This document shows positions 1 through 64,000 of a stretch of DNA of 64,000 nucleotides, in pieces. The notes beneath the pieces are model-generated. The model made no database searches. It saw only the letters and a program-made list of their open reading frames with translations, and was not told the DNA's origin. Source of the stretch: Polytrichum commune (lineage: Eukaryota > Streptophyta > Polytrichopsida > Polytrichales > Polytrichaceae); contig OX485809.1 of NCBI GenBank assembly GCA_950295325.1, positions 12,710,001 to 12,774,000 of the forward strand, in the 5' to 3' direction. Each line of letters starts with the position of its first letter. Position 1 is the first letter of the stretch. A program made the translations under genes and the position numbers.

Positions 1-1227
1 ATTCCCGAGAATTTGCCGGTGCCGAACATCTCCACCGATGTTCCTGCTTGGAACAAGCTTCATGAATCATACTATGAGTGTCTTTTTGCATTTGTGAAAT
101 CTAACCTCTATGATCATGGTGTCCTTGTTCTTGCCTATTGTGCGAGTGTCAGTGTTTCTAGGAGTATTTTCGATTGGGCACACACTTATGACTTCTACGT
201 CGCAGAAGATTGGTTTGGAATGAATGATTTGGACCTCCAATCTCCCGTTGTTCCCTCTGGAGTGATAAGCAAGTCTCCCTCTCTTCCCTTTCCGTATTGC
301 TTATCATTTCAATTTCATTTCATTTCAATTCAATTTCATTTTCATTGTTGCAGACTCGGAAGTTCAACATCAAAGTTCTTGTTCGTGTTAACTCCGTTCT
401 TAGAGTGCGGGAGGAGGCCATACAAGAGTATGGTTACAACCTCCAACGAGATGGATGGTTGAATACCTTCACCGATGAGAAGAGCCAGACGATGCGCAGT
501 GATGGGGTACCTTGGCGAGGTGCCCGTGAGAAGCATCCGGTTTTTTTTTCCATCGTTCTCGCTACTCTCACCAACAAGAATGATGTTATTATGGACTGGC
601 AGTGTGGTGTAGGTACGCCTTCTTTTTCAACTTCATCCTTACTTTGAATTTTCCATTATTTTTCCTTGACTAGTTTCCATACTAACATTTTGCCTCTCTT
701 TGCTTTAGGTGGTTCGATTATAGCATGTCGCTCCCTTGAGCGGCATATTGTGGCCCTTGATAGTGACCCCGTCATTTTCAATTCACTCCTACTCCCCATG
801 CGCGATCCCCAGCCTGCGCATATATCTCGCTCAGTTGCCGCACCGTCTACATCTATCTTTGATCCTCCTCAAAAGATGACCAAGAGGGCATTTGGATTCC
901 TTTGTGCGTAAGTTTGCTTTCTATATTTTGCCATGTTTGCCTTTATTTCAAATTCTCATTTTCTAGTGTCATCATGTTTCTAATCCTTTTGCTTGGGTGT
1001 TTAGAGAGCCAGCGGAGGTCGCAGTCATTCGTCGAGACATGTTCTCAAGTCCTCCGAAGCCGTTTGAGCTTCCCCCGTATGCTAGTGCAATGGCGGATTG
1101 TTTTGCGAAGGCGGAATCCCCATCTCCTCCTCGCGTTCGTCATTTCTCGCGTGGAACACGAAATCTTTTCTTGTTAGAAGCAAATGAGGGTGAGGAAAGT
1201 GATAGGGAATGTTCTCCAAGCCCTTAG
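1..1227 (+). CDS. N4/N6 DNA methyltransferase-like protein, 3' part of a spliced gene
   Basis: Four exons join in one frame: 1-261, 354-612, 709-907 and 1005-1227, with GT-AG introns of phases 0, 1 and 2, giving 313 residues of C-terminal protein. The 5' part lies outside the window. Exon 1 encodes a helix-strand segment ending in an YVAEDWFGMND stretch. Across the exon 2/3 junction the protein reads DWQCGVGGSIIACRSL, then HIVALDSD. This resembles motif I (FxGxG-type, SAM binding) and the acidic end of the next strand in amino-methyltransferases whose motif I lies C-terminal to the DPPY motif. The DPPY motif would be upstream and cannot be checked. The tail after about residue 190 is proline/serine-rich with no recognised domain. 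N4-cytosine methyltransferases of this broad type are known in bryophytes, so that role is possible, but N6-adenine or a transposon-linked copy is not excluded. No stop interrupts the exons. Confidence 0.6.
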
Positions 1228-1282
1228 TTTATCATTTTGGTTTTGGAGATTATAACTCTGTTTGTTGTTGTTATCCGGCTTT

Positions 1283-1288
1283 AATAAA
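1283..1288 (+). terminator. Candidate polyadenylation signal (AATAAA)
   Basis: A canonical AATAAA lies 56 bases after the stop codon of the methyltransferase-like gene and is followed by a T/G-rich stretch. The position fits a plant near-upstream element, but the hexamer is common in AT-rich DNA. Confidence 0.35.
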
Positions 1289-2163
1289 AGTTGTGTGTTG
1301 GTTTTATTTTTGATATCCGGCGCAAGTTTCATTCTTTCTCTCCATTATTTCATATTCATATGTCAACCCGCATTGCATTTTTTATTTTTTCTTCATCGTT
1401 CGGATCTCTGAACTTCTAGTCACAAAACAATCTAGCTCTTGGCTCTTAGTGTGAGATCTTAGTTATAGGGGGACCATACTTTCTATTAGTGTGGATGGTT
1501 TATTTTATGGTTGTGCACACTAATCACATTGGCCGTCTTCCAATCCCAATTGCTATATAGCAATTGGAAGTTTTGTTTGGCACGCGAACATAACCTCGTC
1601 AAACTTTTTAAATTGAACTTCATGTTGTTCTCAAAGAGCCGGCACGTCACCTCAAAAATTTCCAAGAGGATTCTAAGGTTGGACTTGGGGGATTTCTCCT
1701 TGAGGTCTTTGGCTAAGCTAAGGACTGAATTGGAAGGCTGTTATGGTGCGACGGAGTTTTATGGCATGTTCTTTGGATCATTTTACCCATATTGGACATG
1801 CCCGGCAGATAGGGTGTAGATGGCCCTAAACTAGAGTATATAGCTATTTTAACTAACTACCCATTTTTGTAAGTCTTGAGGTTGGCTACATTTTGTTGAC
1901 CAATAAAATATTTTGTGTATGGTATTTTGATTTCAATTTGGTGACGTCAGCCTTAATTTAATATGATACATTTGAAAACATATACTATAAGATGTTTGAT
2001 AACAAATGCAATCTTCCACGCCTATAGGATCCGTTGGTTTCTCAAACAATTATGGGTTATTATGTCCACGGGAATGGGGGTACCTTTCCAAATATAGAAT
2101 TCAAACTATCTCTAATTCCACGGAAATAGGCACTGCTTCTCCTAAAATTACCCAACAAAATCT
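1289..2163. other. Intergenic, no convincing gene; 22-bp perfect palindrome at 1546-1567
   Basis: AT-rich sequence. A perfect 22-bp palindrome centred on GCTATATAGC lies at 1546-1567. A 102-codon frame at 1511-1819 lacks recognisable features and is not called. Confidence 0.5.
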
Positions 2164-2528
2164 AAATTTTCCGCTCTCCAATCTCCGCTCTCCGCTCTCC
2201 GCACATACTTGAGTTTCCCAGCTAATAGCTGAGCATGTTGTTGAGCATCCTTCAGTTTCACAATAGGTGGAGGTCTCTCATCAACATCTAAAGGGTTTAC
2301 GGTCTCAGCAGTAAGGTCCAAACTAACTGGCTATATTCTCTGTCCTAAGGCCATATCAACCAGCTCTGACATGCAATATTCAGCCTCAATGATGTCTTCA
2401 CCTTCCATTACCACATACTCTTCAAATGGCATCTCATCTAATCCAAGCTGCAGTTTTGATATAAGAAGGGCCAGGTCTTCGGACTCCTTGATCAATCTCG
2501 ATTTTTCTCTTTGGTCCTCATGAGTAGG
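2164..2528 (-). pseudogene. Pogo/Tigger-like transposase C-terminal remnant
   Basis: Read on the minus strand from 2528, about 120 codons stay in one frame apart from one TAG at 2331-2333. The translation has an acidic segment (EGEDIIEAEYCMSELVDMAL) and then DERPPPIVKLKDAQQHAQLL. This resembles the C-terminal tail of CENP-B/pogo-type DDE transposases, where an acidic linker precedes a proline patch and a helix. The catalytic core is absent. Sequence at 2700-2862 carries motifs (GTCGTATTATTGAG, TCGTATTAAAGAGGTAGG) that look like pogo-type termini, which supports the assignment indirectly. A host gene fragment remains possible. Confidence 0.35.
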
Positions 2529-2699
2529 ATTTTAGAAAGAGAACCTAGTTCCCATGGTTCTCATGTTTATTTCATCATTTTACATTTAAACTTCCTTAAT
2601 CCAAACTTCATATGTATAAGATTTATGAATTTAAAATAAATTATGTATTTATGTATATATAAGTGTGTGGGACCCACCATATAAATGCATTTATTACCT

Positions 2700-2862
2700 C
2701 TATAATATGACATTTGGGGGGTCTAGGAGTGTCATATTAACATTGTCATAGTCGTAGTATAGAGGTAGATTTGAACTAGGAAGTTTGGTTTACGAAATTT
2801 GTGTCATAATATCGAGGTTGTCGTATTATTGAGTGTCGTATTAAAGAGGTAGGACTGTACTG
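2700..2862. repeat. Terminal-like repeat with GTCGTATTA motifs
   Basis: Several near-copies of GTCGTATTA / GTCATATTA occur, ending in TTAAAGAGGTAGGACTGTAC. Related sequence recurs at 43471-43590 and 43855-43990, so this is a dispersed family. It lies beside the pogo/Tigger-like transposase remnant and may be its terminus. Confidence 0.4.
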
Positions 2863-5600
2863 AAATGAATGACTGGAATGAATTAATTACTGGAATGAAT
2901 TGGTTCATTTAATTACTGGAATTAATTATATTTAATTCCATTAATTAAAATTTATAATTAATTCTTCTTACTTAATTTGGTAAGCATACTTTTCTGATTT
3001 ATTTGGGCTTAACTAGGATTAATCCGAATTAATTAGACTTAATGACATTAAATCACACTTAATTGGTTTGAATGTGTATGAATACTTGTGAAAGTAGGTG
3101 GCGTTACTAAAATATTATAAAATATACATACTAAACCAACACACTAAATTTAAGTGTCATTTTAGAATGATAAAGACAATTTCAAATGGTAAGTCATAAA
3201 AATTATAACCTCAATGTTAATGAGGATTTTGTAATTTTATTTGACCTCCAAGTTAATTACGTGCTTCATTGATGGTTTCATTTCCGGAATGAAATCCCAA
3301 TGAATTACTTATTTACAAATTGGAAGTGCACATATATATTGGATTTTAGACCTTGAAGGCGAAGTGCACTCAATATGGGATTTGTAGTCAAACGGTCTTC
3401 AAGAATGCAAGGGCAATATTTTTTTCGAAGTTGGGCGGGGTGGGCAGCAGTTTTCGGTCGGGTTCAGAAATTTCCCTGGAGGCTGCCCCCCGCCCGGATC
3501 TGACACCCCCATAGTTCGTAGGGGCGGACTTAATGTCCGCCGAGCCTTTCTGTGTAAATAAACAGAATCTGAGTCTGACAATATAACTTATTAAGTCATG
3601 AATCCTGCACTCTTAACTTGCGAGTTCCTTTGGAAACAATTGATATTATAGAGATGGAGTAACTTAACTTAAGGCACATTGTCTGGACGAGCATATCATT
3701 TGGAGAGCATGTTGTCAACATGGAATACCAGGCTGGGCTTCCTTCATGAACCTGCTGCCTCACATGCATGTGGGAACAAGAGCACATAATTAATAAAGAC
3801 TTTCCACCCTTAGTGATTACATAACATTATACAATTGACTGACCAGGGTGGGTCGATCGGGACATGAATATGCCAGGTGTTAGAAATAATCATATGGATG
3901 TTTGCCTAAGCATATTCAACCTCATAAACTCGGGTGAAGCATTATCATTAAATATCATTAAAATGGAATGGTTGATAACAACTGAAGAATGTCTAATAAC
4001 TCAATCACTCATCAAAAGTCAAAGGTGTTGGAGAGAAGTAAACACTCGCTTGTGTTCTTTAGGGGTGCATGTGCATAGTACCTACCAAGCGGAGGGTGAC
4101 AATGTTGATTATTAATGTACAACTTGAAGATATTTTAGTTAAAATAATCTAAACTGACCTCTAAATTGGGATCAAAAACCTAAATTAGTGTCGTGCACCT
4201 CTCCATGAGGAGTGCCCGAAACACCATGGGCACAAGGGGGACCCCGGAGTGACACCCGGGACTTGTGGCGCCGTTGGTGAGAGGGCCCAAGTGATCCTAG
4301 TGTGGGTGAGGGCCCCGGGCGTTGGGAACACCTCCCACCCACAAAGACTAGGAAGAACAAGGGTAAGGCCATGAGTTATGCGTAGCTCATGGCGTGGTGA
4401 TTCTAGAAAGCTCAAGAACACCTCAGTCGGAGGTGTGAGCTAGGAGTTATGGCCATTTGAGTGGGGCGCTGTCCCGGGACAGCGCCCTGGTACAGCAGTG
4501 CCTGGGAGTGATTCCCGGGACTGCCAAGGTTCAAACAGGCATAAATTCCTCAATACTTGCCTGAATGGGGCAAGTGAGGAGTCCATCGACATCTACGTGA
4601 AGCGTAGATGAAGATGGAGTGGTTGGTTGTTATGATCAGACATCATACAAGGAAGTTATGATGGTCTGAAGCTGCTGGGGGGTTCTAGGCCCAGCAGCTA
4701 AAGGAAAATGTCCACTTGGCCCCAACTCTTTGTAGAGAGACAAGAGGTTGGTTGACGGTGGGGTAGGGGCTCCGCGTGAAGTCCTAGAGGCTTATATGGG
4801 TGAGGTGGTGTGGCCTCACCCACCCGAGGCCGAACGGCAAGGCCTCCATGGGCATTGGCCCATTGTGAGGCCATAGTTGCCTAGTATGGTTCGGGTTGTT
4901 GTAGTGTTGCTCCGGCAATGCGATGATCAACATGGGATTGGACTTCCATGGATAGAAGTCCACATCTAGGAATGGGTTACCCATTAAGGGGTGAGTCCCG
5001 AAAGCAAAGTAGGAGGGTTGGTTCCCTCCTATGAACTATAAGGTCCGGGGTAGGAGGAGCTAATCATTAGCATGGCGGAATGCGAATGGTTAGCGCTCGT
5101 AACCTTTGCTAGAATTGAAAATTGGCAAGATTGTCAAGGGGGGCTAGCAAGGGTTGCGACAATTAGTCTAGTGAGCTTAAAAGGGGACAAATCAACAACC
5201 AACCTACATGGGCATGATTTATTATTACACCATCGGTTGGTGTCAAGAAACCAACACTACAAGGATGAGGTGGTCATCCCACTAGACATTGTCATAGGGT
5301 TCAATATTTTCATACAAAAATGAGAAAAAATGGTTAAAGCCACTATGATGCCCATGTGATTCACTATCTCATAGTTTTTGCATATACTTGCGTTGAAGTT
5401 TTTTTCTTTGGGTGGGGGGGGGGGGAGGAGGCTATTTATCTAATATTTTTCTTGTTTTAATACCCTTTTTCTACGTCTAGTTTGCCCCATTATTTTTCAC
5501 ATTTTGGAATTTTGAACTTGCATCTTTCCATTTAAAGTTATATCTATATTACTTCAGAAAATGCCTCTTCTATGTTGTTTAAATCATCATATGTGTGGTA
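2863..5600. other. Non-coding; GC-richer island 4170-5060 with a 24-bp palindrome
   Basis: No supported gene. From 2863 to 3400 the sequence is a run of AATTAATT-rich DNA. A GC-richer island at 4170-5060 holds a perfect 24-bp palindrome at 4464-4487 (arms GGGCGCTGTCCC / GGGACAGCGCCC) and several short GGGCCC/CCCGGG sites. It may be an old LTR or other retroelement piece, but no termini were found. A G-rich run lies at about 5412-5430. Confidence 0.45.
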
Positions 5601-5608
5601 TTTTAAGG

Positions 5609-5699
5609 CACTCTTTATCAACATGCTTAGTAATATAAGGCAACCCATTAACATAAAACATGGGTTGCCTTATGTAATTAAATATGTTGATGAAGGGTG
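5609..5699 (+). other. Long RNA foldback (about 39-bp stem, 13-nt loop)
   Basis: Arms 5609-5647 and 5661-5699 pair, with 13 uninterrupted pairs next to a 13-nt loop. In 39 positions the DNA arms differ at seven. On the plus-strand RNA five of these are G:U wobbles and only two are true mismatches. On the minus-strand RNA the same five would be A:C. The shape suits a plant pri-miRNA or a small MITE; no target or expression evidence is visible. Confidence 0.45.
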
Positions 5700-6347
5700 G
5701 AATTCAATAATGACAAGGATTTGAGACACCAAACAATGATAGGAATACAAGTTTCCAACATGATGAACAAGAATACAACCACATGAATACTACTAAATAA
5801 TACAGAACACAACAATAGCACGACTAAGCAAGTCTACAAGAACACTAATACTTACTCAAGAGTTGAGATTGTGAGTGGACCAACCTTGAGACCCTCTATG
5901 AGTTTTGTACCATACTAAATACAATACCCTATATTCTACAAAAAGAGAGAGGTAATACATGATATTAATTGGGTACTTTATATTATTTATAATGCAATAT
6001 GTGAATATAAATGATGCTATATTGCATTGAATAGTTTTCAAATAAATTATTGCAAAAATAAAGAGTGCCCTACATTAGGTCTCACCCTATTCCTAATATT
6101 TCGCTAGTGAAGTATCCGTGATGTAATTTTTGGCACAAGTGACTAGGCAACCTCACTACATGTTCCCCAATATAGGAGGTTTCAAGTGAGGCCAAGCATG
6201 TCAATACATGAATAACAACGGTGATGAAATGAAATAAAACTATTACAAATAACATAGAAGATATTTAATTCATAACATAATTCGAATGTGCACCAAAAAT
6301 TTTGAATGCGCACAAACGTTTTGAATAATTTTCGAACAAAAATTCTT
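5700..6347. other. AT-rich non-coding stretch
   Basis: No supported gene or RNA. A short sequence at about 6057-6069 (AAAGAGTGCCCTA) is an inverted near-copy of the outer left flank of the 5.6-kb foldback, so that foldback may be part of a larger inverted structure. Confidence 0.3.
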
Positions 6348-6540
6348 GCGATGGGGATCCACTTTTGAACTCATTTGAGGAGCTCAAGTGAGCTCAAAGG
6401 AGGTTTATGCGACGGCGAACCACATTTGAGTTCATTTGAGGATCCCAAGTGAGCTCAAAGGGGTTTAAGCGACATCAAATCGATTTTTAGCTCATTTGAG
6501 GATCTCAAATGAGGCCCAAGTGATCTCAAAGAAGGTTCAT
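6348..6540. repeat. Tandem repeat, three copies of 60-72 bp
   Basis: Three units start at 6348, 6409 and 6469, each opening with GCGA and containing CTCATTTGAGGA, then CAAGTGAGCTCAAAG. The third unit is longer through an internal insertion. No coding frame runs through all three. Confidence 0.7.
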
Positions 6541-7264
6541 GTGGGATCGTTATTGTGGCCCACACTTATGGAATAATTTATTACACCTCATTGAGTTCAG
6601 CCTCTCACTTTGTGGCCCACTTGATACCTCAATTTCAACATGGCTATAGTAAATTAGTTAATATACTTATTGTATGTGCCATGTGCCATTAGTGGACTTG
6701 GTGGCTAGGCTAGTTGTTTGGGAGCAGCGAGGTCCCAAACTCGAAACTCTTAGCTACGCCTTTAACACAATCATGCATGACTCAGTGGGCCCCACAATAT
6801 GTAGTGACTAGTATAGGTAGACAAAAACGTACTAATTGGTGGGGTTTTCTAATCGGGTAGATTTAATGCAAGCAACTATTTTGATTGTATGCAAACTTAT
6901 GGGTTAATGTTGCAATGTGGGTGGGCGGCACCATTGGTTCCATCCCACCACAATATACTAAGGTAGAGGGTGCTAACACCAACACCCACCCTAAAGGCAA
7001 CACCTACAGGGCCTCCCAATCACCAACACTCTAAACCCTTGAACCATTCCCCATGGAAAAGGAGTGCATGGGCCCATGGAGTGACGGGTTTAGGTGCCAT
7101 TAGTGGCGCCACCACATACCGACCTCTACTCTATCTTGGGTTGATTCAAGACGGGTTAAGGTTGGCTTGTCAATGCCTATTCTAGCCATTGTATTCGCCA
7201 CATGCATGTAGGGGTGTGGTTCAAGCCCACAAAGCCAAGGACGTAGGCCACAAAAGCAAGGGGC

Positions 7265-7467
7265 TTAATTGTGGGCGGCAAGGGGGTTGTTGATTGGGAT
7301 GCAAGGGGACGGTTGCTTTTGTGAAACAACCATCCTACCCTTTGCAACATTCTGGCGCTCTTCCACCACCACCGCCTCCTCATCTAGCTTGTGCTACAAC
7401 TTGGCCAACTCCACATTCTGCCTCAATTCCAAGTATTGCTTCCCCCTCACATCCCTAAAATATGTTC
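7265..7467 (-). pseudogene. Possible C-terminal coiled-coil fragment of a transposon-associated ORF
   Basis: The minus strand from 7467 reads TYFRDVRGKQYLELRQNVEL, a stop, then an acidic helix-forming run (DEEAVVVEERQNV) before another stop. The style resembles the charged helical tail of plant NAM-associated/SANT transposon proteins. The remnant of such a gene lies 1.8 kb away on the same strand (9245-9850), so the two may be pieces of one element split by inserted repeats. Confidence 0.2.
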
Positions 7468-7586
7468 TATTGTAAAAGCCACAAGAGGAACCATGTATTG
7501 GGAGTTGTGTGGAGGAGCTAGGAGCTTGCGAAGAGGAACTACCAAGAAGCCAAAGGAGAGAGATGTAGTTTCCAATACCTGGGGTA

Positions 7587-7790
7587 TACTATGGGAGCCT
7601 TAGGAACGAGGCTATGCCCAAGGGATCGTTATGGAAACATCGGGAACAAGGAAACATATGGGGAACATTATGGAAGCCCGGGAACGGACCATGGAGCTCA
7701 GGAATGAAGCATGGGAGCCCAAGAACAAGGAAACACCCGGGGATCGGACATGGGAGCTACGGGAATAAGGAGTATTGGGAACGAAACAAA
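7587..7790. repeat. Degenerate minisatellite of about 25 bp
   Basis: Diverged repeats built on ATGGGAGCC..GGAACAAGGAAAC occur through this interval. A second degenerate repeat with five or so copies of AGACTTAGAGATTTT lies at about 8190-8330. Neither has a coding frame. Confidence 0.5.
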
Positions 7791-8339
7791 TGATGAATAA
7801 ATATGGATGGCCGAGTGGCCTTTATATGAGTCTATGTTGATGAAATCATGGATGGATGTCTTAAGAGTCTAGTGGATGGAAGGAGTTAGAATTCCTTTGG
7901 ACAATGGAATAGATGACATGTCCAACAACCAATAGGAAAGGATACCAAGATTTGAGGTTTCATGTATGTGTAAATACAAACATGGGATTGTATATACGGA
8001 CGACAAATAGACGCAGTGCTAATGTTGGTTTAATCTAACAATTTGGAAATTCTCAATATGCATAAATATTGAGGACTATATATAGGAGGCACGTAGGGCA
8101 CCTAAAGCACCTCATTCAACATCGAACAACAAACATGAGCATTGCAAAGACTATTGGGAGCGCATTTCGGAAGACCCTTGAAGACCAAAAGACGTAGAGA
8201 TTTTTGGGCTTTAAGACTTAGAGATTTCCAAGGCTTCCAGACTTAGAGGGTTTTGAGCTTAAGATCTTTTTCGGTCAAGAAACTTAGAGATTTTTTTGTC
8301 AACTTTAAGACTTAGAGTTTTTTTTGGCTTCAACCAAGG

Positions 8340-9240
8340 AATTTGGTCTCAATACTTCGAAAATCTCATCAAAAGTATCAAAACATAAAGATCTAGAAAA
8401 TCACCAGACCCGTATAAAAGGAGGAGGTCGTAGGAAGACCAAAATTCAAGGTGGGGAAAATCAAATCAACTCAATGGAAGGCCATTGAGTCAAAATGAGA
8501 CTCGAAGGTGACAAGAAGATTATGGGAGGCCGCCAAGTGGCCCATATCCTCCGTCCCCTCACATGTGGGAATGAGCTAAGATTTTGCATCACAATGGGTA
8601 GGATTACAACAAAGGGATGTTGTTAAATAATGAGTATGTTGTTAAAGGGATATGCCTTCTTACAATCAGTAAATTACAAGGAGAATTTGAGAGGTAATGA
8701 TCAAGTGAATTTTTGAATTGAAGTTAGAATATTTCAACTTTTCAATTAAGCCTATAGAAAAGACCTACTTAACCACATATTTATGAGAAAACTTTACCAT
8801 TAAGAAACTCAAGTTTATTTTACTCTAAGATACTTAACCATGACATTAGAGTTTTAAGTGAACACAATCTTGTACTACTTGAGCATCTAACCCCTTGGAT
8901 TTCTACGAGGATTCTTTGAGATATAATTCATGTACTCACACACTTCAAATATGAAACATGGAATTGTATTGTGGTTACATAAAGGTGTTTTTTAAACCCA
9001 AAAAAGTTCAAAATATACTTGGAAGAGGATACCACTCCTCACCCATAGAGTTGGGAATTCCACCCCCACACTTTATGAAGCAAGCCATGATTTGGTATAA
9101 TTTCAAGATAAGGTTTTAAAGTCCTAAATATCTAAGGCGTGACATTTGTGCAACCGGTCAAGCAACGGTTACATTGTCTGAGGTTGAGAAACCTTCTTGA
9201 CCTAGGAGGCAACCCCAACATCTAGAACCTTAAAAACCAT
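8340..9240. other. Non-coding stretch
   Basis: AT-rich, no supported gene, RNA or terminal repeat. It could be an insertion separating the two minus-strand fragments at 7265-7467 and 9245-9850. Confidence 0.3.
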
Positions 9241-9244
9241 CAAA

Positions 9245-9850
9245 ATAATTTCCTCTTCAATCAAGTCGTCCTCCTTGATGTCACCACAATTTGCTCCATG
9301 ATCGAGGCAACCCGCTCCCTAATCACAAGCGCCCTCGGCTTGTCCATTTTTTGTTCATATTTTGCAATGCGGTTGCCCGTGGAACGCTTGAACATTTGCC
9401 TTACCCCAACACTTCATGTCGTCTCACAACCCCCACCTTACGGCCCCTCCATATCACAACAATCTAATTCTATCTCTGAGCTATCATAAGTTGCATGCAC
9501 TTGGTGGGCGTGGTTCACTTTGAGGGATTCAACCCGTCCGCTCACTTGGGCGTGTCCTTCAACAACCACCAGTAGTGCATGAACAAGAAGTCTTGATTCT
9601 TGCATGTTTTGATCTTGTACAACTCAAACACATCCTCCTTGTTTGTGCCACTCATGCTGAGATGATCCACTTATGTAGAACAACCTCCAAACTTGCTCAG
9701 GATAAGGCAAATCACGTGAAACTTGGACTCTAGTGAGAGAGCAAGGGGCTACTGTCGAGATGTGCATCTTGAAGTGTGTTGTTGTTTCTCTCCCAAATGC
9801 GTCCTTCTACTCGCCGTTACCCACACATCGATCCTGTACAATGTGGGAAA
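9245..9850 (-). pseudogene. SANT/Myb-like (NAM-associated) transposon protein remnant
   Basis: Minus-strand translation in one main frame gives YRIDVWVTASRRTHLGE, then KFHVICLILSKFGG, a stop, VDHLSMSGTNKEDVFELYK, and FLFMHYWWLLKDTPK before another stop. Further on, KRSTGNRIAKYEQKM follows a damaged stretch. The order of an SxSGxxxxDxxxxA/Y-type helix, an F.HYW..LKD.PKW-like block and a basic K-rich tail matches plant trihelix/SANT proteins of PIF/Harbinger-type elements. At least three stops make it non-functional. Confidence 0.4.
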
Positions 9851-10383
9851 AACTCTAACACAATTGTCGTTCCCCCTCCAATATAATATTTCATCCCTTC
9901 TTGGCCTCCAACACTTAGTGCTAGAGGAACCATTTTTGCTTGAGGAAGGGAGTCATGGACATGAACAATGGGCTTGCCGGGGTCCCGCCATCCTTTCGAA
10001 AAACCTGGTGGACCAAGTAAGTTTTGGTCAAAGTACGGTCCAAAGGCGTTGTCCGAGCTTTGCATAATGAAGGATTTGTCTATCTCTAGAGGCTCCTTGG
10101 CAGAGTCCGCTTATTTAGGGACCATTGCAGAGGCACCAATGGCTTATCATTTTTCTCAGCCTGACAACAACTAGCTGTTTTTTAAACTCCTTGAGCCACT
10201 AATGGAGACACTCTTATAAGCCTAGGGAAGTGATCGATGGATTGCAAAATAAGAACCCACATTCGACTAGGATATGTTGAATCAAGTTGTTTGTTTCTCC
10301 TTTGAGTTAAACGTGTCTCTACATGGGTAGACTTAATTAGGAGAGTAGGCAGGATGTTGGAGAGGTTCACATGGAGAAGGGAA

Positions 10384-10601
10384 ATTATCATATATATAGC
10401 GCACCTCTCCTTTATCCAACATAAAAGCCCTAAACAACAATGTGCAACTTGGAGATTACTTTCATTATTCAATTTGACATTGGTATTAGCATTGGAGACC
10501 CCAAATAAATATGCTCGAGGTCATTTGAGATGAATTGGCAACAAACATATAGGGTCAAGTTTATATGTTGGATGGATGAGAGATATGCTCATAGACAATA
10601 A
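10384..10601. mobile_element. MITE, copy 1 (about 220 bp, terminal inverted repeats)
   Basis: The left end carries GCGCACCTCTCCTTTATCC..CATAAAA (10398-10426). The right end carries its inverse, TTATATGTTGGATGGATGAG (10561-10580) followed by ATGCTCAT. A shared internal CAAACATATAGG and the same ends occur in the better preserved copy at 43063-43286. No coding capacity. Confidence 0.5.
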
Positions 10602-11494
10602 TTTTCAAGTCTCTCCGGTTCATAGGCTATATGGTGAGGGGATGATCACACCGGCAAATTTTGACACCATCCGTCGGCATCTTCGATTGTAATAGTGTGA
10701 AAAGTGGTGGGCCAACATCTATTTGTGAACATAATCCCTAGCAATTTCACAGCTGGAACTAGACGGAAAGTTTGGTGTGATTGGGGCATGAGTGTTGGGT
10801 TTTAAGCAAAGCAGAATAATTATTTCATGAGAATAGAGTTATCCGTAAAGTGAGCTGAAGAGAGGGTTTTGGGCCTGGATTTGAGAAAATTGTGTGACAG
10901 GCCCTAAAAGTGGAGCAGGTGTCTGTAGCTATAAAAAAACACAGGCACAAATCTTTTGAGGGACAGGAAATGTTGAAATTTTTTTTTTGCTCCTATGTTG
11001 CGAGCGCGCCCCGGGAATTTAGCGTCGCTTTGTCAGAGGGCCCTCTCCTGTTTCGCTAATTCTGTTAGGGGTGCAGACAAGGGGCGAAGTCCGCGGGGAC
11101 AACCCCAAATTTGTCGCAGCCTAAATCCGGAGAAACTAAAGGACTGCAGGTGCATGTACAGTTGTACACGATTTTTGTGAAGCATGCCCAAAATCAGCAA
11201 GCACGCATGACGGCCTCAACCACGAATAGGCGGACCCCGATTCTCTCATCCAAAAACAAGCAGACCAACTCTGACCCTAAACCCTGGCCTTGTGTATTAT
11301 GCCCTGGAATTCAAGAGCCTTACTTTGCGTTTCCATGGGTTTGTGTGAATAGTGCACTCAAAATCTGTCAAAACACCAGCTTACTTTATGGATAACTCCA
11401 ATGGCAGTCCCTTTGTGGGTCAGTTTCTCTCGTGGAGCGCTTCCCTTCTAATTCTTCTAATTTAATTTATTTCAAACAACATAACATAATATTA
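10602..11494. other. No supported gene; GC-richer patch 10990-11120
   Basis: A GC-richer patch follows a poly-T run at 10980-10989. Two short overlapping frames here (61 and 94 codons) have no recognisable features. Confidence 0.3.
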
Positions 11495-11591
11495 AATTGG
11501 CAGGCCAACGGAATCATGGATATTATACTGTTCCTGAACAGTGTCATTGAGGAAGTCAACCTCAAATACAGCTGCACCAACAGTGTCTAGT
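11495..11591. repeat. Direct repeat, copy 1 (partner at 12989-13086)
   Basis: About 97 bp beginning GGCAGGCCAACGGAATCATG and ending CACCAACAGTGTCTAG recurs with a few changes at 12989-13086. The minus strand of this copy reads VGAAVFEVDFLND and EQYNIHDSVGLPI without a stop, so the repeat may derive from a coding exon. Confidence 0.6.
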
Positions 11592-11625
11592 GTCCTGAAA
11601 AAAGAAAAAGAAAAAGAAAAAGAAA

Positions 11626-23900: not shown

Positions 23901-25203
23901 TTTATGACAGTCGGGATGCTTATAATCAATGTAGATTCTTATATAGACTTTGCAATGATTCACTTTATTCCATCTATTTGCAAAACAATGTATGATTGTA
24001 TTGATATACTATTTGTTTTGATATAATTTACATCTTGCAAAGCAGGGAACCAAGAAAGTTGAAGGTATATCATACAAAACATCTCAATGCCATTTACAAG
24101 ATCGGAATTATTGCTTAGACTTGGATCTAAGCAATCTTCAACTATTGACATTTCATGATGATATCAACAATGCATCAATCAACTTTCAACTATTCAAAGT
24201 TCTCCTTTCACAAGTTCAAGAACATTCATCTCAATTGAAGGCCATATTTATATATGGTAAGTTTCAACAATTTCCTAAGCAACTATGGCAATTGCATTCT
24301 TTAAGAAGCTTAGATATACAGGGATTGGGAACGCTCGAAGCATTGCATGAGGAACTTGGAAACCTCACTTCTTTGACAAAGCTTAATTTGCACGGGTGTT
24401 CAAGATTGAGAACATTACCCGAGGGACTTGGAAACCTCACTTCTTTGATGGAGCTCGATTTATATGCATGTTCAAGCTTGACAACATTACCTGAGGGACT
24501 TGGAAACCTCACTTCTTTGACGATGCTTAATTTGGAAAGATTTTCAAGCTTGACAACAATACCCGAGGGACTTAGAAACCTCACTTCTTTGACGGAGCTT
24601 TATTTGGGAGGATGTTCAAGCTTGACAACATTACCCGAAGGACTTCGAAACCTCACTTCTTTGACGGAACTTGATTTAGCAAAATGTCCAAACTTCACAA
24701 CATTACCCGAGGGACTTGGAAACCTCACTTCTTTGATGAAGCTTGCATTGGCAGGATGTTCAAGCTTGACAATAGTACCTGAGGGACTTGGAAACCTCAC
24801 TTCTTTGACTGAGCTTTATTTGGGAGAATGTTCTAGCTTGACAACATTACCCGAGGGACTTGGAAACCTCACTTCTTTGACGATGCTTAATTTGGAAGGA
24901 TGTTCAAGCTTGACAACATTACCCGAGGGACTTGGAAACCTCACTTCTTTGACGAAGCTTTATTTGGGAGGATGTTCAAGCTTGACAACAATACCCGAGG
25001 GACTTGGAAACCTCACTTCTTTGACGAAGCTTTATTTGAGAGGATGTTCAAGCTTGACAACAATACCCGAGGGACTTGGAAACCTCACTTCTTTGATGAA
25101 GCTTTATTTTGGGAGGATGTTCAAGCTTGACAACATTACCCGAAGGACTTGGAAACCTCACTTCTTTGACGGAGCTTTATTTTGGGAGGATGTTCAAGCT
25201 TGA
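20923..25203 (+). CDS. Protein kinase-NB-ARC-LRR immune receptor (moss-type PK-NBS-LRR)
   Basis: Three exons, 20923-22563, 22711-23784 and 24046-25203, join with phase-0 GT-AG introns (147 and 261 bp) into about 1290 residues. Exon 1: a hydrophobic stretch at residues 15-29, a helical region (about 45-205), then a kinase with GKGAYG (236-241), Lys256, Glu270, HLDLKPDN (354-361), DYG (385-387) and APE (413-415). Exon 2: a TNL-type NB-ARC with GMGGIGKTT, ILIILDDI, LIITTR, GLPL, FLDIACFF and MHD. Exon 3: linker, then 11 LRRs of 24 residues built on LTTLPEGLGNLTSL. A one-base T insertion near 25106 shifts the frame, so the protein ends in a 30-residue out-of-frame tail at 25203. Kinase-first NLRs are established in mosses. 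The role, intracellular pathogen sensing with nucleotide-dependent activation, is inferred from the family. Confidence 0.85.
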
Positions 25204-26425
25204 CAACATTACCCGAAGGACTTGGAAACCTCACTTCTTTGACGGAACTTGATTTAATAGAATGTCCAAACTTAACAACATTACCCGACGGACTTGGAAA
25301 CCTCACTTCTTTGACGAAGCTTTATTTGGAAGGATGTTCAAGCTTGACAACAATACCCGAGGGACTTGGAAACCTCACTTCTTTGACAGAGCTTTATTTG
25401 GGAGAATGTTCAAGCTTGACAACATTACCCGAAGGAGTTCGAAACCTCACTTCTTTGACAAAGCTTGATTTGTGAGGATGTTCAAGCTTGACAACATTAC
25501 CCGAGGGACTTGGAAACCTCAATTCTTTGACCGAGCTTTATTCGGGAGGATGTTCAAGCTAAACAACATTACCCGAGGGACTTGGAAACGTCACTTCTTT
25601 GACAAAGTTTTATTTGGTAGAATGTTCAAGCTTGACAACATTACCTGAGGAACTTGGAAACCTGACTTCTTTGACGAAGCTTGCATTGGCAGGATGTTCA
25701 AGCTTGACAACATTACCCGAGGGACTTGGAAACCTCACTTCTTTGACGAAGCTTGCATGGGCAGAATGTTCAAGCTTGACAACATTACCCGAGGGACTTG
25801 GAAACCTCACTTCTTTGACGAACCTTGCATTGGCAGAATGTTCAAGCTTGACAACATTACCCAAGGGACTTGGAAACCTCAATTCTTTGACGAAGCTTGA
25901 ATTGGAAGAATGTGCAAGCTTCACAACACTACCTGAGGGACTTGGAAACCTGACTTCTTTGACGGAGCTTAATTTGTCATGTTGTTCAACCTTGACAACA
26001 TTACCTGAGGGACTGGGAAATCTCACTTCTTTGACGAAGCTTGCATTGGCAAGATGTTCAAGCTTGACAACATTACCTGAGGGACTTGGAAACCTCACTT
26101 CTTTGACGGTGCTTAATTTGCACTACTGTTGAAGGTTGACAACATTACCCGAGGGACTTGGAAACCTCACTTCTTTGACGGTGGTAAATTTGCACGAGTG
26201 TTCAAGGTTGAGAACATTTCCGAGGGACTCGGAATCCTCATTTCTTTGAGAGAGCTTTATTTGGAAGAATGTTCAAGCTTGAAAACATTACCCGAGGGAC
26301 TTGGGAACCTCAGTTTTTTGACGGTGCTTAATTTGCGTGAATGTTCGAGCTTGACAACATTACCCGAGGGACTTGGAAACCTCACTTCTCTGTCATAGCT
26401 TTATTTGGGTGAATGTTCAAGCTTG
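24300..26425 (+). repeat. LRR array, block 1: about 29 tandem 72-bp units
   Basis: Units of 72 bp carry TTACCCGAGGGACTTGGAAA, CCTCACTTCTTTGACG and AGCTT..TTTGG.AGGATGTTC, repeated with very few changes. Most differences fall in the codons for solvent-exposed positions after the L.L strand. The uniformity points to recent unequal crossing-over or gene conversion. The repeat also keeps a long open frame on the minus strand (RFPSPSGNVVKLEH...), a by-product of repetition rather than a gene. Confidence 0.9.
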
Positions 26426-26430
26426 AAACC
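25204..26430 (+). pseudogene. LRR continuation of the kinase-NLR, out of frame and interrupted
   Basis: After the first T insertion (TTTATTTTGGGAGG, near 25106) an identical second one follows near 25175, so the LRR frame moves twice. It then runs in a third frame and meets stops at 25473-25475 (TGA), 25560-25562 (TAA) and 26130-26132 (TGA). A one-base loss near 26212 shifts it again, and TAG ends it at 26396-26398. Each defect sits inside an otherwise normal LRR unit. These LRRs cannot be part of the upstream protein without repair by splicing. Confidence 0.8.
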
Positions 26431-27837
26431 TGTGAGGCCAAACCCACCACCCTTAAGCGTCCTAGTCCGGATGATGGGTTTGTGAATCACATGTGTAGTA
26501 TCAAATCTCAATGATATAAGAAGTATCCTTCATCTCAGTGAACTTTCTAGTTCTAAAGTTCATGATGTTTTATTAATACTTGTTTCTTGAACAAATGAGG
26601 CCTTAGCCTTCTCCAAGGTCCATCCCGCGGCTTTGGCCACGCATCCCCGTAAAGACATCCCCCTAGCACCCTTAATCTTTACTTCCTTTGCCTTGCCATT
26701 GCTAGGATCAACCACATGTCCCATTCTTGAACAAGTAACTTATTTTGACCAATAAGATGCAAGCGTTTAAAAACACTGTCCTTGATGATCCACCCCAATC
26801 ACATTTACTAGCAAGCCACGCCTCACGCTAACTAGCCTAATAAACCTAACACTTACATACGTGCTAGAATAATCTAAAATGCATAACTTGACCTATGCTT
26901 AGTTTTAAGCCCTTAAGCTGCTCCAATAGCCACTAAATCAGTTCGTCTAAGCTGCTCCAGCAGCCACTAAATCAGTTCGTCTCAACTGCTCCAGTAGCAA
27001 CCAAATCAGTTGGGTCCCAGCTGCTCCAGCAGCCACCAAATCAGTTTGGTCACAACTGCTCCAGCAGCCACTAAATCAGTTCGGTCTCAGCTGCCCAGTA
27101 GCACTTAATCAGTTCGGCCTTTAGCTATGGTTGAACAGAAATCTAATAAGTTCTACAAGCCATTCTCAACTCCTAGTAGTTAATCTAACATTCCTCTAAT
27201 CTCTTAACTAATTATTAACCTATCCTACTAATTTCCTCAAGTTAACCCCTAATCACACGTGTTTATCTAGTAATTCTAAGGGCTCCCTCCACGTGAGAGA
27301 GATTGAGAGAGAGAGCTTAACTAACTACCTTCACTACAAACTAATAACCCACCCACGTGGCCCAAGCTCTTAAGAGCTTGCTCTCTTGAGAGCTCTTGAT
27401 GGAGAGAGACGTAAATGAGAGAGAAAACACCTTAAGTAGCAAAGAGGGAGAGAGGGAGAGAGGGAGAGAGAGGTGAGGATAGGGTAAGAGGATTAGCACC
27501 CCCAATCACAATCCTTTAATCTTCCCCTCTAAAGTAGGGACTAATCCCCATCCACCAAGCTACCTTCTTCCTAAACTAACAAGGTGGATCCAAAAGTGGG
27601 CATTTAACCCGCGGAGCTCACCTTGCCCTACCTTACCCCTTACTCACATAATCAAGGCATTCTCCTATTGAAATCAAACCTTGAAATAATCACACAACAC
27701 CACCTAATGCCTAAAGTTAAATCCACACCACACTTCACTCTTTTTATGTTTTGTGAATAATCATAGCACCTCAAAGTCAAACTAAAATTGGTTTCGAAGA
27801 GTTAATCACCACATGTGGGCACCATTTTGGGCTCACA
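26431..27837 (-). mobile_element. Terminal-repeat element A (1407 bp, TG..CA ends) inside the LRR array
   Basis: The insert begins TGTGAGGCCAAACCC and ends TTTTGGGCTCACA, giving 12-bp imperfect inverted ends with TG...CA termini. AAACC flanks it on both sides (26426-26430 and 27838-27842). A paralogous LRR unit without the insert exists at 28191-28212 (GCTTGAAATCATTACTTGAG). The ends and 5-bp duplication fit a solo LTR or small LTR-type element. A minisatellite lies at 26934-27115. On the minus strand (26580-26700) it encodes GMSLRGCVAKAAGWTLEKAK. Confidence 0.7.
26934..27115. repeat. Minisatellite of about 37 bp in element A
   Basis: Five to six diverged copies of CTGCTCCAGCAGCCACTAAA followed by TCAGTTCGTCT. 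Confidence 0.75.
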
Positions 27838-27842
27838 AAACC

Positions 27843-29449
27843 ATTACTTGAGGAACTTGGAAACCTCACTTCTTTGATGGAGCTTGATTTGTCATATTGT
27901 TGAAGCTTAAAAACATTACCCGAGAGACTTGGCAACCTCACTTTTTTGACGGTGCTTAATTTGCGCAATGTTCAAGCTTGACAACATTATCCGAGGGACT
28001 TGGAAACCTCACTTCTTTGGCACAACTTTATTTGGGAGAATGTTCAAACTTGACAACAGTACCCGAGGCACTTGAAAACCTCATTTTTTTTACGGTGTTC
28101 AGGTAGTTATATTGTTCAAGCCGGACAACATTACCCGAGGGACTTGGAAACCTCACTTCTCTGTCAGAGCTTTATTTGGGTGAATGTTCAAGCTTGAAAT
28201 CATTACTTGAGGAACTTGGAAACCTCACTTCTTTGATGGAGCTTGATTTGTCATATTGTTGAAGCTTAAAAACATTACCCGAGAGACTTGGCAACCTCAC
28301 TTTTTTGACGGTGCTTAATTTGCGCGAGTGTTCAAGCTTGACAACATTATCCGAGGGACTTGGAAACCTCACTTCTTTGGCACAACTTTATTTGGGAGAA
28401 TGTTCAAACTTGACAACATTACCCGAGGGACTTGGAAACCTCACTTCTTTGGCAAAGCTTGAATTAGAAGGATGTTCAAGCTTGACAACATTACCCGAGA
28501 GACTTGGAAACCTCACTTCTTTGACGAAGCTTGAATTGGAAGGATGTTCAAGCTTGACTACATTACCCGAGGGACTTGGAAACCTCACTTCTTTGGCAAA
28601 GCTTGAATTGGAAGGATGTTCAAGCTTGACAACATTACCCGAGAGACTTGGAAACCTCACTTCTTTGACGAAGCTTGAATTGGAAGGATGTTCAAGCTTG
28701 ACTACATTACCCGAGGGACTTGGAAATCTCACTTCTTTGACGAAGCTTGATTTGTCATATTGTTCAAGCTTGACAACATTACCCGAGGGATTTGAAAAGC
28801 TCAGTTCTTTGAAGGTGCTTAATTTTTCATATTATTCAAGCTTGACAACATTACCCAAGGGACTTGGAAACCTCACTTCTTTGACGAAGCTTGAATTGGA
28901 AGGATGTTCAAGCTTGATTACATTACCCGAGGGACTTGGAAAAGTCAGTTCTTTGAGAGAGCTTTATTTGACCAAGTCTTCAAGCTTGACAACATTACCC
29001 GAGGGACTTGGAAACCTCACTTCTTTGACAGTGCTTATTTTGTGCGAGTGTTCAAGCTTGACAAAATTACCCGAGGGACTTGAAAACCTCACTTCCTTGA
29101 TTGCGTTTTGTTTGGGAGGATATTCAAGCTAGACAATATTACCCGAGGGACTTGAAAACCTCACTTCTTTGATGGTGCTTCATTCAGAAGGATGTTCAAG
29201 CTTAACAACATCACCCGATGGACTTGGAAAACCTGACTTCCTTGACGGCGTTTAATTTGTGTGAGTGTTCAAGCTTGACAAAATTACCCGAGGGACATGG
29301 AAACCTCACTTCTTTGACAAAGCTTAAGTTGTCATTTTGTTCAGGCTTGACAACATTACCCAAGGGACTTGGAAACCTCATTTCTTTAAGAAAATTCTAT
29401 GTGGGGGAGTGTTGAAGCTTGACAACATTATCTAAGAAATTTGGAAACC
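27843..29449 (+). pseudogene. LRR array, block 2: about 22 units, with a 275-codon open stretch
   Basis: The array resumes after element A. A frame at 28305-29132 is open for 275 codons and encodes about 11 clean LRRs (LTTLPERLGNLTSLTKLELE type). Stops occur elsewhere, for example TGA after TATTGT at 27899-27903, TAG at 29130-29132 and TGA at 29413-29415. An internal direct duplication copies 27842-28065 at 28201-28425 (about 360 bp, five LRR units). No start codon or kinase/NB-ARC of its own precedes it, so it is a detached part of the same gene. Confidence 0.8.
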
Positions 29450-30667
29450 TGTGAGCCCAAAAGGGTGCCCACATTTAGTCTTAGACCCTTGAAACGTTAG
29501 TTGATGCACTTTGAAGTAGCATGTTACTTCACAAAAATATAAAAAGAGTGAAATGTTAGTCTTAGAAGTACCATGTTGTAAGAGGCTAGGATGTGAGTTG
29601 TTATTGTGTTTTTACCTTCGGAAGGATTTGAGTGAATGAGGATAGGTAAGGAGAACTTGGATTGAGTAGTTAGTGAGTAGGCTAGTACAAATGGATGGAG
29701 ACAACCAAAGTGACTCAAGAGGCAAGTGCATTCGAATTGGGATGAATGGAGGATCACATGGAGCGCACAAGTGGACCACCTCATCATGGCCACTTAATGG
29801 GGAAGGCCCAAGGAAGAATGCAAGGTGGAGGATAAGCAAATTCTCAAAGCACCAATCAAATCACGAGTTAAGCATCGTGGTTTGAATTAAGTGGTGAGCG
29901 ACGATTTGGGAAAGTAAGGGGAGAAAGTTATGGCGGCGGAAAGCGAAGGAGGCTAAGTTTGGGTTGAAGCATCCCAAGTTTGGTAAAGTGTGGTAGGTAG
30001 AAAGCCAAGGCTAGTTAAATGTTCGAATTAGGATCCTTGTTGATCATTTGAGGGAGGAAGACTTAGAAGATAGGATTGGCGCCTACTAAGTAGGAGGAAA
30101 TCTCAAGGGCTTATCGTGAGCCTTGAGGGTGCTCACCCCCTCAAGCTTACTATATAATCCCTCATTCTTCCCTCACTCATCCTCTCTTCCTTTGTGCTCC
30201 AAGGCACCCCACGAGTTATAAGTGTGGGTGTGGGAAGCCATATTGGAGCACATGTGTGTGCTTAGTTTTTAGTTTGAGAGCCAAGGCTTGTTAGCCTTGA
30301 AGAGGGCTTGACCTCTTGGTAGAATTAGTGTTGACGTGAAGGATTTTAAAGTTAATTCATGATTCCAATTTGTGGTACTTAAAGTTCATGTTTTGAATAC
30401 ACGTGGTTGCAAGTTCCATGTTTAAGAGTTGAGCACTTGATGTTGTGATGAGTGCAAAAATATACTTGTGTGGATTAGTTAGTCTTAGTGAAGTTAGGAA
30501 ATTCTCTCTCCCCCTCTCCTCTCTAGGATTTTAGGATTTTAGGATTAGAGAAGAATTGTGTGATTAGAAAGGGGTTGTTAGTAGAATTAGGGAAATTAGG
30601 TAGGAAGATTAGTTAAGGGCTTGAATAATTAGTGAGGTAGTTGGGGATTACAACTACAAAGTTGTGG

Positions 30668-30905
30668 GTTTATGAAGGAGCTGGGTTTATGAAGGAGCTG
30701 GGTTTGTTTAGTTAGAAAGTAAAGAGCTGGGTTTATGAAGGACCTGGGTTTGTTTAGTTAGAAGCTAAGGAGCTGGGTTCATGAAGGAGCTGGGTTTATG
30801 AAGGAGCTGGGTTTGTTTAGTTAGAAGCTAAGAAGCTGGGTTTATGAAGGAGCTAGGTTTATGTAATTAGAAAGTAAAGAGATGGGTTCATGAAGGAGCT
30901 TAGTA
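30668..30905. repeat. Minisatellite GCTGGGTTTATGAAGGA / TTTGTTTAGTTAGAA in element B
   Basis: Irregular tandem copies of two short motifs, in the same relative place as the minisatellite of element A. Confidence 0.7.
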
Positions 30906-31180
30906 GATAGCCTACCTAATTAGCTCATAGACAAGTAGTTAGTTACATTATGCTAGTTAGTGTTATGTGTGGCTTTCACAAGTAAATGTATTTGAGATTG
31001 ACTATAGATAATAGTGTTTTTTTTAACACTTGCATCCTCTCTTTAAAAATAAACCACGTGCACAACTTAATGGAGAATGTGGAGCACTCTCGCGATGGCA
31101 AGACAAAGGAAGCAAAGACCAAAGGTGCGAGGGAGAGATTGACATAAGTCACATAAGTATTTCTTAATACTTAAAGGCTT

Positions 31181-31393
31181 ATGTACGGTATGGAGACACC
31201 AAGTGAGACCTCTTATAGTAGCGATACGGAATACACAAGTGATAGTTCAAGTGGTAGTATAGAGTCAACGGCACGGACTCCATTTAGGAGAGGGATATCC
31301 TTAAGGGCTTGTGTAGCTAAAGCAGCCGGATGGACGTTAGAAGCAAACAAAGACAAAATAGCACCCGAGCATAAGGAGGTTAAAATAACATAG
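31181..31393 (+). CDS. Small conserved frame inside element B
   Basis: A 70-residue frame has a serine/threonine-rich first half (TSYSSDTEYTSDSS) and ends RRGISLRACVAKAAGWTLEA followed by a basic tail. The second half is conserved in element A on its minus strand (GMSLRGCVAKAAGWTLEKAK), where the preceding residues are also basic (GKAKEVKIKG). Conservation between two copies that differ greatly in length suggests a coding or functional segment, perhaps a gag-like or captured exon. The family is not recognised. Confidence 0.3.
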   Translation: MYGMETPSETSYSSDTEYTSDSSSGSIESTARTPFRRGISLRACVAKAAGWTLEANKDKIAPEHKEVKIT

Positions 31394-31601
31394 TTAACTT
31401 GTGCATTCTCCACATACGTATTGAAATCGTACATTGAGTTGTTAAAAGTGAAATTCCAGTTAAATCCAAGACCACTTGAAGGGTGAACCTTGCACTATGG
31501 ACTCATCCAAGTCCAAATCCAATACCGCGGAGGAATGTGAGCCCAAACCCACTACTCGGACTACGGACGCTTAAGGGTGGGGGGTTTGGCCTCACAAAAC
31601 C

Positions 31602-31793
31602 TCCCTTCTTTGACATTGGTTCCTTTGGAAGAATGTTGAAGCTTGACAACATTACCCGAAGGATTTTGAAACCCCCCTTCTTTGACGGTGCTTAATTTGC
31701 GCGAGTGTTCATGCTTGAAAGAAATACCCCGGCATTTCGAAACCTCACTTCTTTGACAGAGTTTGAATTGTGGGGATGTTCAAGCTTGACAAC
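31602..31793 (+). pseudogene. LRR array, block 3: last 2-3 degenerate units
   Basis: After element B the sequence resumes with TCCCTTCTTTGACATTGG and two more recognisable units ending at TTCAAGCTTGACAACTTGCA. Frames are broken. This is the downstream limit of the LRR array. Confidence 0.75.
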
Positions 31794-34700
31794 TTGCATC
31801 TTGCACTCATTGCATGACTTGTATCCTACAAGAAATGGGTGTAGGAAGAAAAATATCCATCTCACTTACATTCAATACCTTGGTAGTAGAGTTTTGTTCA
31901 TGGTGGATGTTCATGGTGGATGTTCATTCTAACGACGTGCGGCACAATAGAGGGAGGACTAAATTTGTTTGATATAAATTTTATAAAATAATTCTAAATA
32001 ATGATGGGTCCATTAAAAGTCGACAATCTCATTACAAGTAAGGTAGATAGGTATAAAATGTGGGCCATTTCTTTTTTTGTAAAGATAATATAGAAGCTGA
32101 AAATAAGGATCCTAGGATGTATGTTTAGTAGGATCAATTTTGTACGCATGCCTCATGAAAGATGGATGGAAATTGGCTCATCGTTTGCCAAAAGATGGAT
32201 GAAATTGTAAGCCTAACCCTAACTCTCTTCCCGACTTCTCTCCCTTTTTGTTGCCATGTTTTTTCCCACTAGTTTGGATTTCATACACTTTTGATTAATT
32301 TTTATTATTAAAGGGAACGTAGACTACAAAAAAATGTAATGACATGAGCGTTATAAGTAATGGCAGGGTACAAAAATTAATTAATAATAGGGAGCCTTTC
32401 GTTCGTGTCTTGGACTATGTTCGGGGAAAACCGACGGCTAGTTCATCATCAGCCGATGGATTTCCCCTCGTGGCCGGTCCAAATTGCCAACCATCGGATG
32501 GCAATCCGACTGTAATTTCAATCCTTCGGCAATTAGCCGATGGACCAGAAATGTCCTGGAAATGTAGCCGATTCTTCTTGTGAGTTACTGGATTTCAGTC
32601 GGAAGCATCCATAGCGTTATTTGTCTGGGGCATCTGATGATGCACTTGAGGAAGCACCCTAAACCTTAAACTTTTTGAATTATGCAACTTTTTCATGACC
32701 AAATCCAATTGCTTCTATAAAGAATTGGGGGACCCTTGGCGTTCAAGCGGTGAAGGCATTGCTAGGTTCAATTCCTGCCAAAGATATTAACTCTTCAAAT
32801 TTAAAGTTTTGAACATGCCTTTCTTTTCACTTATTCAAGATTTTGTACTAAGAAATGATTTCTAATAACTTTTCATACATTTTTTAAACAATTAGTGCCG
32901 ATATGAATTCCATTTAATTGGATATTGGCCAATTGAAATATGAAAATAAAGGCAATTGGCCGATTGATTTTTTTAAAAACCGGCTCTTGCCGATGTAAAT
33001 TGGAAAAAATCCGACCCTTCGTAGCAACTACTGGCAATTAGCCACTAAGGCTTCAAAAACTTCCCGAACTATGGTCTTGGAGGTAAATGGCCCCTAAAGA
33101 AATACCCATCCACCGCACGTGGTGCACAAAAGTCCTATAAAGTGACCTACCCGTGGTTGGGAACTGCAACCTTGACACTTAAGTCAAACGTTGGTGGCCA
33201 ATCGGTGGCCTATACACATTCGGTGAGTCAGCTTCGAGGAGGGGCATCCATGTCGCACCGGCCGCGGCTGGATATCACAAAAAATATATATATTCCTCTA
33301 TAGAAAAACGATGATCCCAAGATGGATTTCTCCATCCACAATTTCAAGTCATTCAGGAACAGCATTCGACCATACAACCATCACTCCCTAACCTTTGAAT
33401 TACATGAGATATGCAGATGGGATTCCAAAATTACCTCAAATCTTGGACCCACAATTTGTTCATCAGAAATTGCAACGCACAAATACTCTTCGGAGTGATC
33501 TGCACATCTTGGAGCTGAAGCTGAAGAATACCGGTAATCGTTCATCCATACACTACGATCTCTTGAATATCCATCCAAGAACTACACATCCATCCAGTCC
33601 TGGGTTCTTCTTTCCACGTGGGATCTGAGTAGGTTTGAGGCAATCTAATACTGCCATGTGGCATTTTTTTTCCAAGAATATAGGTTTAATAACCCTTTGA
33701 TGAATGGGGTGTATTTGTACGGGACTCTATGTGACGATTTGTTGTGATTGGAATAACACATAAGATAAGTGGAATAATCATAGATAGGAAATTTTATATA
33801 TTTAGCTAAAATATAAAGAAGTAAGCTTTAATCCCTTTGTATTGAAGTGTCAAAATACTTAACATAATATTGCTAAGCTCCACCTACCACTTGCCCTAGA
33901 CGTGAGATTAATTTGGCCAAGGGCTGGGAATACACATGAGGTGATTCTTAACAAACAACAGCTTCAATCTTAGTGCCATAACAAGATTTCATCTCTTTTT
34001 AGCTATCTAGAATGGGTTTAGGAGCATGAGGCTTAGTAATACTATGATTGTATAAGGACAAACAAAATGCAATCATAGTGAAGTTGTCTTTGAGGTGCAC
34101 ATGCTTAATGGGTTTTGGCTTAATTTGCCAATGGGTTTTCAAGCTTTGGCACAAAGAGTAAAATTATGTCATTGTATGATGTTCTCAAATGAAATACTCA
34201 TGCTAGGTGTCTATTTAGGATCTAAGCAAATGACATCTTCCACAACCAATTTTAGTTGTCCAAGGGGACATGTATAATGGTCCAAAAAATATATGGTTGA
34301 AACCTAGTTGCGATTTGTTAACACTCAACAAGGTCTTCAACGCACATAAATGTGGCAGGAATCTAAATGTACCTATTCGGACATGATTCATGAAGGCGTG
34401 GAAAAGTGTGTAAAAAAGTGGAGGTAGAAAGCACTCGACACTATATGAGGTTCAAAATGACCCCAAATTTGTGGAATTTATGTTATTGATCTCATATCCA
34501 CTCTAAACTATGTTGTATCAACCTCCTCAATGTCACTCTTTCTCTAACATCTCAAAACCCTAGGGAACGTATTTTCTCAATTTAGATCTTACTCTTTATT
34601 GTTACACCTCCCTCCCATCTAATCATATGGTTTTCACATTAAACTAAACCACCAAAGAATTCAAATCACACACTCCCACGCATCACCTTGTAATCATTGT

Positions 34701-34931
34701 AATTATTGTTGTTATTGCAATGTTGACTTTGTGTTATTCCATAATGTCACATTTACATCGATACTTTTTATCACACATCCATGTTAACACTATAAAACTC
34801 CTTAACTTCACATACATTTTTTATTGCCACAACTGTGATATTACAGAGTTTAGAGTGTATAAGATGAGGTAGCATTGATTTAACCAACCAAAGTCTATCA
34901 ATAAATCATTCCCCATGAACCTATCATAGCA
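31794..34931. other. Non-coding; CCGAT/ATCGG-rich patch 32410-33020
   Basis: No supported gene. At 32410-33020 many short copies of GCCGATGG, TCGGCAATT or their complements occur, like the subterminal repeats of DNA transposons, but no termini were identified. The rest is AT-rich with short frames. Confidence 0.3.
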
Positions 34932-35067
34932 TTACTCAACGTTGTGCTTCCATTCAGTGGGCCATGGGAATATAACCATGGGATGACTTAGATTCAGATT
35001 GAGCTCCCAACATCCCATGGCTATATTCCTATGGCCTGCTAAACAATAGACGCACAATATTGAGAAA
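34932..35067. repeat. Foldback (about 55-bp arms, 25-nt loop)
   Basis: Arms 34932-34985 and 35011-35067 pair; the inner 30 bp (GGCCATRGGAATATARCCATGGGATG-like) show only a few differences. It could be a MITE or a small-RNA hairpin. Unlike the 5.6-kb foldback, the differences are not all wobble-compatible on one strand. Confidence 0.5.
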
Positions 35068-36209
35068 TTGCTACGATTGACATTGACTTATTAGAGGATT
35101 AACATCAAGCTAGCAACATGGTATTTGTGAAAACATAACCTAGCACGTAAAAATGTCACATATGCCATTTTCTCAAATATAAGGAAGGCCAATTTGACCT
35201 AGTCTTTGTAGGCAATATTTGCCACCTACAACTTTTTCAAAAAACTAGAAACTGAGTCAGCCTTGAAAAAAAATTCGCATGGGAATGTGTCATTTTCAAG
35301 GCATATACTAACTTGTTTGCACTTCTTGTTTGAATGTGAATGTGTGCTTGGGTATCCATCACCAAGATGCAACTCTAGCTCATAGATGGCTCATCTTTCT
35401 CCCTCCACCTTCCCATAGGGTACCATGTGGGTATATAAAAGGATAATTTATGCTAGTTTGCTTTACAAAGTATACTTTTGGAATGAGTTGTGTCCACCTA
35501 GTTTAAAAATATATAAATTATGGGAGAGAGGTCAGTGTGCCCTAAGTCCCCCCCCCCCTCTAAGCTTTTTTAACAAGAGGAGTTTATGTCTTCTATATAT
35601 ACCTTATACCCCCCAAAAGGGGTCTAAAAGTTCATACATATTCATTCATGAAACAATATTTGTCATCCCTCATGTCAAACTTAATGACTTTGTCAATATA
35701 AAGTGATTCGTGAACATATATACTAGAAATTTTTAATTTTATACCAACCACTTGACTTTGTATACATAATTGAGCCAGTTACTTGAGCATTTCATAATTC
35801 CCATATACATACATGAGACTATCATGTTCTTTATGATTTGTATGTATATTGTAGAACCTTTACCACTTTGGCACTCATTAAACTAGTTTAAGGAAAATAA
35901 CCGATTTTTTTAGAAATTGTACTTTTAAAATCTCAAAAAGTAATATGAAAATTTGATTTTTACTTTAAATATGGGTCTGATTGCCAAATTGAAAATATAA
36001 ACTATAATAATGATTTGCATATAGCCGGAGTGGTAAAGGTACTCCAGTATTCTTATTTGTTGTCTTGAAAAGTTTGTATGTAGAAGATTTTTCTGAGATG
36101 ACCCACATGCATCTGGCTCCGACTCTCAATAAAGACTGTTTTCCTTGTGATAGAGAGCCAATGTATGTACATCAATAAGTTGAGTCAAGTCCTAGGAATC
36201 TTTGTGTGA
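35068..36209. other. Non-coding AT-rich stretch
   Basis: No supported gene. A C-run lies at about 35550-35558. Short frames lack features. Confidence 0.3.
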
Positions 36210-36681
36210 TAAACCCTTTTGGTAAGATGACTTCACAAAAGTGCAAAGTCAATTTCATGAAGGTTCCAAGCTACTTCATGAACCTTTCAAGTTATGTTAC
36301 CAGAGTGTTCTACCAATTTCATGAACCTTTTAAATTAGTTTTTGATTCTAAATCAACTTGGCATGTGGCACACCTCAATTTCATGATAGTGGACCTTTAC
36401 CTTTAGCAACTTCATTAATCTTCTAAACCAATTTCTCGAAGCTTCCAAATCAATTTTGTAAATCTTCCAAACCAAGTGGTTCTCATATTCTTAACTTCTC
36501 ATTTTGCATTATTTGCCTTCTTGTTTTGCATCATCCATTGTTGGTGAGAGCCTTCATACTAGGTCTAACAAAGATCGATTTGGAAGCAAACTTATGAGCC
36601 CACATACAACTCTCTAGTTCTCTAGCAATAATACAATTCTCTAGTTGTGTCTCAATTTGCATGTCTCAATAGAAAGTGATA

Positions 36682-37523
36682 CCGTAGTTTACTAGCAGGT
36701 TAGGCAACTTGCTGCCTAATATTTAATTAAAGTTCAAAAAGTAGGTTCGGCACCTTAAAATAGTATATTCATATTTTCGGCAATTTTCTCTTTTAATTTT
36801 AAAAAATTCGGCTTACATTCATTTTTAATTTTCTATTTCAACTTATATCTTGTACATCTCTCTTGCATTGAATGACAAGTAAGATGTGAGTGAAGAGTTG
36901 AGAATACTCTGTGCTTTATGCAAGTAGAGTGGAGTTGTGTTCAACAATGCATATGGGATATGTAAACTTTGAGGTGAAGCACCTAGTTAGACGTCATTTT
37001 TATAACACGCATAACTTTTGCATAGAGTCTTCAAATGACATAAAATTTGTTGGAGGTGAAATATTACTTGATTTCTAAACTTTTCTTAGACCAACAAAAT
37101 TCCAAAAAAGTTGATCTTCTATGCACAAATGAGCTCCAAAAAACTGTTATGAACGCATTTTAATTTTTTGATCTTTACACGGCTGCAATGTTTTGTCCAT
37201 ATCTTTTGCATAAAGACTTATTTTGACACAAAACTTGTTGGAGGTGGAAAAAGCCTCGCCTAGAGTCTTGCTACTTCTTAACCCATATTCTTTGTGGACT
37301 AATGTACGTGAGCTTGATTACAAAAGGAGCACCTTCTCTCCTTCAAAATTCACATATGCTTCCACTATAAGTAAAACTCTAGTGAGAAGTAAAAATTTCT
37401 TACTTTTAGGCAATTTTGAAAAATAATTAATTTTATATTCGGCAAAAAATGCCAATAATATTCCAAAATTTTAGGCATCTATTTTTAGAATTATTTTGTG
37501 CCGAACCTGCTATTAAACTACGG
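36682..37523. mobile_element. Nested MITE-like element (842 bp), TIR CCGTAGTTTA
   Basis: The left end reads CCGTAGTTTACTAGCAGGTT and the right end is its inverse, AACCTGCTATTAAACTACGG, with TA on both sides. The first 100 bases recur almost unchanged at 63899-64000. No transposase is encoded. Confidence 0.7.
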
Positions 37524-37609
37524 TAGTAATTTTGTTTTTTCTCCAAATTCTTTGTGTTCACAAACTCTCATACACATGTTTTATTCAAATTCACAAAATT
37601 TATTCATGT

Positions 37610-38000
37610 TCACATATTATAGATAATCATAGAATTTGCAATTTTCGCATATCACTGGAGTCGTCTAGAGTAAATGAACCAAAGTGAATAAATAAGCAAA
37701 CTCTGAGTGAATAAACATGTTCGATAAAAAAGAGCCCAAAATATTTTTCGTGGTCAAGTTTGCAAAGAGAATTTGCTTTCTATTGAGCATGCTTATAATC
37801 TCATCTATCTATAAGACATCCTTGTCAAGTTGGCCCAATTTTTGCATGTGGTGAATCTATAACATTCAAAAGTATGTAATGTTATGATCAGGCCTTTATT
37901 ATCGTCTAACATTTCAAAAAGAGGCTTGGTCTAAAGGCGGGGCCAACAAACTTTGAGTAAATAAATATATGATTATCTACAATATGTGAATTTGATTTAT
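37610..38000. mobile_element. Possible second nested MITE (about 390 bp)
   Basis: TTCACATATTATAGATAATC near 37610 is inverted as GATTATCTACAATATGTGAA near 37983-38002. A third partial copy of TAGATAATCATATAATTTGC lies near 38048. No duplication site was determined. Confidence 0.4.
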
Positions 38001-38204
38001 TCAATCTAACCACTATGTGATTTATTCAAATCACTCAAGTCATCTCCTAGATAATCATATAATTTGCGGGGACCTATTGTGAGTGTCAAAAAGTTGTGGC
38101 CTTGTTGATTCCTTTACAAACACATGGTTAGTTTTAGTCTATATCACTCGAGTCGTCTCCTACATAATTATTGAATTGCCTAATCGCCTACATAGATAGA
38201 ACCC

Positions 38205-39160
38205 TGTAGATGATGCACTTCGCTCACGAATCATATATTCTATCTTTAACGAGGGCTTATCTTACGCTGACACAAATGAACATTACGGTTATCCTTACGA
38301 GACTATCAGGAGCATAGCTGAAGTTTTTAAGAAAATGGTCAACCAATGCCCAAACCTAAAGGCGGTGTTTGCTATCTAGTTTTACAAGATGAGCACATTT
38401 TGTGATTAGTAGAAAGGTTTCATGTAGATCCAGACATCACCGTAGAATTTCTCCATTGTCAGATGAATGAAGTTCGTCAATTCCCACGCCCTGTATCTAT
38501 CAATTGTGTTTCAATAACCATTCAAAGTCAAGCTAGATATACCCTCAAGTTCATGTGCTATGAACCATATGATTATAACAATGAAGATTGTTTAGAGAGC
38601 ACATAGAGTGGTGTCAGAAGTTTTAAAGTTCGATGGCAATATGGCTAATTATGTCTACGTGGATAAGGTCAATTTCAATTTACATTTGACACGTTGATTT
38701 GGAAGGGCTTGTCGGGGACAAAAATGCAAAGAAATTCGTCCAACTCAAAGGGGTCGAGATTTATCTTTGGTGGTTTGTTGTTGGTTGTGAAGGAGTCATT
38801 GCACACGATGTCACACTTGGTGCATACAATATAGACAAGTTCTTATAATTCATTCAATCCAAGGTCATTCCTAGCCTTGATAGACAAAAGTTCATCCTCA
38901 TGGACAATGTTCTATTTCATAGATCTTGTGAAATACAACATGTTGTTGAAGATGTTGGACACATCTACTTCCGTTTTGCCATCATATAGTCCATTTCTAA
39001 ATGTTGCAAATTGAGTATTTGGACACATCAAAAGCCATGTCCAACGGAATGATCTCCAAAATCATCAAACATTACTCCTTCACATTAATGATGAAGTACA
39101 AGCAATCATTGCAGACATGGTGCAAGGTTGGATAACAAAGGTCAATATAAATTCTGATAG
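38205..39160 (+). pseudogene. Tc1/mariner (IS630-type DDE) transposase remnant
   Basis: The N-terminal piece reads DDALRSRIIYSIFNEGLSYA, a helix-turn-helix style opening. The catalytic domain has NYVYVDKVNFNLHL (first Asp, 38662-38664), then after a frameshift KFILMDNVLFH (second Asp, 38903-38905), and a C-terminal YSPFLN..VFGHIKSHVQRN. The third acidic residue expected after LNP is missing, and several stops (for example TGA after HLTR) and frameshifts are present. It is clearly an inactive copy. Confidence 0.7.
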
Positions 39161-39455
39161 AGCTAGTCACAAGGAGAAATTAGGAGAATATTATACATGA
39201 TGTACCGTTCATTGTGACATAAAGCTATAAAATTCATACAATTGATTTTGTGAAGTTATAAATACGAGCACCAAATCATGAAGTTGTTCACAACATGTAG
39301 TGAAATTGGTTGAGCGTTCAAGTTGAAATGGTTGTTTGTACAGTACGTGAACTTGGTTTGCGGTTCCAATGAAATTGGTGGAACCTATTGCTAAATTGAT
39401 TTGTAAATTCATGAAATTGAGTTCACACATTTGTGAACTCATCTTACCAAGGGAG

Positions 39456-40228
39456 TATGATGTATGTGTGTGCAATGTAGTACCAATTAAGGAAAGAAAA
39501 TCGTAACCCTTAACTTCATGAGAGGTCATTTCTCAACTTATGAATGACTCTTGAAGGCAAACTCGTCCAAAAAGAAGGTACTATGAAGGTCAAGATAGGT
39601 ATCATTGTGTTCCTCTTGAATTTCCTTGGCAATGGTGTTGATCTCACTCCAATATAAATAGATGCTTGTTCACAAGAAAAATTGAAAGTCAAGAATGGAT
39701 TAAGTTTTCCTTTGTTGATACAATATTGTATATGAGAACTTCATATTGTTTTGATTGAAAATTGTCAATTTTCTGTGTACTCTTGTTCTTACCTCTAAGC
39801 ATGTATCTATGTAAGATAATCTTGAGAGTTTGGACCATAATTTCAATGCATATATATATATATATCACAATTTATTGAATTTATTGAATTTAAATTTATT
39901 TTTTAATAAATTTATTAAATATTGCTAGTAGAATTCATGTGATCTTATAATCATCGGAAACAACTTTTTTTTTAGGTACAATAAAGATTGAGCTCTAGAA
40001 ATCTTTTTACATGATCTAATGAAACCGCTATATGAACTAGGAAGTTAAAGGTTAAAGGAGCCCTTATATTTTAGTGCCGATTTCTCGTAGGTTGCAAAAC
40101 ATGAACTTAGTTCAAGGTGATTAACATGTACAATATGTACATGTAGCCATATTCCATTTGTTCAATAGCCCTGCTCAGTTAACCCATTCCATGTTCATAT
40201 ATGAGCTTGCGGCTATGATCAAGGTGAA

Positions 40229-40269
<41 letters not shown>

Positions 40270-42500
40270 TGGAGCTCGTGTGATATATTATTCCTTATCA
40301 AAATGCAAATTTTCTTTCTCATTAAGTGATCATTTAGCCTCCCCCCCCCCAGATTATATCTATTGTTCTTAGATCCACACCTAACCACACACCACTCAGA
40401 TATAGGTGAACCCGTTGAACATGAGTAATTGAATCGGGCATGCTTACCAAGTGGTGTAGCCCCGTGTCCACACAATGAGACCACTAACTTGCAAACATGT
40501 CAAGATTCTCCAAAACATTCCTTGTGAGGCTTATCCCTCAAAGAATGTAAGGAAGCATGCCTAATTTGCTCACAAAGTATGCTATCATGTGAGCGATGAG
40601 TGGCAAGTGGGATATTTTCAATGGTATTACACACGCTTATATCTTTAACACATTCAATAAGTAATTTTTTTTACAACTCAATATTCTCTTAGGTTTATAT
40701 ATGAGTCCTCCAAGAGCAAGATCTAGAGTGCGCACCTCCATGTTCCTACTTATATTGCTTTAGTACTTTGGATAACTAGCATTCCATTAGGACTACATGG
40801 TGCAATAAAATATAATGGCCCCATTTAGTACTTTTGAAATAAGAATTAGCAAAGTTATTAGAAAAAAGTAGGGTATTAATAACCTTATTTTGCAAATATG
40901 CTACATATATGAAAAATCATCAAATGTGTAGAATATCCCATGAATATTTGCATTATTTCATAGCCCCCTTATGCCCCTTTAGCTCATGGGGTGCTTATCT
41001 CTACAATGGAGTGACCCCCCATGTAAAGAGTTGAGGAGACTTGCCACTTTTGGATATGAGAGAAACAAATGTATCAATGTATTGTGAAGTCGGCCACATT
41101 GAAGCTACGAAAAAGCCTTGAAAAAGCAAGTCTCACACAAATTTTAGCCTCGCCAAAACCACAATCATCATTCTCAATGGACACTATAAAGAGAGAGAAA
41201 AATGATGAATATGACCATATGGATAACATCTTAATAAAGTAAAGATTTCACACAAAATTTCAAGCATCCATGTATTCTAAATCATACATTACATAGACGT
41301 GGACGTTGCTATGGTCGGCCAGAAGTTGTGAAAAAACACACTACTTCTTAGTGGAAGAGGCTTTCCGTTTAAGCAAAAGGGTTAGCATAGGTCCCGGATA
41401 GTAACTTATCAATGTTATGACCTCCAGCCTTCAAGACCATGATGAAGGCATTGTAACTCAATAACTGGTACCTACCTAAAGTTGCGCAATAACCAAATCC
41501 TACAATCTTATGTCCCCCTCCCACTTGACTTCACCAAATAACCAAAGTCTTTCTTAAAAACTAGGTAAAGCTCTCTCAGTTATAGTGGAGGCATCCAGCT
41601 ATCCTAATGCATTTACAAGAACTTGCTCCGGAAATTTTCGAGTAGGTTTTAGTTAAGTAACTTTCACACATGTTCATCGGTGTTATCTACCAAGCAATGA
41701 ATGTTCAATAATCTTTGTCCCATCCCGAAATGTCTTACTACTCATCTATCTTATTACCATCGGTTTTTGTTAATGAAGCTCCACGTGCCCTTATAGCTAA
41801 GACTAAGGCAACCAATCACAAGGGCGGGAGGCGACACTTTAAAGGTCATGCATTCTTGCCTCATGTCTAGGTACCGATGTGAGGCTCAGTGCTTGAGGCT
41901 TAAAACCTCCACTTTTAGACCATGCCACATCATTTGCCAACTAGGCTCAGGACTAGGTAGTGTCGATGGTGTGAAGGTTGTGTTTTTAGAACCATCTTTT
42001 AGGCTTAGCTAAATGTCAATTGGGAAGGGGGCATAAGATTTATATGAGTTCAAGTTTAAGTTCATATACACAATTTCTATGAGCCTCACCAAGTCTAAGA
42101 ATCACATATCTTTGATTTATGAGTTTGATATTTCATTTGTATATTATCTCATGTCAATGAGAAATAGGACTATACTCACATGTTGCATTAATGATCAAAA
42201 TACAAAGTAGATATTTGCATTCAATGGCACCCATGCCATATCTTTAGACCTAAATCTTCAACAACATTAAGGTATTCAATAGATTCAAAAAATACACTAA
42301 ATTTAGGTCAAGATCAATTTTGATTAATAAGGAAAATATGTGCTATGATATGTGCATTTAAGCTGACCCACAAAAATATATTATCATTCCACACTATTTT
42401 GAAATTTATTACTATGGTAAAAACACATATGTAATTCTTATACGGTTGAATAAACCAAGTTATAATTTTTGTGGTTTGGTTTTTACTCAAGGTTATTTGC
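39456..42500. other. Non-coding; (TC)n microsatellite 40232-40262
   Basis: No supported gene in 3 kb. It contains a (TC)15 run at 40232-40262, a (TA)n run near 39854-39866 and a C-run near 40341-40351. Confidence 0.4.
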
Positions 42501-42840
42501 ATGGATAAAGAGTCAACCCAATCGCTAGGTCGATTTAAACAGTATAGCTTAAGGTTTACGAGTGTTATTCGGTTACTTTTCTTAGTCAAACACATTCTCA
42601 TTTGAGTGGTGTTAGGTATGGATCTAAGTACAAACACCATAACGACACATATTTAGAAAAGATTGAACTACATCTTCAATTTTTATTGACTACTCTACTC
42701 TCAATAGTAAACACAATTGGGAGGGACCTATGTATCCATCTAAGGAATCAGCAAGCGTAAACTTTAGTCAACCATAAATAAATGATGGAGGACCGCTTTT
42801 TAGTCCAACTTTTGTTGATGTCTCATCATACATTTGCTAC
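42500..42840. repeat. Dispersed repeat, copy 1 (others at 61690-61930 and 62800-63050)
   Basis: Shared blocks in order are TTCGGTTACTTTT, TTTGAGTGGT, AACACCATAA, an AAAAGATTG-type block and CAATTGGGAGGGACCTATG. Copies differ by many substitutions and small gaps. Confidence 0.55.
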
Positions 42841-43062
42841 CACTACGTTAACTTCAAGAGGCAAAGCTCATCAATAGAAGATGAAAAACAAAACAAAGAA
42901 GACGAGCCACAAGTAACATTGAACACCACGTACCTTTAATACACATTCTTGTGCATGGAGAGGTTCACAGTGGGTCTTTGAAATACTTAGGGGTTAAGGC
43001 CCACATTCCTCAAGTAATGGTTGAATTCTTCCTTCATAATCTAGCCTACAAACATAGTCAGA

Positions 43063-43286
43063 GAATTGTCGCACATGAGCGTACCTCTCATTCATCCAAC
43101 ATAAAAACCTTCAAATACTTCACAACCCACATGATATTATTTTTAGTTTATATGACACCAAAATTAGATTTAAAGATGGGCTTAATTTAGTATAATCCAC
43201 ATCCCTAGGATAGAACAACCACAAACATATAGGAAGTTAGCTTTTTATGTTGGATGTATGAGAGGCATGCTCATTTGAGACAATTC
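43063..43286. mobile_element. MITE, copy 2 (224 bp), best-preserved member
   Basis: Terminal inverted repeats of about 44 bp start GAATTGTC and continue ATGAGC.T.CCTCTCAT.CA, then CCAACATAAAA. The inner 32 bp of the two ends differ at only three positions. A left end of a further copy lies at 43408-43455, and right-end derivatives (TGTTGGATGGACGAGAGGTG) lie at 44250 and 44449. No coding capacity and no clear target duplication. Confidence 0.65.
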
Positions 43287-43470
43287 CCTCCCCCCCCCTC
43301 CAAACATGCTCAAAAATTATCTACGAACCTAGAAAAGGAAAAATTGAAACTTCTTATTTTAGGGTTAAGTCCATGCTTATGTACTTTGTGTGATGAGAAA
43401 TGGAGAGAGGGAATTTATTGTATACGAGCGTACCTCTCATTTATCCAACATAAAACCTAGACCATGTATT

Positions 43471-43990
43471 GTTCTCCCTCTTTAGTATGACACGTTGGGG
43501 AAACACAAAAAAAGTCGTATTATCGAGGTGTTGTCTTCTCATTAGTATTATAAATGGCGTAAAGTTGTCGTATTATTGAGGGAATACGAAAATATAAGTA
43601 ATATGAGCTCATATATATATATATACACACACACACACGTACACACACACAACGAGTTAAAGCAATATAGATGGTGTGAAATAATAACTTGTAACTCCAA
43701 TTCTCATTAAGTTACCCTAATTCTCATTAAATTCCCAAGGGTAAGTGAAGTTCCCAAGTGAAAACATATGTCCTTTAGCTGTACACAACATAGACGAAAG
43801 GAATTTTAGCATCAACTACCTCTCTAACATGACAAAACTATGGAGATTCTACATGCCGCATCATCGAGTGCCGTAGTCGTGTATGAAAGAGGGAGATTTG
43901 GACCCAAAAACGTTCGGTCGCACAAAAAATGCGTCGTAATATCGAGGGTGTTGTATAAACGAGTGTCGTAAGGAGTGAGGTTAGACCGTA
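43471..43990. repeat. Pogo-like terminal repeats with GTCGTATTATCGAGG motifs
   Basis: CTCCCTCTTTAGTATGACAC at 43471 and related inverse or direct text at 43855-43990 (GTCGTAATATCGAGGGTG) resemble the repeat at 2700-2862. A (TA)n(CA)n microsatellite at about 43613-43650 lies between them. Confidence 0.4.
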
Positions 43991-43994
43991 TAAA

Positions 43995-44475
43995 CGGTTT
44001 TGGTGGAACGTGACTCCAAAACCCTAATTCTTCCTCACACAATCAAGCTCCACAATCGTGGGAATGAAAAGTAACTTCCGGGCAGCATCATACTAAAGAA
44101 TAGAAAAGAAAAAATAACACCCGTATCTCGGTACTGGCATGGATGTGAGCATGTTAACCTTATGTTGATCACGGTGTTCCGTGATGCAATATAAGGTGTT
44201 TTGCCTCCACGGGAGGTGGGCGGCATCATACTAACTTATGTTCAAGGCATCTGTGTTGGATGGACGAGAGGTGTGCTCGCTCGGCACGACTAGAGAGTGG
44301 TTAACGAGTTATGATATTTCTACCTTAGGTTTTGGTTAAACGTGACTCCAGAAACCTAATTCTTCTTCACATAATCAAGCTCCACAATCTAAATGGGAAC
44401 AAAAAGTAACTTCCGGGCGGCATAATACTATTTTAAGGGCATATGTGTTGGATGGACGAGAGGTGTGCTCGCTCG
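43995..44475. repeat. Segmental duplication of about 100 bp plus MITE-end derivatives
   Basis: A block at 43997-44095 (AACGTGACTCCA ... AAAGTAACTTCCGGGC) recurs at 44330-44433. The second copy is bracketed by two copies of GTGTTGGATGGACGAGAGGT (44250 and 44449). Confidence 0.65.
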
Positions 44476-45092
44476 TATACGATTAGTTAATTAATTCCCT
44501 CTGCTCTCCGTGAAGAACTGATGGCTGTGCTGAACTTGATGCGTGGATCGAGGTGATTGCTTTTGTTGTTGTGTGAGGTGGACAATTGAAATTGATGAGA
44601 TGCAGTCAGACTCGCTCTTTGCCAGTGTACCAGACGAATCTCATGTGATTCTGAATCACAGTAAGTTAGTCTCGAGAGGCGTGACAAATTGCTTGAACCG
44701 CTGCCCGGGAAGTTTTTGGGCATAGTCGGCAGTGTTCAAGATTGAAGTCTTCAATGCCCTTCAAACACGATTCGGCCCTTCAAAATGCAACTCCAAATTG
44801 AAAATGAAGATGTCATTTGAAGTCTTCAATGTAATATGCATGTCACAAGAATCAACAAGCGCATGGTATTGTCACTACAAGAAGTGGAGTTAGATGGTCG
44901 ATTCTTGATTTCTCACATTGTATTGGAAACATGTATCATATAATTCATGCACACGTTTAATATGCGTTTTGTATCTCTCACTTCTATATTCTTGAATTGA
45001 CGTGTTGGACCAGCCCATCAACTGAACAACTCAAATTTGAGAGCCCTTCAAAATAAAACTCATATGGGGGCTTCAATCTTGAACACTAACAA

Positions 45093-45487
45093 TCGGTCAA
45101 GATCCTACTAATTCTAAATGCAACCGTTTACATGTTGACATCTTCCAGTACTCCTTTATTCACTTGAGGTGTATTCTATACATTATTCTAAAATGCTCAG
45201 TCATTCTCCTGAAATTTTCAACTTCAACTGGTTATTTCTCAAACTTAACCGGTTCTCCCCGAGCAGTGATCGGTGAGATTTTTGGGCATAATCGGTTGAG
45301 ATCCTAGTGTTTGCAAGTCCAACCGATTACATGTTGACATCCTCCGGCTTTCCTTGATTAAATTGGGGTATATTCTATAAATTCCTTCAAAATGATCGGT
45401 AATTTTGCCTGCAGTCTTGAACTTCAACCGGTTATTTCTCAGGCTCAACCGGTTCATTTGTAACTAACTGTCGGTTCTCCCAGATCA
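45093..45487. repeat. Tandem copies of the dispersed 215-bp repeat
   Basis: Two copies, about 45093-45267 and 45268-45487, share CAACCGRTTACATGTTGACATC and TTCAACTTCAACYGGTTATTTC. The second matches 13086-13302 over its length. CAACCGGTT motifs recur within. Confidence 0.65.
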
Positions 45488-46770
45488 TTGTCCCCGAGCA
45501 GTGGCTTGAACTAAGCTTACAAATTCTTGTGTCCTTGCCCTGCAAAATATACGTACCTCCGTCAAGTTGCATCATCTTCCAGCCATTTTTCAAATACGTC
45601 ACAAACTGGTTGATGAGTGACAATGATCTATCAGAGATTACCTAAGTTAGAAATCGTGGTCCTACAACACACTGTCCCTTTGAAACGGGCGGTCATTGCG
45701 ACATGACTTCATTCACGTGTGTCAAGTCCAATCTATGACAATTGTCATAAATTCAACTTGACACATCTAATTGGGGTTATGTCTCAATGATCATCTGTGT
45801 CAAATGGCATGTATGTTCTAGGTCCCACAATCCTACTTGTGAGGAAAATATACAAAAGTCGTGTGATGTGGGTCCATATATGTATATACACACATAAGAA
45901 GGGACGAGGGTTTTTTGGGTCACTAGTAGGCTATGACATACTTAGAGCTGGTTTAGACTACAGTGAAGAAGTGCACTAATCAAAAAAATTAGGGGAATGA
46001 AGCAATATGGTTGGCTACGAAATGGGTTTTTCGTTGGCGAGGGTTCGCACTACGGTGAAGAACTTCAAGCATGGATGAAAAAATGACATGGTTGTCAACA
46101 TGGCAACACTTTTTGTTGGGGGAATTCTCCAGAGATCAAGTTTCTTGAGCAACCTCAAACCCAACCAACAAAAAAAATCGATTGTTGACTCTACGTACCA
46201 TGACACATAAGCTTCATGTACACTGAACCATGACTCGCATTCCACTGTCAATATCTAGCTACATTGTTAGCTACACCGTGGATGGTATTCAGTGTCACAT
46301 GCGAAATCGTGTCACTTACCCTATTTTGAGGTGTATGCTAGGTTGCACCGATGATGGGCAACTTCATCATTAGTGACACCTTATGACACTTGAGGTTCAA
46401 GTGCGCTTACTAGGAGTCGAACTGCCTATTCTTGATTAGGATTCCATCGAGAATCTATAGGGCATTGGAATTTCAATTACATTGGGACTGACTTCAATAA
46501 TTTCCTTTTGTGGGTGGTTGAAATAAGGTTTCATGTTTCACGGCTTGGGCTTTTGTGCATAGCAAGACATGATTGCGAGATGTCATGTTCATTAAAGCAC
46601 AAGTTAGTGAGAATGGCAACCTATATTATTGGTAATTGAATAAATTGCAAACTAGCAATGCACACCATTCTAGCGAGAAAGACAAGAATATGCATCTCTC
46701 TCCAAACTCCAAGTGTCCAATAGATTTGTGGGTTTGTTCCACACTCGGAGTAGCCCTTGCAAAGTAACCA
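45488..46770. other. No supported gene
   Basis: Non-coding by inspection. Short frames at 45797-45979 and 46015-46251 lack features. Confidence 0.3.
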
Positions 46771-46794
46771 TAATAATAATAATAATAACAACTT

Positions 46795-46813
46795 CGGTCT
46801 CCGAAGGAGACCG
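46795..46813 (-). other. 3'-terminal hairpin next to (TAA)n tail of the retrotransposon
   Basis: The sequence forms an 8-bp stem (CGGTCTCC / GGAGACCG) with a 3-nt loop, immediately inside the trinucleotide tail. Short 3' stem-loops followed by simple repeats are typical RT recognition ends in several LINE clades. Confidence 0.55.
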
Positions 46814-46991
46814 ACGTGAATTAAGTGTCTGTTCGATCTACCTTCAATCCCAAGCCCACAGGACAGAGGTATGAAGGAGAAGATCTACTCCCCCCTTTCG
46901 AGAGTAGACACTTTAGACACAAGAAACCATTAATGTAAACTACGCCTAATATAATACCCCTTGCCCCTTACCCTAACTTTTAAGTTCTGAG

Positions 46992-47803
46992 TTATGGGGG
47001 GTCTGGATTTTGGGGGAGTGGTTGGTGGTTTTCAATTCTCCTTTTATGGAGGAGAATAGACATAGCATATTGTATTGCAATGGTGTTAATATTTTTGAAA
47101 GTATTTTTGATGGTGGCCATAGGTATTTTGAATTTGGTCTCTAGTGCTTTCATAGATGGGATGTGGGCAGTCGCTCTGGCACCAGCAGTGATGACAATAA
47201 GTGGTTCGATTTTCAACCTTTGGAAGCAATGCTAGCAATTAGTGGGCTGTATTTGTTATTTTTTGCTTCAATTGCTTCTGGGGAGAATCTGTCATTACAG
47301 TATGTGAATTCAATGAATTGTATGGTAAGGTTAGGGTCGACATCGCTGGGAGGGGCATTTTGATAGGGTAGTCCTTTAACACAAAGGATATCAGGTCTAA
47401 ATCTTGCGTTGCAGTGACATCTTTGTGTACTACATGTGCAGGGGAGTAGCCAATTGGGGACTGTGTTTTCTTGGGGGTTGTTATTGAAGATGCCAACATT
47501 CATGAGAGTAAAGCATCGGGATTTTTCTGATGAGATTAGGAGCTTCCTAATTTCTCCGACTGCTTTGTTATGTCTTTTAACTCTAAGTGAGTGTATATGT
47601 TGGTGTTTACATGTAAGTAATACATGTATCCATGTATCTGGTTCATTTGAGTTGCATATGGGGCACGTGATAGTGGGAAATCTTTGGTGGCCAAAAAACA
47701 TTTGTTTTCTCGCATTACCCATGTAGGTTCCTGTGCGGAATTTGATGAGGCATGATTTTTGTTTGTCGGTGATAGCGGGATTTGTCCAAAATTCGTTCGA
47801 CAA
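46992..47803 (-). pseudogene. CCHC knuckle and restriction-like endonuclease-type domain (retrotransposon 3' coding part)
   Basis: The frame 47803-47213 encodes CPICNSNEPDTWIHVLLTC, a CX2CX9HX4C knuckle, then RFRPDIL, about 20 residues later IQFIEFTY, and EAKNNKYSPL. The order CCHC, then (R/K)PD, an acidic strand and K..KY matches the restriction-like endonuclease of R2-type LINEs. One base is missing near 47213; the frame continues as KIEPLIVITAGARA and ends at 46992. AP-type LINEs normally lack this domain, which makes its presence here notable. The assignment is by motif only. Confidence 0.5.
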
Positions 47804-47824
47804 CTCGTTGTCTATATCTATGTT

Positions 47825-48913
47825 TTATGTCCATTTACAGGTGTTGGAGGTTTGTGTGGCCATAATTGCTAGGTTCGTTTCCCTATCATATTTTTTAATT
47901 TGTTTTTCTAAGAATCTAACTGGGCCTTTGTCCGGAACGTCTTCCATCGAGGCCCATATGTCTTTTTGGTAATAGTAAGGGGTGGCGTGGGCATGTTCGT
48001 ATGGGTGGGCGGCAATTCTGTGCTCTAATTCTAATCCTTCTTTTACTAGTTTGTCTGCTTTTTCATTGCCGTCAATGTTGACGTGTGCTCTAACTTTGTA
48101 TAGTGTAATTGGTTGTGTCATTTTTTGGAGAATTTTTACCATGGAGGCTAGTGTGGTTTGGTCTGGGTGACTATTATGAAGTGTGGGGTGTTTAATTTGA
48201 GTGTTAAGTAGGTATAATACATTTAGACTGTCTGTGAATATGAATGCGGGTTCGTTGGGATATTGTGTGTTGATGATGCTTAGTGTTTCGTGTATAGCAA
48301 TCATTTCTGCTCGTAATATGTTTTGATGTCCATGTAATCTATTGGCGATGTTTAGCCCTTTGGGGCTGTAGATACCGTATCCAGCTCTTTCTCTTCTCCA
48401 TTCCCCAGGGGCTATTTCTGTGGGTTTCATAAAGGAGCCATCAGTGTAGTAGCTGAATTGGGGGTGGAATTTTAGTGGTAGGTTCGTTTGGGAGTTTGGG
48501 AGTTGTGGGGTGAGGGTGTTATTGTTTGGAGGTATCTTTGGGTAGTTTGATTTAGACCATTTTTTACTAGAGTTCACTGTGATGTTTGAAGGGGTGGGTG
48601 GTGCAATTTGGGTGTGGCTTTGTAATATTTGGAGATTGTCTGCTATGTCCTTTAGTAATTTCATTTGTTCATAGGTGCCTATGTTATTGTTTTGGTGGTG
48701 AATACAAAATATTTGTAGGGTAGGCGGTTCTTTTCTTGTAATATTGAGTTCGGGGGGTATTGTGGGTTCTTCATATGCAATCGTATCGGCTGCAAAGTGG
48801 GCAATGATGTGTGTGTCCAGGAATGGACCTATGTGTGGGTTTGGGTTTTTGTACCAATCGGTATCCGGAGATATAAGTATAGTGATTGCATATGGATCAT
48901 TTTGGGCCGCCAT
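47825..48913 (-). pseudogene. RNase H domain segment of the retrotransposon
   Basis: A 362-codon open frame carries the RNase H signature in order: YTDGSF (Asp), LRAEMIAIHE (Glu), FTDSLNVL (Asp), and KVRAHVNIDGNEKADKL (His/Asp). All catalytic residues are intact. The first 120 residues hold an uncharacterised domain (WARMAAQNDPYAITILISPD, then WYKNPNPHIGPFLDTHIIAH). It is separated from RT by 1.4 kb of damaged sequence with stops, so it is called as part of a pseudogene although this piece is itself open. Confidence 0.75.
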
Positions 48914-50322
48914 GCGAGCCCAGTGAATGGCTTGTTGTAAGTCTATTGCGTTGTGGGGGTGAGCGTATCCTATTCCTTGCCATTGTGGTCAAATGCTTTC
49001 CCTAAGGATCCAAATATTATGTCATGCGAGAATGGCGAGTAGAATTGGGTGAGTTGTGTGGGGCATGTCACTGGGGATGAGAAGTATGACTGGTTGATAT
49101 TGAATGTGGTTATTAGGAGATCTAATATTGGGGTTGGTATTGTATATTGGGCACGTTTGAGTGGGTCATTTTTCGGGATTCGGTATTTGTATCTTTGATA
49201 TAACCAAATCATTTCGGTTTCGAAAGATTGGGTGGGCGGTTCTAGACCATGTGTGGTATTTTTTGCCAATTGGTATTGTTTCCATAACCACATTAGTCTG
49301 GTTTTCGGGATGGTGATGAGGTGCCTACCATTATCTTCGTATAAGTGAGCGACGTCAAGTTGTATTTGGATAGTATCGGAGTTGGTTTCGATGTCATTTT
49401 CTGGGTTACATTCATTAATAGAGATATGTGCTAGTGAAATTATTGTGGTAGGTATGACATATCTCGTGTCTCTTTGTTGTTCGGTGGAGAAGTAGGCATT
49501 AATAATGTTTGAGAGGTGTTTGTGTTGTCTTTCCGTGTAGTAGTGGGTAAGTAGGATGGTGTTGTTGTTGCATGTGTTGGCATCGCAATAGGGGTATAGG
49601 TCCCTTGGAGTTTGCCATTTGTTGTATGTGTGGTTAGTTGTTGTAGTCCATTGACATAGGTATGACGTGACTGTTCTTTTTATTCCGTTATGGTCGGTAG
49701 ATTGTTTTTGTTTGTGATCAAGTATTTTGTATATGGGATATTGTCGGGGGTCCTTAAGTATGTTGTTGGGGGAAAGGGGATAGAGGGGGGATGGGAGGGT
49801 TTGGGGGGTGTATGGGGGGAGTCGGTAGGTGAGGTAGAATGTTGTGGTGTCTTAATATATATTTGTCTTTGAGGGATCTGGGTGGATGGTGTCGTTGGCA
49901 TGGTAGGGGGCATTCGAGATTACAGAGAGGTTGGCAAAATAGTTGATTAGCGATGTTTAGAGCACTTTGGATGAGTTTGGAAGGGGTGGAGTGGTAGATT
50001 TTGAATTCATCTAGGTTCATTAGTGTGGTGTCATTAGGCATGGTGATTTGGTCTAGTGTTGTTATATTATGTATGAGCAGTTTGTGTAATAGTTTAAGTG
50101 AGGTGTTGGGATTTAGACCCTGTAGCATTTGTGCTTCTTGCATCCACGCATCTTCGAGTGGGGATGGGTGTAGGAGGAAGTTGTTTATTGTATTTTTAAG
50201 GTGGACTCCGGCTTCATGCTTGAGCAGAAATAATGTTCTAGTGATAGGTGATCTAACACAGTGGTGGTATTTAATACGGGTAATTTCTTTAGAACCTCTG
50301 TATTTGGCAAGTATAAATTGCG
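48914..50322 (-). pseudogene. Damaged linker between RT and RNase H
   Basis: Short minus-strand frames in changing registers continue the polyprotein, including LKLLHKLLIHNITTLDQI (about 50100-50000), a proline-rich piece (about 49900-49750) and LVISKIQIPNPEK-like text near 49200-49100. Stops and frameshifts are frequent. No catalytic motif was recognised here. Confidence 0.5.
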
Positions 50323-51554
50323 TTAGGCCAGTAAAAATTTGGCAATTCGGCCTTTATCGTTAAGGGCGTTTTGTAGTTGCTCTCCAATACACCGTAGGTA
50401 GGCATTTTGTAGTGAAAATGCTTCAATTCCAAATAGGTTGTGGGGGAGTTGTGTAGTAATATTAGATGTGCATTTGCGTATTCCGCATATTATTTTATGG
50501 AGTGCGATGATCTTTTTGTCAAGTTTTTTTATGGCTGGTATGGAGTATGGTACTGCATAAAAACTATATGCTATTCCAGCGCGTATGACTGTATCAACCA
50601 TGTTGATTTTTTGTTTCATAGTAGTTGGGCATGCTACGAGGGTTTGACATTGTCTGATTACTTTAGCTGTAGTGGTATTTATTTGTGCTTTCCACTTGAG
50701 TGATGGTGCAAGATTTATTCCTAGGTATGTGTAGGGTTTGTGTTGGTTTAGGACTGGTATATGTTGGTTTCTATAGTTTATGTTGGTGGATTGGATTAGG
50801 GCCTTGAAGGTTGTGGGGTTAAGTTTGGATTTGTTTGGGCATCCAGTTACTACGCATTTTGGTATTCCTAGGTCCATTCCTGCCCATTCACAGAATTTGT
50901 CTAGTTTATTTAATTGTGTTTGTAGTGTCTCTAGTTTGTTGGCGATTGCTGTAAGGTCGTTTGGATATGCTGCTGATGAGATTTTAACTCTGGACGTACC
51001 GAAAGTATATCCATTGTTTCCTTGTTGTAGCCATCTAAGTAGGGGTTCTAGAAATATGATGAATAAGTATGGACTAAGGGTATCGCCTTGTATTGTACCT
51101 CTTTGAATGTGGATTGGTAGGGTTTTCCGAAGTGGTCGCTAGTGAATATGGTTGAAGATTATGAGTATATGTTTCATATGAGGTTTATTGAGTCATTGGG
51201 GTAACCCAAGTCTTTCATTATGGCTAAGAGTCTGGCGTGGTTAATAGAGCCAAAGGCGTTTTTGAAGTCAATGTAAAGAATGTATATATCTTGGTTTGTG
51301 AGTCTTGCGTCTTCAAGCGCTGCAATTAGTATTTGGATTTGTCTGGAGGTGTTTCTTTCTGCTCTGAATCCTTCTTGGCTATCGTGTAGTGTTTGGTATC
51401 TTTCTCCGTATGCTGATAGGATAGAGGTTAGTGTATTTGTGTAAAGTTTATATATGGTGTTAGCTAGTGCAATAGGTTTGTGATTTGTTAGTTGTGATGG
51501 GTTACCTTTTTTATATAATAAAACTGTTAGGCTAGTTTTCCATGATGCGGGAAT
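50323..51554 (-). pseudogene. Reverse transcriptase palm and thumb, with YPND in place of YADD
   Basis: After a TAA at 51555-51557 the same frame continues IPASWKTSLTVLLYKKGNPS and EGFRAERNTSRQIQILI, then YILYIDFKNAFGSINH (motif A Asp). Stops and a frameshift near 51120-51180 follow. The next frame gives RGTIQGDTLSPYLFIIFLEP and SAAYPNDLTAIAN where AYADDL is expected, so a catalytic aspartate is replaced. PYTYLGINLAPSLKWKAQIN follows (motif E region), and the frame ends at 50323. Non-LTR RT identity is clear; this copy is inactive. Confidence 0.85.
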
Positions 51555-53168
51555 TTATTTTTGTTTATAACAGTGCTTAAAGAATAGGAAGAATAATTTG
51601 TGAAAGCGCGGAGGCATATTTTTTAGAATTAAGTTGGGAATTTTATCTGGGCCTGGGGCTTTGTTGTTACTTAGGTTTTTAAGACAGAAGTCGTAGGTTT
51701 CTTGATCAAAGTATGTGTGTAAGGGGATTTGGGGTTCTCCTCGTTTGTCAATTGTGTATCCTTCTAAGTCGTGCCATGGGTATTGTCTGACTCCACATGT
51801 GCAGTGTAGTGGGTGTGTATTTTGATGGTGGCATGTGGGGACTGTTGGGCGGTTACTGATAGATTGTTGCGCGTATATTTCTGATGCAATGTCTTCAGGG
51901 TTAGTTAGTATATTATTTTGTCTATCAATGATGGAGTCAAGAGGTGAGGTTTCAGTATTTTTTAAGACTTTACGATTTATTTTTTTTGAATTTTTTTCAT
52001 ATATTTGGCGGTATTTTGATACGGCTTTTAGAATGCAGTCTTTGGTGTATTTTGTGGTGATTTTCCTAGCTTCTTTGTTTGCAGTTTTTGCGATGATTGT
52101 TATGGTGTCAATCCATTCAGCAGGAGATGTTGTTGTAGAGGGTGGGTGCGGGATGTTGACGTGTTTGTGATTTCGGATATCGTTTAGAATGGGGTGCGCT
52201 TGCCAGTGTGGGTCATGTTGTGCTATGTATATGGTTTTTCTGATGAGGTGATATGTGTTGAGGTGTCTTTTCCATTCTCTAGCTAGTTTGCATGGTAGAA
52301 AACCACCTTGTTGTGATGTTTTGTTTGTAAGGCTGGATAATGGGTCTGCTTTGTACGTTTTTTCAATTGTTTCTGAGATTTTGTTTATAATATAATCCAA
52401 TGATGTACAGGCTTCTTGCCATTGATCAGATGTTAAGTGTTGGTGATTTTCTAGTAGTGTGGTAAGTGTTTTTAGTTGTGTAGAGTTTTCTTCGAAGAAT
52501 ATTATGTTAAATTTTTCTAGGTTTTCTGGTGGTATCGGATTTAGTATTCTATTTGGTGATATGTTTGTGGGGGGTGGGGATCTGGCTATAAGTGTGTTGT
52601 GTGGGATGTGTAAGGTGACTGGGTAGTGGTTTGAGTTTAGATTCATGGTTGTGTTTGTAGTGGGAGTAAATTTGTTGTTGTCTGGAAAGTGGATGTAGAA
52701 ACCATCTATTAGACTTGTTGATGTGTAATTATAGCCCCCTTGTCGGGAAAGACTAATGTTAGTTGGTATGTATTCAAGGTTGAGAGATGTGGTAAAGTGT
52801 TTCCATTGTAGATCCTCTTTTTGGGGAGGGGTATAAGTGTTGTTAGTATGTCTTCCTCGGAGTGCAATATCTCTGTTGAAGTCACCACATAGTGTGTATA
52901 TGTGATTTGGATGTGTAGTAATTTGGTTAGTGATTTTGGTTTTGAGGAATGGGATAAGGCATGTGTCTGCTACGTGTGTGGGCATATACATGTGTAGGAT
53001 TAGCCATGGTATTGAGGGGTGGTTATTGATTTTGATTATTTGTAAATACGGGGAGATGTTTGTTGGCGTTGGAATTTTGGTGACATTTCCAGGGAATGCA
53101 TACTTGTTGTGGATAAGTGTGAGTAGGCCGCCTCTTCCAGGGGTGTAGGGCAATCTTTGTTGTATGCA
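51555..53168 (-). pseudogene. AP-type endonuclease (second half) and start of reverse transcriptase
   Basis: The frame follows directly on a TGA at 53169-53171 that interrupts the endonuclease. It encodes YTPGRGGLLTLI, LHMYMPTH, TLCGDFNRDI (catalytic Asp-Phe-Asn), SLIDGFYIHF and NLNSNHYPVTLHIP, where SDH is normally expected and Ser-Asn-His is seen. About 330 residues later NNKAPGPDKIPNLILKN opens the RT domain. A TAA at 51555-51557 ends the frame inside RT. Confidence 0.8.
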
Positions 53169-55694
53169 TCATGTGAAAGCATGTGTGTTGTTAAAGATAA
53201 GTTTGAACTCAGGAAATAGATTCTGTATGTATTTTGTGGATTTGTTTGCTGTTAGTTTAGTTTCTTGGATATGTATGATTGCTGTATTGTTTAAAGAGTT
53301 ATTGATGAGACTTTGTAAGTTTGGTAGAGCGGTGTTAAGTGAGGAGGCATTCCAAGTTATTATATTTGTTTCGTGATTGGTGCTAGTGTTGGTTCTAGGT
53401 TCTGGTGTGGGGGTGACTGGGGGTGGGGGCGGGTGTGAGTATTCGTTAATATTTTCTAGGCAGCGGAGTGATTCAATTATTAATTGATTTGGGAGAAAGG
53501 GAAATTTGCTTTGAAGAGTGGTAAGTGTAAGTATGATCTCTTGGTTATGGATAAATTCATATAATTCTTTATGTATTGAGTTTTTGGGGTGTATTATATC
53601 TTGGTTATTGTTTGTAAATGTTGTGTATGGGTGTGGTGTTAGAATGTGTCGCTCGGGGGGGTTGGAAAGGTTAGCTAGTCTGATGAGTAATGTGTTTGTC
53701 CATATGTTGTTAAAGTGATAAATGTGGGGTTGGGCTAGTATATTGTTGCATGTGTTTATTGAGGGATGTATAGTAATGGTAAGAGCATATAACATATGAG
53801 TTAGTGGAGAATGACTTTGTGTTATGATGTATTGGTGTAGGTGTGGGTATATAGTCATTGTCTGGTGGTGTAGGGGGTGTGTATGCTTGAATATGGGGGC
53901 AAATGTGCTTGCTATGTGTTGGTATTCAGGTTGTAGTTTTATTGTGTTTGGGATGAAATATATTTTAGCTCGCTTTTTGTGTGTAGCGGGGTGTGTCCGG
54001 AGAATATTGGGCATTGGTCCGGGGTTGGGTTCTATGTCTCCACATTGTAGTAGGGTTAACTTGTTGATGAAGTAGTATCCACGGAAGTGAAGTATTTTTG
54101 GTTTTTTCTTATTTATTTTTAGGTATTTTATTGTTATGAGTTTGGTTGTGGTAAAGAGGTTGGGTAGGGCGGGTGTTATGTTTCTTAATTGTTTGGGTAA
54201 GAAGTGTGCATGTGTGTTGTTCTTAGTTATGTGATTTGTTATTGCATTAGGTTTCCATTTGTTTATGAAGTGGTATTTGCTATTAGTTTTATGGCGGGGC
54301 CGGTAGGTCGAGGCCATTTTGTTTTTGGGTGAAATTTTGTGTTTTGTGTGGAAGTGGAGTTGTGCTTTGAGGCAAAGTTTTGGGTGGGGTTTGAGGTTTT
54401 GGTATTGGTATGGGTTGAGTGTTTTTGATTTGTTTTGATTTGTTTTTTGGTGTTTTATGGGTACGGTAGAGGGGTTGGGTGTTATGTTTCCTAAATGTAT
54501 AGATGGGAAGTGTGTGTATGTGTTGCCTTTAGGTGTGTGGTTTGTTATTTTGTTAGGTTTCCAATTGTTTGTGGGGTGGTTTTTATTAATAGTTTTGTGG
54601 TAAGGTCGGTAGGCCGAGGCCGGTTGGTTTTTGGGGTAGATTTTGTGTTCTGAGTGAAAGTTGAGTTTTACTTTGCAGTAGAATGTTAGATAGGGTTTGA
54701 TGTTTGGGTGGGAGTTGATTATTTGTGCCTTTTTTTTGTTTGTTTTTTGGTATTTTATGTGTTTAGTTTTAGTTGTGGTAAGAGGATTGGGTGGGGTGTG
54801 TGTTATGTGAGGCTTCCTCTTGATTGTGGAGTTATATTGGTAATTCGTTTTGTGGCGAGGCCGGTAGGCCGCGTCCATTTTGTTTATTTGATGAATCTTG
54901 TGTTTTGAGTGGAAGTAGAATTTTGCTTGGAGGCAAGTTTTTGGCTGGGGGTTGAGGTTTGGATGGGGGGGGGTGTTTATGATGGAGTTTGAGTTTTGGA
55001 TGCGGTCTTTGTTTTGGGTATAAACTATGTTTTGGATATACTTTGTATTTTGGGTGGCATTCATTTCTTGGGTAATATCTGTATCTTGGGTGAAGCCTTT
55101 GTATTTTGTGTTTTGGATGGGAGGTATAATTTGGGTGGGTGTAGGTTTATTGTATGGGTGATTTGTGTAATTTGGTTTGTGTGTAGGTTTTTGATGCATG
55201 TTTGATGTACTTGATGTAATGAAGTAGTATCCATATAAGTGAGGTATTTTTGGTTTTTTCTTATTTTGTTGATTTTTAATGAGTGCAAGTTTTGTTGTAG
55301 AGTAAATGTTGGGTAGGGCGGGTAACTTAGTTTTGTGGCGATGCCGGTAGGCCGAGGCCGGTTTGTTTTTGGGGTAGATTTTGTGTTCTGAATGGGAGTT
55401 GAGTTTTAATTTACAGTGGGGTGTTGGATAAGGTTTGTGGTTTGGGTGGGGATATGGGTGGTAGTTGATTTTCTTTTGGCTTTTTTTGTTTGTTTTAAGA
55501 TATTTTATGTGTTCGGTTCTAGTTGTGGTACGAGGGTTGGGTAGGATGTCGGTTATGTTTCTTGATTGTTTAGATGAGAGGGGTGGATATGTATTGTCCT
55601 TAGGAATGTACTTTGTTGTTATGTGAGGATTCCTCTTGATTATGGAGTAATGTTGGTAGTTTGTTTTGTGGCTAGGCTGGTAGGTCGAGGCCAT
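53169..55694 (-). pseudogene. Repetitive K/H/P/N-rich leader, 2A-like motif and start of AP endonuclease
   Basis: An 841-codon frame. Residues 1 to about 540 are diverged copies of a module with YRPRHKTN, NWKPN.ITN, TTKL..IK and NKKKP.I.H..GYYF. Residues about 546-560 read LTLLQCGDIEPNPGP, matching the 2A consensus DxExNPGP. About 100 residues later an SPLTHMLYALTITIHP region starts a non-repetitive part, and NIITWNASSLN with IHIQETKLT opens the endonuclease. The coding strand is A/C-rich, so a long frame alone is weak evidence, but the AP domain is in the same frame and supports translation. A TGA at 53169-53171 ends it. Confidence 0.6.
54015..54059 (-). other. 2A-like ribosome-skipping motif
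   Basis: The minus strand encodes LTLLQCGDIEPNPGP. It fits the D-(V/I)-E-x-N-P-G-P core at all fixed positions and has the usual leucine-rich lead. In 2A function the ribosome fails to join the final Gly and Pro, releasing the upstream peptide and continuing with Pro. Here this would split the repetitive leader from the endonuclease-RT part. 2A-like sequences are known in non-LTR elements of animals and trypanosomes; activity here is inferred. Confidence 0.7.
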
Positions 55695-56300
55695 TTTGTT
55701 TATTTGGTAAATGTTGTATTTTGAGTGGCAATATAGTTTCGATTGGAAGCAAATGTTTGGGTGGGGGGGGGGTATTTATGTTGGAGTTTGAGTTTTGAAT
55801 GGAGTTCTTGTTTTGGATGTAAGTTATGTTTTGGATGTAATTTGTATTTTGGGTGACCTTCATTTCTTGGGTAGTCCTTATATTGTGGGTGAGGCCGGTG
55901 TGTTTTGTGTTTTGGATTAGAGGTATAATTTGGATGGGTGTTGTATTTTGTTCGGAGAGTGTGTTTTGGGTAGTTGTTATTGTGTGGATAGTTATTGTGA
56001 TTTAGTTTGTGTGTAGTTTTTTGATGCATACTTGATGTACTTGATGTAGTGAGGTAGTATCCATATAAGTGGAATATTATTGGTTTTTTCTTATTTAGTT
56101 TTTGGCATTTAGTGAGTGCAAGCTTTGTTGTGAAGAAAGTGTTGTGTAGGGCGGGTATTATGTTTTCTTGTTGTTTGGGTAGGGGGTGTAATTTTGCATA
56201 TTTTTTAGTTATTTGATTAGTTATTGGGTTAGGTTTCCAATTATTTGTGAGGTGACATTTGCAATTAGTTTTGTGGCGAGGCCGGTAGGCCGAGTCCGTA
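54290..56300. repeat. Six copies of a GC-rich GGCCGGTAGGCCGAGGCC-like motif with intervening repeats
   Basis: Copies near 54298, 54605, 54857, 55341, 55675 and 56278 have variable spacing (about 250-600 bp). On the minus strand each encodes the YRPRHKTN block of the repetitive leader. The motif is strikingly GC-rich against its G/T-rich, AT-leaning surroundings. Confidence 0.7.
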
Positions 56301-56854
56301 TTATTTTTTGTGTAGAGTTTGTATTCTGAGTGGGAATTGGGTTTTGGACGAGGACATAGTTTGGAGTTTTGGTGGGAGTTGTGTTTAGGATGGAGTTTGT
56401 TTTTTGTATGTGTCCTTACTTTAGGATGGGTTTCTTGTGCTAGGTGTGAGTTGTATTTTGGGTGAGATATGTGCTTTGAATGGGATATGAGTTTTGGGTG
56501 AGGCCCATGTTTTGGATGGGGTTTGTTTTTTGGATGAAGTATGTGTTTTGGGTACCTTCTGTATTTCGGATGGGGGTAGTTGTTTGGATGAAGACTATGC
56601 ATTGGATGAGGACTATGTCTTAGATGATGATTGTATTTTGGATGAGGTCGGGGTATTTTATGTTTTAGATAAATATTGTATTTTATGCGGCGGTTAGGTT
56701 TTGTATGGTAGTTGTAGTGTGGTTGGGTGTTGTATTTTGGTTTTTGTATTGAATGGGTAGTTTTTTGGAACATACCGTATGGGTATGTTTGTGGAATACG
56801 TTTGTATTCCATATAATTGTTGGTATGTAATTTGTATTTGTATTTGTATTTCAT
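55700..56854 (-). pseudogene. Upstream part of the repetitive leader, with HPKxxx hexapeptide repeats
   Basis: A 384-codon frame in a different register from the next one, so a frameshift or a break separates them near 55700. It starts KYKYKYKLH, then has about 20 copies of a six-residue period (HPKH.., HPKY.., HPKN..; 18-bp period). One module of the YRPRHKTN type follows, then a further hexapeptide stretch (HPKYKLHPKHNLHPKQELHS). It is very basic and low in complexity. It may have been a nucleic-acid-binding leader of the retrotransposon, or the frame may be open only because the strand is A/C-rich. Confidence 0.4.
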
Positions 56855-57007
56855 ATAAGATTGTTTACATCGTATGGTATTCTGTAAGATACTATGATAT
56901 ATTGTATCTATACAAGTATGTTTTTTTTTGTGTATGGCTACATCTATATACTGCTATGTATCTAGGGCAGTATTGTAGTAAATACTTTTGTTCTTGGCGG
57001 TTTGTGG

Positions 57008-58789
57008 TCACTCCACATTTGGTTGGCCTTTTAGCATGAGGTTAGGTTGTACCGAGCCCGTAATTTGTTGCATTCCGGTAAGTGCCAAGGTCAAAGTGCT
57101 TTGGATGTCTAACATTTGCTTTTTTAGTTTATCATTTATTTCATCCGCATAGATGTGTGCCTCTCTAACTATATCATTCTTTAACTCCTTCATGTCTTTG
57201 TGGAATTCAAGTTTGAGTTTCTTGTTGCCTTCTTCAATTGCCTCCTTCATGACGTTGAACACGTCTCCCTTTGTTGTACTGGCCTCCTCTTGTGTTTGAT
57301 TTTGGATGGCTTCAATTGTGTTTACCAAACACGTGTTAGTATCTTCAAAACCAAATTTGATTAGTAATTCTTTGGGGGGTTTGTCATTACCTTCAAGGCT
57401 TCGGCGGTGTGGGGTAATTTCCACATGGTAGGCCCCAATTTTTGCTTCTTTGCCTACAAACTTCATGTATACAAAGGGGTTAAGGCATTCCACATTTGCA
57501 CTCCCATTGTGTCTCAAGCCATCTTGTTTGTGAAACCAAATAGATACGACATTTTTGGTTCCTAGTACTTTGCAAATTTCAAGAGAGGTATCTTCAATAT
57601 TCATCAAAATGGGGAGGTTATAGAGGGTTAGGGTAAGAGCCTCTTTTCTTGCCTTTTGCTCCAAAGTGAGAGAGGGACCTTTTGTCACTTGACCTTCAAG
57701 GATTTGGTGTTGTGTGGATACTTGGAGAGTTTGGATTTTCTTGGCTTGGTGTGGGGTAGGGGCAACAATATAAGCATGATTGTTAGCGGTGCTCTTTTGA
57801 ACCTCTACAATCTCAAAGTTGTGCCCTCTTCTAAAGCTATTTTCTAGGACATCAAGAAAAAGGGCATGGGATGATATTCCAATCAATGTGTCATTTGAGA
57901 TTCTGATGGAGAGGTTGTTATTCCTAGCAATGGAGTGGTATGATTTACATACCTTGACTAGGCTTCCAACATTTGAGTGGGGCTCAAGGTGGAGGATGAA
58001 GGGTCTAAGACCCGTGAGCAAGGCTACTCCATCAATTTGAGGGTGAAGGAGGTGGAGTTTGACTATTCCGGCCCAAACTCCCTTAATTCCACCTCTCTTA
58101 ATGCTCATGCATAGAATTGAAATGGGTTCAATGAGGTTAGTACCTAGCAGGATTTTCATGTCATTTAACCTTTCTTTGACAAGCTCTTTGACATGGTTAT
58201 GGAAGAGGGGGTTATTGGGGAGCTGAAAATGGATGGCAATTTGAAAGTCTAAAGACATGCAAGTGATAGGGTCGATTTCTATTTCATTTGGGAGTTGAGT
58301 GAGGTTAAGATGTTGGCCGGGAAGGCCATCACTTCTCTTGTTGGGGTACAAGATTTGTGGCACCCTAGGGTAGGAAATGCTTACACTTTCTAGTTCTTCG
58401 GCTTCTTTGCGGGGAATGCCTCTTGTTACTCTGTCAGCGATGGTTTCGTCCATGAATAATTCGTCTAAGCCTTGGTCTGTGGCAATTTTCTCCATTACTT
58501 CAAATCCCAACCATAGCTTAAGTGGTTGTTCGGATGAAGGCTCCGAGATTTCGGCCGTAGTGTGTGGCGACTGTCTCTGTGGGGGAGTAACGGCGAGGGG
58601 GTCCCTGGTTCGTTTCGCAGCCCCTTTGTTCGGCAGTCTCGCCTTCTCGGCAAGTAGCCGTTTCAGGCTTAGGGACGGGGAGTCGATTTCCATTGTGTCT
58701 TCTTCTGAAAAAATCTTGGACAGTGCCGTGGGGATGAGTCCCCCTCCCGCTGCGCTCCCATTGCGCTGTGTGTTCTTCTGTTGGGTCAT
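57008..58789 (-). CDS. Retrotransposon ORF1-like protein with RRM-type domain and coiled coil
   Basis: A complete 593-codon frame starts at 58789 (MTQQKNTQRN). Residues 1-90 are disordered and basic with a K.KR-type patch. The middle (about 100-340) is a folded region of unknown family (LGFEVMEKIATDQGLDELFM; IPRKEAEELESVSISYPR). At about 385-465 LTLYNLPILMNIEDTSLEIC to NPFVYMKFVGKEA looks like an RRM fold. The last 100 residues (KEAIEEGNKKLKLEFHKDMK ...) form a coiled coil. RRM plus coiled coil suits a LINE ORF1 protein that binds element RNA and multimerises. Base composition is balanced, unlike the skewed ORF2 region. It has no stops, in contrast to ORF2. Confidence 0.65.
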   Translation of the reverse strand: MTQQKNTQRNGSAAGGGLIPTALSKIFSEEDTMEIDSPSLSLKRLLAEKARLPNKGAAKRTRDPLAVTPPQRQSPHTTAEISEPSSEQPLKLWLGFEVMEKIATDQGLDELFMDETIADRVTRGIPRKEAEELESVSISYPRVPQILYPNKRSDGLPGQHLNLTQLPNEIEIDPITCMSLDFQIAIHFQLPNNPLFHNHVKELVKERLNDMKILLGTNLIEPISILCMSIKRGGIKGVWAGIVKLHLLHPQIDGVALLTGLRPFILHLEPHSNVGSLVKVCKSYHSIARNNNLSIRISNDTLIGISSHALFLDVLENSFRRGHNFEIVEVQKSTANNHAYIVAPTPHQAKKIQTLQVSTQHQILEGQVTKGPSLTLEQKARKEALTLTLYNLPILMNIEDTSLEICKVLGTKNVVSIWFHKQDGLRHNGSANVECLNPFVYMKFVGKEAKIGAYHVEITPHRRSLEGNDKPPKELLIKFGFEDTNTCLVNTIEAIQNQTQEEASTTKGDVFNVMKEAIEEGNKKLKLEFHKDMKELKNDIVREAHIYADEINDKLKKQMLDIQSTLTLALTGMQQITGSVQPNLMLKGQPNVE

Positions 58790-58902
58790 CGCGGTTTGAG
58801 TGGTGATTCCCCTTCTACTTTGGGCTCCTCGTTTGTTGTAGCTTGCTGGGTTTTTCTTGTTTTCGGGGATTGATGGGTGATTTCTGCACTGATGGTTTAG
58901 GA

Positions 58903-59871
58903 TTACCTTCTCCCTGGAGATCTTCTGGTTTGTGTCGCTGGGGTCGGTTTGGTGCGGGCTCCTATTAGTTTCGGTGCTATGTAGATCTCTGTACCTGCAA
59001 TGTGGGTCTCGGTGCGGACTCCAATTGGTTTCGGCGCTGTGGAGATCTCTGTACCTGCAATGTAGATCTCGGTGCGGGCTCCTATTAGTTTCGGTGTTGT
59101 GTAGATCTCTGGACCTGCAATGTGGATCTCGGTGCGGGCTCCTATTAGTTTCGGTGCTGTGTAGATCTCTGTACCTGCAATGTGGATTTCGGTGCGGGCT
59201 CCAATTGGTTTCGGCGTTGTGGAGAACTCTGTACCTGCAATGTAGATCTCGGTGCGGGTCCCCTTCTCCCGCCTCGCCTTTCGTCCGGTGCAGCTTGATG
59301 TTGTAGCCGTTTTGATGGAGATTCCAGCTGCGGTGCAGGTTACCTTCGGTGTAGACTCGATCTCCCGCTCCGACTTCTTCTTCCTGTAGGTGTGGCTTGG
59401 TTTCACTGCTGCCGTGGTTTCGGTGTAGATTTGCTCCGCGGCTGCGGTGCAGACTGTCTTTCTCGCTGCTGGTCTTTCTTCAGTCGCGCCTTCCTCTCGG
59501 GGTAGTGAGGTTTCGGTGATGTGGCAGGTTTGATGCTCGCTCTGGGCTTGGTATGGCCCTCTGTCCATTCGGGTGACAATTTCGATGTTGCTGCGCGCAC
59601 GGGGAGGCTTGCTTCCAGCTTCGATCCTATGGCTGATGCCGTACTCAGTAATGTAGATCTTCTTATGTAGATCCGTTCGGTGTAGTTTTGGATCTATGAT
59701 CCCTATATCTGTATAATTTTGAGGAAAAAGAGAAACTGTAATTGCAATGAGTATGGAGAGGAGAAGGAGCCTATGGCTCCTGTATGTCTTTCTATCTATT
59801 TGGCTGGAGTAAGTTCCTGGATCAGTGATGCGTCCGTGGGAATCAGTGTGTTTGTATCCTTGATGCTTCAC
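58903..59871 (-). CDS. Repeat-bearing frame at the 5' end of the retrotransposon
   Basis: A 322-codon frame starts at 59871 (MKHQGYKHTD). It has a hydrophobic segment (LLLLSILIAITVSLF, residues about 35-50), then a basic middle with KKKSERE and GRKARREK, and ends in five to six copies of a 20-residue repeat (GARTEIHIAGTEIYTAPKLI type). The repeats correspond to the 60-bp minisatellite at 58951-59250. It could be an extra LINE ORF or simply a 5' leader whose repeat length, a multiple of three, keeps it open. Expression is not shown by the sequence. Confidence 0.35.
   Translation of the reverse strand: MKHQGYKHTDSHGRITDPGTYSSQIDRKTYRSHRLLLLSILIAITVSLFPQNYTDIGIIDPKLHRTDLHKKIYITEYGISHRIEAGSKPPRARSNIEIVTRMDRGPYQAQSEHQTCHITETSLPREEGATEERPAARKTVCTAAAEQIYTETTAAVKPSHTYRKKKSEREIESTPKVTCTAAGISIKTATTSSCTGRKARREKGTRTEIYIAGTEFSTTPKPIGARTEIHIAGTEIYTAPKLIGARTEIHIAGPEIYTTPKLIGARTEIYIAGTEISTAPKPIGVRTETHIAGTEIYIAPKLIGARTKPTPATQTRRSPGRR
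58951..59250. repeat. Minisatellite, five exact 60-bp periods
   Basis: Units start at 58951, 59011, 59071, 59131 and 59191, and a sixth start (GGTGCGGG) lies at 59251. Two subtypes alternate: one with CCTATTAGTTTCGGTG and one with CCAATTGGTTTCGGCG, in the order A, B, A, A, B. Confidence 0.9.
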
Positions 59872-59952
59872 TCCCTCCTATAATGTGGTGCTTTAAGTAC
59901 AGATCTAAGACATTACAGCAAGGAGAAATAATGTTCAAACTCAATGTAACCA

Positions 59953-60477
59953 ACAGGGCTCCCAACTCATCAGAATGCTCTACACATGAGATCTTAACTA
60001 TTACTTGCACTTGCTGAACTCCCTAGATCTAATACCAAGCATGCACATGTACCCCTTTTCAACACATTTAAGCACCTCTACAAACACAATGACCAACTGT
60101 TTCTCTGATGTGCGCGGGGTAACTGCTAGTCCAGCCTCTAGCAGTGCACATATCAGTCCACAGTGGCTAATCCCTCAGACGCTCACCTCTCCAGGAAATA
60201 CGGAGCTCTCAGCAGCTCTTCATCTCGGTCTCCCAAAGTAACCACTATAGAATATAGCCAAGCCATTCCCGCCCTACACCACATTGCAAACAACATCTTT
60301 GACTCATAATGTGGGGGAAATGGAAGGTGTTGTTGCAAATTCACGGGTGCATCGTAATATTGGAGATAGGTGGGAAGTTGCAGGGATTGAGGAGTTGGCT
60401 CATGAAACCAATCTTGGCTGGTGGTGGCGAATTGGATGAACAGAATGAGGTTCACAATAAACCTTTCCTACCAACTT
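59953..60477. other. No supported gene
   Basis: Flanking sequence beyond the putative 5' end of the retrotransposon. Minus-strand frames here could continue the fragment at 60478-60790 but contain stops. Confidence 0.3.
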
Positions 60478-60790
60478 TTACACTATTAGTTCTTGGTTTG
60501 TAAGTCTCCAAACTTCAGTTGTGATATCACCAGGGAATCCATAGTGCCATGACACATGTCCTTGGTTCTGAGTGCTAAAGTGAGGAGAATGAACGGTTAT
60601 GGCATACTCTAGACAATGGTGATGTGTTCGGGCCAACTTTTGGCTTCCAAAATTCATCATAATCTCAATTTGAGGAATAAGATTATCCAAAGTTCTTGTA
60701 GTCCTAGAAAATTGCACCGGCTTATACTTCTCCAAATTTGGTGCAATATCTCTTAAGTGATTGGTTATGTGTGGCTCGACCTTACTATCT
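60478..60790 (-). pseudogene. Unidentified coding-like fragment
   Basis: The minus strand is open from about 60790 to the stop at 60478 and has protein-like composition: VEPHITNHLRDIAPNLEKYK, FSRTTRTLDNLIPQIEIM, KLARTHHHCLEYAI, HVSWHYGFPGDITTEVWRLT. Upstream start and downstream continuation are not evident. I do not recognise the family; it may be an exon or a transposon gene relic. Confidence 0.2.
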
Positions 60791-61689
60791 TGGCATGAGT
60801 ATCTTCAATTGTGTTATGAGGTGCATGCCTATGTTACACAATGATTTACAAGTTGCCTAAAGTGTCCACAAATGACACTTGCCATTAGTATGCTCAAAAA
60901 TATCTTCCTTGGCACACTAAAACGCAAGAAAAATATCCCAATGTGCTACTCTAAATATCATAATGGAGAAATTTTCTCACTTAAAAAAGTTACTTATGTT
61001 GATGAATGAAACCATATTGACAATTAGCGGGCATGACACTTTTAGACCTTTAGGCATCTAGCTTAGGTCCTTCACAAATAGTGTACCTGAAACTAAACAA
61101 CATAAACGGTGTAGTGAATTGTGATTCCTACTCTTCTTGATTGGAAACCTATTGCTGAGTGGCAAGCTTATATGGCAAGGTACAAGTGCTCACTCACCAA
61201 GCTCAGTAAATCAATCTTGAAACACATTACCTTACTTGCAATTGTGGAAACCATGAGTAAATAAATAAATAAAATTGAAGGTATGTGGTCATGTGTGGGC
61301 ACCTCCAACTCCACAACATTTCTAACCATAAGATTAGATCATAAATTGTGTCATCATGTCGATGATTGTGAACCACCTAACTTATCATTTCAAGTTATTA
61401 GGATCACAGTTAAGATGCAAAACTTATAGGAGGTCAAAGCCAAAATAATCTTTCTCTTTGAGATGATCACATAAGTCCTCCCAAATGTTTTTCAAATCAC
61501 TATTGAACATAGAATGGTTGATTATACACTTTGTGCACATACCTTCTAATCTCCTCATAACACAACAATTTTTTCGGTGTTCATTCAAGTTAACAACACT
61601 AATTCTGAACTAGAGGTTTCATGTGAATTGAAAATGAATGTGGGTTCTAGTGAATTACTTTGACCCACACTAATAGATTGTTTAGTGTA
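60791..61689. other. No supported gene
   Basis: AT-rich non-coding sequence. Confidence 0.3.
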
Positions 61690-63050
61690 CCTTTTAAATC
61701 TTGATGGTAAGTTAGACAACCCTTGTTCGGTTACTTTTTTTTCTTAGAACACCTTTATTTGAGTGGTAGATGGTTTTGTGTGGCTCTAAGAACGGATACC
61801 ATAAAGACATATGTTCAAAAGAGATTGAATTGCGTGCTCAAAGTATGATTAACATTCTATGCTCAATAGTTCACATAATTGGTGGGAGCTAGATGACCAT
61901 TCAACTTTGAGCACAAGAATCTTCACTTTGACAATGAAAAAAATATTCCTTTGAGCTCATTAAATTATGAGGAAAGTGGCCATGGCCTTAATTTTTTATT
62001 TTTAAAAAACGAGACTAAAGGACAAAAAGCTACCACCAAACTGAATTAAAGAGCCAAGGAAAATGCCCCCACTTCAAAGGGGGGGGGGGCTTGGATGAGA
62101 AACACCACCACGTAAGAAGTAACAAAAGGCCCAACCTCACCAAGGACAACCCACCAACACCACCTACCAAAGGCAACCCCCATGCTACCAAAAGAATATT
62201 AAAGTGCCAAACTACCTAAGTGCGTTACCATCTCCAATTGCAAGTAGTTTTTATATTGTCTATCCCACATAGGACATTCCTAGCACCTTGCGTTTTGTCA
62301 AAACCTTGGAGAAGAGCTTCGGCCAAGAAAATGCTAATCTTGACGAACCTGATCACCTACTCTCAAGCAACTTTGGCATACATAATGAGCTCATTTGAAT
62401 GAGATATTCGAGAAGAAGTCTATGGGCGATGAAAGCAGCTTCTGGCTTTAGGTGAGGCCACGTTGCCTGTGCTTTCTTGACCGTCAAATTTGACCGATCT
62501 AACCCTCCTCCCTTGATCTCCTCCGTTCGTACCACCACTCATCCACTGCTTGACTTTGGACTCATGCCATTGATTTTGGTTAAACTCCTTTTCTATTGCA
62601 TTTAATCCAATGGCCTCAATTTAGATTTTTCTATCTATCCCGTTCTACCTATTCACGTGTTTCACATCCTAGGAAAAGTGGGCTAGTTGGAAAAAGTAAC
62701 CATTCAAGACCCATCTAAATTAGTCATATTCCTTCTAACATGACCAGTGTCCAAGGAGTGTTTTTTGGCATAAGAGATGTGGATGTTATTTGGTTCGTCT
62801 TCGTAAGTGGACCCCTATATTTTATTGGTTTGTGGTTTGGTGAGGATCAAAGAGCAAACACCATAAAGAAACATGTTGAAAAGAGATTGGACTATGTCTT
62901 CAAATTTTATTAACAACTCTACATTCAATAATGAACACATTTGGGAGGACCTATGAATTCGGTTCAGGAGTCAACAAATGTGCACTTTCAATAATCATAA
63001 CTAAGTCTAGGGAGGTCCGATTTTCGTTGATGCTTCATTGTAGATTTGTT
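61690..63050. repeat. Two further copies of the 42.5-kb dispersed repeat
   Basis: Blocks at 61690-61930 and 62800-63050 share TTCGGTTACTTTTTT, ACCATAAAGA, AAAAGAGATTG and GGGAGGACCTATG-type text with 42500-42840, same orientation. Between them lies non-coding DNA with a G-run at 62080-62090. Confidence 0.5.
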
Positions 63051-63529
63051 AATGCAACACAAGTTTTGTTGTGTAAATCTAATTGATAGATGTTGGAGAA
63101 CATGATAAATGAATTGAAACCTAAGCTTATTAGTTGGTTCTCCCCGTCCATTGAACATAACGTCTCACAACAACATCTCCCAATGAGCGACGTTGAGGAT
63201 ATTGTTGCACCCAATACATGTATGCCATAACATTACCCACAAATGACCATGGCTAAGCTGAGTAATGTTATGCAACGTAGGCTTGATCCTCAATCAAATG
63301 TCCTAGAATTGGGACAAAATGATAGTGCAGTTGGAGATCTGAAATATTTTGACTCATATTTTGATATGATCATTTTGTCATATGATGATCGCATGGGCCA
63401 TGCATGCATGCATATGTAAATAAGTTACATAGTCCCATTACTTACAATAATAGCTTGTAGCTTGTAGACTATGTTAAGGGTGCTTGGGCATCCCAAGAAA
63501 TGAGTAGGTTATTGCATTATTGATGACAT

Positions 63530-63870
63530 AACACTACACTAAATATGATATTTAGTGTTAGATACACTAAATACGAACACTACACTAAATATCACTAACC
63601 CTATGAAAGTAAGTAACATTAAATGTAAACTCAAACACTAAATATCATCTATGGTAATATGTGAAAGTTACATGCACGAATTTAGTGTTTAGTAGGAAAG
63701 AGGTGGCAACAAGGAAGGCGATTGACTGTTTCACAGGAAAGAGGTGGCAACAAGGAAGACGGCGGCGTCGCATTTATGTTTAACACTAATTATCAAAGAA
63801 TTGAAAATCAGTGTTGAGCAGAGTAGGGTGGTAAAACACTAAATCTAATCAAACACTAAATATCATATTT
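63530..63870. repeat. ACACTAAAT-rich repeat region with palindrome and 24-bp direct repeat
   Basis: ACACTAAATAT-type motifs occur many times on both strands. A 23-nt inverted repeat (ACACTAAATAT / ATATTTAGTGT) lies at 63536-63558. AGGAAAGAGGTGGCAACAAG is present at 63694 and again at 63735. It may be a MITE; no termini were defined. Confidence 0.5.
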
Positions 63871-63898
63871 TGTGTACTTAACAACGTGGGCCCTCATA

Positions 63899-64000
63899 CC
63901 GTAGTTTACTAGCAGGTTAGGCAACTTGCTGCCTAATATTTAATTAAAGTTCAAAAAGTAGGTTCGGCACCTTAAAATAGTATATTCATATTTTCGGCAA
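63899..64000. mobile_element. MITE with CCGTAGTTTA end, second copy, cut by window edge
   Basis: The last 102 bases match the first 102 bases of the element at 36682-37523 almost perfectly and are preceded by TA (63897-63898), as at the first copy. Confidence 0.75.

Follow-up and report, generated by a model that had tools for sequence, protein, structure and literature searches.

The window, by which we mean the whole 64,000-nucleotide stretch of Polytrichum commune DNA analysed here, contains a 2A/StopGo motif that is very probably functional and lies in ORF2 of a moss family of APE-RT-RNase H LINEs, where it would free a long leader from the enzyme polyprotein. Viruses of animals use such 2A ribosome skipping as a form of recoding, and so do retrotransposons of animals and trypanosomes. 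On the minus strand, the window reads ...GYYFINKLTLLQCG DIEPNPGP MPNIL..., and the core DIEPNPGP agrees exactly with the 2A consensus D(V/I)ExNPGP. The preceding tract LTLLQCG provides an active-type context, being leucine-rich and ending in (A/S/C)G before the aspartate. L-rich StopGo motifs of classes 2/6, with aspartate at position 12 and a hexapeptide ending in (A/S/C)G, have been published as active (PMC12846837), and the moss tract fits these classes. The stop-to-stop frame with the 2A spans 868 aa (55775..53169, minus) and runs through a conserved N-domain into the start of an AP endonuclease (NIITWN at 53366). Coding sequence is in frame on either side of the 2A, and at least 30 residues are present upstream. 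The earlier note's two structural claims, a match to the 2A core at its fixed positions and a location upstream of the AP endonuclease in the same frame, are thus both confirmed.

The host element of the motif is a decayed non-LTR retrotransposon (LINE) on the minus strand, which reaches from ORF1 as far as the (TTA)n tail at about 46770 (Table 1). The window copy is dead, because its frame is broken by frameshifts downstream of the AP endonuclease start. An intact relative, L051, has a single frame of 2919 residues with the 2A at residue 579, and its profile matches comprise RVT_1 (3.9e-27), RNase H (1.5e-14) and Exo_endo_phos (over the cut-off). By its RT, AP endonuclease and RNase H domains, the element is an APE-type non-LTR retrotransposon. 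Against proteins of solved structure the RT scored 7e-34 with R2 and 1e-19 with L1 ORF2p. A further domain of ORF2 resembles PCIF1 (Pfam PF12237, 2.9e-12, over the cut-off). Where PCIF1 has its catalytic motif NPPF, this domain has HPPN, HPHN or YPTN, so methyltransferase activity of the PCIF1 type is improbable; the structure model of this region was too poor for use (pLDDT 36). The N-domain was modelled as a helical fold starting at the skip proline (overall pLDDT 78, rising to about 90 in the first 110 residues), and a fold search of the PDB returned no significant match for it. At the other end, the alignment of the window element to a relative stops at about 46771, and on its 3' side the element probably ends in the (TTA)n-tailed region around 46770. 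A hairpin, GGTCTCC-TTC-GGAGACC, is found at 46780-46810 (minus), immediately before the tail. Elsewhere in the genome, two copies with equal scores (G000), at C2:42788349 and C5:35132115, have the same 2625-aa open frame, which suggests recent transposition of this LINE group.

Table 1. Features of the window element, and domains of the intact relative L051 (amino acid positions).
Feature	Position	Strand	Remarks
2A/StopGo core DIEPNPG/P	54015..54038	minus	predicted skip between G and final P
Leucine-rich tract LTLLQCG, exit-tunnel part of 2A	54039..54059	minus	L-rich class match and purifying selection
ORF1	57006..59479	minus	823 aa frame; C-terminal part conserved, 36% to L057
Leader in frame with 2A	54039..55775	minus	low complexity; repeats 306 bp and shorter
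Remaining leader	up to 57005	minus	frameshift-broken in window copy
Helical N-domain	53433..54014	minus	conserved; first residue is the proline after the skip
AP endonuclease domain	52626..53366	minus	frameshift at ~53168; 66% identical to L051 APE; Pfam Exo_endo_phos in L051
Reverse transcriptase	50356..51734	minus	split over two frames in window copy; RVT_1
PCIF1-like domain (Pfam PCIF1_WW)	48767..49245	minus	between RT and RNase H
RNase H domain	48035..48457	minus	
C-terminal region with Cys/His cluster	47013..47965	minus	
3' untranslated region	46768..47012	minus	GGTCTCC..GGAGACC hairpin and (TTA)n tail; read from sequence
L051 APE	aa 801-965		
L051 RT	aa 1418-1681		
L051 PCIF1-like	aa 2171-2299		
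L051 RNase H	aa 2434-2577		

The region between ORF1 and the 2A is open in one frame. From the ORF1 stop to the 2A, three long intact copies (1646, 2528 and 865 bases) contain no stop at all in the 2A frame versus 39 + 27, 50 + 51 and 24 + 17 stops in the other two frames; under a first-order Markov null, 25.5, 38.8 and 12.8 stops would be expected. Counted over 46 copies, the last 498 bases before the 2A have 119 stops in frame with the 2A, whereas the two remaining frames have 451 and 435. The open frame likewise switches at the end of ORF1 in the intact leaders of L125 and L126. Because it is open only in the 2A frame, we read the leader as translated. The leader had been described beforehand as long and repetitive, and this is indeed the case: all nine tandem-repeat rows of the window leader and ORF1 have periods that are multiples of three. 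Leaders are basic, one of them with 171 K+R against 15 D+E in 837 residues, and alignments between families reach no farther upstream than the 2A itself or some dozens to a few hundred bases beyond it. A GC-rich motif, GGCCTCGGCCTACCGGCC, is repeated in the leaders of the window copy (54171-57000, minus), L051 and L054. It is read in frames that differ by family (ASAYRPRHKT versus RARPTGLAQ); what is conserved thus seems to be the DNA or RNA and not the peptide, and the motif could fold into a small hairpin.

Selection was assessed from nonsynonymous and synonymous counts (N/S) among family A copies, observed against a neutral expectation. Upstream of residue -10, the ratios are 2.33 versus 2.82 (residues -92 to -31) and 2.05 versus 3.06 (residues -30 to -11). 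At residues -10 to -1 the ratio falls to 0.52 versus 2.11, and in the 2A core it is 0.32 versus 2.67; the way in which copies were chosen helps the core value, but has much less influence on that of residues -10 to -1. The N-domain gave 0.75 versus 2.62. Selection is therefore strong from residue -10 through the core, and the leader farther upstream is almost neutral; constraint thus begins at the point from which a 2A would be sensed in the ribosome exit tunnel. Together with the frame-specific openness of the leader, selection from residue -10 supports, at the level of sequence, the separation of leader and catalytic protein suggested in the earlier note.

These data also bear on whether the leader is translated at all. 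ORF2 might begin at the ATG right after NPGP (PMPNIL...), leaving the leader untranslated and the 2A-like peptide unmade or incidental. The nearly unconstrained, A/C-rich leader sequence would suit such an arrangement, and the Met after the skip proline is conserved in most families, as internal initiation would have it. However, amino-acid selection acts on residues -10 to -1 and the core, and family C has no Met after NPGP; a purely untranslated leader was rejected, as no frame but that of the 2A is free of stops and the repeats have periods divisible by three. We consider internal initiation very unlikely, and a translated leader that ends at the 2A remains our reading.

The motif was followed through the genome (408 Mb, seven large contigs, with the window on C7) by a search with the downstream N-domain alone, the motif not being in the query, which gave 716 candidates and 150 scored places. 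N-domain copies were found on all seven large contigs. The exact motif directly precedes the N-domain in 43 of the 61 places on contigs C1 and C2 that could be cross-checked. The other 18 comprise DIHPNPGP (four), DIEPHPGP (two), truncated or unrelated sequence (three) and, for the rest, mostly single core transitions, which are expected from the decay of methylated DNA. It counts against a working signal that the core is damaged in about one in five of the copies sampled, although most of these cases resemble single C-to-T or G-to-A decay. E14K, carried by the otherwise open copy L125, was considered as a functional variant and rejected, since E14K copies mostly reflect single G-to-A decay. 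In seven diverged representatives, with protein identity down to 31%, G-DIE-x-NPGP is invariant. Absence from related full-length elements, which would have counted against the motif, was not seen; it is kept in several diverged families, copies with an uninterrupted frame included.

Two variants form lineages of their own. DIHxNPGP (histidine at position 14, H14) has 69 genome copies versus none for the reversed pattern, and DIExHPGP (histidine at position 16, H16) has 13 versus none. H14 copies differ synonymously at nearly every codon, and this lineage is not simple decay, because a change from E to H takes more than one base change. In a 2026 study, both histidines were rare viral variants, each more than 95% active in viral-context assays (PMC12846837).

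Some families carry two to four in-frame copies of the 2A. Among the fetched loci, 12 extra upstream DIxxNPGP motifs are in the main 2A frame (ten distinct sites, since two overlapping locus pairs repeat sites), and one is in another frame with an intervening stop; from coordinate lists alone, seven of eight 2A pairs are in frame. Locus L116 has DIQLNPGP, DIELNPGP, DIYTNPGP and DIHPNPGP within one frame. Glutamine at position 14 is common among the upstream copies, and the published activity of E14Q is partial (PMC12846837). The spacers between tandem 2As resemble degenerate N-domain starts of other families, suggesting that leaders grow by acquiring 5' pieces of other elements.

An ORF2 N-terminal peptide conserved for structure or targeting, resembling a 2A by coincidence, is similarly improbable. 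The L-rich tract is hydrophobic, and an N-terminal 2A of sea urchin NLRs also acts as a signal sequence (PMC4981915). Yet the tolerated changes (H14, H16, a variable residue at position 15, an L-rich tract with (A/S/C)G before D) are StopGo's own, extra copies lie hundreds of codons upstream, and a signal-like function has no need of NPGP. A chance match is ruled out by the genome-wide count of the DxExNPGP DNA pattern (278 sites versus 2 for the reversed pattern), and, with core codons varying synonymously and copies on every large contig, chance or an assembly artefact has practically no probability left.

For the StopGo reading, we propose the following course of translation. ORF2 would open at or near the ORF1 stop, probably by reinitiation. 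In intact copies, an AUG overlaps the ORF1 stop or lies within about 125 bases of it, and in e55 and L125 it lies five bases before the stop. ORF1 is in a -1 relation to ORF2 in e51, e54 and L126 and in another relation in e55 and L125. A -1 frameshift from ORF1 is unlikely as the general entry, since the frame relation differs among intact copies; these differences and the AUG near the ORF1 stop are better fitted by reinitiation. The first ORF2 product would be the leader, about 250-850 residues long, basic and of low complexity. Once the L-rich tract and DIxxNPG are made, the nascent chain would block the Gly-Pro bond and the leader would be released. Translation would resume at the proline and yield an enzyme polyprotein of N-domain, APE, RT, PCIF1-like domain and RNase H. 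In this way the 2A may insulate the polyprotein from the leader, which would be free to vary or be replaced because release of the polyprotein would not depend on what precedes it. That 2A functions in plant cells is established (PMC4981915).

As to the host, the genome has LEAFY SAM-domain matches at four loci, and one exon near a LEAFY match has aspartate at a lineage-diagnostic LEAFY position, which we take to be the moss type, flowering plants having histidine. Several LEAFY loci, one of them with a moss-type residue, support the land-plant host proposed before. The window itself further contains, at 20902-25203 and 28263-29132 (plus), a protein kinase frame and, after it, an NB-ARC that has a Roq1-type winged helix, together with long, nearly identical LRR repeats; by sequence we assign them to a putative kinase-NB-LRR resistance-type locus. 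Along with the LEAFY matches, the seven chromosomes and this kinase gene beside NB-ARC and LRR frames point to a moss as the probable host, perhaps one of the hair-cap group.

Neither the 2A mechanism nor its use in APE-type LINEs is new: such LINEs have been described from animals and trypanosomes, reportedly by Heras 2006 and Odon 2013 (cited in PMC4981915 and PMC12846837). Those LINEs resemble the moss elements in being APE-RT elements with the 2A upstream of the endonuclease, the same core and an L-rich upstream context. The moss elements differ from them in the plant host, a separate ORF1 upstream, a long translated hypervariable leader, tandem 2As, H14/H16 lineages and the PCIF1-like domain. 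With the viral L-rich StopGo motifs 2/6 they share the core, the hexapeptide ending in (A/S/C)G and the rare H14 and H16, but the moss sites are in retrotransposons (PMC12846837); among plant viruses, StopGo was almost absent in a 2026 survey (PMC12846837). Multi-2A viral polyproteins likewise have several in-frame 2As per ORF (PMC11512398), whereas the leader that holds the upstream moss copies evolves fast, and Q at position 14 is frequent in these copies. Plant LINEs have been described as L1 and RTE only (PMC9033089). These are also non-LTR elements with endonuclease and RT, and often RNase H, whereas the moss element has a 2A and a PCIF1-like domain, and its RT scores far better against R2 than against L1 structures. 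Our literature search, whose coverage is incomplete and does not establish priority, yielded no report of a 2A in a plant LINE or land-plant element. The land-plant host, the tandem sites, the variant lineages and the exchangeable leader appear to be new.

With moderate confidence, we regard these sites as natural StopGo in a land-plant genome, with the 2A insulating an enzyme polyprotein from a translated, freely exchangeable leader. If this insulation is true, the elements could gain new 5' coding modules, tandem 2As included, with the enzyme unharmed. A leader that stays open with nearly free sequence is an unusual evolutionary pattern and directly testable. StopGo is in wide use in plant biotechnology. 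Several hundred plant-evolved sites, with lineage-fixed variants and tandem arrays, would be a resource for plant multigene expression and a means to compare upstream contexts for their activity on plant ribosomes. They would also inform the question of how LINEs adjust the ratio of their proteins.
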